Shown here one piece after another: positions 1-64,000 of a stretch of DNA of 64,000 nt. The translations under genes and the position numbers were made by a program. Numbering within the stretch: the stretch's first letter is position 1; every line of letters starts with the position of its first letter. The stretch is from NCBI GenBank assembly GCA_021731815.1, contig JAKFWO010000008.1:1-64000 (forward strand), given 5' to 3'. The notes below the pieces were generated by a model. The model was given only the letters and a program-made list of their open reading frames with translations, was not told the DNA's origin and did not search any database. The DNA is from Hyphomonadaceae bacterium (lineage in GTDB: Bacteria > Pseudomonadota > Alphaproteobacteria > Caulobacterales > Aquidulcibacteraceae).

Positions 1-45
1 CTTCCCTCCTCCCCTTCCCCTCTCCCTTCCCCCGCGAGCGCGTTG

Positions 46-2673
46 ATGAGCCGTTACAATCACCGGGAAACCGAAGCCAAATGGCGCAAGGCCTGGGCGG
101 AGGCCGATCTGTTCCGCGCCCGCACGCCCGAAGAAGCCGGCGATTCTCCCAAGGCCTATATCCTTGAAATGTTTCCCTATCCGTCGGGACGCATCCATGT
201 CGGCCATTCGCGCAATTACACCATGGGCGATGTGGTGGCCCGCTATAAACGTGCGCGGGGCTTTAATGTGCTCCACCCCATGGGCTGGGACGCCTTTGGC
301 CTGCCGGCGGAAAATGCCGCCATGGAGCGCAAGGTCCATCCCGGTGCCTGGACCCTGAACAATATCCGCGAGATGAAGGGGCAGCTTGAAAAGCTCGGCC
401 TGTCGATTGATTGGTCGCGCGAATTGGCGACCTGCGATCCATCCTATTACAGGCACCAGCAGGCGATTTTCCTTGCCATGTGGCGCAAGGGCCTCGCATT
501 CCGCAAATCGGCCAAGGTCAATTGGGACCCGGTCGACAACACCGTGCTGGCCAATGAGCAGGTGGTGGATGGCCGCGGCTGGCGGACCGGCGCACCGGTC
601 GAGATCCGCGAACTCGAACAATGGTTCTTCCGGATCACGGCCTTTGCCGGGGATCTGCTCGAGGGCCTCGATGGTCTCGGGCGCTGGCCCGACAAGGTGC
701 GCCTCATGCAGGCCAACTGGATCGGCAAGAGCCGCGGCGCTTTTGTCTGGTGGGACATTGCCGAAGTGCCGGACTTTCTGAAAGCGGGGCTTGAAAACGA
801 GGGCCCCCATCATGCCCGCGACCCGGTCGAGGTGTTCACCACCCGCCCCGATACCTTGTTCGGGGCGAGTTTCCTTGCGCTCGCCCCCGACCATCCCCTG
901 ACCCGCCGCATCGCCGAATTTCGTCCCGAAGTGGCGGAATTTGTCGCCGAATGTGCGCGCGCCGGCACATCGGAAGCCGAAATCGAGAAGGCAGAAAAAA
1001 AGGGCATGGATCTCGGAATCCGGGTGCGCCATCCTTTCGATCCCGCCTGGACCCTGCCGGTCTGGACGGCGAATTTCGTGCTCTCGACCTATGGATCAGG
1101 GGCGATTTTCGGTTCGCCGGCCGGTGATCAGCGCGATCTCGATTTCGCGCGCAAATATGGCCTGCCAGTCGTACCGGTCGTGCTGCCGCCAGGGGTCGAT
1201 GCCGACAGCCATGCCATCCATGACGAAGCCTTTACCGGGCCGGGCACGCTCTATCAGTCCCGCTTTCTCGACGGGCTGTCGACAGAGGACGGGATCATCG
1301 CCGCCATTGCGGAACTGGAGAAACGCCGTGCCGGTGAAGGCACCGTGATCTGGCGGCTGCGCGATTGGGGGGTGAGCCGCCAGCGTTATTGGGGCTGCCC
1401 GATCCCGATCATTCATTGCCCGAAATGCGGATTGGTCGGCGTTCCCGAAACCGACCTTCCGGTGGAATTGCCGGGCGACGTGGATTTCAGCGCGCCGGGC
1501 AATCCGCTGGCCCGCCATCCGACCTGGAAACATGTCGCCTGCCCGCAATGTGGCAGCGCGGCCGAACGCGAGACCGATACGCTCGACACCTTTGTGGATT
1601 CCTCCTGGTATTTCGCACGCTTTTGCGATGCCACCGCGCCGGACCGGCCCTTCGATCCGAAGCTCGCCGCTTATTGGCTGCCGGTCGATCAATATGTCGG
1701 CGGAGTCGAACACGCCGTCTTGCATCTGCTCTATGCCCGCTTCTTCACCCGCGCGCTGATCGAATGCGGCTTTCTCGATTTACCGGGCGGCGAGCCCTTT
1801 GCCGGATTGTTCACCCAGGGCATGGTCAACCATGTCACCTACAAGAGCGGCGAGGGAAAATGGCTCGCGCCCGACGAAATCGAGGACCGCGAGGGACAGC
1901 CGGTCGAGATCGGATCGGGTCGGCCGGTGACGCGCGGCGCGCTCGAAAAAATGTCGAAATCCAAACGCAACGTCATCGATCTTGATGCGTTTGTTCAGGA
2001 TTTCGGGGCGGATGTCGCACGCTGGTTTGTCCTGTCCGACAGCCCGCCGGAGCGCGACCTCGAATGGACCGATGCGGGGGCCGAGGGTGCGTGGCGCTTC
2101 TCCCAACGCCTGTGGACCCTGTTTGCCGCCGCCCCGCCGCCGGGCGATCCGCTCATGGCAGCAGTCCAGCCGCAGGGGCCGGGCCTCGAAATCCTGCGCG
2201 CCTGCCACCGCGCGGCGGCGGCGATCACCGGCGATCTCGAAGGCTTTCGCTTCAATCGCTGCATCGCGGCGGTCCATGAATGCGTCAACGCGCTGAAAAA
2301 GCTCGAACCCCTTTTCACCCCGGACCATGCACCGGCCCTGCGCGAGGGGCTCGGCATTCTGGCGCGGCTCATCGCGCCCTTCATGCCGCATCTGGCCGAG
2401 GAATTGTGGGAAAAGCTGGGCGGGACGGGGTTTGTCGTGAACGCGCCCTGGCCGGAGGCCAATCCGGATTTCCTGCGCGAGGACATGGTCGTCATCCCGG
2501 TGCAGATCGACGGGCGCCGCCGTGCCGAACTCAACGCGCAAAAGGGGCTCGACCCGCAAATCCTGCGGGCCATGGCGCTGGCCGAGGACAAGGTTCAGGC
2601 CTTTCTGGCTGGCGCAGCGCCCAAAGATGTGATCATTGTGCCCGACCGCATCATCAATATCGTGACCAAATGA
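46..2673 (+). CDS. leuS: Leucyl-tRNA synthetase
   Basis: Charges tRNA-Leu with leucine in the cytoplasm (class Ia synthetase). The 875-residue product has the usual bacterial length. The HIGH-type motif reads HVGH at residues 51-54, just after PYPSGRI. The CP1 editing domain carries the threonine-rich segment TTRPDTLFG near residue 265, and the KMSKS loop is intact (EKMSKSKRN, about residue 636). Two CPxCG pairs near residues 457 and 498 form the zinc-ribbon-like insert seen in many LeuS proteins. I start at the ATG at 46; a TTG directly before it would add one residue. The 45 bases upstream are a pyrimidine-rich run with no clear Shine-Dalgarno site. It heads a leuS-lptE-holA run that is common in Alphaproteobacteria. 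Confidence 0.97.
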
Positions 2674-2717
2674 AGCGACGGGGGCTGCATCCCCATATGC
2701 GCCAAAGGGAAGAATCC

Positions 2718-3296
2718 ATGCGCCTTGTACCGGTCTCGCGCCTGATCCTCGCGCTCGCCCTCCCGCTGGCACTGGCGGCCTGCGGTTTCCGGCCGCTTTA
2801 TGCCAAGGTTGACGGGGCGACGGGACCCGCCGGACCTTCCGGGATCGTGGCCCATGTCAGTGAAATCGACGGACGCACCGGTTTTGCCATGCAGGGCGAA
2901 TTGCAAAAACTGTTTCAGACCAATCGGGCGCAAGCAGGCGCGCCGCGGCTCGAAATCACTTATCGTGAGAGCTTCGTTCCTTTGGGCATCCGGCTCGACC
3001 GTTCGGCGACGCGGGTCGATGTGGTGCTTGCGGGCCAGTTCATCCTGCGTGGCGAGAACGGGCTCGCCCTCGCGCAGGGCCCGTTCACCACGACCGCGAG
3101 CTATGAGGCCCCGGGCGTGGTCGATGCCGGCACGCTCAATGCCCGCGACGGGGCCTATGCCGACCTCGCCAACCAGCTCGACGCGAAGGAACGGGCCGCG
3201 CGCGAGGCCGGTCGTCTCATTTTCGCGAGCGCTGCCGTGCAATTGGAGCGCGCCCGCAAGAATGCCGCGCGCGCCACGACATCCCAAAAACCGTGA
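2718..3296 (+). CDS. lptE: LPS-assembly lipoprotein LptE
   Basis: LptE plugs the LptD barrel in the outer membrane and helps insert lipopolysaccharide. The 192-residue product starts with a lipoprotein signal (MRLVPVSRLILALALPLALAAC is the region; lipobox LAAC, lipidated Cys about residue 22) followed by GFRPLYAK, the characteristic start of mature alphaproteobacterial LptE. The frame is open far upstream into leuS, but the signal peptide and the AAGGGAAG ribosome site at 2704-2712 fix the start at 2718, 44 bases after leuS. Its position between leuS and holA supports the call. The stop lies in a weak local repeat (CCGTGACCGG then CCGGTGACGG). Confidence 0.9.
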   Translation: MRLVPVSRLILALALPLALAACGFRPLYAKVDGATGPAGPSGIVAHVSEIDGRTGFAMQGELQKLFQTNRAQAGAPRLEITYRESFVPLGIRLDRSATRVDVVLAGQFILRGENGLALAQGPFTTTASYEAPGVVDAGTLNARDGAYADLANQLDAKERAAREAGRLIFASAAVQLERARKNAARATTSQKP

Positions 3297-3323
3297 CCGG
3301 CCGGTGACGGCGGGAAGGCACCC

Positions 3324-4376
3324 ATGAAATTCGCCGGCGCCAAGGCCGAATCCATGGCCGCAAAGCCGTTGTCGCAGGTGGTGGCCTGGCTCGTATACTG
3401 TCCCGACCCGGGGCTCGCGCAGGATATTGGCGCGCGCCTTGCCGATTCGCTCCGTGATCCGGCCGATCCCTTCGCCGATGTGCGGATGACCGAGGACGAC
3501 CTCAAACGCGGGGACATGGCATTGCTCCATGCCATGACCAATCGCTCTTTGCTGGGGGGGCGCGGCGTGGTGCGGCTGCGCATCGAGAACGAGGCCTCCT
3601 CCCAACGGATCCAGAAAAACCTCAATGCCTTGCTGGCAGAGGGCGGGCAGGCCGCCAATCCGCTGGTGATCGAAGCCGGGGAATTGCGGAAAACCTCGAA
3701 GCTGCGCGTCTTTTTCGAGGAAGCAGAGCTGTTTGCCGCCCTTCAACTCTATGAACCCGACCCGGCGCAATTTGCCGAATTCGTTCGCAATATTGCCGCG
3801 GAGAAAGGTCTGCTGCTGAGCGAGGGCGCGCTCGCCGAATTCGTGGCGCGCATCCCGGTGGATCGCAATCTGGCGCGCGCGGAAATCGAAAAACTGTGTC
3901 TTTATTGGTATGGCGAAACCGGACCGGTGACGGAAGAAGCGGTCGTCGAACTCTGCGCGCCGGCGGGAGGCGAGGATTATGACGATTCCCTGCACGCGGC
4001 TTTTGCCGGCGATGCCATGGGTGCCCTCACCGGGCTCACGCGCAGCCTCGAGGCCGGGGCTGCACCCGTCTCGATCACCCGCGCCGCCCAGCGCCGGCTG
4101 TTGCGCCTGCTCGCCGTGCGCGAAGCAATGGCCGGGGGACGTGGCCTCGATCAGGCGATCGCAGGCCTGCGGCCGCCGGTTTTCGCCCGCGCACGAAAGG
4201 CCCTTGAAACTGAACTGGCCCTGTGGCCGCTCGACAGCCTCCAGGCGCTGGCCCCCGCACTCTATGGGCTGGAAATTGCCATGAAACGAAAGGACGCCCC
4301 GGCCGCAGAAATGCTGGGGGATCTGGCGCTGCGCATCGCGCGATCGGCCGAAGCCCGCCGCAACCGCCGGAAATGA
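3324..4376 (+). CDS. holA: DNA polymerase III delta subunit
   Basis: Delta subunit of the clamp loader, which opens the beta sliding clamp during replication. The 350-residue length and the N-terminal pattern (VYCPDPGLAQDIGARLADSL, then a DDL-RGDMALLHAMTNRSLLGGRGVVRLR stretch in the first 100 residues) fit HolA; the C-terminal helical collar ends in AMKRKDAPAAEMLGDLALRIAR. HolA is weakly conserved and lacks a classical P-loop, so much of the support comes from its place directly after lptE, 27 bases downstream. It converges with the minus-strand esterase gene that ends at 4412. Confidence 0.88.
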   Translation: MKFAGAKAESMAAKPLSQVVAWLVYCPDPGLAQDIGARLADSLRDPADPFADVRMTEDDLKRGDMALLHAMTNRSLLGGRGVVRLRIENEASSQRIQKNLNALLAEGGQAANPLVIEAGELRKTSKLRVFFEEAELFAALQLYEPDPAQFAEFVRNIAAEKGLLLSEGALAEFVARIPVDRNLARAEIEKLCLYWYGETGPVTEEAVVELCAPAGGEDYDDSLHAAFAGDAMGALTGLTRSLEAGAAPVSITRAAQRRLLRLLAVREAMAGGRGLDQAIAGLRPPVFARARKALETELALWPLDSLQALAPALYGLEIAMKRKDAPAAEMLGDLALRIARSAEARRNRRK

Positions 4377-4392
4377 GGCATTCCGCGCAGAA

Positions 4393-4421
4393 AATCAGCC
4401 GCGGCGCATAATCAGCCGCGG
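4393..4421. repeat. Direct repeat spanning the esterase stop codon
   Basis: The 12-bp unit AATCAGCCGCGG occurs at 4393-4404 and 4410-4421 (period 17). Read on the minus strand, each copy contains CTGATT, so the esterase stop TGA (4412-4414) is present again 17 bases downstream. Confidence 0.9.
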
Positions 4422-5758
4422 ATTTGACCACTCCGTTCATTTCCGGGTTCATTCCCGGCCATGAACCAGCGGTCAAGAAAATCGAGCGACACCCGCCAGT
4501 CGCTGCGATGGACCCCATGCAGCCCGCCGCGCATCCAGAAGGCGAGTTCGCCCTCCAGATTGAGGTCCTTCATATTGTCCTGCACGAGCCCCTTGCCGCC
4601 GAGCAGGCGATAGACCGGGCTCGCCCCCTGCGCTGCGAGAAAGGAACCCTCGGGATCGGACCACGAATCGCGCCGCGCCACCCCGATCAGCACCGGCCGC
4701 GGAGCCGCCAGCGCCACCAGCATGTGCTGGTCAACCGGCAATTCATCCTCACGCCCGGCATAATTGGCATAGGCCGGTGCCAGCCAATGGGGGTAGGTTC
4801 CCGTCAATTGGGCAATGGTCTCGCCCTTGCCGTTTTTCTGGAGGGACGCCCCGGCTGTACCCGGTTGCAGCGCGATGACGGCATTCACCCGCTGGTCATT
4901 GGCCGCCGCCAGCAGGGCCGCCTTGCCGTTGCGCGAATGGCCCCAGACGATCATCCCCTCGCGCGCCAGCGCCGGTTCGGCGATCAACAGGTCGATAACC
5001 CGCGAATACAGCGCCGCCCATGCGCCGATCGCACCCGGGGCCTCGGCCGGAGCCCCGCCGGGATCGAGCGCAGCCAATTGCGCGCGCGCATTGCCCGGTG
5101 CATCGGCCACCACATCGCCGGCATGAAAAATCGCCACCGCATAGCCGCGCCGGAGAATCTTCTCGAACGGGGGCGCATTGATGTCGCGCCCGAACACCAG
5201 TTGCAGCAAGGGTTGCGCGATCGGATTGGTGCACATCGAGGGCACGGGCGAATGCGGGGCCGCGAGATTGGGCAGCCCGTGCAGAGCCGCGCGATTGCCG
5301 CAGAAATTCTGCATGATGATCACCGGCCGCGGTCCGGCGGTCCCGAGCGGAGTCACCAAAGCGAGGTGAAAGCGCGGCGAACCCGGTGCCTCCCCGAGCG
5401 CGATGATCAATTCCTCCACCTTGCCTGTTTTGTCGAAGGCCGAGGGGGCGGTCGTGCGGCGCTCCACCACGCGCGCGGCCCCGAAAGCCGGCGGCCGGCC
5501 ATAGACATTGCGCGCGAACATGTCCTGCAAATAGGGCCTGCGGCGCTGGGTCCAGTCACTGGCGGCAAGGATTGCGGCATCGCCCGGCAGCGCGGCAAGG
5601 ACATCCCTGTCCGGCCGCGCTCCGGTAACTTTCAGCGGAACATTGGGAAGCTTGACCAGCGCGCAGCCCATGATGCCGCCGGTGAGAAGCAATCCCGCGA
5701 ACATGATGGAAAAGAGAACACGAATATTGCTGCGGGCGCGCAGCTTCGAAGACTTCAT
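4412..5758 (-). CDS. CE15-like esterase, putative lipoprotein
   Basis: A 448-residue alpha/beta hydrolase resembling carbohydrate esterase family 15 (glucuronoyl esterases, which cut ester links between lignin and glucuronoxylan). The nucleophile elbow is GHSRNGKAAL, close to the CE15 GCSRxGK pattern, followed by the ALAAPRPVLI and RRDSWSDPEGS segments; the likely catalytic His is in the GLHGVHRSDW region near the C-terminus. The N-terminus has a hydrophobic signal ending LLLTGGIMGC, an imperfect lipobox with Met at -2. The start at 5758 is chosen because GGGAAG lies about 7 bases before it; an upstream ATG would add 27 unlikely residues. The stop codon sits in a 12-bp direct repeat. Substrate is not shown by the sequence, and a related serine esterase remains possible. 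Confidence 0.72.
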   Translation of the reverse strand: MKSSKLRARSNIRVLFSIMFAGLLLTGGIMGCALVKLPNVPLKVTGARPDRDVLAALPGDAAILAASDWTQRRRPYLQDMFARNVYGRPPAFGAARVVERRTTAPSAFDKTGKVEELIIALGEAPGSPRFHLALVTPLGTAGPRPVIIMQNFCGNRAALHGLPNLAAPHSPVPSMCTNPIAQPLLQLVFGRDINAPPFEKILRRGYAVAIFHAGDVVADAPGNARAQLAALDPGGAPAEAPGAIGAWAALYSRVIDLLIAEPALAREGMIVWGHSRNGKAALLAAANDQRVNAVIALQPGTAGASLQKNGKGETIAQLTGTYPHWLAPAYANYAGREDELPVDQHMLVALAAPRPVLIGVARRDSWSDPEGSFLAAQGASPVYRLLGGKGLVQDNMKDLNLEGELAFWMRGGLHGVHRSDWRVSLDFLDRWFMAGNEPGNERSGQIRG

Positions 5759-6006
5759 GATGATCTTCCCTGCCCCGATTCGCCCGTTCCCGCGGTCCAA
5801 AGCGGCCCCGCACGACTCTGACGCGCGAAACCCTATCATGACAGCGGGTAAATATTCGACCGTTCAGCCGTGAAAAGCGCAATCAAATTGTCGTTTTCGG
5901 CCATGTTCCGGCCATTTCCGGCTTTGGGGCCGGACCTGATTTTCGGGCAGAACCAGCATCCCGAAACGCCCCCCGGCGACCAATACATGGCCGCCGGGTG
6001 CATATG

Positions 6007-6030
6007 CCGGGAATTCAGACCGGAATTCAG
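6007..6030. repeat. Direct repeat spanning the DHS-like stop codon
   Basis: CCGGGAATTCAG at 6007-6018 and CCGGAATTCAG at 6020-6030 are near-identical tandem copies. On the minus strand each contains TGAATTCC; the copy at 6020-6030 holds the stop of the deoxyhypusine-synthase-like gene (6027-6029). Confidence 0.85.
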
Positions 6031-7154
6031 TCGAACAATTTTCCGAAACGCCGTTCGCTGCGCTTTTTCCATGCGCCACGGTGAAAGGCGTCGGACACGA
6101 TGAGCGGGGCGACCGTCGTGGCCTCGGCAAACACCATCTGCTCGTAGGTTACATCGACCTTGCCCCAGGAACAGGCTTCCTTGAGGGTCGAGGACGAGCA
6201 CGCTCCGTCGCGCACATCGGCCACCGTGATCTGCACGGCATATTTGTGCATTTCGACATCCTCATGCCCGAGGATCTCGGCGCAAACCACCGTGTCCTGG
6301 GCGAAATTTTTCGGCACACCACCGCCGATCATGAACAGGCCCGTCGAACCCGCCGCCAGCTTGATCTCGGTGAGCTCCCGGAAATCGGCCACCGAATCGA
6401 TGGTCAAATAAGGCTTCTTCGCCTTGCGCCGCTCGACCTGATGCTTGACCAGCCCGAACCCGGCCGAGCAATCGGAAAAAGCCGGCACAAAGATCGGCAC
6501 GTCCTTTTCAAAAGCCCGCTGGATGAGTGAATCGGGCTTTTTGGCGTTGCCTGCGGCCAGCCAGCGGCCGATTTCGCGGATGAATTCGCGCGAGGACCAT
6601 GGCCGCGGATCGAGGCTTTCCGCGATCTCATAGATCGTCTGATCGACATGCTGGAGTTCTTCCTCGTCGATATAGGTATCATAGATCCGGTCGATGTAAT
6701 GATCGCGCAAGACGCGGTCATCAGGGATTTCCTTCGCCTGGTAATGGCGAAACCCGAGGGCTTCCAGAAAATCCATGTCGATGATCGAAGCCCCGGTGGC
6801 GACCACGGCATCGACCATGTTGTATTCCACCATGTCGCGCCAGACATGCAGGCACCCCCCCGCCCCCGTCGATCCGGCCATGACCAGCCAGACCGAACAT
6901 TCAAGATCGGCAATGGCCATGTTGAGGATGTCGGAAGCGCGCGCCGTATCGCGCGAAGTGAAGCTCATCTTGCCCATGGCAGCGATCATCGCGGAACCAT
7001 CGATCTTTGCGATGTCGATATGCTCGACGGGGGTGGACAGCAGTTCCGCCTTGCGATTGGCCTTGGGGGACGCTTTGGCGGACTTGCCGGCAGGAGCGGC
7101 GGGAATCGGCGTGGTCTTGCCGAGCGGGGAATTCACGGTCTTTGACTTGGCCAT
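6027..7154 (-). CDS. Deoxyhypusine synthase family protein
   Basis: A 375-residue member of the deoxyhypusine synthase fold family. In eukaryotes and archaea these NAD-dependent enzymes transfer the aminobutyl group of spermidine to a lysine of eIF5A; bacteria lack that substrate, and several bacterial relatives are known or proposed to make homospermidine or related polyamines. The NAD-site pattern appears in VVATGASIIDMDF and FMIGGGVPKNF, and the catalytic lysine is K332 in SWGKVDV, matching the human SWGK site. Start at 7154 (MAKSKTV) is chosen because a 66-residue upstream extension looks non-coding; a low-complexity lysine/alanine-rich leader of about 40 residues precedes the domain. No decarboxylase gene adjoins it. 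The stop lies in a short tandem repeat. Confidence 0.85.
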   Translation of the reverse strand: MAKSKTVNSPLGKTTPIPAAPAGKSAKASPKANRKAELLSTPVEHIDIAKIDGSAMIAAMGKMSFTSRDTARASDILNMAIADLECSVWLVMAGSTGAGGCLHVWRDMVEYNMVDAVVATGASIIDMDFLEALGFRHYQAKEIPDDRVLRDHYIDRIYDTYIDEEELQHVDQTIYEIAESLDPRPWSSREFIREIGRWLAAGNAKKPDSLIQRAFEKDVPIFVPAFSDCSAGFGLVKHQVERRKAKKPYLTIDSVADFRELTEIKLAAGSTGLFMIGGGVPKNFAQDTVVCAEILGHEDVEMHKYAVQITVADVRDGACSSSTLKEACSWGKVDVTYEQMVFAEATTVAPLIVSDAFHRGAWKKRSERRFGKLFD

Positions 7155-7557
7155 GAGCTGGTTCCTTGCTGTCGGCGGCGTCATGATGAGACCCGGCTCG
7201 CGGACGCTCCGCCGCACGCGAGGGGGGATTGGACACTTTTGGGGCAGGTGCCGGCGGCAATAATCGCCGACAGGGACATGCGCCGGGAAGGGAGTCATGG
7301 GTGAAATCGGCGCAGACGGGATATCGCACCGCCGCCATGCCAAAATTTTCATGAAAACACAAATGGAGTCTGGCGCTGAAGCACTGCCCGGCCACGCGCT
7401 ACGCCCTGACTGGCAGAGCGTCTGAATTGACAGGCTGGCGCAGCCGATTTACCTGATGCGTGTCCGCCATTGCCGCGTATCGGGCAATGGGTTGGACACA
7501 GGCAGGCCGGAATATCGCTCCCCTGAATCGTGTATTGGAACTTCGAAAGGATATTCC
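7155..7557. other. Divergent intergenic region, DHS-like / rhodanese
   Basis: About 400 bases between two divergent genes. The most promoter-like sequence facing the rhodanese gene is a perfect TTGACA at 7427-7432 followed after 17 bases by TACCTG, a weak -10 box. An AT-rich patch (7337-7370) lies in the middle. Several frames are open but none has protein-like composition or a ribosome site, so I call no gene here. Confidence 0.45.
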
Positions 7558-7908
7558 GTGATCCCCCCGGAAATGAGTCCTCAATCCGTTGCCGCCGCTC
7601 TTTCGGCGCGGGAAATCATTCTGATCGATGTCCGCGAGCCGGGTGAATATGCCGCCGCGCGCATTCACGGCGCGTTGTTGTTTCCGCTTTCGACCTTTGA
7701 CGCGGCCATGCTGCCGGTCGGCGGGCCCAGACCGATCGTATTTCATTGCGGCTCGGGCAAGCGTTCGGCCAAGGCTTTTGCGCGGTGCGAGGAAGCGGGG
7801 ATCGCCGTCCACGCCCATATGGCGGGCGGTATCGGGGCATGGAAGGCCGCCGGCCTGCCGATCGTGGAGATCGACCCCGAAACGGGTATGGTGCGCGACA
7901 GCAAGTAG
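7558..7908 (+). CDS. Rhodanese-domain sulfurtransferase
   Basis: A 116-residue single-domain rhodanese, the family that carries a persulfide sulfur on an active-site cysteine. The family pattern is clear: LIDVREPGEYAAARIHGA near the N-terminus, then the active-site loop HCGSGKRS with the catalytic Cys, and the closing MAGGIGAWKAAGLP. I start at the GTG at 7558 because AAAGGA lies 9 bases upstream; an ATG at 7573 is an alternative. It stands alone, divergent from the DHS-like gene and convergent with the cyclo-ligase gene 33 bases downstream. The physiological sulfur acceptor cannot be read from the sequence. Confidence 0.9.
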   Translation: MIPPEMSPQSVAAALSAREIILIDVREPGEYAAARIHGALLFPLSTFDAAMLPVGGPRPIVFHCGSGKRSAKAFARCEEAGIAVHAHMAGGIGAWKAAGLPIVEIDPETGMVRDSK

Positions 7909-7941
7909 ACGTTCGCGACCGCAATTGATCCGGTGCAGAAA

Positions 7942-8538
7942 TCACTGCGCGCAAGCGATATATTCTGCCGGGGTCAGCACGCCATCGAGGCGCTGGTCGT
8001 GGGAATCGACAGGAATTTCCGTGACTTCCTGCCCGGCAAAGGCCAGCCCCAGTGCAAACGGGGGAGGACCTGATTCCTTCAATACCCGCAAGGTCGCGTC
8101 ATAATAGCCCTTGCCATAGCCGAGCCGCCCGCCCTTGCGGTCAAAGCCGAGCAAAGGCGTGAGCACCAGAACCGGGCGCACCAGCGGGGTGGATTCGCGC
8201 GGCTCGGTAATCCCCAAGGGGCCGGTGATCAGCGCATCATCGCCGTGCCATTCGTGGAAATCCAGATGCAGCCGGTCGGTAATGGATGCGATCCGCGGCA
8301 ACGCCAGAAGCGCCCCGCGGGCGCGCAACACGGCCTCCAGCGGCCGGGGATCGATTTCCGTCCCGATCGGGCGATAGCTTGCGACGAAATCTCCGCTCGC
8401 CGGCCGCAGCCAGTCCGGGAAATGCATGCCGAGCAAGTTCCCGGCATCGGGTTGGGTGGCATGGTCCAGCGCACGGGCATCGCGCAAGCCTCGCCGCAAA
8501 GCGGATTTGGCTTCGGCCACTGCCCCTTTTTCCGCCAT
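7942..8538 (-). CDS. fau: 5-formyltetrahydrofolate cyclo-ligase
   Basis: Converts 5-formyl-THF to 5,10-methenyl-THF with ATP, returning stored folate to one-carbon metabolism. The 198-residue product has the family features: an N-terminal KSALRRGLRDAR helix, SYRPIGTEIDPRPL, and the C-terminal signature FDRKGGRLGYGKGYYD with its glycine-rich phosphate site, followed by EIPVDSHDQRLDGVLTP. The start at 8538 (MAEKGAV) is chosen over an upstream frame that would overlap gpmA by 120 bases. gpmA ends only 10 bases upstream, so the two are probably co-transcribed. Confidence 0.93.
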   Translation of the reverse strand: MAEKGAVAEAKSALRRGLRDARALDHATQPDAGNLLGMHFPDWLRPASGDFVASYRPIGTEIDPRPLEAVLRARGALLALPRIASITDRLHLDFHEWHGDDALITGPLGITEPRESTPLVRPVLVLTPLLGFDRKGGRLGYGKGYYDATLRVLKESGPPPFALGLAFAGQEVTEIPVDSHDQRLDGVLTPAEYIACAQ

Positions 8539-8548
8539 ATCGATGGCT

Positions 8549-9262
8549 TCAGGGCAGGCTGGTGGCGCGTGCGGGATCGAGATAAGCCGCTTCCTGCGGC
8601 ACCAGCCCCGGATCGAGCCGGATGACCAGCGGATTTCCGGTCGGCATTTCCAGCGCGACGATGGCTTCATCGGACATGGAAAACAGGATTTTCATCAGCG
8701 CGCGCAGACTATTGCCATGGGCGGCGATCAGCAGATTCCTGCCCGTATTCAGCCGCGGGGCGAGCTTTTCAGCAAAAATCTCCTCGACCCGCGCGAGCGT
8801 GATTTTCAGACTTTCCGTCTGCGGAACAGAACCGGGCGGCAGATCGGCATAACGCGGGTCGCGGGCGGGATCCCATTCGGAACCGGATTCGATCGGCGGC
8901 GGCGGTACGTCATAGGCCCTTCGCCAGATATGGACCTGCTCTGCGCCATGCCGGGCGCGGGTCTCGGCCTTGTTGAGCCCGGTCAGCGCGCCATAATGGC
9001 GTTCATTGAGTCGCCAGTCCTTGGCATGGGGCACCCAGCAGCGGTCGAGCGCCGTCAGCGCCAGCCAGGCAGTACGTATGGCGCGCGTCTGGACCGAGGA
9101 CCACACCTCGTCCGGAAACAGCCCACGCGCTTTGAGCAATTCTCCGGCCTGGCGGGCTTCCTGCTCGCCGGCTTCGGTGAGGTCAACATCCACCCAGCCG
9201 GTGAAGCGGTCGGCCAGATTCCATTGCGATTGGCCGTGACGGAGCAAAACGAGATCAGGCAT
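8549..9262 (-). CDS. gpmA: 2,3-bisphosphoglycerate-dependent phosphoglycerate mutase
   Basis: Interconverts 3- and 2-phosphoglycerate in glycolysis. The 237-residue protein has the histidine-phosphatase signature LLRHGQSQWN (phospho-His at residue 9), the RAIRTAW and RLNERHYGALTG segments that distinguish true GpmA mutases from phosphatase relatives, and the second catalytic His in LLIAAHGNSLRALMK. Start MPDLVLLRHG at 9262 matches the family start; 13 further codons are open upstream. It ends 10 bases before the folate cyclo-ligase gene. Confidence 0.95.
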   Translation of the reverse strand: MPDLVLLRHGQSQWNLADRFTGWVDVDLTEAGEQEARQAGELLKARGLFPDEVWSSVQTRAIRTAWLALTALDRCWVPHAKDWRLNERHYGALTGLNKAETRARHGAEQVHIWRRAYDVPPPPIESGSEWDPARDPRYADLPPGSVPQTESLKITLARVEEIFAEKLAPRLNTGRNLLIAAHGNSLRALMKILFSMSDEAIVALEMPTGNPLVIRLDPGLVPQEAAYLDPARATSLP

Positions 9263-9319
9263 GAAGAACCCTGAAACAGAGGGAAAGGCCAGGGAACCCA
9301 ACCAGGCTGCAGGCAGGCT

Positions 9320-10288
9320 TCACAGGATTTCCGCCAGAAAATCCACGATCTCCGGCCATACATCCTCTTCCGTCAGGAAAGGTGCATGTCCGGTCCCGGA
9401 AACTTCCACCCGCCGCAATTGTGGGGCCCGCGCGGATATCGCGTCGGCGAGATCAGGCGTGAGGAAGTCCGAAATCGCGCCCCGCACCAGCATCAGCGGC
9501 TTTCCGTCGCGCGCGAGGGCGTCAAAGGCCGGCCACATCCCGCTCCCGGGTCCGGTGACCGCGCTGTCGGCGGCCTTCGCTGCGTCTTGCTCCAGCAATT
9601 TCAGCGCGGCCTCAGAAATGGCGGGATCGTAATCGAGCCGGATGGTGCCGTCGGCCTCCTCCCGGCAGATCCGGCGCGCAAATTCCGCCCAGAACGCCTC
9701 ATGTCCGGGCTGGTCCTGCGCCGGAAAGGCGAGGCCATTGATCCGGCGTGCATGATCGGCCGCCTCCGCCCAGGAACCGAGCTGCGGCCGCGCGGCCAAA
9801 TTCCGCAGGATGCGGGCAAGGGCCCCGGCCGTGAATTCCGGCCCGACATCGTTGAGCACGGCCCCGGCGATCCGCTCGCTGGCGCTCAGCGCCAGGATCA
9901 TGGTGATCAGCCCGCCCATCGAGGTGCCGACAAATACCGCGCGCGGGATTTCCAGTGCGTCGAGCACCTGAACCACATCCGCAGCGTAGTGGAAAAGCGT
10001 GTAGCTTTCGGGGTCGCGCGCGAAAGCCGATTGCCCGCGGCCGCGAACATCCATCGCGATGGCCCTCAGGCCAAGCCCCTGCACAGATTCGCAAAATTCA
10101 GTGAAGTCGCGGGAATTGCGGCTGATACCGTGCAGGCAGAACAATGGCGGTGCCAAAGCCACCGGATCGAGCGCCGGAAAATCGAAAACCGCCAGGGCGG
10201 TCCCGTCCGCGGCCATGATCTGGCGCTGGACGGGGGCGGCGGGAGGCCCCGAAAGAAGGGGCCGGGATGCGGGCATGGGCCTTGTCAT
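9320..10288 (-). CDS. Alpha/beta-fold hydrolase
   Basis: A 322-residue alpha/beta hydrolase of the esterase/epoxide-hydrolase-like superfamily. The oxyanion region is LFCLHGISRNSRDF, the strand-loop AMDVRGRGQS is typical, the nucleophile elbow is VGTSMGGL, and the catalytic His is in VSGTGHAPFLTEED close to the C-terminus. The acid is probably in the AISDFLTPD loop. I start at the ATG at 10288, two codons inside a TTG-initiated frame. Neighbours (gpmA downstream, rpmG upstream on the same strand) say nothing about the substrate, which I cannot name. Confidence 0.85.
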   Translation of the reverse strand: MTRPMPASRPLLSGPPAAPVQRQIMAADGTALAVFDFPALDPVALAPPLFCLHGISRNSRDFTEFCESVQGLGLRAIAMDVRGRGQSAFARDPESYTLFHYAADVVQVLDALEIPRAVFVGTSMGGLITMILALSASERIAGAVLNDVGPEFTAGALARILRNLAARPQLGSWAEAADHARRINGLAFPAQDQPGHEAFWAEFARRICREEADGTIRLDYDPAISEAALKLLEQDAAKAADSAVTGPGSGMWPAFDALARDGKPLMLVRGAISDFLTPDLADAISARAPQLRRVEVSGTGHAPFLTEEDVWPEIVDFLAEIL

Positions 10289-10346
10289 CACCAAGGCCTA
10301 ACTTGGCCACCGGGTTTTGACAAGCGCTGCGCTACGCACCGCCGAT

Positions 10347-10514
10347 CTATTTGATCTTGCCTTCAACGAATTCGACGTGCTTTTTCACGACCGGATCATA
10401 TTTCATCAGCTTGAGCTTGTCGGTCTTGGTGCGCGCATTCTTGCGCGTCACATAGAAGAATCCGGTGCCCGCCGACGAATTGAGGCGGATCTTGATCGCA
10501 TTCGGCTTGGCCAT
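10347..10514 (-). CDS. rpmG: 50S ribosomal protein L33
   Basis: A 55-residue large-subunit ribosomal protein. The start [20 protein letters not shown] and the [17 protein letters not shown] core are standard for the proteobacterial, zinc-free type of L33: no CxxC pairs are present. The ATG at 10514 is fixed by homology; 33 upstream codons in frame are not part of the protein. Confidence 0.97.
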
Positions 10515-10626
10515 GGCGGTCTCTGTCGGCTGGTGGAAAGCGGGAGTGGAAAGCGGGGGCGGAAAGCGGGAGAAAATCACCCCGGTTCGCACGGAACGGG
10601 GCATAGGCCACAAATTCCGCGCCCCG

Positions 10627-12102
10627 TCAACCTGTACCGGGCAGGCGGATCACCGCCCTGAGGCCGCCGAGCCGGCTCTCGCCAAGGGTCAGAAACCCTC
10701 CATAGGCGCGGGCGAGCTCATCGACAATGGACAGGCCGAGCCCCGTACCCGGCGCGCTTTCATCGAGCCGCACGCCGCGCCGGATTGCGGCCTCGCGGGC
10801 CTCGGGCGCAAGGCCGGGCCCATCATCCTCGACCGCGATCTCGATCATGGCCGGCTCATTTGCTCCGGGGGCGGATTCTGCCGCGCGCAGATTCAAAACC
10901 ACCCGAGATCTCGCCCATTTGCCGGCATTGTCGAGCAGATTGCCGGCCATTTCCTCGAGATCCTGGCGTTCGCCGCGAAAGACGAAACCGGTCCCTCCGG
11001 CCGGAATTCCGCCCGGCATGTCAAACCGGAAGGCCAGCTCCCGGTCGCGGGCGTATAATTTCCCGATCACCCGGACGAGGTCTTCGAGCACCGGCTTCGC
11101 CTCGGTCCGCGCCCGGGCATTTTCCGCGCGCGCTGCCGCCTGCGCCCGTTTGAGATAATGGGTGACATTGGCCGACATCGCCTCCGCCTGCCGGCGCACG
11201 ATGGCGCTGAATCCGCCCTCATGTTCGCGCGCTTCATTGAGCAGGACCGAGATCGGAGTCTTCAGCGCATGGGCGAGATTGCCGACATGGGTGCGCGCGC
11301 GCTCAACGATTTCGCGATTGGCATCCAGCAGCACATTGACCTCACTGGCCAAAGGCGCGACCTCGCGGGGATAGCTGCCGGACAATCGGTCGGCATCGCC
11401 GCGCGCAACATGTTTGAAATCCTCAGACAGGCGGCGCAAAGGCGCGAGGCCGATACGCACCTGAATGAGAATGGCGCTGACCAGCACGCCACACAAGGCC
11501 GCCAGCGACAGCATCAGGGTTGCCGTGAACTGGCGGGCATCGGCAAGCGCAGGTCTGGAATCGGCGGCCATCAGCAGCAGGATCGGCTCAGGCCGGTCGG
11601 GCAGGCGCACGCTCTGGCCGAGGATCCGCAATTTCTGCTCGTCGGGGCCGGGGGCGCTTGCAAATCCCTTTTGCCCGGCGGGCAGCGAACCCGTTTTGCC
11701 TCCCGTATGGGCCCATTCCAAAGGCCAGAAATCGGGGCTGTCCCAGACACTGCGCGACTGGAACAAAGGCGTAAATTCCCCTGGCACGGCTTTTGCCGTC
11801 CCGGCTTCTCCTGACCCCATGGGCAGAACCGCCCAATATCGCCCGGAATAGACCCGCTCATAACGCGGATCGGTCGGTGGCTTGGCGAGGCTGACAACTC
11901 CCGTCGAATCGGTCGTCAACCCGGCCAGCAGGGTGAGAAGATTGTTCTCGAGTTCCCGGTCGAGCCCGCGCAGCACGGAATCCCGATAGAGCCCCGACAA
12001 TGTATATCCCCCGAGCCCGAGGACCAGCAGGCTCCACAGCACCGCGCCCACCACCAGCCGGCGGGCAAGCGAGGGTTCGCGCCGCAGCCGGGCAGGGATC
12101 AC
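10627..12102 (-). CDS. Two-component sensor histidine kinase
   Basis: A 491-residue inner-membrane kinase. Two membrane helices (about residues 16-38 and 195-216) flank a periplasmic domain of roughly 155 residues; a HAMP-like linker ([17 protein letters not shown]) follows, then the H-box LAHALKTP with phosphorylated H278, an N-box [12 protein letters not shown]1 DDGPGLA and G2 GTGLGLSIV. The architecture resembles PhoQ-type sensors. Its GTG start at 12102 overlaps the regulator's stop by 4 bases (GTGA), so the pair is translationally coupled. The signal sensed is unknown; the PepSY gene at the head of the operon suggests an envelope signal. Confidence 0.92.
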
Positions 12103-12791
12103 GCGCTGCCTTCCGGCGAATATGGGGTCACCGCCGGATCGATGATCCGGTAGCCGAGCCCGCGCTCGGTCTGGATGCGTTCCTGCCCGATCTTCTTGCG
12201 CAACCTGCCCACAAACACTTCGATCGTATTGGAATCGCGGTCAAAATCCTGATCGTAAATATGTTCGATCAGCTCGCTGCGCGAAATGACGCGGTCGCGA
12301 TGATGCATCATATAGGCCAGCACCCGATATTCATGGCTGGTGAGCTTCACCGGTTCGCCCCGCACCGTAACGCGCGAGGCCCGGGTATCCACCTGAAGAT
12401 CGCCGCATTCAAGGGTCGCCGAGGCATGGCCCGCCGCCCGCCGCACGAGAGCCCGCACCCGGGCGATCAGTTCCTCGGTGTAAAAGGGCTTGGTGAGATA
12501 ATCATCGGCCCCCGCATTGAGACCCGAGACCTTGTCGCTCCAGCGGTCGCGTGCGGTCAGTACCAGGACCGGCATTACCTTGCCCGCGCTCCGCCATTTT
12601 TCGAGCACGCTGACCCCATCAAGCCGCGGCAGGCCGAGATCGAGCACCACGGCGTCGTAATTTTCGGAATCGCCGAGAAAATGTCCTTCCTCCCCGTCCG
12701 GGGCCTCGTCGACCACGAAGCCCGCATCGCCAAGGGCCGAAGCGATCTGGCGACGCAAATCAGGTTCATCTTCCACGATCAATATTCGCAT
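12099..12791 (-). CDS. OmpR/PhoP-family response regulator
   Basis: A 230-residue transcription regulator, partner of the overlapping sensor kinase. The receiver domain has acidic residues E7-D8, phosphoacceptor D51 in VVLDLGLP, T79 in LTARDRW and K101 in YLTKPF. A winged-helix DNA-binding domain follows (LTSHEYRVLAYMMHHRD, RDSNTIEVFVGRLRKKIG, RGLGYRI). The ATG at 12791 places the receiver at the usual distance from the N-terminus. The gene lies 19 bases after the PepSY gene and overlaps the kinase gene, forming a PepSY-regulator-kinase operon. Confidence 0.95.
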   Translation of the reverse strand: MRILIVEDEPDLRRQIASALGDAGFVVDEAPDGEEGHFLGDSENYDAVVLDLGLPRLDGVSVLEKWRSAGKVMPVLVLTARDRWSDKVSGLNAGADDYLTKPFYTEELIARVRALVRRAAGHASATLECGDLQVDTRASRVTVRGEPVKLTSHEYRVLAYMMHHRDRVISRSELIEHIYDQDFDRDSNTIEVFVGRLRKKIGQERIQTERGLGYRIIDPAVTPYSPEGSA

Positions 12792-12810
12792 TGCGTGTTT
12801 CCCCGTTCTC

Positions 12811-13173
12811 TCAGCCGCCGCGCTGGCGCAGGATCGACCCGGTATGGGCATCGACCACGAAATCGATGCGCCGTCCGTCTGGCGTCAGCCACTGGATTTC
12901 ATAGACCGGATTGGGCTGGGCGCTGACCAATTGGGCGTCGAGCTGACGGCCTCCGACCTTGTCGCGCAATTGGCGCAACACTTCGCCGAGCGGCCGCATC
13001 TCGCCCTGGGCCACCCCCTCGCGCGCATCCCGCGCCGTGAGCGGTGCCGAGAGCAAAGGCGGTCCCTTGCGCTGCTGGGCGACGGCTGCCGGCCCGGCAA
13101 GTGCCATGGCCGCAACCAGCAGAATCACCCATAAGCCGGATTTGCCGGATCGTGTTGGAAGTGAAAATGACAT
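12811..13173 (-). CDS. Periplasmic PepSY-domain protein
   Basis: A 120-residue secreted protein with a Sec signal peptide (GLWVILLVAAMALAGPAAVAQ, cleavage near AVA-QQ) and one PepSY-like domain, visible as GEVLRQLRDKVGG then VYEIQWLTPDGRRIDFVVDAHTG. PepSY domains are small periplasmic modules; in many Proteobacteria such a gene precedes a two-component system, and this one is first in that operon. An accessory or signal-modulating role is inference. The ATG at 13173 is chosen because it begins the signal peptide; about 63 codons upstream are open but not protein-like. Confidence 0.82.
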   Translation of the reverse strand: MSFSLPTRSGKSGLWVILLVAAMALAGPAAVAQQRKGPPLLSAPLTARDAREGVAQGEMRPLGEVLRQLRDKVGGRQLDAQLVSAQPNPVYEIQWLTPDGRRIDFVVDAHTGSILRQRGG

Positions 13174-13295
13174 GGAAGATCGCGCTCCGTGAACATGCGC
13201 CTTATGGGTCCTGCGGTCTGAATAGCGCGTGAACGGCGGGCTGTCCTGTCCCGGGCCCAAGGCACGGGTCGAGGGAGCCAGCACCACAGAACCGC

Positions 13296-13325
13296 GCTCA
13301 CACGATCCGGGCTCACACGATCCGG
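13296..13325. repeat. 15-bp tandem duplication over the DnaJ stop
   Basis: GCTCACACGATCCGG is present twice with no spacer (13296-13310, 13311-13325). On the minus strand each copy reads GATCGTGTGA, so the co-chaperone gene's final codons and stop (13313-13315) are duplicated exactly downstream. Confidence 0.95.
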
Positions 13326-14293
13326 TCGGGCGGTTCGGTGGCCTTGCTCCAGCTCCGCACAAAGGCCTGTAATTCCGGGTCCGGCCCTGTCACGCCGGGC
13401 TCCGGCAGCATAACGATCAGCCTCACCAGCAAATCCCCGGCCTGGCCTTCCTTCTGGACGCCCTTGCCGCGCAGACGCAGCAGCTTGCCGCTATTGGCTC
13501 CCACCGGAATGGTCAGCGCGACCGTTCCGCCGGGACTGTCGAGCGTCACCTTGCCGCCTTCCACCGCCTCGCGCAACGAGATGCCGACATCGACATAAAC
13601 ATCCTCGCCCCGACGCCGGTAGCGCATGTCCTCGCGCACATGGATCTCGACCAGCGCATCTCCCGCCCCCGACAGGCCCGGCTCGCCCTGCCCGCGCAGC
13701 CGCAGCACCTGGCCCGTCTCCACGCCCGCGGGGATGGTGATTTCGAGCGCCCGGTGCCCCGGTAATTGCACGCGCCGCCGTATGCCGCTGACCGAATCGA
13801 GGAACTCGATCTCCACAGCGACCCTTATATCTGCCCCGCGGCGCGTGCCTGTCTTGCGGGTCGTGCCGCCAAAAATCTCGGAAAACAGATCGGAAATTCC
13901 GTCGTCGCCGGCCTCGCCGGCGCGGCGGCGGGTATGGGGACCACCGGGATTCTGGAACGGATCCGTGTAGCCTCCTGGCCATTCGCCCGCCCGGCCCGCA
14001 CGGCCCTGGCTGCGCCGTACATCCTCGGCACCGAAGCCATCGTTCCGGAATCCATGAATTCCGCGTTCATTGCCATCGGCGTCGATCTCGCCGCGATCGA
14101 ATCGCGCGCGCTTTTTGGGATCCGACAACAGGCTATAGGCGGCGGTGGCACGCTGGAAGCGTTCCGCCGACCGCGCATCATTGGGGCGCACATCCGGATG
14201 CAGCTCCTTGGCGAGCTTGCGGTGCGCCTTGCGGATTTCATCGGCGCTCGCGGTGCGGGCGATGCCCAAGGCTTGGTAGGGATCCCAGGTCAT
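13313..14293 (-). CDS. DnaJ-type co-chaperone (CbpA-like)
   Basis: A 326-residue J-domain protein that stimulates an Hsp70. The J domain occupies residues 1-67, with YQALGIARTAS, the essential HPD motif in KELHPDVRPN, and YSLLSDPKKRARFD. A Gly/charged linker follows, then the two beta-sandwich C-terminal domains (PGHRALEITIPAGVETGQVLRLRGQG; SPGGTVALTIPVGANSGKLLRLRGKG). The four CxxCxGxG zinc repeats of true DnaJ are absent, so it belongs to the CbpA/DjlA-like type II group. The ATG at 14293 matches the J-domain start. Its stop lies in a perfect 15-bp duplication. Confidence 0.92.
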   Translation of the reverse strand: MTWDPYQALGIARTASADEIRKAHRKLAKELHPDVRPNDARSAERFQRATAAYSLLSDPKKRARFDRGEIDADGNERGIHGFRNDGFGAEDVRRSQGRAGRAGEWPGGYTDPFQNPGGPHTRRRAGEAGDDGISDLFSEIFGGTTRKTGTRRGADIRVAVEIEFLDSVSGIRRRVQLPGHRALEITIPAGVETGQVLRLRGQGEPGLSGAGDALVEIHVREDMRYRRRGEDVYVDVGISLREAVEGGKVTLDSPGGTVALTIPVGANSGKLLRLRGKGVQKEGQAGDLLVRLIVMLPEPGVTGPDPELQAFVRSWSKATEPPDRIV

Positions 14294-14374
14294 GAGGCCT
14301 ATTCACGACGCCCTCATGCCCGAATGGCCGGCGGCGCTTCTCCCGAATAAGGCCGCCCGCCCTCCGGAGCAAGA

Positions 14375-15262
14375 TCATCCGGTCACGAAATCCTCGGGAC
14401 GATAGCCCTGAAAGAACAAGGCGGCCCTCAGATCGGTGTGGCGGATCCGCGCATTGGCCACCTGTTCGAGCGCCGGCTTTGCGTAAAAGGCGATGCCAAG
14501 CCCGGCTGCGGCCACCATATCGGCATCATTGGCACCATCGCCGATGGCCATGATATCCACAGGATCGATCGAAAATTGCAGTGAAAGCTCACCCAAAGCC
14601 TCGGACTTGGCGGCCCGCCCAAGAATGGGGCCTTCGACCGCGCCGGTCAGCCTGCCCCCGGAAATTCCCAAAAGGTTTCCACGATGGCTGTGAAATCCGG
14701 CGAGGGCCGCGACACGCTGTGTGAAAAAGGTAAATCCGCCCGAGACCAGCGCGCAATGGGCTCCATGGGCGGCCATCGTATGCACCAGCACCCGCGCGCC
14801 GGGATTGAGCCGGACCCGTTCGGAAAAACAGGTCTCGAGCGCGCTTTCGTCAAGCCCCGCCAGCATGGCGACACGCGCATGCAGGGCTTGCCCGAATTCG
14901 AGCCGGCCTTGCATCGCTTCCTCGGTAATCGCTGCGATTTCAGCCTTTTTCCCGGAATAATCCGCCAGCTCATCGAGGCATTCGACCGATATCACCGTCG
15001 AATCCATGTCGGCGACCAGCAATCGCGCGCGGCGTTTCGCCCCCCGCCGCAACGCCCAATCGACCGCAAATGGGGCAAGGAGGGCGGCGACATGGTCCCG
15101 ATCGGCGGAAACATCCCCGGCCGGAATGTATTCGCAACCGAACAGCCCCTCGCCGGCGGGCAGCAGCGTCGCCCGCCCGGCAAGGCCGGCCGATTCCAGT
15201 TGGTCGATGGCATGCGAAAGGGTCGCGGATGCGCCCGTGACGAGGGAAAGGGTTGGGCTCAT
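14375..15262 (-). CDS. serB: Phosphoserine phosphatase
   Basis: Removes phosphate from phosphoserine in the last step of serine synthesis. The 295-residue HAD-family protein has motif I DMDSTVISVECLDELAD (nucleophile first Asp), motif II ALVSGGFTFF, and motif III/IV GDGANDADMVAAAGLGIAF. About 75 N-terminal residues form a degenerate ACT-like region. The start at 15262 (MSPTLSLV) is preferred over 41 upstream open codons of poor composition. It is divergent from the lipoprotein gene at 15503; TTGACA at 15362-15367 faces that gene but has no well-spaced -10 box. Confidence 0.94.
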   Translation of the reverse strand: MSPTLSLVTGASATLSHAIDQLESAGLAGRATLLPAGEGLFGCEYIPAGDVSADRDHVAALLAPFAVDWALRRGAKRRARLLVADMDSTVISVECLDELADYSGKKAEIAAITEEAMQGRLEFGQALHARVAMLAGLDESALETCFSERVRLNPGARVLVHTMAAHGAHCALVSGGFTFFTQRVAALAGFHSHRGNLLGISGGRLTGAVEGPILGRAAKSEALGELSLQFSIDPVDIMAIGDGANDADMVAAAGLGIAFYAKPALEQVANARIRHTDLRAALFFQGYRPEDFVTG

Positions 15263-15502
15263 TTTCCGGCTTTGCCCGCCGCCACGCCCCGCGCCAAGGG
15301 GCAAATACAGCAAAAAATGACGCCCTCGCGAAGAGTTTTTTCGCCATGCACACGAATTTGCTTGACAGAGCTTTCCGCCTGCCACTCCGTTAAATCAAAT
15401 TGGGGTTAAAAGAAATTGGGGACATTTCACAGCCCGCACATCGACCGGTGCCGAAAAATGCGCACTGAACGTGAAGGGTTCATTTCGAGGGAGGAATCGG
15501 CA

Positions 15503-16072
15503 ATGACCGGAATCAGGGTAAAATTCGCGGCGGCAGCCTTTTTGCTCACCGCTTTGGGCGGCTGCTCGGCACTGCGCGGAGAATTGTTGCAAGGGGCCGC
15601 GCTCGAGGATTATTGCGCGATCGAGGCCAATTCCCGAAAGGATCTCTGCGCGGTCAATGGCGGCATCAATGATGCGAAAGGCGAAAGCCGCCGCGCCGTG
15701 GCCCTTTCGGGGGAAGCCAAAACCGCTGCCGAGCGCGCCCAGGCGACGGCCGATCGCGCGCTCGTCAATTCCGAATCGGCGCTGGCGGGAGGTGCCGGTG
15801 CGGGCCAGTTGCAATGCGAAACCCGCACCCTGCAACGCCAGACAACCGGTGCCTGCCAGCAGGGCTATACTTTGGTGAGCTGCCATCAGTCGCGTTATAC
15901 CTATCGGGCGGGCCGCCCCTCGATCCTGCGCGACATCAGCGATACCCAGTGTCGTTTCGCGGCTCCTGTCCTCGAAATGAAGGTCCGCTGCTGCCAGGGC
16001 GTCGCCACGGCCGGGATCAGCCCGCGTCCGGAAGCGGGGCCGACCAGCCCGCGTGCGCCAAGAACGTCGTAA
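15503..16072 (+). CDS. Hypothetical cysteine-rich lipoprotein
   Basis: A 189-residue protein of no family I recognise. It starts with a lipoprotein signal (FLLTALGGC, lipidated Cys about residue 20). Residues 60-100 are rich in Ala/Glu/Lys with a helical, coiled-coil-like pattern (ESRRAVALSGEAKTAAERAQ). The C-terminal half has several cysteines (CETRTLQ, GACQQGY, VSCHQS, TQCRF, KVRCCQG), which suggests a disulfide-stabilised periplasmic domain. GAGGAATCG lies 5 bases before the ATG at 15503. It precedes miaA on the same strand by 57 bases. Confidence 0.75.
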   Translation: MTGIRVKFAAAAFLLTALGGCSALRGELLQGAALEDYCAIEANSRKDLCAVNGGINDAKGESRRAVALSGEAKTAAERAQATADRALVNSESALAGGAGAGQLQCETRTLQRQTTGACQQGYTLVSCHQSRYTYRAGRPSILRDISDTQCRFAAPVLEMKVRCCQGVATAGISPRPEAGPTSPRAPRTS

Positions 16073-16129
16073 GCACTGTCGCCTGAACGCTTTCACCTGA
16101 ACACCTCGCCGCCGCCCGCGAACAGACTG

Positions 16130-17128
16130 GTGATACAGTCCGGGGCTGAGTCCGATGAGCTGGCCGATGAATTGGCGCAAACCCGCTTCCTGCGGGTTTC
16201 GCCAGAATTGCGCCCGGCTTTGCTCCTTCACGGCCCGACGGCATCGGGCAAATCTGCCCTTGCGCTGGCACTGGCACGGAAATTTTCCGGTGCCATCATC
16301 AATGCCGATGCCATGCAGGTCTATGATGGCCTGCGCATCCTCACCAATCGGCCCGACCCGGAAGAAACCGGCCTCGTCCCGCATTTCCTGTTCGGACACA
16401 AAGGCCTGCGCGAGGCTTATTCGGTCGGAATCTGGCTCGGTGAAGCCCTTGGTGCCATTGCCCGAAGCCGGGCATCCGGGCATTGGCCTATTCTGGTCGG
16501 GGGCACGGGGCTATATTTTCTTGCCTTGACGCGCGGCCTTGCGGACGCGCCCCCGACTCCATCGGTACTGCTTTCTTCGCTCAAGGCCGAGCTCGAATCC
16601 CATGGCGCGCCTGCACTCCATGCCCGGCTTGCGGAAGTCGATCCGGCCATTGCTGCGCGGATCTGCCCGACCGACCATCCCCGGCTGTTGCGCGCCCTCG
16701 CCGTGTTCCGGATGACGGGGCGGCCGCTCAGCGCCTTCTGGGCGGACACCAGACCCGCGCTCGCGCCGGACCATTGGCGCGGCCTCCTGCTGCGCCCTCC
16801 CCGGGCGGCGCTTTACACCAAAATCGACCAAAGGCTGAAGGCAATGATCGAAAGTGGGGCCCTCGCGGAGATTGCAGCCGCGCGCGCCGCAGGCCTTCGC
16901 TACGACGACCTGGCCTGGACCGCTCATGGCCTGCCCTGGTTCGCGAAATTTCTCGATGGCGAAGTGACCATGGAAGAGGCATGCGAAAAATCCGCCCGCG
17001 ACACGCGCCATTATGCCAAGCGCCAATTCACCTTCGCTGCGCATCAATTCGCCGACTGGCCGGTTCTGGAAGAAATTTCCAAGCTTGATAAACTGGCAAA
17101 TATTTTTTCTGGATTTCTGGAAATTTGA
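16130..17128 (+). CDS. miaA: tRNA dimethylallyltransferase
   Basis: Transfers a dimethylallyl group to N6 of A37 in tRNAs reading UNN codons. The 332-residue product contains the P-loop GPTASGKSALAL (about residues 35-46), the INADAMQVYDGL motif, LVGGTGLY and the terminal RQFTFAAHQF-type segment (KRQFTF is the usual RQxTW region). The frame offers only a GTG at 16130 with no good ribosome site, giving about 31 residues before the P-loop, longer than usual; the true start may lie nearer 16200. Dimethylallyl diphosphate comes from the isoprenoid pathway that includes ispG in this window. Confidence 0.92.
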   Translation: MIQSGAESDELADELAQTRFLRVSPELRPALLLHGPTASGKSALALALARKFSGAIINADAMQVYDGLRILTNRPDPEETGLVPHFLFGHKGLREAYSVGIWLGEALGAIARSRASGHWPILVGGTGLYFLALTRGLADAPPTPSVLLSSLKAELESHGAPALHARLAEVDPAIAARICPTDHPRLLRALAVFRMTGRPLSAFWADTRPALAPDHWRGLLLRPPRAALYTKIDQRLKAMIESGALAEIAAARAAGLRYDDLAWTAHGLPWFAKFLDGEVTMEEACEKSARDTRHYAKRQFTFAAHQFADWPVLEEISKLDKLANIFSGFLEI

Positions 17129-17153
17129 CTTTCATTTTGGAATTTTTTACCCT
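17125..17153 (+). promoter_or_regulatory. Candidate ilvB promoter
   Basis: TTGACT at 17125-17130 and TACCCT at 17148-17153 are 17 bases apart in an AT-rich stretch that begins at the miaA stop codon. The -35 box is good and the -10 box moderate. It is placed to drive the leader and ilvB, but could be chance. Confidence 0.4.
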
Positions 17154-17307
17154 AATCTGTCATGGCTTCGCTCACTTTCGGCCCCAATGGGGCGGGGGCA
17201 GTATGGTCGTCGCGCCAAATTCACCCACGCTCCGGAACCAATTCCGGCGCGTGGCTCCGGTTCCCTCCCCTGCGGCGCGGGACCTTGTCGCCCGAACGAA
17301 TCCCGCA

Positions 17308-17334
17308 GGGCCCGGTATTTCCGGGCCCTTTTTT
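17308..17334 (+). terminator. Intrinsic terminator in the ilvB leader
   Basis: A perfect 8-bp stem GGGCCCGG (17308-17315) / CCGGGCCC (17321-17328) with loop TATTT is followed by six T residues (17329-17334): a textbook intrinsic terminator. It lies 180 bases after miaA and 84 bases before the ilvB ATG, between the candidate promoter and the gene, so it could be an attenuator or the end of the miaA transcript. A 6-bp competing pair GCGGGA (about 17276) / TCCCGC (17301-17306) lies just upstream. Confidence 0.8.
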
Positions 17335-17417
17335 CGAGGGACGAACCGGGAGTTGGCCAGCATGTGTCCGCACCGCAGGGACGAACCGAATTTCACTTCA
17401 GGCAGGGTCAGGAAGCA

Positions 17418-19274
17418 ATGACGACCATGGACATCCTGTGCGAGGCACCCGTTGCCCCGGCACACGCATCACCCGCCCCCGAAATGCTGTCGGGGGCGGC
17501 CATGGTGGTGCGGGCGCTTCAGGAAAATGGCATCGACACCTTGTTCGGCTATCCCGGCGGGGCGGTGCTGCCGATCTATGATGCCCTCTATGCCGCCCCG
17601 GGCCTGCGCCATATTCTGGTCCGTCACGAGCAGGGGGCCGGTCACGCCGCCGAGGGTTATGCGCGCTCGACCGGAGGGGTGGGGGTGGCGCTGGTCACTT
17701 CGGGCCCCGGTGCCACCAATATCGTGACGCCACTTGCGGATGCGCTGCTCGATTCGGTGCCGATCGTGGTTTTGTCGGGTCAGGTGCCCTCACGCCTGAT
17801 CGGAACCGACGCCTTTCAGGAATGCGACACAGTCGGCATTACCCGGTCCTGCACCAAGCATAATGTACTGGTCCGGCATGTCGATGATCTGGCGATCGCC
17901 TTGCACGAGGCCTTTGCGCTGGCGCGCTCTGGCCGGCCGGGGCCGGTGCTTGTCGACATTCCCAAGGATGTCCAGAACGCGATCGGCCGCTATATCCCCC
18001 TCGAAGAAGCGCGTCCGCTGCTGCGGCCCAACTGCCAGCCGGTGCCGGGACCGCGCATGGATTCGATCAGCCGGGCGGTGGAGATGCTGCGCGCCGCCAC
18101 CCGCCCGATCCTTTATACCGGCGGCGGAATCATCAATTCCGGCGACCGCGCCAGCGCGCTTTTACGGGAATTCGCGGCCGAGACCGGCTTTCCGGTGACC
18201 TCGACCCTGCTCGGGCTCGGGGCCTATCCGGCTTCGGGGCCGGCCTGGCTCGGCATGGTCGGCATGCATGGCTCGGTCGAGGCCAATCGCGCGATGCATG
18301 ATTGCGACGTGATGCTGGCGCTCGGGGCGCGCTTCGACGATCGGGTCACCGGGCGGCTGGACGGTTTTTCGCCGCGCTCGCGCAAGATCCATGTCGATAT
18401 CGATCCAAGCTCCATCAACAAGAATGTGCCGGTGGAGATCGGGATCGTTGCGGATGTCGGCGCAACGCTCGAGGCTTTGCTCAAGGCCTGGCGCGTAGCG
18501 GCAAAATCGGGTCGGCCGGCGGCGGATCTTGCGCCCTGGCGCGCGCAGATTGAACGCTGGGCGGCACCGGGATCCTTCCGCTACCGGCAAAGCGGAACCG
18601 TGATCAAGCCCCAATATGCGATCGAGCGCCTCTTTGCCGCCGCCCGGGGGCGCGAGACCTATATCACCACCGAAGTCGGCCAGCACCAGATGTGGGCGGC
18701 CCAGCTTTACGGCTTCGAGGCCCCGCGCCGCTTCATGACCTCGGGCGGGCTCGGGACCATGGGCTATGGCCTGCCGGCGGCGATCGGGGTGCAGGCGGCC
18801 CATCCCGACGCGCTGGTCGTGGATATTGCGGGCGAGGCCAGCGTGCAGATGACCATGCAGGAAATGTCCTGCGCGGTGCAATATGGGCTGCCGGTCAAGA
18901 TTTTCATCCTCAACAATGAATGGATGGGCATGGTGCGCCAATGGCAGCAATTGCTGCATGGCGAGCGTTATTCGCAATCCTGGTCGGCGGCGCTGCCCGA
19001 TTTCGTGAAGATGGCGGAGGCCTTTGGCTGCCTTGGCCTGCGCGCGACGGATCCGGCGGAACTCGATGCCAAAATCGCCGAGATGATCCATGATCCACGG
19101 CCGGTCCTGTTCGATTGCCGGGTATCCAAGGCCGAAAATTGCTATCCAATGATCCCGTCGGGTGCCGCCCATGACGAGATGTTGCTCGCCCCGGATGACA
19201 CCGATGAATGCGAAAACCGGGGTGCCAAGCTTGCCAATCCAGCGATTTCCGAGGCAGGAAGGTCGCTGGTCTGA
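17418..19274 (+). CDS. ilvB: Acetolactate synthase large subunit
   Basis: Thiamine-diphosphate enzyme that makes acetolactate or acetohydroxybutyrate, first common step to valine, leucine and isoleucine. The 618-residue product shows the catalytic Glu region VRHEQGAGHAAEGYAR, the FAD-binding central domain, and the ThDP motif beginning GEASVQMTMQEMSCAVQYGL and ending NNEWMGMVRQW. In most relatives the ThDP motif starts GDxS; here it is GEAS, the form also seen in many Alphaproteobacteria. The ATG at 17418 has GGAAG 3 bases before it; the frame is open upstream through the leader. Its partner ilvH lies 900 bases downstream, separated by an unrelated gene. Confidence 0.95.
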   Translation: MTTMDILCEAPVAPAHASPAPEMLSGAAMVVRALQENGIDTLFGYPGGAVLPIYDALYAAPGLRHILVRHEQGAGHAAEGYARSTGGVGVALVTSGPGATNIVTPLADALLDSVPIVVLSGQVPSRLIGTDAFQECDTVGITRSCTKHNVLVRHVDDLAIALHEAFALARSGRPGPVLVDIPKDVQNAIGRYIPLEEARPLLRPNCQPVPGPRMDSISRAVEMLRAATRPILYTGGGIINSGDRASALLREFAAETGFPVTSTLLGLGAYPASGPAWLGMVGMHGSVEANRAMHDCDVMLALGARFDDRVTGRLDGFSPRSRKIHVDIDPSSINKNVPVEIGIVADVGATLEALLKAWRVAAKSGRPAADLAPWRAQIERWAAPGSFRYRQSGTVIKPQYAIERLFAAARGRETYITTEVGQHQMWAAQLYGFEAPRRFMTSGGLGTMGYGLPAAIGVQAAHPDALVVDIAGEASVQMTMQEMSCAVQYGLPVKIFILNNEWMGMVRQWQQLLHGERYSQSWSAALPDFVKMAEAFGCLGLRATDPAELDAKIAEMIHDPRPVLFDCRVSKAENCYPMIPSGAAHDEMLLAPDDTDECENRGAKLANPAISEAGRSLV

Positions 19275-19315
19275 GGTCGGGCACGGATGCCGCGGATCCG
19301 GCGACGGGGAAGGTC

Positions 19316-20143
19316 ATGCAATTTCTGGCGGGAGATGATTGGGCCTGGATCTATGGCATTGGCCGGGCCATGGCGGAATTTTTCGCGAAACCCGGGAATT
19401 GGGCAAGTCTCGCCCAATCCTCTGTCCCCATCGTCATTTCTGTTGTCTCGTTCATCTTCCTGTCGCATCAGCGCAAATTGCAAATTCAGGCGACCAGGGC
19501 GCAATTGATCGCTCCCGTCGCGGCGTGGGGCGAGCGCGCCATCCGCACACTCGCCCAATGCCGACGCTTTGTCCTCGCGGGCGCAAATGGCCCCGGCACA
19601 GACACTGGCGAATTTATTCGCCAGCGTGATTCCCTGCTGGCCTCACTGTCAACCGAGGTCGATCTTGGTCGACTTTACTTTCCCAATATTCCCTCCCGCA
19701 ATTTCGGCAAGGAGAAGGAATTTGCCTTTCGTGGCTACCGCCCGCCCATTCTCGATTCCATGATGTTCAGTTACCATGTGCTGGAGGAAATCCGGCCCGG
19801 GACCATGCCGTCTCCCGGAGATCATGCGGGGGCCGCGGCAATTTTCGACAAGGCCCGCCGCATCGTCATTTCAGAATTGCGTCGCTATACCAGCGACGAG
19901 ATCGCGTTGTCAGGCGGACGACGGCTCCGCCGGCAGCGCAATCCCGGGGATGACGGGCATATCCAGGTCGGAAAACTGGCTGAACTTGTCGAAACCATTT
20001 TTCCTGATCTGTTGGTCGAGAAAAATTATGTGAGCTGGGCCGATGGCGAAGCCCGTCATGATTTTCTGCCCCATTGGGCTCGCGCATTGCGCGAGCTGCG
20101 CAGCGTGGCATCGCCAGACCAACGGAAACAAGGCAAATCCTGA
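19316..20143 (+). CDS. Hypothetical single-pass membrane protein
   Basis: A 275-residue protein with no function I can assign. One membrane helix is clear near residues 33-49 (SVPIVISVVSFIFL), leaving a short N-terminal tail and a cytoplasmic domain of about 225 residues. The segment LASLSTEVDLGRLYFPN, later FRGYRPPILDSMMFSYHV, resembles a group of bacterial hypothetical proteins with a FYFPN/GYRPPILDP pattern. GGGGAAGG lies directly before the ATG at 19316. It sits inside the normally adjacent ilvB-ilvH pair, 41 bases after ilvB and 31 before ilvH, in the same direction, so it must be co-transcribed with them. Confidence 0.8.
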   Translation: MQFLAGDDWAWIYGIGRAMAEFFAKPGNWASLAQSSVPIVISVVSFIFLSHQRKLQIQATRAQLIAPVAAWGERAIRTLAQCRRFVLAGANGPGTDTGEFIRQRDSLLASLSTEVDLGRLYFPNIPSRNFGKEKEFAFRGYRPPILDSMMFSYHVLEEIRPGTMPSPGDHAGAAAIFDKARRIVISELRRYTSDEIALSGGRRLRRQRNPGDDGHIQVGKLAELVETIFPDLLVEKNYVSWADGEARHDFLPHWARALRELRSVASPDQRKQGKS

Positions 20144-20174
20144 TCCGCCCCCCTGATTCCAACAAGGACATTGC

Positions 20175-20717
20175 GTGACCGAACCCGCTTCCGCTTATCC
20201 GACCACCGCCGCCGCCGGGCCCGAATCCCGGCGGACACTTGCCATTCTCGTTGACAATGAGCCCGGCGTTCTCGCCCGCGTGGTCGGGCTGTTTTCGGCG
20301 CGCGGTTATAATATCGAGAGCCTGACCGTGGCCGAGACCGATGCCCGCGCCCACAGGTCGCGCATCACCATCGTCACCCGGGGTGCCGGCCCGGTCATCG
20401 ACCAGATCAAGGCGCAATTGGGCCGCATCGTTCCGGTGCGCAAGGTGGTGGATGTCACGCTCGAACCTGCGGGGCTCGAGCGCGAACTGGCGCTGCTCAA
20501 GATCCGCTCGAGCGGCCAGGAGCGGGTCGAAGCCCTGCGCGTGGCCGAGATTTTCCGCGCCCGCGCGATCGATACGACGCGCGAAAGCTTCATCTTCGAG
20601 GTGACGGGGGCCTCGGGCAAGATCGATGCCTTTATCGACCTCATGATCCCGCTTGGCCTGATCGAGGTCAGCCGCACCGGCGTCCTTTCCATCCAGCGCG
20701 GGGCCGAAGGGGCATAG
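20175..20717 (+). CDS. ilvH: Acetolactate synthase small (regulatory) subunit
   Basis: Regulatory subunit that activates IlvB and confers valine feedback inhibition. The 180-residue protein begins with an ACT domain (TLAILVDNEPGVLARVVGLF, SARGYNIESLTVAETD) and ends with the second ACT-like domain (REXFIFEVTG-type segment SFIFEVTGASGKIDAFIDLM, then GLIEVSRTGVLSIQRG). Start is the GTG at 20175 with AAGGA 6 bases upstream. The TAG stop forms the left edge of a 104-bp palindromic repeat element. Confidence 0.95.
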   Translation: MTEPASAYPTTAAAGPESRRTLAILVDNEPGVLARVVGLFSARGYNIESLTVAETDARAHRSRITIVTRGAGPVIDQIKAQLGRIVPVRKVVDVTLEPAGLERELALLKIRSSGQERVEALRVAEIFRARAIDTTRESFIFEVTGASGKIDAFIDLMIPLGLIEVSRTGVLSIQRGAEGA

Positions 20718-20818
20718 AGCAAAATGCCGATGATATGAATCATCTGATTTGCTCTATTTCCTTGTTGCCGCATCGCTTTTGCCGAAAACCGGTTCCCGCT
20801 TTTCGGCGCGATGCTCTA
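20715..20818. repeat. RIME-like palindromic intergenic element
   Basis: A 104-bp element bounded by inverted TAGAGC (20715-20720) and GCTCTA (20813-20818). It holds two palindromes: GAGCAAA...GATGAT/ATCATC...TTTGCTC on the left, and GCATCGC...CCGAAAA/TTTTCGG...GCGATGC on the right. Its core CGAAAACCGGTTCCC is typical of palindromic elements scattered between genes in Rhizobiales (RIME-type). The ilvH stop codon is its first three bases, so the element probably also serves as the 3' end of the ilv transcript. A diverged half-copy is at 61135-61193. Confidence 0.85.
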
Positions 20819-20955
20819 ATCGCCGGATTTCGCGGGAATTCACTGACATGATGTGGACAAATCGCCATAATGCCTCCACAATTGCGCGCGATCATCGTTG
20901 ATAATCGATAAGGGGCGCGTCCGAATCCCGCATGCGCCGAAAACCGGGGGAATCC

Positions 20956-22146
20956 ATGGCCGAGACCAGGGAAACGACGACCATCGAAGGCGTGGCGAAT
21001 CTGGTCAATGCCCCAATTCCGGCTCCAATTCCGGCCCCAATTCCGGCCCCAATTCCGGCCCCGACTATGACCCCAAACCCAATCCCTGCCCCATCCCTGC
21101 CGGCGCTCGCCCCCGATTCGGGCGAGGTCGCAAGGATCCGCGCCCAGATCGCCATCGAAGATCGCGCCGGCATCTCGGTCTATGGCGACAAGGCCCAGCG
21201 TTCAGTGGTGGATTTCGCCGACAAGATTCTCGCCCAGGCCAAGAACAAGGAAATGGGCGACACCGGCAAATTGCTGCTGGATGTGATCGCCAAGGCCAAG
21301 GGCATCGACCCGGCCGCTCTGCGCGAAAAGGGGTTTTTCGGACGCCTGTTCGGCGGGGCCAGGGCACAGATCGAGAAATTCAAGGGCCAGTTCGAAAGTG
21401 TCGCCGCCCAGATCGAGACCGTTTCCTTCCAGCTCGACAAGCGCAAGGAAGTGCTGAAGCGCGATATCGCCATGCTCGATTCCCTGCATGAACAGACCAA
21501 GGTCTCGATCGTGCAGCTCGATGCCTATATCGCGGCCGGCAAAACCTTTGTCGAGGAATATCGGGCCGGCGAATTGCCGCGGCTCAAGGCGCAGGCCGAT
21601 GCCGCCGGCGATTCGACCCCCGATGGCCTGATGGCCGCCCAAAGCTTTCAGGATGCGGTCCAGGCGCTCGACCGGCTGGAAAAGCGGGTCTATTACCTCC
21701 AGCAGGCACGCCAGATCGGCATCCAGCAATTGCCGCAGATCCGCATCGTGCAATCGGGCGACGAGACGCTGATCGAAAATCTCCAGGCCACCACGCGGCT
21801 GACCATCCCCGTGTGGAAGCAGAAAATGGTGCTGCTGCTCGGGCTCGCCCGGCAGGAGGAAGCCCTTCAGCTCCAGAAGGCGGTGACCGACGCCACCAAT
21901 GAGATGATGAAACAGGCTTCGTCCATGATGAAGGATCAGGCGGTGGCGATCGAGGAACAGAGCCAGCGTGGCATTGTCGATATGGAAACGCTGGAACAGA
22001 CCAATCGCGACCTCATCGACGCCATCCAGTCGGTGCTGAAGATCCAGGAAGAAGGCCGCGCCAAACGCGCCGAGGCCGAGGTGCGGATGGCCGAGATGAC
22101 CGCCGAACTCAAGACGACCCTGTCGGAAACGCCCTACGCCACCTGA
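20956..22146 (+). CDS. TelA-family toxic anion resistance protein
   Basis: A 396-residue cytoplasmic protein of the TelA/YaaN family, originally linked to tellurite resistance and often encoded with stress and defence-like genes. The body is almost wholly alpha-helical, with coiled-coil stretches (residues ~110-190 and ~290-390) and family segments such as VVDFADKILAQAKNKEMGDTG, LFGGARAQIEKF and LTIPVWKQKMVLLLGLARQ. The N-terminus carries four tandem PIPA repeats encoded by a 12-bp repeat at 21013-21060. The ATG at 20956 has GGGGGAA upstream. The XpaC-like gene follows by 29 bases, the usual partner. Biochemical function is unknown. Confidence 0.88.
   Translation: MAETRETTTIEGVANLVNAPIPAPIPAPIPAPIPAPTMTPNPIPAPSLPALAPDSGEVARIRAQIAIEDRAGISVYGDKAQRSVVDFADKILAQAKNKEMGDTGKLLLDVIAKAKGIDPAALREKGFFGRLFGGARAQIEKFKGQFESVAAQIETVSFQLDKRKEVLKRDIAMLDSLHEQTKVSIVQLDAYIAAGKTFVEEYRAGELPRLKAQADAAGDSTPDGLMAAQSFQDAVQALDRLEKRVYYLQQARQIGIQQLPQIRIVQSGDETLIENLQATTRLTIPVWKQKMVLLLGLARQEEALQLQKAVTDATNEMMKQASSMMKDQAVAIEEQSQRGIVDMETLEQTNRDLIDAIQSVLKIQEEGRAKRAEAEVRMAEMTAELKTTLSETPYAT
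21013..21060. repeat. 12-bp repeat x4 encoding PIPA
   Basis: CCAATTCCGGCY is repeated four times without spacers (21013-21024, 21025-21036, 21037-21048, 21049-21060), in frame with the TelA-family gene; three copies are identical. Confidence 0.95.
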
Positions 22147-22175
22147 AAGCCCCGTAAGCGGAGGGAGCCACGCGC

Positions 22176-22859
22176 GTGCATCGTCTGGAACCAAAACGCG
22201 TGACGCGCGGCAGGCCCGCCACGCGCGGGGCGATGCGCTTCAATCTCGGGCTGGGCGCAATTGCCGGTGCGGGGGCGGCAGGAATCATGATTGGCGTGAT
22301 CGGTGCACCGCTGATTGCGGGGCTCGCGGCCGGCGGGGCATTGTTTGCGCTGGGCGGCGTGATGGGCGCGGGATTGATGGGCCCGACCGGCGCAAAACCG
22401 CGCAAGCTCGATACAGCGAAATTGCTCACCGACCAGGCGTCCGCGACGCGCGCCATCCTCAATGAAAGCGTGCCGGAGGCCGAGCGCCTCGTCGCCGCCG
22501 CCAAGGCCATTCGCGACCGGGCCCAGCGCAACCGGGTACTGGGTCTTGCTTCCAGGGCCAATGAAATTTTCCACGGCCTCGCCGAGGATCCGGAGCGCCT
22601 GTCGGCAGTCAGCCGCTTTCTGAGCTATTATCTGCCGATTGCGGCGAGCCTCGCGGAATCCTTCCACGCGCTGGAGGCGCAAACTCCGCCGGACATTGCG
22701 CGGCTCGCCGAAACCGGGGCGATGATCGAGCGCCTCGAAATCGCTTTTTCCGATTATCACACAAAACTCACTTCCGCCGATGTCGAGGGACTCGACATGG
22801 AATTGCGGCTGCTCAAGGGCAATCTGCGCGAGGATTTCGGCGCCCCGGCGGGCGGTTAG
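22176..22859 (+). CDS. XpaC-like membrane-associated protein
   Basis: A 227-residue protein resembling the XpaC family (named for hydrolysis of 5-bromo-4-chloroindolyl phosphate in Bacillus), the usual neighbour of TelA. Two adjacent hydrophobic segments (about residues 23-44 and 45-70, AGIMIGVIGAPLIAGLAAGG) form a membrane hairpin; the remainder is a helical cytoplasmic domain (LLTDQASATRAILNESVPEAERLVAAAKAIRD). The GTG at 22176 has GAGGGAG 9 bases upstream. Probably acts with the TelA-like protein at the membrane; this is inference from pairing. Confidence 0.75.
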   Translation: MHRLEPKRVTRGRPATRGAMRFNLGLGAIAGAGAAGIMIGVIGAPLIAGLAAGGALFALGGVMGAGLMGPTGAKPRKLDTAKLLTDQASATRAILNESVPEAERLVAAAKAIRDRAQRNRVLGLASRANEIFHGLAEDPERLSAVSRFLSYYLPIAASLAESFHALEAQTPPDIARLAETGAMIERLEIAFSDYHTKLTSADVEGLDMELRLLKGNLREDFGAPAGG

Positions 22860-22930
22860 CCCTGGAAAATGCCGTTTTGGTCGGCGTGGCACCAGCCAGA
22901 AATCCCTCGGCCCGACCCCCCTCCTCGCGA

Positions 22931-23545
22931 TCACATATCGGGGGCGGGCGTGTCACAGGCCCGCCAGCAATACCACGCGACCTGGGTGCGGAAGGGCCGC
23001 AAATGATCGGCCATGGTCGCAAAGGGTTTCGGCTTCGGCATGTCCTCGAGCCCAAAAGCAATCTTCCAGCCCTTGCGAACGCCCAGATCATCCACCGGCC
23101 AGACATCGGGTCGGCCAAGGGTGAACATCAGATACATCTCGACCGTCCAGCGGCCGACCCCGCGCACTGCGGTCAGGCGCGCGATGATGTTTTCGTCCGA
23201 CAGCTCCTGAAGCTCCGCATCATCGGGCACGATGCCAGCGATGCGTTTTTCCGACAGATCCCGCAATGCCGCGAGCTTCTGGCGCGACAGACCGCAGGCC
23301 CGCAGATCCTCATCACTCTGCCGCAGAAAATGCGCGGGATCGGGGGCGTCCACCGCCTCCCCGCACAGGCGCAATACCCGGCCCAGAATCGTGCCCGCCG
23401 CCTTGCCTGAAAGCTGCTGATAGACGATGGCGCGAAACAGGCTTTGAAAGGCGCTGTGATCCTCGCGCGTCGGGATCGGACATGGCCCGTGTTGCGCGAT
23501 GAGACGCGCCATCACCGGGTCGCGGGCCGCGAGATCATTGCTCAT
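22931..23545 (-). CDS. alkA: DNA-3-methyladenine glycosylase II family
   Basis: Base-excision repair glycosylase that removes alkylated purines. The 204-residue protein has the helix-hairpin-helix/GPD signature LTAVRGVGRWTVEMYLMFTLGRPDVWPVDDLGVRKG, including the catalytic Asp of VDD, and an upstream IVYQQLSGKAAGTILGR segment typical of this short AlkA-like group, which lacks the N-terminal domain of the 280-residue E. coli enzyme. Start at 23545 (MSNDLAARDP) has AGGA 8 bases upstream. Divergent from the Deg protease gene. Confidence 0.9.
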   Translation of the reverse strand: MSNDLAARDPVMARLIAQHGPCPIPTREDHSAFQSLFRAIVYQQLSGKAAGTILGRVLRLCGEAVDAPDPAHFLRQSDEDLRACGLSRQKLAALRDLSEKRIAGIVPDDAELQELSDENIIARLTAVRGVGRWTVEMYLMFTLGRPDVWPVDDLGVRKGWKIAFGLEDMPKPKPFATMADHLRPFRTQVAWYCWRACDTPAPDM

Positions 23546-23864
23546 TCCACATTCCTGACCGATCATATCCTGGCCGACTTTGCCGCGATTTCAGACGCCA
23601 GCGGGCCGCGACCATCCCGTGCAAGGGAGTTTCCGATCATTCCGGAAGAAACACAACCCGATCGGGCCTGTCCCACGAAAGGGCTGAACCCGGAACGGAC
23701 TGGCCCCACCCGCGATCGGTTACAGCAAGTTTAAGAAAAACCCCCGGATTGGGGCTTATACCGGGCGTGGTATCCTCTATTTTGGAACAGAACTTCCCCG
23801 TGCCCGTTCTTCCGGGCCGGCGATCGGCATGGCCTGTCTTCTGGCGCTGAAACGAGGAATCCGG
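23546..23864. other. Divergent intergenic region alkA / Deg protease
   Basis: About 320 bases between two divergent genes. I looked for heat-shock and extracytoplasmic-sigma promoters upstream of the protease: GGAAC at 23692-23696 is followed by CGGTT only after 20 bases, too far for an EcfG-type promoter. An AT-rich run (23728-23745) precedes GGGGCTTATACC. No gene is seen. Confidence 0.4.
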
Positions 23865-25451
23865 ATGTCTGTGAAAATCTCCTCCTGGCTTGCGCGCTTG
23901 ACTCGTGGCGATGGTGATCGGGCCGGGTCGCTCTGGCGCATGGCCGTGCTGGCGCTCGCCGCCTTCGGAATTGGCTTTGCCGCCGGGGCCCAGACCGGGC
24001 CAGTCACAGGAAGCGTTGCTCCCCCGCCACGGGGAAATGCCGATTCCGCCAAACCCCTCGCGCCTCTGCCGGGCGGCCTTGCGCGCCCGCCCACAAGTCA
24101 GGGCGAAATCAGCCTGTCCTTTGCGCCCGTGGTCAAGGCGACCGCCCCGGCCGTGGTCAATCTCTATGCCAAGCGGATCGAGCGCAGACGGCGCTCGGCC
24201 TCATTGTTCGACCAGTTCTACAATCTCGACACTCCGGGACAGACCTTCGAGACCACGCGCTCCTCGCTCGGCTCGGGTGTCATCGTGCGCGCCGAGGGCA
24301 TTATCGTCACCAATGCCCATGTCGTGGAAGATGCAACGGAAATCCGCGTGGTCCTGTCCGACCGCCGCGAATATGACGCACGCATTCTGGTCAGTGATCC
24401 GCGAACCGATCTCGCGGTTCTGCGCGTGGATCCGGGTGCAGACCGCCTGCCGGTGCTGGCCTTTGCCGATACCCGCAGAACGGAGGTCGGCGATCTGGTC
24501 ATGGCCATCGGCAATCCCTTTGGCGTCGGGCAGACCGTGACCCAGGGTATAATCTCGGCCACCTCGCGCACCGAGCTCGGGCGCAACGAACAGGGCCCCG
24601 CGCCCGGTAGTTTCGGGGCCTTCGCCTCCTTCCTCCAGACCGATGCGGCGATCAATCCCGGAAATTCGGGCGGTGCGCTGGTGAATCTGGCCGGGGAACT
24701 GGTGGGAATCAATTCGGCAATCCTCACGCGCGACGGTGATTCGGCGGGGGTGGGCTTCGCCATTCCGGCCGAACTGGTGCGCCGCATCCTCGATTCCGCT
24801 TTGGCCGATGGCCGGGTGGTGCGCACCTGGCTCGGGGTCAAGGCCCAGAAGGTCACGCCCGCCGTGGCACGCTCGCTCGGGCTTTCCGCTCCCCAGGGCG
24901 TGATCGCGGAATCGCTGTTTCCGGGCGGACCGGCAGCCAATGCCGGCGTCAAGCGCGGCGATGTCATTCTGGCGGTCGATTCCCGGCCAATCTTCGATGA
25001 ATCCGGTCTGCGCTTTGCCGCGGAAACCAAAAAGCCGGGCGAGAAAGTGCGTCTGGACATTTTGCGGATTGGCAAGCGCCAGATTCTTGAGGCGCGGGTC
25101 GCAGCCTTGCCGAGTGCGCCCGATGACCGGCGCGTGCTCAACGGCTCCCACCCGTTTGCGGGCGCCGAAGTCTATACGCTCTCGGCCCAGGATGCCGATG
25201 AGCGCGGGCTTGACCCATTCTCCACCCCCGTCGTGATCCGGCGGGTCACACCGCGCTCGTTTGCTGCGGCTTTGGCGCTACGCTCGGGCGACGTGATCCA
25301 GGAGATCAATGGTACCGAGATCCATTCGACGGCCGAACTTTCCCGTATCCTTGAATCCGCCCCGGCGATCTGGCGGCTGGCCATCCTGCGCGACGGGGCG
25401 TTGCTGCGCCGGGATTTCGACGCGAGCCTGTTCTCGCGGGGCGTTCAATGA
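23865..25451 (+). CDS. Deg/HtrA-family periplasmic serine protease
   Basis: Envelope protein quality-control protease of 528 residues. A hydrophobic N-terminal segment (residues 26-42, MAVLALAAFGIGFAAGA) exports or anchors it. The catalytic triad is H152 (TNAHVVED), D182 (RTDLAVLRV) and S268 (INPGNSGGAL). Two PDZ domains follow (about 310-395, with GPAANAGVKRGDVILAV; and 440-520, with RSFAAALALRSGDVIQEING). Start at 23865 has ACGAGGAA upstream; 12 upstream codons are less likely. It is closer to DegP/DegQ than to DegS because it has two PDZ domains. Confidence 0.93.
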   Translation: MSVKISSWLARLTRGDGDRAGSLWRMAVLALAAFGIGFAAGAQTGPVTGSVAPPPRGNADSAKPLAPLPGGLARPPTSQGEISLSFAPVVKATAPAVVNLYAKRIERRRRSASLFDQFYNLDTPGQTFETTRSSLGSGVIVRAEGIIVTNAHVVEDATEIRVVLSDRREYDARILVSDPRTDLAVLRVDPGADRLPVLAFADTRRTEVGDLVMAIGNPFGVGQTVTQGIISATSRTELGRNEQGPAPGSFGAFASFLQTDAAINPGNSGGALVNLAGELVGINSAILTRDGDSAGVGFAIPAELVRRILDSALADGRVVRTWLGVKAQKVTPAVARSLGLSAPQGVIAESLFPGGPAANAGVKRGDVILAVDSRPIFDESGLRFAAETKKPGEKVRLDILRIGKRQILEARVAALPSAPDDRRVLNGSHPFAGAEVYTLSAQDADERGLDPFSTPVVIRRVTPRSFAAALALRSGDVIQEINGTEIHSTAELSRILESAPAIWRLAILRDGALLRRDFDASLFSRGVQ

Positions 25452-25712
25452 GGCGTGATTGCAGTCGACCAGACCTTCGCGGGAGGTCTTGTCCCCAGGA
25501 TATCCACGACCGATAGCATTCTTGCCTGTGGATCAAATCGCCCCCGATCCTGAAGCGTTGGGTAGAATGTTGCGCGCGGAACCCATTTGGGACGGCCCGG
25601 TCGACGCGCTGGAAACCGGCGGGGCGTCGCAAGCGAGCGCGGAAACCCCGCACCGAATATGCGTGGGCAACATGCCTTTCCCGCGGTCCCGGCAACCCGA
25701 TCGGGCTTCCGG

Positions 25713-26138
25713 CTACACCCCAATGGCGGCGAGCACGACCGCGACCATGGCGATCGGGGTGAGCAGAAAGGTCATCATCTGCGCGACCCGGCGTTGCGTT
25801 GCAAAGTCGCGGCGCACGCCGGGTGTCTTGCGTTTGGTCTTCGGAAAAGCCGCCAGCCCCGCCATCGCAAACAGAATCCCGATGGCGATCAGACTGACCC
25901 CTGCCGCCGTCGCAAACCCCAACAAAGCCAGCGCCCCCGCTACACAGAACGTGATTCCGATCAGCGGCCCGGAACTCGACAAAAACAGCCGGGTGATGCG
26001 GTCAGCCCGGCCATGATCGAGATGTTTGAACATCAAGGGCACCAGAAACGCCGAGAGAATGAGTGCAGCCCCGGTCCCCGCCCCCGCAATTCCCGCTGCC
26101 AGCCCTGACAGCGCGTTCTGGATCCATTCGATGCTCAT
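25713..26138 (-). CDS. Hypothetical small membrane protein
   Basis: A 141-residue integral membrane protein with four hydrophobic segments (near residues 8-30, 48-68, 70-92 and 118-140; e.g. LIGITFCVAGALALLGFA and TPIAMVAVVLAAIGV) separated by basic loops (FPKTKRKTPGVRRDF). No family is recognised. The ATG at 26138 is chosen because the 58 upstream codons do not look protein-like. It is divergent from cheA and convergent with the protease gene. Confidence 0.68.
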   Translation of the reverse strand: MSIEWIQNALSGLAAGIAGAGTGAALILSAFLVPLMFKHLDHGRADRITRLFLSSSGPLIGITFCVAGALALLGFATAAGVSLIAIGILFAMAGLAAFPKTKRKTPGVRRDFATQRRVAQMMTFLLTPIAMVAVVLAAIGV

Positions 26139-26438
26139 TGTCCCGCCCCCGATCGCGCGCCTTTCGCATCTCTGGTGAAGATGCCCGACGCTCCCATCCC
26201 TAAACCGATTCTTCAGCAGATCCGATCCGCCTTTGCCAACCGCCTCGCCAGCCCCCGGCGGCCATGCCGGCCTACTGATCATCATGGTGAATAATCCTGA
26301 AAGCCCCCCCAAAGCGTCCCGGATTTTCAGACAGCCTTAACCGTTTCCCGCCAAAGCTCCGGATCGATTGCGCATGGTGATTTCAATTTGCGGCCACAAC
26401 CCATGGTCGCAGATCATGCTTTCCCTGGATGGACGGCG
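26139..26438. other. Intergenic region upstream of cheA
   Basis: Three hundred bases between the divergent small membrane protein gene and cheA. It should hold both promoters. No convincing -35/-10 pair, operator palindrome or small gene was seen. Confidence 0.4.
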
Positions 26439-29198
26439 ATGGATGATCTTCTGAAGGATTTCTTGACCGAAACGGCCGAAAGCCTTGAGGTTGTGGACAA
26501 TGAGCTGGTGCGCTTCGAGCAGGAGCCATCGGACAAGGCCACGCTCAACAATATCTTCCGGCTGGTCCATACGATCAAGGGAACCTGCGGCTTTCTGGCG
26601 CTTCCGCGGCTGGAGGCCGTCGCCCATGCCGGCGAAACGCTGCTCGGCAAATTCCGTGACGGTGCCCTTCCCGTCACGCCGGCGGCGGTGACGCTCGTCC
26701 TCGAATCAATCGATCGCATCAAGGAATTGCTGGCATATCTCGAGACGCATGGGGTCGAGCCCAATGGCGACGACCGCGACATCATCACGCAATTGGAAGA
26801 TGCGGCGATGGGCAGGCTCTCGGCCATGGCCGCGCCGACCGTCGACATTCCCGTCGTGCCCGAAGGCCCCGCGCCCTTCGACGAGCAAGGCAATGCCTAT
26901 GATTACGATCTGGGGCGCTATTTGCGGCCGGGCGAGGTGACGCTTGCGGCCCTCGAGGCGGCATTCCGGATGGTGGATGGGCCCGTGCCTGATCCGCTGG
27001 CCGCCCCTCCACCGCCCCGCGCGCCCGTGGAGGTCAAGGTCGAAGCAAAACCCGAGACGAAGTCTGAGACAAAGCCTGAAACAAGGGCCGAAGCCCGCGC
27101 GAATTCCGGGCTCGGTGGGGAAGATGACGAGGGGGGTGGTGCAGGAAAAACGCATGAAAGTGCGCTGGCCGCACAGTCGATCCGCGTCAATGTCGACGTG
27201 CTCGAGGATCTGATGACGCTGGTGTCGGAACTGGTGCTGACCCGCAATCAGCTCCTGCAAATGAACCGGGTGGCCGACAATACCGATTTCAAGGGCCCGC
27301 TGGCGCGCCTGTCCAACATCACGGCCGAATTGCAGGACAGCGTCATGAAGACGCACATGCAGCCGATCGGCAATGCCTGGAAGAAGCTGCCCCGCATCGT
27401 GCGCGACACGTCACGCGATGTCGGCAAAAAGATCGACTTGATCATGGAGGGCGATGCCACCGAGCTCGACCGCCAGGTGCTCGAACTCATCAAGGATCCG
27501 CTCACCCATATGGTTCGCAATTCCTGCGACCATGGGGTCGAAAAGCCTGCCGATCGCCTCGCCGCGGGCAAGTCGGAAACCGGAACCATCCGGCTCAAGG
27601 CCTATCATGAGGGCGGGCGGATCATTATCGAGATCAGCGATGACGGTGCGGGTCTGGCAACCAGCCGAATCCGCGACAAGGCCCTTGAAAAAGGGGTGAT
27701 TAGCCCCGCCGAAGCCGAGCAGATGAGCGACGCGCAAATCCAGCGGCTCATTTTTGCGCCAGGCTTTTCGACCGCGGCCGCCGTCACCAATCTCTCGGGG
27801 CGCGGGGTCGGCATGGATGTCGTCCGCACCAATATCGAACTGATCGGCGGCGTGATCGATCTGAAATCGGTCGAGGGCCAGGGCACGGTGTTCTATATCC
27901 GCATCCCGCTGACCCTCGCCATCATGTCGGCACTGGTGGTGGGAGCCGGCGGCCAGCGTTTCGCATTGCCCCAGCTTGCCGTGGTCGAGCTGGTCCGCGC
28001 CGGCGACAAGGCCCATCCGATCGAGACGATCAACAAGGCGCAAGTGTTCCGCCTCCGGGATCGCCTGTTGCCGCTTGTCGATCTGTCGGAAAATCTCGGC
28101 CTCGATACCACTTCGCGCGAGGGCCCAACCCGCTTCGTCGTGGTGGTGCAGGTGGGTGCCCAGCCCTTCGGGGTCATTGTCGACGAAGTCTTTGATACGG
28201 AAGAAATTGTCGTGAAGCCGTTGGCGTCCATGCTGCGCGGTCACGAGGTCTTTTCCGGCGCGACCATCCTCGGGGATGGCGCGGTCATCATGATTCTCGA
28301 CCAGAATGCATTGGCCCGCTTCGTGGCCAATCAGGACAACCAACCCCGCAAACAGGGCCAGGATGAAACGGCCAGCAATGCCGCCGTCGAGGATGGTGAG
28401 CAAAGCCGGTTCCTCGTCTTCCGCGCCGGTGGTGCCCAGCCCAAGGCTGCGCCCCTGTCGCTGATCACGCGACTTGAGGATCTCGACGCCACAACGTTTG
28501 AAGTTTCCGATGATGGCTACGTCGTGCAATATCGCGGGGCCCTGATGTCAGTGGTCCACATGGCCGGCGCGCATGCCATGCGGCGCGAGGGACGCCAGCC
28601 GGTGCTGGTGTTCCATAACGGGGCAAGGCCATTGGGCGTGGCGGTCGATGAGATTGTCGACATCGTCCACGACCGTCTGAATGTGGAGCTTGCTTCCCAT
28701 ACGCCGGGCATTCTGGGATCAGCGGTCCTGAAAGGTCAGGCGACCGAGATCATCGACGTTGCCTATTATCTGAATGCCATCGACCGCGACTGGGCACGGC
28801 CCGTGCGCGAGGAAAAGGCAAAAAGTCTCAAGCGTATTCTGCTGGTCGAGGCCAATCCCTTTTTCCGCAATCTGCTGACGCCCCTGTTGCAGGCGGCCGG
28901 CTACGAGGTTGCCGCCGCCGCCGGTGTGGAAGCCGCACACAAGATGCGCGAACGCGGTCTCGCCTTCGATGCCATCCTGTCGGATCTCGACCACAATGCC
29001 GAGGAAGCCGCCGAATTCGGCGCCGGTCTCGCCCATGATCCGCTCTGGGGCCCGGCCCTGAAGATCGCCATGTCAGGCGCGCCCGAAGACGCCTCCGAGG
29101 CAGCCCAATTGGTCTTTGGAGCCTGCGTCGCCAAGACGGACCGGGCAAGCCTTATTGCCACGCTTGCTCATGGCCTCAACACAAGGAACGCCGCATGA
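26439..29198 (+). CDS. cheA: Hybrid chemotaxis histidine kinase CheA
   Basis: Central kinase of the chemotaxis array, 919 residues. Domains in order: HPt with phospho-His H44 (FRLVHTIKGTCGF, residues 1-110); an unstructured linker with KPETKSETKPETRAEA (about 200-225) and no recognisable P2 domain; dimerisation helices (from ~250); HATPase with N-box HMVRNSCDHGVEKP (~355) and DDGAGL (~400); a CheW-like P5 domain (~490-620); a second CheW-like domain (~660-785, ending in VDEIVDIVHDRLNVE); and a C-terminal receiver (~795-919). The receiver keeps the acceptor Asp (AILSDLD), Ser and Lys (CVAKTDR) but its acidic pair is reduced to LLVEANPF. Start at 26439 fits the HPt domain. Overlaps cheW by 4 bases. 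Confidence 0.94.
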   Translation: MDDLLKDFLTETAESLEVVDNELVRFEQEPSDKATLNNIFRLVHTIKGTCGFLALPRLEAVAHAGETLLGKFRDGALPVTPAAVTLVLESIDRIKELLAYLETHGVEPNGDDRDIITQLEDAAMGRLSAMAAPTVDIPVVPEGPAPFDEQGNAYDYDLGRYLRPGEVTLAALEAAFRMVDGPVPDPLAAPPPPRAPVEVKVEAKPETKSETKPETRAEARANSGLGGEDDEGGGAGKTHESALAAQSIRVNVDVLEDLMTLVSELVLTRNQLLQMNRVADNTDFKGPLARLSNITAELQDSVMKTHMQPIGNAWKKLPRIVRDTSRDVGKKIDLIMEGDATELDRQVLELIKDPLTHMVRNSCDHGVEKPADRLAAGKSETGTIRLKAYHEGGRIIIEISDDGAGLATSRIRDKALEKGVISPAEAEQMSDAQIQRLIFAPGFSTAAAVTNLSGRGVGMDVVRTNIELIGGVIDLKSVEGQGTVFYIRIPLTLAIMSALVVGAGGQRFALPQLAVVELVRAGDKAHPIETINKAQVFRLRDRLLPLVDLSENLGLDTTSREGPTRFVVVVQVGAQPFGVIVDEVFDTEEIVVKPLASMLRGHEVFSGATILGDGAVIMILDQNALARFVANQDNQPRKQGQDETASNAAVEDGEQSRFLVFRAGGAQPKAAPLSLITRLEDLDATTFEVSDDGYVVQYRGALMSVVHMAGAHAMRREGRQPVLVFHNGARPLGVAVDEIVDIVHDRLNVELASHTPGILGSAVLKGQATEIIDVAYYLNAIDRDWARPVREEKAKSLKRILLVEANPFFRNLLTPLLQAAGYEVAAAAGVEAAHKMRERGLAFDAILSDLDHNAEEAAEFGAGLAHDPLWGPALKIAMSGAPEDASEAAQLVFGACVAKTDRASLIATLAHGLNTRNAA

Positions 29199-29668
29199 AA
29201 CAAGTCGAGGGAATTCCCGCGAACGACGACCGTGAATATGTGACCTTCGAGATCGGCGGCCAATTGTTCGGGGCCGATGTGCTGGAAGTTCAGGACGTGT
29301 TCCAGCCACATGCCATCACGCCCATCCCGCTCGCCCGGACGGAAATTGCCGGCCTGCTCAATCTGCGTGGCCGTATCGTCACGGCCTTTGATGCCCGCTC
29401 GCGCCTTGGCCTCACGGCACGCGAACCGAGCTCGGCCCCACCCATGGCGATCGGCATCGAACGCGATGGCGAGACCTATGGCCTGCTGATTGACCGGGTA
29501 CGCGAAGTCATGCGGCCCAGCATCGAATCTTTCGAGGCGAACCCGGTGCATCTCGATGCGCGCTGGGCGGATGTCGCCCGCGGCGTTTATCGGCTGAAGG
29601 ACCGGCTGCTGGTGGTACTCGACCTCGACCGGTTGCTCGATTCCGGCGTGGCCAACCAGGCGGCATAA
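29195..29668 (+). CDS. cheW: Chemotaxis coupling protein CheW
   Basis: A 157-residue scaffold that links CheA to chemoreceptors. The protein is a single CheW domain: REYVTFEIGGQLFGADVLEVQDVF, then IAGLLNLRGRIVTAFDAR with the conserved NLRG motif, and YGLLIDRVREVM. ATGA overlap with cheA indicates translational coupling. No methyl-accepting receptor gene is present nearby, so its receptors must be encoded elsewhere. Confidence 0.95.
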   Translation: MKQVEGIPANDDREYVTFEIGGQLFGADVLEVQDVFQPHAITPIPLARTEIAGLLNLRGRIVTAFDARSRLGLTAREPSSAPPMAIGIERDGETYGLLIDRVREVMRPSIESFEANPVHLDARWADVARGVYRLKDRLLVVLDLDRLLDSGVANQAA

Positions 29669-29727
29669 ACAGAGCGTGACACTCCGCGGGACAAACCTCC
29701 TGCGCTGGCGAAAACAGAGGATGAGAC

Positions 29728-30093
29728 ATGAAAAGCTGCCTTGTAGTCGACGATAGCCGGGTGGTGCGGAAAGTGGCCCGGAAGATTCTCGAGGACCTCA
29801 AATTCGAATGCACGGAAGCGGCCGATGGTGCCGAGGCGCTGGCGCGCTGCAAGGAGCGCATGCCCGACGCCATTCTGCTCGACTGGAACATGCCCATCAT
29901 GACCGGCATCGAGTTTCTGAAAAAACTGCGCCTCGAGCGCAATGGCGAGAAACCGGTTGTCGTATTCTGTACGACGGAAAATGACATGGACCACATTTCA
30001 GAGGCCATCCGTTCGGGTGCCAATGAATATGTAATGAAGCCTTTCGACAGCGAAATCATCGAGTCGAAATTCCAGGAAGCCGGCCTCGTTTAA
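29728..30093 (+). CDS. cheY: Chemotaxis response regulator CheY
   Basis: Single-domain receiver of 121 residues that carries the signal from CheA to the flagellar motor (or acts as a phosphate sink). Acidic pair D8-D9 in LVVDDSR, phosphoacceptor D52 in LLDWNMP, Thr in VVFCTTEND and Lys in YVMKPFD are all present. GAGGATGAG ends 6 bases before the ATG. It lies 59 bases after cheW. Confidence 0.94.
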   Translation: MKSCLVVDDSRVVRKVARKILEDLKFECTEAADGAEALARCKERMPDAILLDWNMPIMTGIEFLKKLRLERNGEKPVVVFCTTENDMDHISEAIRSGANEYVMKPFDSEIIESKFQEAGLV

Positions 30094-30119
30094 CTCTTGC
30101 CACGACTGCGCCCACATTC

Positions 30120-31292
30120 ATGTCGTCACCTGCCTCCGCATTCCCGCCGGCCCATGATGATCGCGTCCGCGTGATGATCGTGGATGATTCTGCGGTCGCG
30201 CGCGGGATCACCGGGCGCTGGGTGGAACAGGAACCGGGCCTGACCGTGGTGGCCCAATGCCAGAACGGACGCGAAAGCATCGCAAGGATTACCCAGGTCC
30301 TGCCTGACGTGGTGCTTCTCGACGTCGAAATGCCGGAAATGGACGGGCTCGAAACCCTGCCGAAATTGCTCAGCGCCCTGCCCGGGGTGCGGATATTGAT
30401 GGCCTCGGCGCTCACCCGGCGCAATGGGGAAACCACCATCAAGGCGCTGACCCTCGGCGCATCCGATTATGTCGCCAAGCCCGAAGCCGCCATTGGGGGT
30501 GCCGAGGCCTATCGCCGCGAATTGATCGCCAAAATCAAGGCATTCGGAAAGCGGAGATCGGGGTCAGCCTCGCGCCCGGGACTTGCACCGGTTTCGGCCC
30601 CGACCATCGGGCTGCGCGGCCCTGTGGGGAATATCGCGCCTGGAATCAACGCGCCGCCCGGGATGGCGAATGCGGGACCAGGCAGTGGTGCGCGGAAATT
30701 CCCGCGCAAGAAGCCGGAAGTCCTCGTCATCGGATGCTCAACCGGCGGGCCGGTCGCGTTGGAGAAGGTCCTGCTCGGGATCGGGAAACCGCCAGGTCAA
30801 CCGATTCTGGTCGTGCAGCACATGCCGAAAATGTTCACGGCGATCCTCGCCGAGCGCATTGCCACGGTGACCGGCGTGCCCTGCACCGAGGCGCGTCACC
30901 ATGAAACGCCCTTGCCCGGCCGCATCTATATTGCACCTGGCGATTTTCACATGCGCATAACAGGTTCAGTCATGAGCCCGAAATTCGCCCTCGACCAGGG
31001 TCCCCAGGTGAATTTTTGCCGCCCGGCGGTGGATCCGATGTTCGAATCCGCCGTCTCTGTCTGGGGTGACCGGATTTTGGGGATCGTGCTTACCGGAATG
31101 GGCCATGACGGGGCCGCCGGGTCCGGCAGGATCGCCATGGCCGGCGGTGCCGTGATCGCCCAGGACGAGGCCAGCAGCGTCGTCTGGGGCATGCCCGGTG
31201 CCGTCGCCAAAGCCGGCTTTGCTGCTTCCATCGAACCGCTCGACAGGATCGGGCCCATCGTTGCCAAATTGCTCAAAGGTGAAATGCCATGA
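30120..31292 (+). CDS. cheB: Chemotaxis protein-glutamate methylesterase CheB
   Basis: Demethylates and deamidates receptor glutamates during adaptation. The 390-residue protein has an N-terminal receiver (VDDS at 21-24, acceptor D68 in LLDVEMPEMDG, Lys in YVAKPE), a linker rich in Gly/Pro/Ala (~145-198), and the methylesterase domain with GCSTGGPVAL (catalytic Ser about residue 207), VVQHMPKMF (His) and TGMGHDGAAG (Asp). The ATG at 30120 directly follows cheY by 26 bases and has no strong ribosome site. Overlaps cheR by 4 bases. Confidence 0.95.
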   Translation: MSSPASAFPPAHDDRVRVMIVDDSAVARGITGRWVEQEPGLTVVAQCQNGRESIARITQVLPDVVLLDVEMPEMDGLETLPKLLSALPGVRILMASALTRRNGETTIKALTLGASDYVAKPEAAIGGAEAYRRELIAKIKAFGKRRSGSASRPGLAPVSAPTIGLRGPVGNIAPGINAPPGMANAGPGSGARKFPRKKPEVLVIGCSTGGPVALEKVLLGIGKPPGQPILVVQHMPKMFTAILAERIATVTGVPCTEARHHETPLPGRIYIAPGDFHMRITGSVMSPKFALDQGPQVNFCRPAVDPMFESAVSVWGDRILGIVLTGMGHDGAAGSGRIAMAGGAVIAQDEASSVVWGMPGAVAKAGFAASIEPLDRIGPIVAKLLKGEMP

Positions 31293-32125
31293 ACCCTGCC
31301 GATTTCGCGTTCCTGGCCGAGCTGATGAAAAGCCGTTCCGGGCTCATCCTTACGCCCGACAAATCCTATCTGGTCGAAAGCCGGCTGGGGCCGCTGGCGC
31401 GCGCCGAAGGTTTGAGTTCGGTCGATGAATTCCTCGGCATCCTGCGCGGGCGGCGCGACGAACGCCTGATGCGGGCGACCTCCGAAGCCATGCTGACCAA
31501 CGAGACCTTCTTCTTCCGCGACAAGACCCCCTTCGATCTGCTCAAGGAAGATATCCTGCCCCCGCTGGTCAAGGCGCGCGCGGCCGGCCACCGGCTACGG
31601 ATCTGGTGCGCGGCGGCCTCCACGGGTCAGGAACCCTATTCCATCGCGATGTTGCTCGACCAGAACCCCCGTCTGACCGGGGGGCTGAATTACGAGATCA
31701 TTGCCACGGATCTGTCGGAGAAATGCCTCGAGCGCGCGAAATCCGGGCTCTATACCCAATTCGAGGTCCAGCGCGGCCTGCCCATCCAGATGCTGATGGG
31801 CTATTTCGAGAAAGTCGGCGATTCCTGGCGCATCAACGAAAAAATGCGCAATATCGTCCAATTCAAACGACAGAACCTGCTTGAGGAGATTCGGACCCTC
31901 GGCCGGTTTGACATCGTGTTCTGCCGCAATGTGCTGATCTATTTCGACCAGCCAACCAAGCGCGGCGTGCTCGAACGGATCGCCATGCAAATCGCCGAGG
32001 ACGGCCAATTATTGCTGGGCGCGGCCGAAACGGTGATCGGGTTGACCGACGCCTTCAAACCCTCGCCGACCAGGCGCGGGCTCTATGCGCGCAATCCGGA
32101 ATTCCGCGGCCGCGCGGCGGCGTGA
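31289..32125 (+). CDS. cheR: Chemotaxis protein methyltransferase CheR
   Basis: Methylates receptor glutamates using S-adenosylmethionine, opposing CheB. The 278-residue protein shows LTNETFFFRDKTPFDLL, the SAM-binding motif IWCAAASTGQEPYSIAMLL, IIATDLSEKCLERAK and FDIVFCRNVLIYFD. The first 70 residues form the helical N-terminal domain. ATGA overlap with cheB shows coupling; it closes the che operon. Confidence 0.96.
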   Translation: MNPADFAFLAELMKSRSGLILTPDKSYLVESRLGPLARAEGLSSVDEFLGILRGRRDERLMRATSEAMLTNETFFFRDKTPFDLLKEDILPPLVKARAAGHRLRIWCAAASTGQEPYSIAMLLDQNPRLTGGLNYEIIATDLSEKCLERAKSGLYTQFEVQRGLPIQMLMGYFEKVGDSWRINEKMRNIVQFKRQNLLEEIRTLGRFDIVFCRNVLIYFDQPTKRGVLERIAMQIAEDGQLLLGAAETVIGLTDAFKPSPTRRGLYARNPEFRGRAAA

Positions 32126-32422
32126 GGGTGCGGTGATTTTCGTGCGCCCGGGATGATTTCCCGCGCATCTGGCGGCAGCGCGAACATGGTTTCGTGTGCC
32201 CGGCCTTTACGCCACCGATTGCTGCCGATAGAAGGCGCATTGCGTTCGGCTTCTGCCACCCGCTGATCCTGCTCTATTTGCGGCCCGCAAGGGCGTCGGC
32301 GGAATGCCGTGCGGTCGTGCATCGACGGGCGCAAGGCCGGATCGTCCGAAACCGGCGCTACCACATATTTCGGAGGATTCGCCGGACATCCGGCGATTTT
32401 CGCGGACCAGGAACCCGTCGCC
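32126..32422. other. Intergenic region cheR / ileS
   Basis: About 300 bases. The ileS frame is open for part of it, but no T-box, leader peptide or intrinsic terminator is visible. ribF, which often precedes ileS in this class, is absent and no remnant is recognisable. Confidence 0.4.
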
Positions 32423-35419
32423 ATGACCGAACTTGCCTCTCCGGAATCCGGATCCCCGGCTCCTCTCCACCGCGATTACCGCGAGACCTTGTTCCTTCCT
32501 GAAACCGATTTCCCGATGAAAGCGGGCCTGCCGGCGCGCGAGCCCGAGCGTCTGGCCGAATGGGCGGCGCTGGATCTCTATCGCAAGCTCCGCGCCGATG
32601 GGCGCGATCGCCCGAAATTCGTCTATCACGATGGCCCTCCCTACGCGAACGGGGCCATCCATGTCGGTCACGCCGAGAACAAGATCCTCAAGGACATCGT
32701 CATCCGCTCGCGCCAGATGACCGGCTTCGACGCCGATTATGTCCCCGGCTGGGATTGTCACGGTCTGCCCATCGAATGGAAGGTCGAGGAAGCCTTTCGC
32801 TCCATGGGCCGCCGCAAGGAGGATGTCAGCCCCGTCGAGTTCCGTGCCGCGTGTCGGGCCTATGCCGAACGCTGGATCCCGGTCCAGAAGGCCGGTTTCC
32901 AGCGCCTGGGGATCGAGGCCGATTGGGACAATTATTATTCCACCATGGCTTTCACGGCCGAAGCCGCGATCGCCGGGGAATTCCTGAAAGTGGTGCAGCG
33001 CGGGCTCGTCTATCGCGGCTCGAAACCGGTGATGTGGAGCGCAGTCGAACGCACCTCGCTCGCCGAGGCCGAGGTCGAATATCACGAAAAGACCAGCCAG
33101 ACCATCTGGGTGAAATTTGCGGTCCGGCCCGAATCCGCGCCCGGTCTGTGGCCCGACCTTTCCGTGGTGATCTGGACCACGACGCCCTGGACCATTCCGG
33201 GCAACCGCGCCATCGCCTTCAGCCCCGACATTTCCTATGGCGTCTATGAAGTGGGGGCGCTGGTCGAAGGGCTTGATTTCGCGCCCTGGGCGCGGCCGGG
33301 GGAAATCATCGCGATGGCCGATAGCCTGGCCGAAAACGTGTTTGCGGCGGCAAAGGTCGCCGCCTGGCAAAGGTTGAGCGATTTCGCCCCGGAGGGCCTG
33401 ATCTGCCGCCACCCTCTGGCCGGTTTGCAGGGCGGCTATGAATTTCCGGTGCCGCTGCTGGCGGGCGGGCATGTCACCGGGGATTCGGGCACCGGCTTTG
33501 TTCACACCGCCCCCGGCCATGGGGCGGAGGATTATCAGCTCTGGCTTGCCCATGGCAAATCGCAGGCGGATATTCCCTTTACCGTCGATGTCGACGGGCG
33601 GCTGACCAATGAAGCACCCGGCTTTTCGGGGCTCGAAATTATCACGCTTGACGGCAAAAATCAGGGCAAGGACGGCCCGGCCAACAAGGCGGTGATCGAG
33701 CAATTGATTGCCCATAACGCTTTGTTGGCCCGTGGGGTACTCAAACACCAATATCCGCATTCCTGGCGTTCGAAAGCACCGCTGATCTTCCGTAATACGG
33801 CGCAATGGTTCATCGCGCTCGACCGGCCTTATTGTGTCGAAGGCGAGGATGCAGCGGCCGCACAAACCCTGCGCGCGCGCGCGCTGGCGGAAATCGCGCG
33901 GGTGGATTGGGGCTCGGAGTCCGCGCGCAATCGCATCCGTGCCATGGTGGCCGAACGACCCGACTGGCTGATCTCGCGTCAGCGCGCCTGGGGCGTGCCG
34001 CTGGCGATGTTCGTGCACCGGACGAGCGGCGACATCCTGCGCGATCCGGAAGTGGATGCGCGCATCCTCGCTGCCATGGAAAAAGCGGGAGCCGATGCGT
34101 GGTTTGCCGAACCCGCCGCCTCTTTTCTGGGCGAGGCCCATGACCCGGCCCAATATGAAAAGATTGAGGATATCATCGACGTATGGTTCGATTCAGGGTC
34201 GAGCCATGCATTCGTGCTGGAAAAGCCGCGCCCGGAGAACCGCCCGATCCTTCCATTCCCGGCCGATCTCTATCTCGAGGGCTCCGACCAGCATCGCGGC
34301 TGGTTTCAGTCCTCGCTGCTGCAATCCTGCGCCACGCGCGGACATGCGCCGTTCCGGGCGGTGCGCACCCATGGGTTCGTCGTCGATGAACAGGGGCGCA
34401 AAATGTCGAAGGCGCTCGGCAATGGTGTCGAGCCCGAGGACATCATCCGCCAATATGGTGCCGAAATCCTGCGCACGGCCATCGCTTCGGCCGATTGGAG
34501 CGATGATCTGCGGCTGGGCAAGACCATTCTCGACCAATCGGCCGAGACCTACCGGAAATTGCGCAACAGCCTGCGCTTTTTGCTTGGCGCGCTGAAGGGC
34601 TTCGATCCCGCGGGAGCCGAAGCCGCGCCATTGGGTGCCGAAACGCCTGTGCTCGAACAATGGCTGTATCATCGCCTCGCCATGGTCGAATCCGACATCC
34701 GCACCGGCTATGAAAGCTATGAATTCCGCCATGCCCTGTCAGCGGCGCTCGGCTTTTGCGTCAATGATCTGTCGGCCTTCTATTTCGACATGCGCAAGGA
34801 CAGCCTCTATTGCGACCGGCCCGATGCCCTCAAACGTCGTGCCTGCCGCACGGCTTTGAGCGCAGTGTTCGAGCGGCTTTCCCTCTGGCTCGCGCCGATC
34901 CTGCCCTTCACGACGGAGGAAGCGTGGAAATCCCGCGATCCGGGCGCCAATTCCGTGCATCTCGCGCAATTTCCCCAACCAATGCCCGAATGGCGCAATG
35001 CGCAAGCCGCCGCAGCGATCGAGGAAGCCCGCAAGATCCGCATGGTGGTGACGGGCGCTCTGGAAAAAGCGCGCAGGGAAAAGCGCATTGGTGCGAGCCT
35101 CGAAGCGCAGGCGCGCCTCGTCCTGAAGGACAGGGACCTCCTGGCGCGGCTGGGGGCTCTGGATTTTGCGGAAATGTGCATCACCAGTGGAATTGTGCTC
35201 GAACAGGGCGATCCCGAAGCCCTGGTCGCGGCTTCCCCCGGGATGTGGTTCGCTCTGCCCGAATTGCCGGGCATTGCGGTTTCGATCGAAGCTGCGACCG
35301 GGCGCAAATGCGCACGGTCGTGGAAATATTCCGAAGATGTCGGCAAGGATATGCGTTATCCGGACCTCAGCCCGCGCGATGCGGAAGCGGTCGCATTCTG
35401 GGATCAATTGCATGGCTGA
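32423..35419 (+). CDS. ileS: Isoleucyl-tRNA synthetase
   Basis: Charges tRNA-Ile. The 998-residue product has the HIGH-type motif HVGH in [19 protein letters not shown], the editing-domain segment [27 protein letters not shown] and [16 protein letters not shown], and the KMSKS loop as [10 protein letters not shown]. The C-terminal zinc-finger of the longer IleS type is not evident as two CxxC pairs. Start at 32423 ([10 protein letters not shown]) is preferred over 38 upstream codons. It overlaps lspA by 8 bases. Confidence 0.97.
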
Positions 35420-36086
35420 TCCAGCTTTTTCCCACCCGGGCGCTGCGGGCACGTTTCCGCCAAAGCGCATGGGCGATCCGCGCTCCGGTCAGGCAAGCGC
35501 ACGCAGCCTCGCGCCGTATATTCTGATCATTCTTCTCGTGCTGGCGCTCGATCAGGCCAGCAAATATTGGGTGCTGGAGATCTTGCGGCTTCCCGAAAAG
35601 CCGCATGGGCAGATCGCCCTCACCCCCGTGTTTTCACTGTCTTATGTCGAAAATCGCGGCGTGAGCTTCGGACTGTTCAAGGCCGGGGGCGCATTTCAGG
35701 CCTGGCTTCTGGCCGGGCTGGCGCTCGCCATCACCACCTTGTTCAGCGTCTGGCTGACGCACGGGACGCGGTTCTGGCAGAATCTTGGCCTGAGCCTCGC
35801 GATTGGTGGCGCGCTCGGAAACATGGTGGATCGCCTGCGCTTTCATTATGTCGTCGATTTTCTGGATTTTTCCCAGATCTATTTTCCCTGGGTCTTCAAT
35901 GTGGCGGATGCCGGAGTCAGTGTGGGGGCCGGCTTGTTACTATTCGATCTCCTCGTGCAGGGCGACAAGCCGCGCCGCCCGCCGCCCGCCTCCGGACGTG
36001 ATTCTGGTCAGGATTCCGGCGAGGATATTGGGGGCAATCCGGATGAAAATGCTTCCACAATTCGTGATTCTGGCGCAATTGGCTGA
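35412..36086 (+). CDS. lspA: Lipoprotein signal peptidase
   Basis: Inner-membrane aspartyl protease that removes signal peptides from lipoproteins. The protein of 224 residues has four hydrophobic helices and the catalytic Asp motifs [20 protein letters not shown] and [11 protein letters not shown]. The C-terminus carries an unusual 45-residue acidic extension ([16 protein letters not shown]). The ATG at 35412 lies within the end of ileS. It supplies processing for the lipoproteins in this window, including the one encoded next. Confidence 0.93.
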
Positions 36087-36112
36087 AACAAGGGCTTTTG
36101 GCTGAAGTCAAG
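36079..36112. repeat. Direct repeat spanning the lspA stop codon
   Basis: TTGGCTGAAACAAGG at 36079-36093 and TTGGCTGAAGTCAAGG at 36098-36113 repeat with period 19. The lspA stop TGA (36084-36086) lies in the first copy and reappears in the second. Confidence 0.85.
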
Positions 36113-36213
36113 GCCGGATAGAATGAAGTCGGGAACCTCCGGAAAACCGGACGCGAACCGGCGGAACCCAGGATGGCGGCCCGATTTCCGGCGCTCTTGC
36201 AAGGCAGGCACAG

Positions 36214-36768
36214 ATGAAGGATTTCACCCCGAGGCGCGCGGATTTGCAGCGGATCGCGGCGGCGCTCGCGCTTTTGTCGGCCACCGCCACCGCCGGATGC
36301 GGCACGCTGGCCAAGACCTTTGGTTCGGACACTTCCGCCCCGGACGAGTTTCGCGTGGTCACCAAGGCCCCTTTGATCATCCCGCCGGAATATAATCTGC
36401 GTCCTCCCCGCCCCGGCGATCCGCGCCCGCAGGAATTGACGGCGTCCCAACGCGCCCAGCGCGCGATCCTTGGCTCGGTGGACGCAACAGGCCTGACGCA
36501 GGGCGAGCAATTGCTCGTCGCCAAGGCCGGCACGGTGCAGCCCAATATCCGCGAGCTGGTGGATTATGATTCGGGCGGGATCGTGCGCAAATCGCAGGCT
36601 TTGTCGAACAATATCCTCGGTGTGGCGACCGCTCCCGCCCCCGGAGCCACGCCCGAAAGCGAAGCCGAACGGATCGCCCGCGAACAGCGCGCCATCCAGA
36701 ACGCCACCGGCGGTCAGCCGATCGTCATCAAGCGCGGCGGCGGCAAGACCAAATTGCCGGGCCTGTGA
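36214..36768 (+). CDS. DUF3035-family lipoprotein
   Basis: A 184-residue lipoprotein commonly found after lspA in Alphaproteobacteria. The signal ends LLSATATAGC (lipobox TAGC). The DUF3035 core is clear: APDEFRVVTKAPLIIPPEYNLRPPRPGDPRP, followed by a helical C-terminal half ending in IVIKRGGGKTKLPGL. Function is unknown; an envelope role follows from lipidation. The gene's stop lies in a four-copy 15-bp tandem repeat. Confidence 0.88.
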   Translation: MKDFTPRRADLQRIAAALALLSATATAGCGTLAKTFGSDTSAPDEFRVVTKAPLIIPPEYNLRPPRPGDPRPQELTASQRAQRAILGSVDATGLTQGEQLLVAKAGTVQPNIRELVDYDSGGIVRKSQALSNNILGVATAPAPGATPESEAERIAREQRAIQNATGGQPIVIKRGGGKTKLPGL

Positions 36769-36819
36769 GGGCGGGGCCTGAGAGGGCCGGGCCTGAGAGA
36801 GCGGGGCCTGTGAGGGATC
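36760..36819. repeat. 15-bp tandem repeat x4 over the DUF3035 stop
   Basis: Four consecutive 15-bp units: GGCCTGTGAGGGCGG, GGCCTGAGAGGGCCG, GGCCTGAGAGAGCGG and GGCCTGTGAGGGATC. The gene's TGA (36766-36768) lies in unit 1, and each further unit has TGA at the same place or one base earlier. The repeat marks the left boundary of the AT-richer insert that follows. Confidence 0.95.
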
Positions 36820-37040
36820 CGACTGGCCCATGATCGGAGTTATGCTGGATGCAACCCATGATGTGACGTTTTTACGACTTGCAGTGCCGCGAGAAATGGG
36901 GTAATTGTCTATATCGTGCCGATTTTTCACCTTTCCTTATGAATTCGGCGAGTATCACTTAACGGTAATTCTGATGCGTGGCATCGTGGGCCTTTGGTGC
37001 CTGCGCTGCCAGACCCGGATACCAGACATTCGAGGCCCAA

Positions 37041-37283
37041 GTGAGAAATTTTCTACGCTTTGCCACCGATCGGCAATCTTCCCCCAATACAGAGTGGACG
37101 GTCTCGCGACTGCCCGCAGGCACGCAGCCTGAGGTCATCTTCGACGGTTATGTCACGATCGGCGGCGAACGGATAGCGGTCCCGCCGGCACCGGCCGAGC
37201 CGAAAGGCGCGACACGCGAGCAAATTCGGGCAGCCGTGCGGGAAGTCCTGATGGAACGCCGTGCGCGTGATCCCAATTATTGA
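37041..37283 (+). CDS. Small protein upstream of the TIR-like gene
   Basis: An 80-residue protein of no family I recognise. Predicted features: a short N-terminal basic segment, a beta-rich middle (EVIFDGYVTIGGERIAVP) and a C-terminal charged helix (TREQIRAAVREVLMERRARD). I choose the GTG at 37041 because GAGG lies 6 bases upstream; an in-frame GTG at 36978 would add 21 residues. Its TGA overlaps the next gene's TTG start (TTGA), so the two are probably translated together. It begins an AT-richer segment (36830-37990) unlike the flanking housekeeping DNA. An antitoxin-like, adaptor or sensor role is possible but unproven. Confidence 0.65.
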   Translation: MRNFLRFATDRQSSPNTEWTVSRLPAGTQPEVIFDGYVTIGGERIAVPPAPAEPKGATREQIRAAVREVLMERRARDPNY

Positions 37284-37999
37284 GACCGGATATCGCTGCA
37301 GGCCCTGACCGCGACGGCACAGACCCTGCCCCCACAGGCACCGGCGGAAACCCGGCCCTCGGCGGAAAGCCGATCGTCTTCATCAATTGCCCCTATGATC
37401 GGCCTTATATGCCGTATTTCGCGGCGATAGCTTTCACGGCCTATTGCTGCAAGACACAGCCGGTCTGCGCGCTGACGGACATGCGAGGAACGGCCGGCCG
37501 CCTTGACAACATCAAGAACCGGATCGCCGCGAGCGATTTCTCGATTCACGAACTCTCCCCGCCAAGCGTCTTCCGGCAGGGCTTATCCATCGCCCTGAAT
37601 CCGGAAAAGCAGCCGCGCCACAATATGGCGTTCGAGCTCGGGCTGACACTGGGTGCCACTTACTGGGGCGGCCCCGTCCAACAAAAGCATAAAGCACTTC
37701 TGCTCGCAAGAAATGGCTCTGATGTCAGGCGTGCATTGTCCGATCTCAATTTACTGGATCCACAAATTCATGATGGGAAGATCGAAATCCTCATCGAGAA
37801 GGTTTACATGTTTCTTAACGAGAGACGAGGTCCGGGCACGACAGGCCCTGCGGACATTATCCGCAAATTCAGGAAGTTCCAGGACGAAACCCCAGAAATT
37901 GCGAGGAAAATGATATGGGAGCCGGCGCGATTTAATATCATCGAGTGCCATGACGATTACATGGTCGCGATGGTGGACCGGATCGACGCAGGGTCCTGA
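37280..37999 (+). CDS. TIR-like / nucleotide-binding domain protein
   Basis: A 239-residue protein resembling a widespread group of bacterial hypothetical proteins with a TIR- or deoxyribosyltransferase-like fold. Features: a first strand FINCPYDRPYMPYF (residues 34-47), a helix-strand unit with DNIKNRIAASDFSIHELS (76-93), and HNMAFELGLTLGA (114-126), in which E119 sits where TIR NADases carry their catalytic Glu. SDLNLLDPQIHDG (154-166) and a C-terminal FRKFQDETP helix follow, as in the group. Start is the TTG at 37280, overlapping the 80-residue gene by 4 bases; no ATG lies before the domain. NAD cleavage or nucleotide signalling is inference; the family is uncharacterised. Confidence 0.72.
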   Translation: MRPDIAAGPDRDGTDPAPTGTGGNPALGGKPIVFINCPYDRPYMPYFAAIAFTAYCCKTQPVCALTDMRGTAGRLDNIKNRIAASDFSIHELSPPSVFRQGLSIALNPEKQPRHNMAFELGLTLGATYWGGPVQQKHKALLLARNGSDVRRALSDLNLLDPQIHDGKIEILIEKVYMFLNERRGPGTTGPADIIRKFRKFQDETPEIARKMIWEPARFNIIECHDDYMVAMVDRIDAGS

Positions 38000-38014
38000 A
38001 CCGCGCCTTGGGCG

Positions 38015-38773
38015 TCAGGGCGGCAGACTCGCCCGCGGCGGGCGGACATAAAGCGGGACAGGCCGCCGTGCCCCCGGCAAGCTCGGGTCGAGTGCAGCGA
38101 GGGCGGCACCCAAAGCGGCCGGCCGGGTCGGGACAAGGCTGGTCGGGGCCGGCCATGGATCGCGGCTGAATTCCGGTGCAATTTCTGCCATTTCGGGCGA
38201 GACTCCAGACATGATCTCGTTCCAATCCCTCGCCCAGGAATCCGGCGCGATTATTTCTGTGCCCATGGGAAGCCCGGCAATCAGTCCCGGCAAATCGGCG
38301 GCGCGGATTTCCAGCAATTCCGGTTCCTCGCCCGGGATCGCGCGCAGCACTTCCACATAGGCCTTTGCTTCAGCGCCTGAAGCCGGCCGCCACGCCGGAT
38401 TGGGTGCCAGCGCCGCGAAGGGCCGGGCGCGAAACGCATCGCCGAGCACCAAGGGTGCCAATATCGATGAAATCCCGGTCACCGGCACCGCCAGTCCAAG
38501 GCCGATTCCGCGCGCAAAGCTGAGCCCCACCCGCACGCCCGTGAAACTGCCGGGGCCCAAAGTCACCCCGATCGCGGCGAGATCGGAAGGCACCGCGCCG
38601 AGCGCCCCGATCATCTCCGCCACCAGCGGGCCCAAAGCCTCTGCATGGCCGCGCGTCATGGGCTCGGTCCGCACGGCCAGCACCTCGCCCCCCGAACTGA
38701 CGAATGCGACCCCACATTCCGTGCCGCAAGTGTCGATGCCGAGAATCAGCGGCCGGTTCAGAGGATCCGGCAC
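38015..38773 (-). CDS. tsaB: tRNA threonylcarbamoyladenosine protein TsaB
   Basis: Partner of TsaD in making the t6A37 modification of ANN-reading tRNAs. The 252-residue ASKHA-fold protein starts LILGIDTCGTECGVAFV and contains the family signature VTLGPGSFTGVRVGLSFARGIGLGL. The C-terminal half is less conserved, as usual. Start at 38773 overlaps the 3' end of the nitroreductase gene by 16 bases, suggesting co-transcription. It converges with the TIR-like gene 15 bases away. Confidence 0.93.
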   Translation of the reverse strand: MPDPLNRPLILGIDTCGTECGVAFVSSGGEVLAVRTEPMTRGHAEALGPLVAEMIGALGAVPSDLAAIGVTLGPGSFTGVRVGLSFARGIGLGLAVPVTGISSILAPLVLGDAFRARPFAALAPNPAWRPASGAEAKAYVEVLRAIPGEEPELLEIRAADLPGLIAGLPMGTEIIAPDSWARDWNEIMSGVSPEMAEIAPEFSRDPWPAPTSLVPTRPAALGAALAALDPSLPGARRPVPLYVRPPRASLPP

Positions 38774-39408
38774 GAATCGTCGAATTCGAGGCGGGGCAGC
38801 CGGGGATTCATTTTCTCATCCGTGCCATAGCCGATATTGCAGAGGAAATTCGAGCGCCAGTTTTGGGTCTCTTCATTCCCCGCGAAAAAAGCGGCGTCAA
38901 CCCCCGCCCGGTCAAAGCCCGACATCGGGCCACAATCGAGCCCCAATGCGCGCGCCGCCAGCATGAAATAGGCCGCCTGAAGCGTGCCATTGCGCTCGCC
39001 ATGGTCGCGCGCGGTATCGGGACTGGACATCCGGTTTTTCATGTCGGGACTATGGGGAAACAACACGGGAAGCTTGTCGTAAAAAGCGTGATCCACGGCG
39101 AAAATCACCGTCCATGGGGCGGTCATCGTCTTTTCGACATTGCCCGCATTGAGCAAGGGGCGCAGCTTTTCTTTCGCCGCCGGCGTTCCGATGAACACGA
39201 AACGTGCAGGTGAGCAATTGACCGAAGTTGGCCCCATTTTGGCGAGATCATAGGCGGCGCGGATCAGGATTTCCGGAACCGGCTTGTCGCGCCAGGCATA
39301 ACGGGTGCGGGCCGCGCGGAACATCTGGTCGAGCGCAAGGTCGCTCAGCGGGGCCCCAAGGGCCGGGCCGATTTCCGTTCCGAATTCCACATCGCCTGCA
39401 TTGCTCAT
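38758..39408 (-). CDS. RutE-like nitroreductase family flavoprotein
   Basis: A 216-residue FMN-dependent reductase of the nitroreductase superfamily, closest to the malonic semialdehyde reductase RutE/HadB-like group. Evidence: FRAARTRYAWRDKPVPEI at the N-terminus, MGPTSVNCSPARFVFI, and the C-terminal GLDCGPMSGFDRAGVDAAFF with GYGTDEKMNPRLPR. I choose the ATG at 39408 (MSNAGDVEF), with GGGGCAG upstream; an ATG at 39423 would add five residues. No other rut pyrimidine-degradation genes are nearby, so the substrate is open. Confidence 0.85.
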   Translation of the reverse strand: MSNAGDVEFGTEIGPALGAPLSDLALDQMFRAARTRYAWRDKPVPEILIRAAYDLAKMGPTSVNCSPARFVFIGTPAAKEKLRPLLNAGNVEKTMTAPWTVIFAVDHAFYDKLPVLFPHSPDMKNRMSSPDTARDHGERNGTLQAAYFMLAARALGLDCGPMSGFDRAGVDAAFFAGNEETQNWRSNFLCNIGYGTDEKMNPRLPRLEFDDSCRIL

Positions 39409-39529
39409 TTTCTGCCCCGCCATTTTCGAATCATGTCTGAAAACCACCCGCAGGATAGACGACCGGCCAACCTGCGGAAAGGATGGAATCCGGTGTCACC
39501 CACGGATTTCGGCACTTCATACAAAAGAA

Positions 39530-41527
39530 TCAGGCCAGTTCGACCAGGGGATCATCCGCCGCCACCGTCGCCCCCGCCGCCACATGGACTTTTGCCACCA
39601 CGCCATCGCGCTCGGCACGGATGATATTCTGCATCTTCATGGCCTCGACCACCATCAGGCCCTCGCCGGCCTTGACTTCCTGGCCCGGTGCCGCATCGAC
39701 CGACACCACCAGTCCAGGCATGGGCGAGAGCACGATACGCGACAGATCGGGAGCCGCCTTGAGCGGCAGGCGGGCCCGCAAGGCCGCTTCATTGGGCGTC
39801 GCGATGATGACATTCAGGCTCGACCCGGCAATCGCCACCGCCCAGCCGGTGGGCAGCGGTTTCAGGGTCAGCGCAAATTCTTCTCCGTCCAGCGTGGCTT
39901 CCATGAGCAAGCGGCCCGGACGCCACGCACTTTCAAAGGCCTGTTCCTTGCCTGCCTGATCGAAGGTGATCGCGGCGTGTCCGCGGCCCGGGGCCAGATG
40001 CACCCGGACCATGGATGGCATGCCCGCGGCGAGAACGGCCCAGTCGAACACTGCCTTGCTCCCGGCCGAAATCCCCGCAAGGCGCCGTGCCAGCAGGCTG
40101 CGGGCAAAAGCACAGGCGGCAATCGCCTGTTCGGCCGCACGCGGACCAAGCGGGGCCCCCTGAAATCCGTCAGGAAAGGTCGCCTTGATATAGCCGGTCG
40201 TGAATTCGCCGCTCAGAAACCCGGGCTCGCGCATGATGGTCGCGAGAAACGCCCCATTATCGCGAATGCCTTCAATGGCAAAGCGGTCGAGCGCCATGGC
40301 CTGGGTGGCGATCGCTTCCCGCCGGGTCGGGGCATGGGTGACCAGCTTGGCGATCATCGGATCGTAGAAGATCGAAATTTCATCGCCCTCACGCACCCCG
40401 GAATCGAGCCGAACGATTCCCGGCCCGAGCGGACCTTCATGGGGCGGTTCATACCGCTTGAGTCGGCCGATCGAGGGCAGGAAATTGCGGCGCGGATCCT
40501 CGGCATAGAGGCGGCTTTCCACCGCCCAGCCATTGATGGTCACGTCTTTCTGGGCAAAGGACAGTTTCTCGCCGGCGGCGGAACGGATCATCTGCTCCAC
40601 CAGATCGAGGCCGGTAATCATCTCGGTCACCGGATGCTCGACCTGAAGGCGTGTATTCATTTCGAGGAAGTAAAAACTCCGGTCGACCCCGCTGGCCACA
40701 AATTCCACGGTGCCGGCGCTGTCATAATTCACCGACCGCGCCAGAGCCGCCGCCTGTTCGCCCATCGCGGCGCGGGTTTTGGCTTCGAGCAGCGGCGAGG
40801 GCGCTTCCTCGATCACTTTCTGGTTGCGGCGCTGGATCGAGCATTCGCGTTCGCCGAGATAAACCACCGTGCCATGTTTGTCGCCCAGCACCTGGATCTC
40901 GATATGGCGCGGATCGCGGATGAATTTTTCGATGAACACGCGGTCGTCGCCAAAGGCGTTTTTCGCCTCTGCCCGGACGGCGGGGAAGCCTTCCTCGACT
41001 TCGGCCCGGTTTTCCGCGACGCGAATGCCTTTTCCGCCACCACCGGCCGAGGCCTTGATCATCACGGGAAATCCAATCTGTTCGGAGATTTCCAGCGCGC
41101 GCGCAACCGTATCGATTTCGCCGGGAAAGCCCGGCACGGTGGACACTCCCGCAGCGGCCGCCCGCTTTTTGCTTTCGATCTTGTCGCCCATCGCCTCGAT
41201 CGCCGCGGCATTGGGACCTATAAAAACAATGTTCTCCGCAGCAAGCGCACGCGCAAAGGCCGCGTTCTCCGACAGAAAGCCGAAACCGGGATGGATGGCG
41301 TCGGCACCGGCGGCTCTGGCAGCCGCGATGATCTTTTCGATGACCAGATAGGATTGCGCGGCCGGCGAGGGGCCGATCGCAATGGCTTCATCGGCCATTT
41401 CGACCGCGAGGGAATCGGCATCGGCCTCGGAATAGACGATGGCCGTGGAAATCCCGAGGCGGCGCGCGGTCCCGATGATGCGCACGGCGATCTCGCCGCG
41501 ATTGGCGATCAGGATACGGTCAAACAT
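39530..41527 (-). CDS. pccA: Propionyl/acyl-CoA carboxylase alpha subunit
   Basis: Biotin-carrying subunit that carboxylates biotin with ATP and bicarbonate for an acyl-CoA carboxylase. The protein has 665 residues: biotin carboxylase (1-445; KIANRGEIAVR-type start ILIANRGEIAVRI, ATP-grasp KASAGGGGKGIRV, catalytic EMNTRLQVEHPVTE), a BT-like middle domain and a C-terminal biotinyl domain with biotinylated K631 in VVEAMKMQN. Length and the closing domain fit PccA or MccA rather than AccC. The beta subunit is not adjacent. The acyl-CoA dehydrogenase lies 41 bases upstream on the same strand, which suggests branched-chain or propionate catabolism. Confidence 0.9.
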   Translation of the reverse strand: MFDRILIANRGEIAVRIIGTARRLGISTAIVYSEADADSLAVEMADEAIAIGPSPAAQSYLVIEKIIAAARAAGADAIHPGFGFLSENAAFARALAAENIVFIGPNAAAIEAMGDKIESKKRAAAAGVSTVPGFPGEIDTVARALEISEQIGFPVMIKASAGGGGKGIRVAENRAEVEEGFPAVRAEAKNAFGDDRVFIEKFIRDPRHIEIQVLGDKHGTVVYLGERECSIQRRNQKVIEEAPSPLLEAKTRAAMGEQAAALARSVNYDSAGTVEFVASGVDRSFYFLEMNTRLQVEHPVTEMITGLDLVEQMIRSAAGEKLSFAQKDVTINGWAVESRLYAEDPRRNFLPSIGRLKRYEPPHEGPLGPGIVRLDSGVREGDEISIFYDPMIAKLVTHAPTRREAIATQAMALDRFAIEGIRDNGAFLATIMREPGFLSGEFTTGYIKATFPDGFQGAPLGPRAAEQAIAACAFARSLLARRLAGISAGSKAVFDWAVLAAGMPSMVRVHLAPGRGHAAITFDQAGKEQAFESAWRPGRLLMEATLDGEEFALTLKPLPTGWAVAIAGSSLNVIIATPNEAALRARLPLKAAPDLSRIVLSPMPGLVVSVDAAPGQEVKAGEGLMVVEAMKMQNIIRAERDGVVAKVHVAAGATVAADDPLVELA

Positions 41528-41568
41528 GAAGGCTCCTCACACTTCAGGGGAAATCGCGGCACCGGGGC

Positions 41569-43395
41569 TTACCCCGCGAGTTCCGTATAATCGTCCCCGA
41601 ACAAGGTGTCCGCGCCCAGTTTGACAGCCTGTTTGTGGGCGATGGCATAAGGCAGAATCGCGCGGGCATAGATCGCGGCCAATTGGATCCGGCTCTTCCA
41701 ATAGGGCGTCCCCGGCTCCTGGGCCTTGAGCCGGCGCTGGGCGGCCAATGCCCCCTTGGCGAGGTAAAATCCGCCCGTGACATCGCCGGCCAGGGTCAGA
41801 AAAGCGGAGGCACCGGCCAGCGCATCGCGGCGATTGTCCTTCAGGCAGCCGAGGAGAAACAGGCTCGCTTCCTCCAGCGCATCGATTCCGGCGGCGAGGG
41901 CTTCGCCCATATCCCGGATGGCGGGGGTGGAGGCGGCGCGGCAATCCTCGACACCGAGCCGCATCTCGGCGATGAGCCGAGCCATGGGGGCTCCGCCGCC
42001 CATCGGCAGCTTGCGCTCGACGAGATCGATCGCCTGAATGCCGTTGGTTCCCTCATAGATCGGCGTGATGCGCGCATCGCGGTAATATTGCGCTGCCCCG
42101 CCTTCGTCGACAAAGCCGGTTCCGCCATGGATCTGCACGCCCTGCGAGGCGATCTCCACCGCCATGTCCGAGCACCACGCCTTGGCGATCGGCGTCAGCA
42201 ATTCCTCGCGCTCGCGGGCCTCGCGGCGGTCGGTCTCGTCCCGGAGCACCACCGCCATGTCGGCTGCGAGCGCCGTGGCGTAGCAAATGGCGCGTCCGGC
42301 ATTGACCTTCGCCTTCATGACCAGCAAGAGGCGGCGGATATCGGAATGGTCGATGATTGCCGACGGTGCCAGGGCCGCCCCGTCCGCGCGGCCCTGGCGG
42401 CGCTCCTGGGCATAGGAAAAAGCCTTCTGGAATGCGGCTTCGGCCACGGCCACTCCTTGCAACCCGACATTGAGACGGGCTGAGTTCATCATGGTGAACA
42501 TGGCCGCGAGCCCGCGATGCTCGGCCCCGATCAGCCAGCCAATGGCCCCGGGCGGGTCGGCAAAGGCCCCGTCGCCAAAGGCCATGGAACAGGTGGGGGA
42601 AGCATGGATGCCGAGCTTCTTTTCAAGCCCCACACAGCGCAGATCATTGCGCCGCCCCGGATTGCCCGCCGCATCGGGCAGGAATTTCGGGACGAGGAAC
42701 AAGGACACCCCCTTCGACCCCGCCGCCGCCCCGGGCGTTCGGGCGAGCACGAGATGGACGACATTGGCCGCCATGTCATGGTCGCCATAGGTAATGAAAA
42801 TCTTGCTGCCGAACAGGCGGAATGCGCCTTCGCCCTGGCTTCCGTCGGTGACCGGCTCGGCTCTCGTGGTCAGCGCCCCGACATCGGTGCCGGCCTGGGG
42901 CTCGGTCAGATTCATGGCACCCGACCACTCGCCGCTGACCAGCTTCGGGAGATAGAGCGCGCGCTGGGCCCCGGTTCCGTGGCGGTCAATGGCCTCGATC
43001 GCGCCGAGCGTCAGCATTGGGCACAGGCCAAAGCTCATATTGGCAGCGTGGATCATTTCACCGACCGCCAGCGCCGCCGCTTTGGGAAGGCCCTGGCCGC
43101 CGATCGCTTCAGGAAAGCCGAGCCCCAGCCAGCCACCTTCCACCATCTGGGCATAGGCTTCACGAAAGCCCGGCGCGGTCGTCACGCTGTCATTGGCGAG
43201 GGTTGCACCATGGTGATCGCCCACCCGGTTGAGCGGTTCAAGCGCCTCCCCCGTCCAGGTCCCGGCGGCGTCCAGCAGGTCGCCAATGAGATCGGCGGTG
43301 AAATCGGGAAAGGCACCATCGGCCTTGAGGCCCTCGATCCCGGTGACATCCTCGAGCGTAAAACGGATGTCACGGATCGGCGCGCGATAGGTCAT
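41569..43395 (-). CDS. Acyl-CoA dehydrogenase (DmdC-like)
   Basis: A 608-residue FAD-dependent dehydrogenase, long-form type with an N-terminal extension and extra C-terminal domain as in 3-methylmercaptopropionyl-CoA dehydrogenase DmdC and related fatty acyl-CoA dehydrogenases. Motifs: TEPQAGTDVGALTT, the catalytic-base region ITPIYEGTNGIQAIDLVERKL (Glu in YEGTNG), and VQIHGGTGFVDE. Start at 43395 (MTYRAPIRDIRF) matches the family. The same fold serves many acyl substrates, so DmdC chemistry (DMSP breakdown) should not be assumed; no dmd partners are present. Confidence 0.9.
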   Translation of the reverse strand: MTYRAPIRDIRFTLEDVTGIEGLKADGAFPDFTADLIGDLLDAAGTWTGEALEPLNRVGDHHGATLANDSVTTAPGFREAYAQMVEGGWLGLGFPEAIGGQGLPKAAALAVGEMIHAANMSFGLCPMLTLGAIEAIDRHGTGAQRALYLPKLVSGEWSGAMNLTEPQAGTDVGALTTRAEPVTDGSQGEGAFRLFGSKIFITYGDHDMAANVVHLVLARTPGAAAGSKGVSLFLVPKFLPDAAGNPGRRNDLRCVGLEKKLGIHASPTCSMAFGDGAFADPPGAIGWLIGAEHRGLAAMFTMMNSARLNVGLQGVAVAEAAFQKAFSYAQERRQGRADGAALAPSAIIDHSDIRRLLLVMKAKVNAGRAICYATALAADMAVVLRDETDRREAREREELLTPIAKAWCSDMAVEIASQGVQIHGGTGFVDEGGAAQYYRDARITPIYEGTNGIQAIDLVERKLPMGGGAPMARLIAEMRLGVEDCRAASTPAIRDMGEALAAGIDALEEASLFLLGCLKDNRRDALAGASAFLTLAGDVTGGFYLAKGALAAQRRLKAQEPGTPYWKSRIQLAAIYARAILPYAIAHKQAVKLGADTLFGDDYTELAG

Positions 43396-43575
43396 GGATG
43401 GGGCTCCCGTCAGGCGGCGCAAGGGCGAAGCTGCGCGCTATCTATCGCGGCAAACCCGTGCGGAATGCAAGCGTTTCGGCGGTTTGGCGGCAGGCACCGT
43501 TTTCCGCAAGCATCTGTGGAAGCGCGCGCGCCGATATGCGAGACTTGGAGGTCGCAATCCGCATGGGGGCCCCCG

Positions 43576-44349
43576 ATGAACAACACCTTCTTTCAGATGT
43601 CGGGGGTTCTGATGTCGCATCTTCCGAAGTTTCGAAAGCTCTGCCAGCAGCGCGGCGGGCTCTGGCCGGTCCTCGGCCTCGTCCTCACCAGCCTGACCCT
43701 TGGCCCGGTCGCCCCCGCCATGGCACAGGCACAGACTGGAGCACAGACGGGGGCACAGACAGGAGCACAGGTGGAGGCCACGGATTCTGATGCAAAGCCG
43801 GCCAGCATCTCCGGTCAGCCTTCGGGGACCTATGCGCTCGATCCCAAACACGCCACGCTGGTCTGGCGGGTGTTTCATCTCGGCCTGTCGCGCTACACGG
43901 CCCGCTTCAACCGGCTCGAGGCGATTCTGGTCTGGGACGACGGGGATGTCACCAAAGCCCGGGTGAATGCGGTGATCGATCCTGCATCGGTCGACACCGG
44001 CTATCCCGATGCAGCCACACGCGATTTCGACAAGGAACTGGCCACGGAAGGCAAATATTTCAATGCGAAGAAATATCCCTTCATCCGTTTTCAATCGACC
44101 GCGATCGAGAAAACCGGCGACAAAACCGGACGGATGACCGGCGACCTGCAATTCAGGGGCGTGAGCAAGCCGGTCACTTTTGAGGTGACTTTCAATGGCG
44201 GCATCCGCAACATCCTGACCCAGAAACAGAATCTGGGCTTTTCCGCCCGCGCGACGATCCGGAGGTCCGAGTGGGGCATGGATGCGCTGCTGCCTTATGT
44301 TGCCGACGAGGTGGAGATTCTCATCGAAGCCGAGTTCGAAAAGCAGTAA
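43576..44349 (+). CDS. YceI-domain periplasmic protein (1 of 3)
   Basis: A 257-residue exported protein with a Sec signal (GLWPVLGLVLTSLTLGPVAPAMAQ, cleavage near AMA-QA) and one YceI domain, a lipocalin-like barrel that binds isoprenoid quinone-like lipids in studied members. Evidence: GTYALDPKHATLVWRVFHLGLSRYT, then FRGVSKPVTFEVTFNG and ATIRRSEWGMDALLPYVADEVEI. Three QTGA repeats follow the signal, encoded by a 12-bp repeat at 43732-43767. The ATG at 43576 is used; an ATG at 43612 would give a more typical signal length. First of three consecutive YceI genes. Confidence 0.88.
   Translation: MNNTFFQMSGVLMSHLPKFRKLCQQRGGLWPVLGLVLTSLTLGPVAPAMAQAQTGAQTGAQTGAQVEATDSDAKPASISGQPSGTYALDPKHATLVWRVFHLGLSRYTARFNRLEAILVWDDGDVTKARVNAVIDPASVDTGYPDAATRDFDKELATEGKYFNAKKYPFIRFQSTAIEKTGDKTGRMTGDLQFRGVSKPVTFEVTFNGGIRNILTQKQNLGFSARATIRRSEWGMDALLPYVADEVEILIEAEFEKQ
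43732..43767. repeat. 12-bp repeat x3 encoding QTGA
   Basis: Three tandem 12-bp units (CAGACTGGAGCA, CAGACGGGGGCA, CAGACAGGAGCA), in frame just after the signal peptide of the first YceI gene, with a fourth diverged unit (QVEA). Confidence 0.93.
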
Positions 44350-44410
44350 TCGGAAACCGGAATTATGCCCGACAGGCATCGGATGCCCGCTTGACCCAGG
44401 AGAAGACTTT

Positions 44411-45133
44411 ATGACCTCTCATTTCCCCGCCAGAAAACATGTGTCGGCCATTGCGGCCTCGGTTTTGATCCTCGGGCTCGCCGCCTGCGCCCCGACCACC
44501 GCAAAGCCGCCCGAAGCCGCTGCCCCCGCGGAACCGGCCCCCGTGACGCTCGCGCCGATCGAGGCCCCGGCGGGGACCTATGTGGTTGACCCCTATCATG
44601 CGACCGTCGCCTTCCGGGTCAACCATCTCGGCCTGTCGATCTATAATGCCCGCTTCAAGAAATTCGCGGCGGAATTCACCTTTGATCCCGCCAATCCCAC
44701 GGCCGCGGCCATCACGGGGTCGGTCGACACCAGCTCGGTCGAAACCGATTATTCGGGAAACTTCAAGGCCGGCCATCCGGATTCGCCCTACAAGACCTTC
44801 AATGAAGCACTGGTGAAGGACCCGGCCTGGTTCGATGCCACGAAATTCCCGACCATGAGCTTCAAATCCACCGGGCTCACGGTCACCAGCCCCACTGGCG
44901 GTGACATGGCCGGCGAACTGACGCTGAAGGGCGTGACGAAGCCCGTGACCTTCGCCGTGACGCTGGTCGGGGCCAAGGCCGAGCACCCCTTTGTCAAGGG
45001 CGTCGGTGCCATGGGCTTTACCGCGCGCACCACGATCAAGCGCAGCGAATGGGGCCTCGACAATTCCGTTCCCTTTGTCGCCGATGACGTGGAAATCATC
45101 TTTGACGGCGAATTCACCCAGAAGAAGGCATAA
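44411..45133 (+). CDS. YceI-domain lipoprotein (2 of 3)
   Basis: A 240-residue lipoprotein version of YceI: signal ending LILGLAAC (lipobox LAAC), a Pro/Ala/Glu-rich spacer (about residues 25-50), then the YceI barrel (GTYVVDPYHATVAFRVNHLGLSIYN; LKGVTKPVTFAVTLVG; TTIKRSEWGLDNSVPFVADDVEI). AGGAGAAG lies 6 bases before the ATG at 44411. It follows the first YceI gene by 61 bases. The stop TAA lies in a short tandem repeat (45123-45146). Confidence 0.9.
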   Translation: MTSHFPARKHVSAIAASVLILGLAACAPTTAKPPEAAAPAEPAPVTLAPIEAPAGTYVVDPYHATVAFRVNHLGLSIYNARFKKFAAEFTFDPANPTAAAITGSVDTSSVETDYSGNFKAGHPDSPYKTFNEALVKDPAWFDATKFPTMSFKSTGLTVTSPTGGDMAGELTLKGVTKPVTFAVTLVGAKAEHPFVKGVGAMGFTARTTIKRSEWGLDNSVPFVADDVEIIFDGEFTQKKA

Positions 45134-45146
45134 CCAGAAGGCGTAA
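45123..45146. repeat. Tandem repeat spanning the second YceI stop
   Basis: AGAAGGCATAA (45123-45133) and AGAAGGCGTAA (45136-45146) repeat with period 13; each ends in TAA, and the first TAA is the gene's stop. Confidence 0.85.
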
Positions 45147-45195
45147 GTCGATCTTGCGTTTCCTGCTTCCAAAGCAGTGCGTTTGAGCCTGTCGA

Positions 45196-45228
45196 GGGCA
45201 GATCCGTCCAACCGGACGTGATCTGCCC
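45196..45228 (+). other. Strong hairpin between YceI genes
   Basis: GGGCAGATC-CGTCC (45196-45209) pairs with GGACG-T-GATCTGCCC (45214-45228): 14 paired bases, a single bulged T and a 4-base loop. No U-run follows, so it is not a standard terminator. It lies between the second YceI gene and the b561-YceI fusion gene, where it could stabilise or process the mRNA. Confidence 0.75.
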
Positions 45229-45296
45229 TGCGACGCCCGGTTCGCGGAAGCGGGTGTGGTGCAACCGTCTCACAACAAGTGTCCCGGAGGTCCTGG

Positions 45297-46676
45297 ATGA
45301 GTGCCACCCTTTCTCCGGCCGCCGGCCACGACCGGCCCCCGCATCGCTATTCCATGGTCGCGATCGTGCTCCATTGGGCGATCGCGCTGGCCATTATCGG
45401 CATGATCTTTCTCGGCTGGTGGATGGGCGACGCCCTGCACGCCAAGGGGGCGTCAGAATCCGTGCGGCGTCTGGGCTATGACCTCACGCAAACCCATAAA
45501 TCCATCGGCATCACCATTCTGGCGCTGAGCCTCGCCCGCATCGTCTGGCGATTGTCTCATCCCGCACCACCACTGCCTGCCGAAATGGACAAGACTTCAC
45601 GCCTGATTGCGAGGGCCGTGCATGGCGCGTTCTATATACTGATGCTGGCCATGCCGCTCTCAGGCTGGGCGCTGGTTTCGGCCTCGAAAACCGGCGTCGC
45701 TACAACCTGGTTCAAGCTCTTCAACATCCCGCATTGGCCTTTGCCCAGGACCGACGCGCTCAGCGACATCCTCGAAAATGTGCATGGAAAAGCGGCCTGG
45801 GTGATGCTCGCTCTGCTGGCGCTGCATGTAGCGGCGGCGCTCATGCATCATTACCGGCTGCGGGATGCGGTGATCCCGCAAATGGCCCCGTGGACGAAAC
45901 CGGTAGAGCGGGCGCGACCCGATCTGATCGCCGGCTGGGCCATGCCGCGCTGGTCGACATTGATCCTGTCCGCGCTCGGTCTGTCGGGCGCGCTGGCGCT
46001 GTGGCTGTGGACGCAATCGCTGCTTGCTCCGCTGCCGCCGTCACTGATTGCGGCGGCCGCCGCAACGGAACTGGCGGCCTCGGAACCGGCGGCGGATGCG
46101 CCGATTGCAGCCGGGCCTGCCCCGACCCAACCTTCGACGACGGGGCCGGCACCGGCACAGGAACCATCGACCATTCCTGTCCATTGGGTCATGGATCCAG
46201 CGCGCTCGGAATTGCGCTTTTCGGGCACCCATATCGGCCGGCCCTTCAGCGGCACATTCGGCAAATTCACGGCCGACATTGAATTCGCACCCGGAGCGCT
46301 CGCGCAATCCCGGGCGTCGATCGTGGTGGATCTCGCCTCCGCCAAAATCGGCAATCCCGAATATGACAGCGCGCTACCGGGCTCTGACTGGCTCGACAGC
46401 GCCAAAATCGCCGAAGCCCGCTTCGAGACCACGCGCTTTACCGCAACGGGGTCTGGCGGCTTCATTGCCGAGGGTCGTCTGACCCTGCGGGGCGTCACGA
46501 AGGATGTGCGCCTGCCTTTCACGCTCGGTTTTTCGGCCGACGAAGCGGTGATGGAAGGCAGGGTCGTCCTCAACCGGCTCGATTTCGCGATCGGCGCGCG
46601 CAATGATCGCAGCGCCGAATGGGTCAGCCGCGACATCAAGCTGGCCATCCGGCTCACCGCGAGGAAAGCGGGCTGA
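45297..46676 (+). CDS. Cytochrome b561-YceI fusion protein (3 of 3)
   Basis: A 459-residue membrane fusion. Residues ~12-205 form a di-heme cytochrome b561-type domain: four helices with His ligands in AIVLHWAIALAII, LTQTHKSIGITIL, ARAVHGAFYILML and LALHVAAALMHH. A fifth helix (~220-245) leads to a Pro/Ala/Thr-rich linker (ASEPAADAPIAAGPAPTQPS), then a periplasmic YceI domain (VHWVMDPARSELRFSGTHIG to SRDIKLAIRLTA). CGGAGG precedes the ATG at 45297. A membrane cytochrome tied to a quinone/lipid-binding barrel suggests electron transfer with periplasmic quinone-like ligands; this is inference. Confidence 0.92.
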   Translation: MSATLSPAAGHDRPPHRYSMVAIVLHWAIALAIIGMIFLGWWMGDALHAKGASESVRRLGYDLTQTHKSIGITILALSLARIVWRLSHPAPPLPAEMDKTSRLIARAVHGAFYILMLAMPLSGWALVSASKTGVATTWFKLFNIPHWPLPRTDALSDILENVHGKAAWVMLALLALHVAAALMHHYRLRDAVIPQMAPWTKPVERARPDLIAGWAMPRWSTLILSALGLSGALALWLWTQSLLAPLPPSLIAAAAATELAASEPAADAPIAAGPAPTQPSTTGPAPAQEPSTIPVHWVMDPARSELRFSGTHIGRPFSGTFGKFTADIEFAPGALAQSRASIVVDLASAKIGNPEYDSALPGSDWLDSAKIAEARFETTRFTATGSGGFIAEGRLTLRGVTKDVRLPFTLGFSADEAVMEGRVVLNRLDFAIGARNDRSAEWVSRDIKLAIRLTARKAG

Positions 46677-46689
46677 TCGTGCGGGGTGC

Positions 46690-47961
46690 CTATTCCGCCG
46701 CCATGCGTTCGATGAAGCCGCCGCCGAGCAGAAGGGCGGGCTCGGCTTCGTCATAGAACACGGCGGCCTGACCGGGGGCCACGCCCTCCTCGCCCGCGGC
46801 CAGCCGGATGCGCGCGCGCGCCGGTGCCGCGGATTCCGCGCTCACCCAACCGGGAACGGGCGCACGCGTCGAACGCACGCGCACCAGAACCGGCCGGTCG
46901 CGCACAATTTCGGGCGAAAATTCGCCATCGCCCAGCCAGTTCACGTCGCGGGCGGTAAAGTCATGCACCAGCAAATGCTCGCGCGGGCCGACAATGACCC
47001 GCGCCGCGTCCGCATCGATGCGCACGACATAAAGCGGATCACCCAGCGCGATATTGAGGCCGCGCCGCTGGCCGATCGTGTAATTCAGGATCCCTTCGTG
47101 GCGACCGAGTACGCGCCCGTCGACATGGACGATTTCGCCGGCGCGCGCCGCACCCGGTCGCAGTTTTTCCACCACCCCGGCATATTTTCCGGACGGCACG
47201 AAGCAGATGTCCTGGCTGTCAGGCTTGGCCGAGACCCTGAGCCCGAACGCCGCCGCGAGCCCGCGCACGGCCGGCTTGGGCAGACCACCAAGGGGAAAGC
47301 GCAGGAAGTCCAGCTCGGCGCGCTGCGTGGCGAACAGGAACCAGGACTGGTCGCGGGCGGGATCGACAGCGCGCAGCATTTGCGGCCCCGTCGGCCCGTT
47401 GCGGCGCTGGACATAATGGCCGGTGGCCATGGCCACGGCCCCGAGATCCCGCGCGGTGGCCAGCAGATCCCTGAATTTGACTTCCCGATTGCACTGGATA
47501 CAGGGCACGGGCGTTTCGCCGCGCAGATAGGAATCGGCGAAATCGCTCATTACCGAATCGGAAAACCGGCTCTCATAATCGAGGACGTAATGTGGAATGC
47601 CGAGCCGGGCGGCAACGTCGCGGGCGTCGCGAATATCCTGACCCGCGCAGCAGGCACCCGGCTTGTTGACCGCCACGCCATGGTCATAGAGCTGAAGTGT
47701 CACGCCCACCACTTCATAGCCGAGATGCGCGAGCAAAGCCGCCGTCACCGAGGAATCGACCCCGCCCGACATGGCTGCGACAACGCGCAGGCCCGGCCGC
47801 GGCGGCGGGAGGTCAAGGGCAGAGCGCACCAATGGCAGGGTCTCGGCCAGCAGGGCGGCGATGTCGTCCGGATCGGGCGGCAGCGTTTGGGAAACCGACG
47901 GCACGGCGCAGATTTCAGACGCGGGTTCAGCGCCCGCGCGCGGCAACAGGGTTCGGGTCAT
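46690..47961 (-). CDS. mnmA: tRNA-specific 2-thiouridylase MnmA
   Basis: Installs the 2-thio group on U34 of tRNA-Lys, -Glu and -Gln. The 423-residue product has the PP-loop [16 protein letters not shown], the first catalytic Cys in [17 protein letters not shown], the second in [12 protein letters not shown], and HYVQRR and [13 protein letters not shown] segments. About 60 N-terminal residues precede the PP-loop, a longer leader than in E. coli. Start at 47961 ([10 protein letters not shown]) is used. It converges with the b561-YceI gene 13 bases away. Confidence 0.95.
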
Positions 47962-48100
47962 GGCACGCTCCATCCCCGCGGGGCCAAACTCCTGCGGCGA
48001 AGGGGGCTAAATAGGACATTCCGGCGGCATTGGCCAGCCTGTCAGGGGATCACATTCCAGAAGAAAAGAGTGCCTGAACCCGCTAACGGTTACTGTAAAT

Positions 48101-48120
48101 AATTGTTTTCATGAGAACAA
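48101..48120. promoter_or_regulatory. 20-bp near-perfect palindrome
   Basis: ATTGTTTTCATGAGAACAAT is self-complementary at 9 of 10 positions per arm, with a T/G wobble as the only exception. It lies in an unusually AT-rich patch between ybaB and mnmA (both minus strand), about 140 bases upstream of mnmA. The size and symmetry suit an operator; no known regulator's consensus is matched with confidence. Confidence 0.5.
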
Positions 48121-48189
48121 TGGATAGTTCCGTCCTCCGGACGATCCTTCACAACGCGGCGCGTCAGGCCTGTCCCGCGCATTGCGCCC

Positions 48190-48516
48190 CTAAAATGGCA
48201 GCTTGAATCCCGGCAGCATGCCCGAAAACTGGGAGGTCGCCGTCTGGATCGCCGCCCCTTGCGCATCCTCGAGCTTTTTGCGGGCGTCCTCATGGGCGGC
48301 TTTGACGAGATCCTCGACCAGCTCCGCCTCCTCGGCCTTCATCAGCGAAGGATCGATCGCGATGGCCGCCAGAATATGCTTGCCGGTGAGCGTGACCCGC
48401 ACCAGCCCGCCCCCCGCCGCGCCCTCGACGCGCAGGGCTTCAACCTCCTGCTGGGCGGCGGCGATTTTTTCCTGCATTTCCTGGGCCTGACGCATCAGGC
48501 GGCTGATATCGGTCAT
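48190..48516 (-). CDS. YbaB/EbfC nucleoid-associated protein
   Basis: A 108-residue DNA-binding protein of the YbaB/EbfC family, forming tweezer-like dimers. Evidence: MTDISRLMRQAQEMQEKIAAAQ, a helical opening, GGLVRVTLTGKHILAAIAIDPSL and the acidic helix AELVEDLVKAAHEDARKKLED, ending in GMLPGFKLPF. In many bacteria it follows dnaX and precedes recR; neither is next to it here. Start at 48516 is fixed by homology; about 300 upstream codons remain open in frame but overlap the racemase gene. Confidence 0.93.
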   Translation of the reverse strand: MTDISRLMRQAQEMQEKIAAAQQEVEALRVEGAAGGGLVRVTLTGKHILAAIAIDPSLMKAEEAELVEDLVKAAHEDARKKLEDAQGAAIQTATSQFSGMLPGFKLPF

Positions 48517-48657
48517 ACTGGCTCTCGATTGAAAAGGGATATAGATTTCCAATAGCCCAACCGGGAATTTCCAGGAAGACCCGGGTGCCGAATGCAGACA
48601 GCGCGCAGGCAGGAATGCCCTCGCCCGGTTACGGAATCCTCGCACAATGGAGACGAT

Positions 48658-49776
48658 ATGGGCGCCCTGTCCGGAATCCGGATTCTCGAATTTGCCGGCA
48701 TCGGTCCGGGCCCGTTTTGCGGCATGTTGCTGGCCGATCTCGGCGCGGACGTGGTGCGCGTGGATCGCCCGGGCACCGTCAACCGCAAGGGCGACCTGTT
48801 CGGGCGAGGCAAACGATCGGTGGCCTTCGACCTCAAGGTTCCCGAACATCTCGCGGCGGTGCGGGCACTCATTGCCGGGGCCGATGCGCTGATCGAAGGG
48901 TTTCGCCCCGGCGTCATGGAACGGCTGGGGCTGGGCCCGGCAGAGGCGCTGGCCATCAATCCGCGCCTCGTTTTTGGGCGGATGACCGGCTGGGGCCAGA
49001 GCGGGCCGCTCGCGTCCGCCGCCGGGCATGACCTCAATTATATCGCGCTGACCGGGGCGCTCCACGCCATGGGCGCGCCCGATCGACCGCCCGCGCCGCC
49101 CTTGAACCTCGTCGGGGATTTCGGCGGCGGATCGCTTTATCTGGCGTTCGGAATCTGCGCCGGATTGTTGCAGGCCCGGACCAGCGGGCGCGGGCAAGTC
49201 ATCGATTGCGCGATGACCGATGGCGCAGCCTCGCTGATGACATTGTTTTACGGCCTGCGCCAATCGGGCCTGTGGCGCGACCAGCGCGGGGCCAATCTGC
49301 TCGATGGGGGGGCGCATTTCTACCGCTGCTTCACCTGCGCGGACGGGACATGGATCAGCATCGCTGCCATCGAGCCGCAATTTTATGCCCTGTTGCGCGA
49401 CAAGATCGGGCTTTCGGGCGGCGAATTCGACGCCCAATATGATCCCGGTGCCTGGCCGGATCTCGGGAAGGCAATCGCTGCGATCATCGCCCGAAAGACC
49501 CGCGCCGAATGGGTGGAATTGCTCGAAGGCAGCGATGTCTGCTTTGCCCCGGTATTGTCACTCGATGAAGCGCCGCTGCATCCCCATAATGTGGCGCGGG
49601 GCACCTTTGTTGAAGCCTTCGGCCTGACCCAGCCGGCCCCGGCCCCGCGTTTTTCCGAAACGCCGGGGGCGATTTCCCGCCCCCCGCCGGAGGTCGGTGC
49701 CCATACGCGCGAAATCCTTTCCGAATGGCGGGTGACCGATGACATCGTGACCGGATTTGAGGATCAAACCGGGTAA
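48658..49776 (+). CDS. CaiB/BaiF CoA-transferase family (methylacyl-CoA racemase-like)
   Basis: A 372-residue class III CoA-transferase-family protein resembling alpha-methylacyl-CoA racemase, which epimerises 2-methyl branched acyl-CoAs. Evidence: LSGIRILEFAGIGPGPFCGMLLADLGADVVRVDRP, then SAAGHDLNYIALTG with the racemase His, and NLVGDFGGGSLYLAFGI with the racemase Asp (both are hallmarks of the AMACR branch). The start at 48658 has GGAG 6 bases upstream. It lies ahead of scoAB on the same strand, 101 bases apart. Confidence 0.9.
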   Translation: MGALSGIRILEFAGIGPGPFCGMLLADLGADVVRVDRPGTVNRKGDLFGRGKRSVAFDLKVPEHLAAVRALIAGADALIEGFRPGVMERLGLGPAEALAINPRLVFGRMTGWGQSGPLASAAGHDLNYIALTGALHAMGAPDRPPAPPLNLVGDFGGGSLYLAFGICAGLLQARTSGRGQVIDCAMTDGAASLMTLFYGLRQSGLWRDQRGANLLDGGAHFYRCFTCADGTWISIAAIEPQFYALLRDKIGLSGGEFDAQYDPGAWPDLGKAIAAIIARKTRAEWVELLEGSDVCFAPVLSLDEAPLHPHNVARGTFVEAFGLTQPAPAPRFSETPGAISRPPPEVGAHTREILSEWRVTDDIVTGFEDQTG

Positions 49777-49877
49777 AACGCCTGATCCGGGGCCCCGCCC
49801 GTCTTGCCCACAGGCCAGTTGCGGCCTAAGAATGACGGGTTATTCCCGAATGCTCCCCACCCCCCTACGGAGGCCCC

Positions 49878-50585
49878 ATGGGCAAGGTCTATGACGATGC
49901 GGTCGGCGCACTGGCCGGCCTGTTGCGCGACGACATGACCATCATGTCGGGTGGCTTTGGTTTGTGCGGCATTCCCGAAAACCTCATCGCCGCCATCCGG
50001 CTGTCGGGGGTAAAGGGGCTGACCTTCATCTCCAACAATGCCGGAATAGACGGTTTTGGCCTCGGGATTCTCCTCGAAAACGGGCAGATCCGGAAAATGG
50101 TCTCGTCTTATGTCGGGGAGAACAAATTATTCGCCCAGCTTTATCTCTCCGGGCAGCTTGAGGTGGAATTCAATCCCCAGGGAACCCTTGCCGAGCGCAT
50201 TCGGGCGGGCGGGGCGGGCGTGCCGGCCTTTTTCACGCGCACGGGCGTGGGCACCCAGGTGGCCGAGGGCAAGGAAATCCGGGAATTTGACGGCCAAATC
50301 TATGTGATGGAGCGCGGGCTGACCGCGGACCTCGCCATCGTCAAGGCGCAGATCGGCGATTCCGAAGGCAATCTGATTTACCGGAAAACAGCGCGCAATT
50401 TCAATCCGTTGATGGCCATGGCCGGGCGGGTCACGGTGGCCGAGGTCGAGGAACTGGTCCCGACCGATTCCTTTGACGGCGACCGGGTTCATACACCGGC
50501 CGTTTTCGTGCAGCGCGTGATCAAGGGCGCGGTCTATGAAAAACGGATCGAGCAACGCACCACCCGCAAGCGCGTCGCGGCCTGA
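49878..50585 (+). CDS. scoA: 3-oxoacid CoA-transferase subunit A
   Basis: Subunit A of the enzyme that moves CoA between succinyl-CoA and acetoacetate (ketone-body use). The 235-residue product contains MSGGFGLCGIPENLIAA, NNAGIDGFGLGILL and TGVGTQVAEGKE, and ends AVFVQRVIKGAVYEKRIE as expected. CGGAGGCCCC precedes the ATG at 49878. scoB follows by 48 bases. Confidence 0.95.
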   Translation: MGKVYDDAVGALAGLLRDDMTIMSGGFGLCGIPENLIAAIRLSGVKGLTFISNNAGIDGFGLGILLENGQIRKMVSSYVGENKLFAQLYLSGQLEVEFNPQGTLAERIRAGGAGVPAFFTRTGVGTQVAEGKEIREFDGQIYVMERGLTADLAIVKAQIGDSEGNLIYRKTARNFNPLMAMAGRVTVAEVEELVPTDSFDGDRVHTPAVFVQRVIKGAVYEKRIEQRTTRKRVAA

Positions 50586-50633
50586 TCGAATTCCCCCGAT
50601 TCCCCTCCTCCCGATAAACCGACAGGATTGCCC

Positions 50634-51272
50634 ATGGCCTGGAACCGCGATGAAATGGCTGCCCGCGCCGCGCAGGAATTGCGCGACGGGTTTTACGTCA
50701 ATCTGGGCATCGGGATTCCGACGCTTGTCGCCAATCACATCCCGGCGGGCATGAATGTCACCCTGCAAAGCGAGAACGGGATGCTCGGCATGGGCCCCTT
50801 CCCTTTCGAGGGCGAGGAGGATGCCGACCTGATCAATGCCGGCAAGCAGACGATCACCGAACTCGATGTTTCGAGCTATTTCGATTCCGCTGACAGCTTC
50901 GCCATGATCCGCGGCGGGCATATCGACCTCACCATCATGGGCGGCATGCAAGTGTCGGAAACCGGCGATCTCGCCAATTGGGTAGTGCCGGGCAAGGTGG
51001 TGAAGGGAATGGGCGGGGCCATGGATCTGGTGGCCGGCGTCAAGCGGGTGGTGATCCTGATGGAGCATTGCGCCAATGGGACGGAACCGAAATTGCTTCC
51101 CGCCTGCACCCTGCCGCTGACCGGTCAGGGCGTTGTCGACCGGCTGATCACCGATCTCGGCGTGTTCGACGTCGGCCGTCCTGGCCACCCCGGCTTCCGC
51201 ATCGTGGAAACAGCGCCGGGCGTGGGGATCGACGAGATCCGCGCCAAAAGTGCGGGGATGATTCTTGGGTGA
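50634..51272 (+). CDS. scoB: 3-oxoacid CoA-transferase subunit B
   Basis: Subunit B with the catalytic Glu that forms a CoA thioester: [20 protein letters not shown]. The 212-residue protein begins [19 protein letters not shown] and shows [23 protein letters not shown] and [21 protein letters not shown]. The ATG at 50634 has AGGA 7 bases upstream; a TTG two codons earlier is unlikely. The stop TGA is the first of three copies in a 14-bp tandem repeat. Confidence 0.95.
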
Positions 51273-51312
51273 ATCATCCGGCCTGAATCATCCGGCCTGA
51301 ATCATCCGGCCT
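51270..51312. repeat. 14-bp tandem repeat x3 beginning at the scoB stop
   Basis: TGAATCATCCGGCC repeats exactly three times (51270-51283, 51284-51297, 51298-51311). The first TGA is the scoB stop; because the period is 14, the later TGAs are in other frames. Confidence 0.97.
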
Positions 51313-51329
51313 GCCGGGTTTTGAACCCC

Positions 51330-52892
51330 TCAAGCCGCTTCCGGCGTCTCGGCATCCGCAATGCGCTGCACCGCACCATAATCGGTCTTGCCGGTCCCCA
51401 GCACCGGTAGCACTGAAACCTTGAGGATGCGTTTGGGAATGGCGATCTCGGGCGCACCCTGGTTCAGCGCAAATTTGACCAATTGGCTGACATCGGCAGT
51501 GTCATTTTCGGTGACCAGCACCAGTTTCTCGCCCTTGCGATGGCAGGGCAGCGACACCACCGCGTGGCGGCATTCCGGCCACAGGCCCGAGACAACATTT
51601 TCGGCCGCCGTGAGCGAGACCATCTCCCCGCCGATCTTGGCGAAGCGCTTGATGCGGCCAAGGATCACCACATTGCCATTGTCGTCGAAGCGGACGACAT
51701 CGCCCGTATCGTGCCAGCCATCTTCGGGTGTCTCCACTGCAAGTCCACCCAAGCCGGTGATATATCCCAGCATGATATTGGGGCCCCGGACAAACAGCCG
51801 GCCGGCACCGGGAATGCCGTCGACCGGCGCGAGCCGGGCCTCGACGCCCGGCAGCAGCCGGCCCACCGAGCCTACCACATTGGCGCTTGGCTGATTGACC
51901 GCGAGGATCGGCGCGGCCTCGGTCGCACCATAGCCTTCGAGCAGCATGACCCCGAATTTCTGCTCATAAAGCGCGCGGGTCTCGTCCTTGACGCGCTCAG
52001 CCCCCAGCACCGCAAAGCGCAGGCCGCGCAGATCCGCGGGCTCGGCCGCGCGCCCATATTGGGCGGCAAAGGTGTCGGTGGCAAACAGCACATTCGCTCC
52101 GCATTCGGCGATCAGTTTGGGGATTGGCCGGAAATGCAGCGGCGTCGGGTAGAGGAATACCTTGCGCCCGATCAGAATCGGCAACAGGGTTCCCGCCGTC
52201 AGCCCGAAGCAATGAAAGATCGGCAGCGGATTGAAAAAGATCCAGTCCGGCTCGAAATAAAGATGGCTCGCCGCCTGTTCGACATTGGCCACGACATTGG
52301 CATTCGACAGCAGCACGCCGCGCGGACTGCCCAGCGTGCCCGACGTGAACAGCAAAACGCCCGCATCATCGGGCCGCACGCGTGCGCGCACCCATTTTGG
52401 AAACGCCGCCGCCAGCGCCGCGCCCAATTTGTCGAACACCGAAATCCGCGTCCGCACATCCTCCAGATAAATCACGCGCGCATGGGTTTCGACCTGGGCG
52501 ATCAGCCCCTCAAGCTTGCCATTCTCGACAAAGCGCCGGGCGGTCAGGATGGTCCGGACGCCAGCCGCCTCGCACGCATTTTTCAGATTGGCCGGGCCGG
52601 CGGTGAAATTGAGCATGGCCGGAACCCGGCCAAAGGCATGCAGCGCAAAGACCGTGACCACGGCCCCGACACCCGTCGGCAGGAGCACGCCGACCGGTTC
52701 GCCGCGCTTTGCGAGCTTTTTGATCTTCGCCCCCAAAGCGAAAGAGGCGCGGACAATATCGTCATAACTGACCGGCTTGCGGTCAATATCCTCGGCGATT
52801 TTGGTCGCGCCGCCATTTTCCCGACGGGCGCGCAGCAGCGCATCGAACATCGAAATGCGTGTGCGCTGTGGATCAAAACGCAATTTCGTCAT
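51330..52892 (-). CDS. Acyl-ACP synthetase-like AMP-forming ligase (Aas C-terminal type)
   Basis: A 520-residue member of the AMP-forming acyl-activating enzymes. P-loop LLFTSGTLGSPRGVLLSN, then PLPIFHCFGLTAGTLLPILIG and LYPTPLHFRPIPKL, YGATEAAP and the hinge GWHDTGDVVRFDDNG with GRIKRFAKIGGEMVSL; the catalytic Lys lies in GTGKTDYGAVQ. The GLTAGTLLP/PLHFRPIP stretch is characteristic of the acyl-ACP synthetase domain of Aas, which reactivates free fatty acids for phospholipid re-acylation; the acyltransferase half of Aas is absent here. Start at 52892 (MTKLRFDPQRTR). Convergent with scoB. Confidence 0.83.
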   Translation of the reverse strand: MTKLRFDPQRTRISMFDALLRARRENGGATKIAEDIDRKPVSYDDIVRASFALGAKIKKLAKRGEPVGVLLPTGVGAVVTVFALHAFGRVPAMLNFTAGPANLKNACEAAGVRTILTARRFVENGKLEGLIAQVETHARVIYLEDVRTRISVFDKLGAALAAAFPKWVRARVRPDDAGVLLFTSGTLGSPRGVLLSNANVVANVEQAASHLYFEPDWIFFNPLPIFHCFGLTAGTLLPILIGRKVFLYPTPLHFRPIPKLIAECGANVLFATDTFAAQYGRAAEPADLRGLRFAVLGAERVKDETRALYEQKFGVMLLEGYGATEAAPILAVNQPSANVVGSVGRLLPGVEARLAPVDGIPGAGRLFVRGPNIMLGYITGLGGLAVETPEDGWHDTGDVVRFDDNGNVVILGRIKRFAKIGGEMVSLTAAENVVSGLWPECRHAVVSLPCHRKGEKLVLVTENDTADVSQLVKFALNQGAPEIAIPKRILKVSVLPVLGTGKTDYGAVQRIADAETPEAA

Positions 52893-53060
52893 GATTTTCC
52901 TCGTCGGGGGTGCTTCCCAACATGCCGCATGCGCCCGCTATGCATTGAATTCAGAGCGGATTATCCCATCGACACATTCCCAGCAGAATTCATAAGCCCA
53001 TCAGGCGCAAGATGAAAAGCCCGACTTGCAGGCGCGCGCGTGCTTTGCCATGTAGGATGC

Positions 53061-54080
53061 ATGGTCCGGCTCATCGACACTCTGGCAGATTCGCATCACA
53101 GCGATCCTGTCTCCGCCCCCGTTTCCACCGCTCCGGAATCGGCGCAATCCTTGCGCCATCCGGAAAAGCGGAATCGCGCCGACAGTCCGATCCAGCGCAA
53201 ACCCGACTGGCTGAGAGTGCGCGCGCCCGGCGGCGGAGCCTATGCGGCGACCAGGGCAATCGTCGATTCTCACAAACTTGTGACCGTCTGTCAGGAGGCC
53301 GCCTGCCCCAATATCGGCGAATGCTGGGCGCACAAGCATGCGACCTTCATGATCATGGGGGCGATCTGCACGCGGGCCTGCGCCTTCTGTAATGTGGCGA
53401 CCGGACTTCCGCTGGCGCTCGATCCGGGCGAGCCCGCGCGTGTCGCCGATGCGGTCGCGAAAATGGGGCTGGCCCATGTCGTGGTGACCTCGGTCGACCG
53501 CGATGATCTGCCCGATGGCGGGGCGGCGCATTTCGCGGCCACGATACGGGCGATCCGGGCAGCCAATCCCGCGACCTCGATCGAGGTGCTGACGCCCGAT
53601 TTCCTGCGCAAGCCGGGCGCGGCCGAAACCGTCATCGATGCCGGGCCCGATGTGTTCAACCATAATCTCGAGACCGCGCCGCGGCTTTATCTGAAAATTC
53701 GTCCCGGTGCCCGTTATTACCATTCCCTGCGGCTGCTGGAGCGGGTGAAGGAGCGCGCGCCGCTTCAGTTCACCAAATCGGGGATCATGGTCGGCCTTGG
53801 CGAAAGCAAGGAGGAGGTCATGCAGGTGATGGACGACATGCGCTGTGCGGGTGTCGATTTCATCACCATCGGCCAATATCTCCAGCCGACCCGCAAACAT
53901 GCGCCGGTCGCCCATTTCTGGTCACCAGAGGAATTTGCGGCCCTCAAAACCATCGCTCAGTCCAAGGGCTTTCTGATGGTGGCCGCCAGCCCCTTCACCC
54001 GGTCGAGTCACCACGCCGATGCAGACTTCCTCGCCCTCCGTGCCGCGCGCGCGGCACGGCATCCGGAAGCGGCCGGATAG
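53061..54080 (+). CDS. lipA: Lipoyl synthase
   Basis: Radical-SAM enzyme that inserts two sulfurs into octanoyl groups on lipoyl domains. The 339-residue product has both iron-sulfur sites: the LipA-specific [12 protein letters not shown] and the radical-SAM CTRACAFC, plus [15 protein letters not shown] and [12 protein letters not shown]. An extra ~45-residue N-terminal tail (residues 1-50) precedes the domain. Start at 53061 has AGGA 5 bases upstream; an ATG-like start at 53040 (seven codons earlier) is possible. The COQ10-like gene follows by 3 bases, a frequent pairing in Alphaproteobacteria. Confidence 0.96.
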
Positions 54081-54083
54081 GCC

Positions 54084-54608
54084 ATGGCCCATCATTATTC
54101 CCGCGCCATAATTTTGCCATTTTCGGCAGAGGACATGTTCGCGGTGGCGGCCGATGTGAAAGCCTATCCACGTTTTCTGCCCTGGGTGCAGGACATGAAG
54201 GTCAGCGATTTTCCCTCGGAAACCAGCGACGGGCCGGGCGTGGAATGCTCCATCGCGGAGGCCAATATCGGCTATAAGGCGGTGCGCGAGCGCTTCGTCA
54301 CCCGGGTCCGGGCCGATCGTCCGAAACAGCGCATCATGGTGCAGCTCGTGTCGGGACCGTTCAAATCGCTGGGGGCCGATTGGCGGTTCATTCCGCTCGC
54401 TGCCGGCCCGCGCGCCACAGGTTCAAGGGTGGAGTTTTCCATCGAATACCGGTTCCGGAATCCGGTGTTGCAGGCCCTGCTCGCGGCCGCTTTTGAGCCG
54501 ATCGTGACGCGCATCATGGACGCCTTTGTCGCCGAGGCCCATCGCCGCTATGGCAAGGATGGTGCAGCGGCCAAATCCCTGCCCGGAAGCGCGCCCGCAG
54601 GGGCGTAA
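54084..54608 (+). CDS. COQ10/RatA-like START-domain protein
   Basis: A 174-residue lipid-binding START-like (SRPBCC) protein. Mitochondrial COQ10 chaperones coenzyme Q to the respiratory chain; bacterial relatives are also annotated RatA. Evidence: HYSRAIILPFSAEDMFAVAADVKAYPRFLPWVQD at the N-terminus and SLGADWRFIPL followed by VEFSIEYRFRNPVLQALL, ending ...RIMDAFVAEAHRRYG. It lies 3 bases after lipA, so it is co-transcribed. With the ABC1 and COQ9 genes downstream, the COQ10 reading is favoured over the toxin name. Confidence 0.9.
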   Translation: MAHHYSRAIILPFSAEDMFAVAADVKAYPRFLPWVQDMKVSDFPSETSDGPGVECSIAEANIGYKAVRERFVTRVRADRPKQRIMVQLVSGPFKSLGADWRFIPLAAGPRATGSRVEFSIEYRFRNPVLQALLAAAFEPIVTRIMDAFVAEAHRRYGKDGAAAKSLPGSAPAGA

Positions 54609-54730
54609 ACCTGGCCCTGGGGCCGGGGCTGATGAGGGCGTGCTGCCTTCTTTGGCCGCACTTGATCCCTGCGCGATTCAACTTGCGGCCACATCTTTCC
54701 CGGGCGCGAACAATTTCGTATGATGGGGTC

Positions 54731-55243
54731 ATGCGTCCGTCTTTTCCTCTGGCCAATGATCCGGCGACAGCCCTGAGCGCGCCCGCCGGGCGTGCCCGCA
54801 GCCTTGCAGAGGCGCGCGCCCTCCATGCCGGGGCGAAGGAACTGGCGGCGGGTTTTGGTCCCGGGACCTTCTCCGATGTGGCAGAGGCCATTGCCCGCCA
54901 TGGCGAGGCTGTGGCTGCCGGCTATGCCGAAATCGTCCCGGTCTTCGAGGGGGTCGCGGGTCCCGGCAAGCCGCTGGCGCGCGGCGGCAACAAACGCTGG
55001 CCCATTCCACGCCCCCCGCGCGCGCTGCGCTGGCGGATCGTCGTGCGTTACTGGCCGATTCCGGCAGTCGAAACACCGGTCGCGCGCCGGCGGGCGGCAG
55101 CATCGCCGAAGCTTCGCCCGGAATCGCCCGAGGGACGCTTGCGGCCAGTAAAGCCACAGGCCCCGCTGGATTTCGGCCTGTTTGCAGGCGATTACGAAGT
55201 CCCCGCACGCGACGATCCCGATCTGCTGATCCCGGATGAATGA
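54731..55243 (+). CDS. Hypothetical protein
   Basis: A 170-residue open frame with no recognised family. It is basic and rich in Ala, Arg and Pro, with a helical start (ARSLAEARALHAGAKELAAG), a segment WPIPRPPRALRWRIVVRYWPI and an acidic tail (DDPDLLIPDE). No clear ribosome site precedes the ATG at 54731. Long minus-strand frames overlap it, as expected at this GC content, so the gene call rests on its size, strand agreement with neighbours and protein-like tail. It could be non-coding. Confidence 0.45.
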   Translation: MRPSFPLANDPATALSAPAGRARSLAEARALHAGAKELAAGFGPGTFSDVAEAIARHGEAVAAGYAEIVPVFEGVAGPGKPLARGGNKRWPIPRPPRALRWRIVVRYWPIPAVETPVARRRAAASPKLRPESPEGRLRPVKPQAPLDFGLFAGDYEVPARDDPDLLIPDE

Positions 55244-55304
55244 GACGGCCCGGGGCCCGATTGCCACGCTCGCCAAAGACAGGATTGTGGCCTAGCATCG
55301 CCGG

Positions 55305-56258
55305 ATGATTCGCGTGGCGAAAACATCTGATCCGGAATCCCTGGCCCCGACCCCACGCCCCGGACGCAACCGGGACAGTGCTTCCGTCATTGAAAATGCC
55401 CCTGTCATCGACAATGCCCATATCGTCGACCGGGCCCATGTCATCGACCAATTGATCGAGGAACGCGCGCCCGTACTGTCGCGTCATCCGGTCTGGCCGA
55501 TCCTGCGCCCGGCACTCTATGCCATTCTCGATTACCGCAAGGCCCGAACCATGGCGGATGCCATCGCGCCGCTCGATGGCCGCCAGGCGCTTGAACATGT
55601 GCGGGGGCTGTTATCGCTCAATGTCACCATTGAGGGGCTCGGCCATATCCCGGCCGCCGGGCCCTTCATCGTCGCGGTCAATCACCCGACCGGGATCGGC
55701 GACGGGGTAGCGCTCTATGAAGGGCTCGGCAAAATCCGCAAGGACATGGTGTTTTTCGCCAATGCCGATGCCTTCAGGGTGTGTCCCGGCTTTGGCGACG
55801 TGTTGATCCCGGTGGAATGGCGGCAGGAAAACCGCAGCCTTGCCCGCACGCGCATCATTCTGGGCCTCGCCCAAAAGACCATGGAAGACGGCAAGGCCCT
55901 GGTGGTCTTCCCGGCCGGAAAACTGGCGCGCCGGATCGGCGGAGTGCTCGTCGATCCCAAATGGGAAAGCTCGGTGATTTCACTGGCCCGGCGTCATCAG
56001 GCCCCGATCCTGCCGGTCTTCATGACCGGGCCCGCAGCGCGCCTGTTCCATTTCTTCAACCGCTTCTCGCCCGAATTGCGCGATATGACCCTGTTTCACG
56101 AATTGCTCAACAAACGCGGCCGCCGCTTCCGGCTGCGATTCGGCCCGCCCATTCCCCCGGATCGCTTGACAGGCGACCCGATCGGGCTGACGCAGAGGCT
56201 CAAGACTTTTGTCGAGCGCGATCTCGCGGCCGATCCAGAGGCGGTTTTCCAGCCATGA
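55305..56258 (+). CDS. PlsC-like glycerophosphate acyltransferase
   Basis: A 317-residue lysophospholipid acyltransferase-family protein. The acyltransferase motifs are IVAVNHPTGIGDGVAL (an NHxxxxxD-type site with H and D) and LVVFPAGKLARRIGG; GLLSLNVTIEGLGHIP precedes the first. The N-terminal 60 residues are unusual: three and a half six-residue repeats VIENAP-VIDNAH-IVDRAH-VIDQ encoded by an 18-bp repeat at 55386-55457. One or two hydrophobic stretches suggest membrane association. The stop overlaps the helicase start (ATGA), so the two are translationally coupled. Substrates are not known. Confidence 0.82.
   Translation: MIRVAKTSDPESLAPTPRPGRNRDSASVIENAPVIDNAHIVDRAHVIDQLIEERAPVLSRHPVWPILRPALYAILDYRKARTMADAIAPLDGRQALEHVRGLLSLNVTIEGLGHIPAAGPFIVAVNHPTGIGDGVALYEGLGKIRKDMVFFANADAFRVCPGFGDVLIPVEWRQENRSLARTRIILGLAQKTMEDGKALVVFPAGKLARRIGGVLVDPKWESSVISLARRHQAPILPVFMTGPAARLFHFFNRFSPELRDMTLFHELLNKRGRRFRLRFGPPIPPDRLTGDPIGLTQRLKTFVERDLAADPEAVFQP
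55386..55457. repeat. 18-bp repeat x4, diverged, in the acyltransferase gene
   Basis: Four in-frame 18-bp units (55386-55403, 55404-55421, 55422-55439, 55440-55457), each starting RTCRTY and encoding VIxxAx. They diverge mostly at third positions, which suggests the peptide repeat is maintained by selection. Confidence 0.8.
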
Positions 56259-57592
56259 CACCCGCGATTCCCCGTGGCAATGCCGCCCCCAAAGCCGCCG
56301 CGAGTGTGGAGGATCCCGACCGCGAGGCGGCGCGCCGCGCTCTGGCCGATGGCGAACCCGTGGTCATGCTGACCGGGCGCGCCGGCACCGGCAAGAGCCA
56401 GTTCATCCGCGATATCGCCCGCGAAAACCCGAACACGCCCCAGGTGCTGCTGGCCCCGACCGGCCTTGCGGCCATGCATATCGGCGGGCAGACGGTGCAT
56501 TCCTTTTTCGGTTTTCCGCCCCGGCCGCTGGTCGGGTTCAATGAAAAGCCCAATTGGTTCTTCACCAAGGCGGCACGCGGCCTGCGGCGCATCATCGTCG
56601 ACGAGGTCTCCATGCTGCGCGCCGATGTGCTCGATGCCATGGACCGCCATTTGCGCATCGTGCGGCGCGCGCCCCACAAGCCCTTTGGCGGCGTGCAGAT
56701 GCTGCTGGTCGGCGATTTCAACCAATTGCCGCCCGTCGTGCGCGGCGATGAAAACCGCATGCTGGAGGAAGCGGGCTATGCCTCGCCTTTTGCCTTTGCC
56801 GCCCATGCCCTGCGCGATTCGGGGGTGGGACTGTACGAGCTTTCCCGCGTCTGGCGCCAGACCGACCGGGAATTCATCGAGCTTTTGTCGCGCATCCGCG
56901 ATGGCGAGGCGATCGAAGAAGTCGTCGAGGCCCTGAACGCCCAATGTCTCGACCGGTCGCTGGCCTTTCCACCGATCCTGCTCGCCGCCACCAATGCGGT
57001 CGCCGATCGCTATAATGAGGTCGGCCTTGCCCGCCTGACCGCCGCGCCGCGCCTGTTCGAGGGCGGGTTCAGCGGCCAGAAGGCCCCCGCGACCGCCCCC
57101 CCCGGCGACCGCCTGCCCGCGCCCGCGCAATTGGTGCTCAAGTCCGGCGCGCGGGTGATCTTCACCCAGAACGACGCGGAGGGCGAATGGGTCAATGGCT
57201 CGCTCGGTTATGTGCTGGGCTTCGGCGAGAAGACGGTTCAGGTTCGGATCGATGTCTCGGGCACCGAGGTCGATGTTCCACGCGCCAAATGGCCGCAGGC
57301 CCGCTGGCTGTGGAACGATACGACCCAGGCGCTCGAAGTGAAGGAAGAATATGCCTATGAGCAATTTCCATTGGCGCCCGCCTGGGCGATCACCATCCAC
57401 AAGGCGCAAGGAATGACGCTCGATTCCGTGGAGATCGATCTGGGACGCGGGGCCTTCGCGCCCGGCCAGACCTATGTGGCGTTGTCGCGGGCCCGCTCTC
57501 TGGAAGGGTTGCGCCTGGTGCGCCCGCTCAGCCCGCGCGACATCCAGATCGACCCGGCCATCGCCGACGGGCTGGCCCGCTTCCGCCGGTAG
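56255..57592 (+). CDS. Pif1/RecD-like superfamily 1 helicase
   Basis: A 445-residue ATP-dependent DNA helicase of the Pif1-like SF1B group. Walker A is MLTGRAGTGKSQFIRDI (about residues 37-53), motif Ia APTGLAAMHIGGQTVHSFFG, Walker B RRIIVDEVSMLRADVLDAMD, motif III LLVGDFNQLPPVV, and the C-terminal AITIHKAQGMTLDSVEIDLG with YVALSRARSLEGLRLV. The whole catalytic core is present without extra domains. Start at 56255 overlaps the acyltransferase stop. Pif1-like helicases resolve unusual DNA structures and assist repair; the partner pathway here is not evident. Confidence 0.92.
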   Translation: MTPAIPRGNAAPKAAASVEDPDREAARRALADGEPVVMLTGRAGTGKSQFIRDIARENPNTPQVLLAPTGLAAMHIGGQTVHSFFGFPPRPLVGFNEKPNWFFTKAARGLRRIIVDEVSMLRADVLDAMDRHLRIVRRAPHKPFGGVQMLLVGDFNQLPPVVRGDENRMLEEAGYASPFAFAAHALRDSGVGLYELSRVWRQTDREFIELLSRIRDGEAIEEVVEALNAQCLDRSLAFPPILLAATNAVADRYNEVGLARLTAAPRLFEGGFSGQKAPATAPPGDRLPAPAQLVLKSGARVIFTQNDAEGEWVNGSLGYVLGFGEKTVQVRIDVSGTEVDVPRAKWPQARWLWNDTTQALEVKEEYAYEQFPLAPAWAITIHKAQGMTLDSVEIDLGRGAFAPGQTYVALSRARSLEGLRLVRPLSPRDIQIDPAIADGLARFRR

Positions 57593-57616
57593 CGGGCAGG
57601 AGCAAAGGAATCACGC

Positions 57617-59026
57617 GTGTCATCGTTCCCTTCAGAGCCCCCCGCGCCCACCATCGTTCCGGCCTCCCCTGCCCCTGAAGGGCATGACCGCGAGGCCGAC
57701 AGCCTGTTGGGCCGGGCGCGGCGGATCGCCCAAATTGGCGGAACCATGGCCAATGCCGGGCTGAGCTTTGGCGTCAACCGGCTGTTTTCCGGCGAGAAGG
57801 GCGATGCACGTTTCGCCGCCGCCTTGCGCGAGGCGCTGGGGCGGACGCGGGGGCCGATGATGAAGCTCGCCCAGATGCTGGCGACCATCCCCGATCTCCT
57901 GCCGCCCGAATATGCCGAAGCCCTGCAGAAATTGCAGGCCCATGCGCCGGCCATGGGCTGGGCCTTTGTCAATCGCCGCATGCGTGCCGAGCTTGGCCCC
58001 GATTGGGCGGGGCGCTTTGCCCAATTCGAACCGGAGGCCAGTTTCGCGGCCTCTCTCGGCCAGGTGCATCGCGCCAGAGCCCATGACGGCACCCTTCTTG
58101 CCGTCAAGCTGCAATATCCGGATATGGCGAGCGCGGTCGAGGCCGATATCGGCCAGTTGCGGACCCTGATGACCCTGTTCAAGGCGCTGGATGGCACGAT
58201 CGACCCGAGTGCGGCGGTCTCCGAACTCGCCGACCGGCTGCGCGAGGAGCTGGATTATCGGCGCGAGGCAAAGGCGCAGGATCTCTATCGCAGCCTGCTG
58301 GGCGGCGAGCCGGATATCGTGGCACCCCTGCCCCGCCCGGACCTGTCCACCGCGCGGCTATTGTCGATGTCCTGGCTCGATGGCGCGGGCGTGCTGGAAT
58401 TCAAGGCCGCAGATCCGGGTCTGCGCAATGCCATCGCCCACAAACTGTTCCGCGCCTGGTGGCGGCCGATGATGGGGGCGGGCGTCATCCATGGCGATCC
58501 CCATCCGGGCAATTACACGTTCGACGCGGCCAATGACCGGCTCAACCTGCTCGATTTCGGCTGTATCCGGATATTCCCGCCCGAATTTGTCGGCGGGATC
58601 GTCGCGCTTTACCGGGCGCTGCTGGCCGATGACCGCGAGGCCCAGCGCGCAGCCTATCGCGTCTGGGGCTTTCGGGATTTGAGCGATGAAGGCGTGGAGG
58701 TTCTCTCGCTCTGGGCGCGGTTCATCTTCGCCCCACTGCTCGACGACCGCGTGCGCACCATCGCCGACGGCGTGCCCCCCGGGGAATATGGCCGCAGGGA
58801 GGCCTTTGCGCTGAAACAGCGGCTGCGCGCGATCGGCCCGATCGCCATTCCGCGGGAATTCGTGTTCATGGACCGCGCGGCGATCGGGCTCGGCTCGGTC
58901 TTTCTGCATCTGGGGGCGGAGCTGAATTTCCATCGCCTGTTCGAGGACAGCCTCGCGGATTTCTCCGTGCCCGCGCTGGCCGAACGCCAGACCAGGGCCC
59001 TGAACGGTGCCGGGCTGACGATGTGA
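57617..59026 (+). CDS. ABC1/UbiB-family atypical kinase
   Basis: A 469-residue protein of the ABC1/COQ8/UbiB family, unorthodox kinase-fold ATPases needed for ubiquinone biosynthesis. Features: the N-terminal motif RGPMMKLAQMLATIPDLLPPEYAEAL (the usual KxGQ reads KLAQ), SLGQVHRARAHDGTLLAVKLQYP with the ATP-site Lys, the catalytic loop GVIHGDPHPGNYTF and NLLDFGCIR (DFG-like). The GTG at 57617 has AGGA 8 bases upstream. It is one of three ubiquinone-linked genes within 7 kb, with COQ10-like and COQ9. Confidence 0.92.
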   Translation: MSSFPSEPPAPTIVPASPAPEGHDREADSLLGRARRIAQIGGTMANAGLSFGVNRLFSGEKGDARFAAALREALGRTRGPMMKLAQMLATIPDLLPPEYAEALQKLQAHAPAMGWAFVNRRMRAELGPDWAGRFAQFEPEASFAASLGQVHRARAHDGTLLAVKLQYPDMASAVEADIGQLRTLMTLFKALDGTIDPSAAVSELADRLREELDYRREAKAQDLYRSLLGGEPDIVAPLPRPDLSTARLLSMSWLDGAGVLEFKAADPGLRNAIAHKLFRAWWRPMMGAGVIHGDPHPGNYTFDAANDRLNLLDFGCIRIFPPEFVGGIVALYRALLADDREAQRAAYRVWGFRDLSDEGVEVLSLWARFIFAPLLDDRVRTIADGVPPGEYGRREAFALKQRLRAIGPIAIPREFVFMDRAAIGLGSVFLHLGAELNFHRLFEDSLADFSVPALAERQTRALNGAGLTM

Positions 59027-59191
59027 ACACCGGATCAGGACCAAATTCCGGCGCCGGCCACGCCGGCCGGGCACGGTTCAGCAGATCGGCATTATGTCTT
59101 CCGATCAAACCGGTTTCGTTTGCTGCAAGGATGTTCTAAAAGGCGGTTGGACACCGCCCCGCCTTCCCTTCAGCCGCTTTCGAGTGCACCC

Positions 59192-60316
59192 ATGGACCAT
59201 TCCCTTCGCCCCTGGCGCCAGATCGACCGCCGCAAATGCCGCAAGATCCGTGTCGGCTCTGTCGAGGTCGGCGGCGATGCCCCGATTACCGTCCAGACCA
59301 TGACCAATACCCCGACCACTGATGCGGGGGCGACGATCGACCAGATCCGCCAGATGGAGGAAGCCGGGGCCGACATCATCCGCGTCTCCTGCCCCGACAA
59401 GGAATCGACGGCCGCCTTTGCCACCATAGCGAAGGCCACCAGGGTTCCGCTCGTCGCCGACATCCATTTTCACTACAAGCGCGGCATCGAAGCGGCCAAA
59501 GCGGGTGCTGCGTGCCTGCGCATTAATCCGGGCAATATCGGTTCGGCCGATCGGGTGCGCGAAGTCATCAAGGCGGCCAAGGATTATGGCTGCGCCATGC
59601 GCATCGGGGTCAATGCCGGTTCGCTCGAGCCGCATTTGCTCGAACGATATGGCGAGCCCTGCCCCGAAGCCATGGTGGAAAGCGCGCTCGACCACGCCAA
59701 AATCCTTCAGGACAATGATTTCCACGAATTCAAGATCTCCTGCAAGGCGTCCGACGTCTTCATGATGGTGGCGGCCTATCAGCAATTGTCCGAGGCGATT
59801 GATTGCCCGCTCCATCTCGGCGTGACGGAAGCCGGCCCGGCACGCATCGGCACGGTCAAGAGCGCCATCGGGCTCGGCGGCCTGTTATGGGCCGGGATCG
59901 GCGACACGATCCGCATCAGCCTCGCCGCCGATCCGGTGGAAGAGGTCAAGGTCGGCTTTGACGTGCTGAAATCCATGGGCCTGCGCCATCGCGGCGTAAA
60001 CATCATCGCCTGCCCGTCCTGCGCGCGGCAGGGCTTCAATGTCATCAGGACGGTGGAGACGCTGGAAGAGCGGCTCGCCCATATTTCGGAGCCGATTTCG
60101 CTCTCGATCATCGGCTGCGTGGTCAATGGTCCGGGCGAGGCGCTGGTCACCGATATCGGCTTCACCGGCGGGGGCGCGGGCGCGGGCATGATCTATATGG
60201 CCGGCAAACAGGACCACAAGATCGACAATGATCATCTCGTCGATCATGTGGTGGAGCTGGTCGAGAAAAAGGCCGCCGAACTCCGGGCCGTGCGGGAACA
60301 GGCGCTGGTCGAATAG
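59192..60316 (+). CDS. ispG: 4-hydroxy-3-methylbut-2-enyl diphosphate synthase
   Basis: Iron-sulfur enzyme of the non-mevalonate isoprenoid pathway (GcpE), supplying isopentenyl units for ubiquinone and the MiaA reaction. The 374-residue product starts [19 protein letters not shown] and has [31 protein letters not shown], and the cluster ligands in [12 protein letters not shown] and [12 protein letters not shown]. Start at 59192 (MDHSLRPW) is preferred over an open upstream frame of 24 codons. The 3' side carries a near-perfect 11-bp direct repeat. Confidence 0.96.
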
Positions 60317-60318
60317 GG

Positions 60319-60346
60319 CCTGCCGCGGAGCCGGCCCTGCCGCGGA
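60319..60346. repeat. Direct repeat just after ispG
   Basis: CCTGCCGCGGA occurs at 60319-60329 and 60336-60346 (period 17), beginning two bases after the ispG stop TAG (60314-60316). It does not include the stop itself. Confidence 0.85.
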
Positions 60347-60431
60347 ACAGCGTATGGGTGGAAAAGGGCAGTGGCCGGGATCGGCCGGCGCTGCCGCCGG
60401 TTTTTGAAAAGGTGCCGTCATCGGACAGCGC

Positions 60432-61127
60432 ATGCCCCCTGAACGCCCCCACGCCGAAGCTGCGGAACTGCGCCTTGGAGCCTGGCTTCACGAAGTACTG
60501 GGCGGTGCCCTATCCGCATCGGGTGCCCAGCCCTGGAGCGAGGAATCCGTCGCCGCCGCCGGCCTGCGCCTCGGCTTCGACCGCGGCGAGCAGAAGCGGC
60601 TCGCACCCGCCGGCGCGCTCGACCTCATCATTGCGTGGTTTGGCCGGGCCGATCTTGCGGCGGCCGAAATCTTTCTGACCCCCGAAATGGCGGGGCGAAA
60701 AATCCGTGAAAAAGTGCGCGGCGGTGCGATTGCCTGGCTGAGCGTGCTCCTGCTGCCGGGGCCCGCAGAGGGATTGGCACGCAAGGCCGCGGCCAAAGGG
60801 GCCTTCGCCTTTCTGATGGCGCGCGGGCGGCTGGATCACCTCGCACAAATTCACTGGCGTGCGGCCGATGCCATCTGGACGGGGCTCGGCGACCAATCGC
60901 TCGATGGCAATTATTACAGCAAGCGCGGGATCCTTGCCGGCGTGCTCGGTGCCGTGATCCCGGTCTGGATCGCCGCCGATGACGACGACAAGGCCTGGGC
61001 CTTTCTCGACCGCCGGATCGCCGGGATCATGCGGTTCGAGAAATTCAAGGCCGAAGCCCGCGCCGCCACCGCCAAATGGCCCGACCCGGCGGAATTGCTG
61101 TCGCGATTGCGCTATCCCGGTCGCTGA
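60432..61127 (+). CDS. Ubiquinone biosynthesis protein COQ9
   Basis: A 231-residue COQ9-family protein. COQ9 has a TetR-like fold that binds lipids and assists the hydroxylase COQ7 in ubiquinone synthesis. Family segments: a helical N-terminus ([34 protein letters not shown]), WLSVLLLPG, and the C-terminal signature [33 protein letters not shown]-type region (here [16 protein letters not shown]). COQ9 is confined to Alphaproteobacteria and mitochondria, which supports the class assignment. A half-copy of the palindromic repeat follows 8 bases downstream. Confidence 0.94.
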
Positions 61128-61134
61128 CAAGGTG

Positions 61135-61193
61135 TTTCCTTGTTGTCGCATCGCTTTTGCCGAAAACCGGTTCCCACTTTTCCGCGCGATGCT
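61135..61193. repeat. Half-copy of the RIME-like palindromic element
   Basis: These 59 bases match 20757-20815 with three mismatches and no gaps, including the GCATCGC...GCGATGC outer arms and the CGAAAACCGGTTCCC core. The left palindrome of the full element is absent. It lies between COQ9 and the thiolase gene. Confidence 0.92.
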
Positions 61194-61345
61194 TCAGGCG
61201 GGCGGGCCCCACCGCTGCGCGGGAAAAAATCTTGGGACGCGGCGCAGCTCCAAAGCCGGCTGTGGCGAAAGCGATTGCCAAATCACTGCCCCTCCCCCAT
61301 TTTGTGCGCACATCTTTTCATCCTTCTCACGCCAGAGCCACTCTT

Positions 61346-62551
61346 ATGACCGACGCCTATATTTTCGATGCCATCCGCACGCCGCGTGGCAAGGGCCGCG
61401 CCTCGGGTGCGCTGCATGAGGCCACCGCACTGATGCTGGCCACCCAGACGCTTCAGGCCCTGCGCGACCGCAATGGCCTCGACACCAGCAAGGTGGATGA
61501 TGTCATTCTCGGCTGCGTGTCGCCCTCTGGTGAACAGGGCTCCGACATTGCGCGCACGGCGGTGATGGCGGCGGGCTATGCCCAGAGCACGGCCGGCGTG
61601 CAGATCAACCGCTTCTGCGCTTCGGGGCTCGAGGCGGTCAATATGGCCGCGGCCAAGGTCAAATCCGGCGAGGCCGACATGGCGATCGGCGGCGGGGTCG
61701 AAAGCATGAGCCGCGTGCCGATGGGCAGCGATGGCGGGGCCTGGCCGGCCGATCCCTCGATCGCGATTGCCACCTATTTTACCCCACAGGGGGTTTCGGC
61801 CGATCTCATCGCCACCAAATATGGCTTTTCCCGCGACGATGTCGATTCCTATTCCGTCGAAAGCCAGAAGCGCGCCGCCCGGGCGTGGAGCGAAGGCCGC
61901 TTCGCGCGCTCCATCGTGCCGGTCAAGGACCAGATCGGGCTGACCCTGCTCGACCATGACGAGCATATGCGCCCCGACACCACGATGCAGAGCCTCGGCG
62001 CGCTCGATCCCGCCTTCACCTTGCCGGGCGAAATGGGCTTTGATGCCGTCGCCATCCAGCGTTACCCGGAAGTGGAGGCTGTCAACCATGTCCACCATGC
62101 CGGCAATTCCTCGGGCATTGTCGATGGCGCGGCCGGGATTCTGATCGGATCGCGGGAAATGGGCGAGCGGCTGGGCCTCACGCCGCGCGCCCGCATCCGG
62201 GCGGCGGCCTCGATCGGGTCCGAGCCCTCGATCATGCTCACCGGGCCGGAATTTGTGGCGCGCAAGGTGCTGGCCAAGGCCGGGATGGCGGTGGGTGATA
62301 TCGATTTGTATGAACTCAACGAAGCCTTTGCGGCGGTGGTTCTGCGCTTCATGCAGGCGCTCGACATCGATCACGGCAAGATCAACGTCAATGGCGGGGC
62401 GATCGCCATGGGCCATCCGCTGGGCGCGACCGGGGCGATGATTCTGGGAACCGTGCTCGATGAACTCGAGCGCAGCGGGAAGGCAACGGCCCTTGCAACC
62501 CTGTGCGTCGGTGCCGGCATGGGTACGGCCACGATCATCGAGCGGGTCTAG
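61346..62551 (+). CDS. Thiolase (acetyl-CoA acetyltransferase / 3-ketoacyl-CoA thiolase)
   Basis: Condenses or cleaves acyl-CoAs by Claisen chemistry. The 401-residue protein has the acyl-enzyme Cys C91 in [15 protein letters not shown], the His motif [19 protein letters not shown] and the final Cys in [15 protein letters not shown]. The sequence looks more like FadA/FadI-type thiolases than PhaA, but the substrate length cannot be decided. Start at 61346 has a weak AGAG site. No fadB gene follows; a peroxiredoxin and a short-chain dehydrogenase, possibly a 3-hydroxyacyl-CoA dehydrogenase, do. Confidence 0.93.
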
Positions 62552-62870
62552 TGGATCCTCTTTGACATTTGCATCCCGTTCGACATCAGACTAGCAAGCG
62601 AATGTCAAATTCAATAGATCCTCTGGAATCAAAAGTTTGTTAGTGGTTCTCATGATTCCGACATTTGCTCGCCGGGAGGTATCAATGGGATGCAAATGTC
62701 GGAATTGAAAATGCCCGGATTCAATTACCGGGAGCATCGTCAACGAAATCCCGCCCGGAATTTTCTGAAGATGCGCCAGAATACAGGCCCCGCTGCGAGG
62801 GCGCTTGGCGGATGGATCGCGGCCGCGTAAGAGAGCGGAAATTACGCTATTCATCTTCAGGAGCCCGATC
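62552..62870. other. AT-rich spacer thiolase / peroxiredoxin
   Basis: About 320 bases with lower GC than its surroundings. Its first half is packed with inverted repeats (see 62561-62705). Short frames exist on both strands but none has a ribosome site or protein-like sequence. It should carry the peroxiredoxin promoter. Confidence 0.6.
62561..62705. repeat. Nested inverted repeats with core GACATTTGC
   Basis: The motif GACATTTGC occurs four times in alternating orientation. GACATTTGCATCCC (62564-62577) is perfectly complementary to GGGATGCAAATGTC (62687-62700); ATTCCGACATTTGC (62655-62668) is perfectly complementary to GCAAATGTCGGAAT (62692-62705), with a 23-base loop; TTTGACATTTGC (62561-62572) pairs with GCGAATGTCAAA (62598-62609) with one mismatch. 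The arms overlap, so the pairings exclude one another. Confidence 0.9.
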
Positions 62871-63356
62871 ATGACCATCGCCATCGGCGACCGACTGCCC
62901 GATTCGACGCTTGTTGCCGCGAGTGCGTCGGGCACCCGCCCAATCACCATTTCGGAAATTTTCGACAGCGGGCGCGTCGCATTTTTTGCCGTGCCGGGTG
63001 CCTTTACGCCGACCTGTTCGGTGCGCCATCTGCCCGGCTTCCGGGATCGCGCGGCGGAATTGCGGGCCAAGGGCGTGGACAGGATTGTCGGCCTTTCCGT
63101 CAATGACCCCTTTGTGATGACCGCCTGGGCCAAGGACCAGAATATCGGCGAGGAAATCCTGCTGCTCTCGGACGGCAATGGCGATTTCACCAAGGCGATC
63201 GGCCTGGTCATGGATGGCACAAAATTCGGAATGGGCCTGCGGTCGCAACGTTACGCCATGCTGGTCAATGACCGCGTGGTGGAAAAATTGTTCGTGGAAC
63301 AGGGTGGTGAATTCGGGGTGTCCAGCGCCGAGCATCTGCTCGCCGAACTGGGTTAG
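62871..63356 (+). CDS. Peroxiredoxin (Prx5/AhpE-like, redoxin domain)
   Basis: A 161-residue thiol peroxidase of the Prx5-type group. The peroxidatic Cys is C49 in VPGAFTPTCSVRHLPGF; no second Cys is present, so it is a 1-Cys enzyme that needs an external thiol reductant. SVNDPFVMTAWAKDQ and the G-G-E-F tail (EQGGEFGVSSAEHLL) fit the family. Start at 62871 has AGGAG 9 bases upstream. The SDR gene begins 5 bases after its stop, so the two are co-transcribed. Confidence 0.94.
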   Translation: MTIAIGDRLPDSTLVAASASGTRPITISEIFDSGRVAFFAVPGAFTPTCSVRHLPGFRDRAAELRAKGVDRIVGLSVNDPFVMTAWAKDQNIGEEILLLSDGNGDFTKAIGLVMDGTKFGMGLRSQRYAMLVNDRVVEKLFVEQGGEFGVSSAEHLLAELG

Positions 63357-63361
63357 GTCCG

Positions 63362-64000
63362 ATGAGGCTCGACAGCTCTGTTTCCGCCATCGTGACGGGT
63401 GCGGCCTCCGGCCTCGGCGCGGCTGTTGCCCGCGTTTTGCGCGCCGAGGGCGTGAGGGTCGCGATCTTCGACCTCAACCCGCAGGCCGGGGCGGCGCTGG
63501 CGGCCGAAATCGGCGCGCATTTCCAGCCCGTGGATGTGACTTCGGATGAGAGCGTGGCCGAGGGCCTTGCGCAGACGCGGGCACGCCACGGGCAGGAGCG
63601 GGTGCTGGTCAATTGCGCAGGCATCGCACCGGCCGCCAGGACCGCCGGGCGGGACAGATCCACCGGGGAAGCGAAGCCTTTCCCGATGCCGTTGTTCGAA
63701 AAGACCATTGCGGTCAATCTGATCGGCACCTTCCGGATGATCGCCCAAAGCGCGGCTGGCATGTTGTCGCTGCCCGCTCTCGACAATGGCGAGCGGGGGG
63801 TGATCGTCAACACTGCCTCGATCGCGGCCATGGATGGCCAGATCGGCCAGGCGGCCTATGCGGCCTCCAAGGGCGGGATCGTGGGAATGACGCTGCCGAT
63901 CGCCCGCGACCTTGCGGCCGAGGGCATTCGCATCAACACCATTCTGCCGGGGATTTTCAACACGCCGCTGATGCAGGCCGCACCCGAGCCCGTGCGGGCG
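63362..64000 (+). CDS. Short-chain dehydrogenase, truncated by the window end
   Basis: The first 213 codons of an SDR-family NAD(P)-dependent dehydrogenase; no stop occurs before base 64000. The cofactor motif TGAASGLG is at residues 12-19, NCAG near 80, and the catalytic Ser/Tyr/Lys are in VNTASIAAMDG and AYAASKGG. The sequence (AIFDLNPQAGAALAAEIGAHF; ILPGIFNTPLM) resembles the 3-hydroxyacyl-CoA dehydrogenase type (human HSD17B10 group), which would fit the thiolase upstream. Start is the ATG at 63362. Confidence 0.88.
   Translation, partial: MRLDSSVSAIVTGAASGLGAAVARVLRAEGVRVAIFDLNPQAGAALAAEIGAHFQPVDVTSDESVAEGLAQTRARHGQERVLVNCAGIAPAARTAGRDRSTGEAKPFPMPLFEKTIAVNLIGTFRMIAQSAAGMLSLPALDNGERGVIVNTASIAAMDGQIGQAAYAASKGGIVGMTLPIARDLAAEGIRINTILPGIFNTPLMQAAPEPVRA

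Follow-up and report, generated by a model that had tools for sequence, protein, structure and literature searches.

The closest described system is LcoA-BcnA-BcnB of Burkholderia cenocepacia, for which the genes lcoA (a cytochrome b561), bcnA and bcnB have been described (Naguib et al., 2022; PMC9113575). According to that paper, most alphaproteobacteria carry lcoA and bcnA as a fusion. Its proposal is that LcoA returns a BcnA-held quinone to the reduced state, with the result that lipid peroxyl radicals are quenched, and it treats as an open question the means by which lipid peroxidation is halted in the outer membrane, at a distance from the respiratory chain. It further reports that bcnA and lcoA mutants of B. 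cenocepacia share a phenotype (raised lipid peroxidation), that the system is induced by antibiotics or paraquat, and that a Neisseria YceI protein contains ubiquinone-8 (PMC9113575). Deletion of bcnB in B. cenocepacia reportedly leaves peroxidation the same as without the deletion.

Other relatives share parts of this organization. In E. coli, yceJ (b1057) encodes a b561 and is directly followed by yceI (b1056), as here, but the two are unfused. E. coli CybB, a superoxide oxidase (5OC0), is a four-helix di-heme b561 for which electron flow from the periplasm to quinone is reported. YceI-like domains are also described in Cbp2D and Cbp2E of Cellvibrio japonicus and in the Saccharophagus X158 domain (2X32/2X34), with ubiquinone-8 in one of these two structures (PMC8981238). 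The Cbp2D domain is joined to electron-transfer domains, comparable to the fusion here, but the partners in these proteins are c-type cytochrome domains (Cbp2D) and a carbohydrate-binding module instead of b561 (PMC8981238).

The window, a 64,000-nucleotide stretch of contig JAKFWO010000008.1 from a Hyphomonadaceae bacterium (GCA_021731815.1), carries three adjacent YceI genes, all on the plus strand. YceI-1 (43576..44349) encodes a signal peptide, a short repeat-rich linker and a YceI barrel (43831-44337). YceI-2 (44411..45133) encodes a lipobox LAAC (Cys codon 44486-44488), a Pro/Ala linker and a barrel (44579-45115). The third gene (45297..46676) encodes a cytochrome b561 and then a YceI barrel, a fusion of the LcoA-BcnA type; its ATG at 45297 is preceded by GGAG, and there is an in-frame GTG at 45279. 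The barrels match the Pfam YceI family (PF04264) with E-values of 2e-35, 5.4e-38 and 5.5e-30 and scores of 122.8, 131.1 and 105.2 bits, all above the curated cut-off of 23.7, and the fusion also has a Ni_hydr_CYTB match (E = 3e-32). By genome-wide profile search these are the only three YceI domains of the genome, and the only PF01292 b561 match is the one fused to the third barrel. Thus, the clustering is not due to chance, and the sequence-only reading, which noted three consecutive YceI genes with the last fused to b561, is borne out.

Judged by its sequences, the module is a b561 fused to a YceI lipocalin, with a BcnA-type partner and with BcnB-type barrels in the cluster. As in the B. cenocepacia system and the fused alphaproteobacterial form, the b561 is linked to a BcnA-type barrel and a further barrel adjoins, and as reported for the alphaproteobacterial fusion (PMC9113575), a linker replaces the signal peptide of the fused barrel. 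Unlike LcoA-BcnA-BcnB, the module has two free barrels that group with BcnB-position barrels, both upstream and one a predicted lipoprotein, as well as a fifth helix ahead of the linker and a divergent acyl-CoA dehydrogenase. The available portion of PMC9113575 makes no mention of a fifth helix, a lipoprotein barrel beside the fusion or a divergent FadE-type dehydrogenase.

The loci surveyed were 60 listed regions from 56 genomes (G058, which has a single YceI match, and three genomes lacking any were left out) and the best 80 of 574 relatives. Near-copies occur among them (e.g., L076/L134 and L080/L132), so the counts are not independent, and many loci extend no more than about 4-5 kb to either side.

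YceI-1, with a signal peptide ending in APAMA before QA (read by eye), is predicted to be a soluble periplasmic protein. YceI-2 is a predicted lipoprotein, with the lipobox Cys at residue 26 after a hydrophobic stretch (pattern test). The residue after the lipobox Cys of YceI-2 is Ala, not Asp; if the sorting rule of E. coli, which may not hold here, applies, the anchored barrel would be in the outer membrane. The three compartments named by the sequence-only reading correspond to a signal peptide, a lipobox and a membrane fusion, each compartment being a prediction from sequence. The lipoprotein barrel adjoins the fusion in all 21 listed fused loci with two free barrels, and where two barrels lie upstream of an unfused b561 (3/3 loci), it is the farther one, not the nearer, that carries the lipobox; these counts are by pattern only, and leave out barrels whose domain starts before residue 20 and one downstream match in a fused locus (1/1 with lipobox).

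The b561 part (45345..45890, four helices) is defined by a domain match, a fold match and aligned histidines. It matches 5OC0 by sequence and by fold and, like CybB, is a di-heme four-helix bundle with quinone-site histidines. His26, His67, His163 and His177 of the fusion align with the heme positions His13, His45, His137 and His151 of CybB, and His109 and His184 align with quinone-site His87 and His158. We take CybB His13, His45 and His137 to be heme ligands. His151 is a ligand of heme 1 in the literature, from which the quinone site is likewise taken. Of 131 listed b561 (84 fused and 47 separate, two of the latter, L160 and L173, lacking a YceI in the stretch examined), 130 or 131 retain each of the heme-position histidines, and 130 each retain His87 and His158. 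Lack of conservation of the b561 histidines had been named beforehand as grounds for giving up the proposed quinone link; they are conserved, and the proposal is not refuted on this point.

With the fold of superoxide oxidase 5OC0 and with its heme and quinone-site histidines kept, the fusion could run in the CybB direction, feeding ubiquinone with electrons drawn from something oxidisable in the periplasm, either superoxide or a reduced lipid that the barrel holds. We consider this unlikely. Compared with CybB, the fusion has an extra helix and a barrel and is without the Arg/Lys antenna. The periplasmic superoxide antenna of CybB is reported to comprise R30, R35, R38, R108 and K134. R30, R108 and K134 are not kept in the fusion; a pairwise alignment with CybB puts Lys at position 30, and the R35/R38 region is a poorly aligning loop where two alignments disagree. 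Arg is found at column 30 in 0/131 listed b561, and at column 108 in none of the letters shown (128 of the 131). However, Arg30 is also absent in 6/7 b561 from other places in relatives (16 were fetched, nine were missed by the profile and seven were compared, with neighbourhoods checked to about 300 bases). Thus, antenna loss is not special to this group.

A hydrophobic stretch between b561 and linker forms a predicted fifth transmembrane helix (residues 218-243; 45948..46025), which corrects the initial description of the third protein as a four-helix b561 with a barrel. If the chain had just four helices, a cytoplasmic barrel would be expected; the fifth helix would bring the chain out to the periplasm. 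It is present in all 84 listed fusions (mean hydropathy over 19 residues at least 1.59), and in the 47 separate b561 the domain is followed by only 0-19 residues, with no room for such a helix. The Pro/Ala-rich linker (residues 244-294, about 50 residues; 46026..46178) has pLDDT under 50 at 249-279. That such linkers give reach, as the sequence-only reading held, is unsupported, and reach to the outer membrane as a general feature is rejected: linker length after helix 5 ranges from 15 to 77 residues (median 44.5) across the 84 listed fusions and is thus not conserved.

The tethered barrel (46185..46661) is of BcnA type by profile, fold match and tree. It is nearest to BcnA by sequence (5IXH, 2.3e-17), and 5IXH is also its best fold match (TM 0.93 on target). 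Both free barrels score higher against BcnB (5IXG) than against BcnA (5IXH), and highest against 7BWL and 1Y0G. When 123 YceI domains are placed in one tree, a 100/100 branch separates 27/27 fused barrels and 22/22 barrels downstream of b561 from 63/63 barrels upstream of b561; the bootstrap of this tree had not settled, and long branches were flagged as meeting where the groups join (51 rows with L079). A second, quick tree, built on 70 domains hand-selected from the window, 13 relatives' loci and 17 named loci (B. cenocepacia genes are not among the rows), places 8/8 betaproteobacterial barrels at the bcnA position with the fused and downstream barrels, and 9/9 at later positions with the free barrels. 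On sequence, then, the fused barrel groups with BcnA-position barrels and both free barrels with BcnB-position barrels. In the quick tree E. coli YceI, directly after yceJ, falls on a long branch within the free-barrel group, unlike the tethered barrel here. Pseudomonas PA0423 and the E. coli genes are named bcnA orthologs in PMC9113575, but among solved structures PA0423 and E. coli YceI match the free barrels best, so the published names map untidily onto the two groups.

The barrels might instead be scavengers of lipids or antibiotics and lipid carriers with no redox role, the b561 being a separate function that the fusion merely co-locates. BcnA is reported to bind antibiotics and hydrophobic compounds (PMC9113575, PMC5350466), and the octaprenyl compounds or isoprenoids in other YceI crystals may be artefacts (PMC5350466). 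However, one barrel type is repeatedly fused to or tightly linked with b561, and the published bcnA and lcoA mutants have their phenotype in common (PMC9113575). This alternative appears improbable.

On balance, we think that the module is an alphaproteobacterial form of LcoA-BcnA-BcnB that protects the envelope from lipid peroxidation. The b561 part would span the inner membrane, with the fifth helix holding the BcnA-type barrel at the periplasmic face. Near the cytoplasmic face, the conserved quinone site would oxidise ubiquinol. Electrons would then travel via two b hemes to the periplasmic face, where a quinone-like lipid in the tethered barrel would accept them. Of the BcnB-type barrels, the soluble periplasmic one and the lipid-anchored one, which probably sits in the outer membrane, both may carry or hold such lipids outward, and the reduced ligand could quench peroxyl radicals further out. 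The observed basis is the domains, the predicted anchors, the conserved histidines, the barrel grouping, and the recurring arrangement and dehydrogenase; the barrel ligand, the electron direction and the location of the proteins are what we infer for this module. Also in favour of this reading, the genome has a match to the ETF-quinone oxidoreductase family. The role given to the free barrels is the weakest part, since bcnB deletion did not change peroxidation in B. cenocepacia, and the opposite electron flow in CybB counts against the proposed direction. A quinone link, as first suggested for this locus, is plausible and already in print (PMC9113575, PMC5350466), but the function given there is defence against lipid peroxyl radicals, not a quinone relay between membranes. 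What we describe looks like an alphaproteobacterial example of the published pairing with extra layout details. A natural b561/BcnA-type fusion, in a genome whose matches number one b561 and three YceI, is simple material for testing whether b561 reduces a barrel-held quinone and whether the lipid-anchored barrel takes it over.

The FadE-type acyl-CoA dehydrogenase gene (41569..43422, minus strand) is divergent from the module, and shares with YceI-1 the intergenic upstream region 43423..43575. It is the only one of six tested neighbours that recurs, being present in 61 listed loci and divergent in 60 of these, out of 130 listed loci with b561. One strain of Caulobacter vibrioides (L117) is among those that combine a fused locus with the divergent dehydrogenase. 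MnmA, CaiB-type and YbaB genes were each found in 0, and biotin carboxylase and CoA-transferase genes each in 1, of 140 listed loci, and all five were rejected as module members. That the module belongs to fatty-acid breakdown, handling with the dehydrogenase acyl or isoprenoid lipids that enter via the envelope, is very unlikely: this would fit the recurrence, the rarity of other neighbours and the dehydrogenase beside b561 in G038, which gave no YceI match, but none of the listed Rhizobium, Agrobacterium, Brevundimonas, sphingomonad and betaproteobacterial loci showed the gene, the best homologue is away from the module in G005, G040 and G044, and a search for spaced triplet pairs in 50 non-redundant upstream regions of the 61 established no common operator. 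The top pair in that search, ATG-N7-TCC, occurs in 14/50 regions (z 8.8) and CCT-N13-GCC in 16/50 (z 7.1); some other pairs resemble a start codon and ribosome site. The palindrome ATA-N5-TAT (11/50, z 7.3 against shuffle maxima of 5.2-6.8), of which 9/11 copies lie 15-22 bases from the dehydrogenase end, was dropped as a shared operator.

Envelope protection by an LcoA-BcnA-BcnB form may be extended, speculatively and with considerable doubt, to a staged carrier. The BcnA-type barrel at the inner membrane would be charged by b561 and pass quinol or a reduced lipid to the soluble and then to the outer-membrane-anchored BcnB-type barrel. In Caulobacter-like bacteria the module would be co-controlled with a fatty-acid dehydrogenase that likewise feeds electrons to ubiquinone, so that degrading damaged acyl chains would pay for outer-membrane protection. 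The recurring divergent dehydrogenase offers a way to test how the module is regulated and which lipids it deals with.

About 160 bases separate YceI-2 from the fusion, compared with at most 57 bases in 47/59 listed relatives' loci. Within this gap, no T-run terminator was listed by the terminator scan. The region 45130-45300 folds at -77.4 kcal/mol (z = -4.3) and includes a stem-loop of 14 + 15 bases with a loop of 4 (45196..45228, plus strand). No second copy of this hairpin was found in the genome, and it was rejected as a repeated element. Given the long gap and strong hairpin, co-transcription is less sure than in relatives; the stem-loop perhaps sets the relative amounts of the products.

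Three adjacent YceI genes lie on the forward strand: YceI-1 (43576-44349), with an ordinary signal peptide (judged by eye), YceI-2 (44411-45133), with a lipobox pattern that has its Cys at residue 26, and a fusion (45297-46676) whose N-terminal half is a b561, followed by a YceI domain. These are exactly the three YceI matches in the genome (2.53 Mb, 48 contigs), and the fusion also carries the genome's single b561 match (PF01292). The window's YceI and b561 domains exceed the Pfam cut-offs by a wide margin; NCBIfam matches (E. coli YceI, b561, hydrogenase b subunit) lie below their own cut-offs. Gene coordinates and Pfam matches thus agree with the sequence-only reading of three consecutive YceI genes, the last joined to b561, and its soluble, lipoprotein and tethered forms are likewise predicted from the signal peptide, the lipobox and the fusion. 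YceI-1 has an in-frame tandem repeat of approximately QTGA (3-4 copies, 43730-43771) directly after the signal peptide. YceI-2 and the fusion gene are separated by an unusually long gap with a near-perfect stem-loop (45196-45228), in a stretch with a folding z of -4.3. Where this gap is long in loci of Rhizobium, Agrobacterium and Brevundimonas, it likewise contains candidate hairpins.

The locus is a member of the LcoA-BcnA-BcnB kind, known from the b561 (LcoA) and YceI lipocalins (BcnA, BcnB) of Burkholderia cenocepacia. In that system, lipid peroxidation is raised in bcnA, lcoA and psrA mutants, an lcoA-bcnA fusion is stated for most alphaproteobacteria, and a quinone mechanism has been put forward for LcoA/BcnA (Naguib et al., PMC9113575). 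A Neisseria YceI protein binds ubiquinone-8, as cited in PMC9113575 and PMC5350466. Thus, the main idea of the sequence-only reading, a periplasmic relay of a quinone-like molecule, is already in print in closely related form. What the window adds is anatomy: a fifth helix, a lipoprotein partner and a divergent dehydrogenase.

Most likely, ubiquinol would be oxidised by the b561 near the cytoplasmic side, and its electrons would pass over two hemes to reduce a putative quinone-like lipid in the tethered barrel. The reduced ligand would then most likely be moved outward by the free barrels and quench peroxyl radicals, in this presumed order. Loss of bcnB in Burkholderia left peroxidation unaffected (PMC9113575), which counts against a main role of the BcnB barrel there.

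We modelled the fusion with AlphaFold2, using an alignment of 27 fusions as input (mean pLDDT 82.5, pTM 0.65). The predicted structure has four long b561 helices, an extra helix at residues 218-243 (pLDDT ~70) and then, past an ill-defined segment (249-279), a barrel. Its top Foldseek match is BcnA (5IXH, TM 0.93 on target), and its b561 match is CybB, the E. coli superoxide oxidase (5OC0, TM 0.84 on target). The sequence-only reading, with its four-helix b561, had overlooked this fifth helix. A hydrophobic segment occupies this position in 84/84 fusions (hydropathy at least 1.59 over 19 residues; 26 from relatives' fetched regions, 57 from 80 loci, the best 80 of 574, and the window), and the 47 separate b561 proteins extend just 0-19 residues beyond the b561 domain. 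Among the 27 fusions, the segment from the b561 domain to the helix holds 1-4 Lys/Arg and the one from the helix to the barrel 0-2, a distribution that fits a predicted periplasmic location of the tethered barrel. Together with the helix in all 84 fusions, this suggests that the fifth helix would replace the function of the unfused barrel's signal peptide. Naguib et al. (PMC9113575) describe a linker in place of the signal peptide; the portion of their fusion account considered here makes no mention of a helix, in contrast to the fifth helix of the window's fusion.

Residues His26, His67, His163 and His177 of the fusion align with CybB His13, His45, His137 and His151, the first three of which we take to be heme ligands. 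His109 and His184 align with the quinone-site His87 and His158 (for this site, and for H151 as ligand of heme 1, see PMC11869295). Loss of the b561 His ligands was one outcome that the sequence-only reading named as refuting it, and the histidines are kept. The comparison covers 131 b561, of which 84 are fused and 47 separate; for two separate ones (L160 and L173) the available stretch contains no YceI. H45, H137 and H151 occur in 131/131, H87 and H158 in 130 each, and H13 also in 130, with a gap in the remaining sequence. The superoxide-gathering antenna residues of CybB, R30 and R108, are not kept among the 131, which speaks against a CybB-type enzyme. R30 is also absent in 6/7 and R108 in 7/7 control b561 from elsewhere in the relatives (16 fetched, nine missed by the profile), so the loss is silent on the actual role.

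In sequence comparisons, BcnA comes closest to the tethered barrel. For the free barrels the closest are PA0423 and E. coli YceI, and BcnB (5IXG) gives them higher scores than BcnA (5IXH). A tree of 123 YceI domains (the window and 60 regions of 56 relatives, chosen among the matches listed) splits on a 100/100 branch, with all 27 fused barrels, all 22 downstream barrels and two lone ones on one side, and all 63 upstream barrels and nine lone or opposite-strand ones on the other. A quick tree of 70 hand-chosen domains (window, 13 relatives' loci, 17 named loci) places betaproteobacterial b561-adjoining barrels in the fused group (8/8), and later-position barrels (9/9) in the upstream group, as it does E. 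coli YceI despite its position after yceJ. This grouping points to one BcnA-type and two BcnB-type barrels in the window; "bcnA ortholog" is used more widely in PMC9113575, to include Pseudomonas and E. coli genes. The fused state requires eight changes on the 123-domain tree, at least two forced by well-supported branches. The window's nearest partner there (compared locus L034, support 80/87) has separate b561 and BcnA-type barrel genes overlapping by 4 bases (4435-5741); the barrel has a lipobox-like start in place of the fifth helix, possibly another way to hold it at the membrane. Another fusion locus (L107, 9241-11168) has three more consecutive YceI genes ~3 kb off on the opposite strand.

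A lipobox occurs on the barrel next upstream in 43/57 fused and 10/32 unfused loci, and on 5/43 barrels downstream of a separate b561 (counts include near-copy loci). Where two barrels precede a fusion (21 loci, window included), the nearer has a lipobox in all 21 and the farther lacks one in 14; in the three such unfused loci it is on the farther barrel only. The predicted soluble, lipoprotein and tethered layout thus recurs and is not special to the window's genome.

Divergent from the module, across 43423-43575, is a FadE-type acyl-CoA dehydrogenase (41569-43422; nearest solved structures include 8PNS, 8PNG and 6IJC). A relative adjoins the module in 61/130 loci with b561 (40/60 relatives' regions; 21/80 named loci, the best 80 of 574) and none of the 10 lone YceI loci. 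It is divergent in 60: in 56 of these the distance to the module's first ORF is 22-338 bases, and in four the two overlap (ORFs as cut). Of six window neighbours tested it alone recurs, each of the others occurring in at most 1/140 loci. The named loci bearing it belong to Caulobacter, Asticcacaulis, Phenylobacterium, Hyphomonas, Henriciella, Oceanicaulis and assemblies without genus; it is lacking in the Rhizobium, Agrobacterium, Brevundimonas, sphingomonad and betaproteobacterial loci compared. The module-adjacent copy is the closest homologue (50-60%) in 13/20 relatives; the closest lies elsewhere in three (G005, G040, G044), two (G007, G011) have copies of ~43% only, and two (G038, G039) have no YceI match in the genome. 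No common operator was established in the intergenic region, and no title or abstract in the literature searched pairs YceI or b561 with a divergent acyl-CoA dehydrogenase. In G038, a dehydrogenase is divergent from a b561, ~110 bases apart (G038:C1:230260-232649, part in L184). Long forward-strand frames in the window (39305-41590, and 42517-44349, which continues into YceI-1) are antisense to a biotin carboxylase and the dehydrogenase, and are probably a by-product of high G+C rather than genes.
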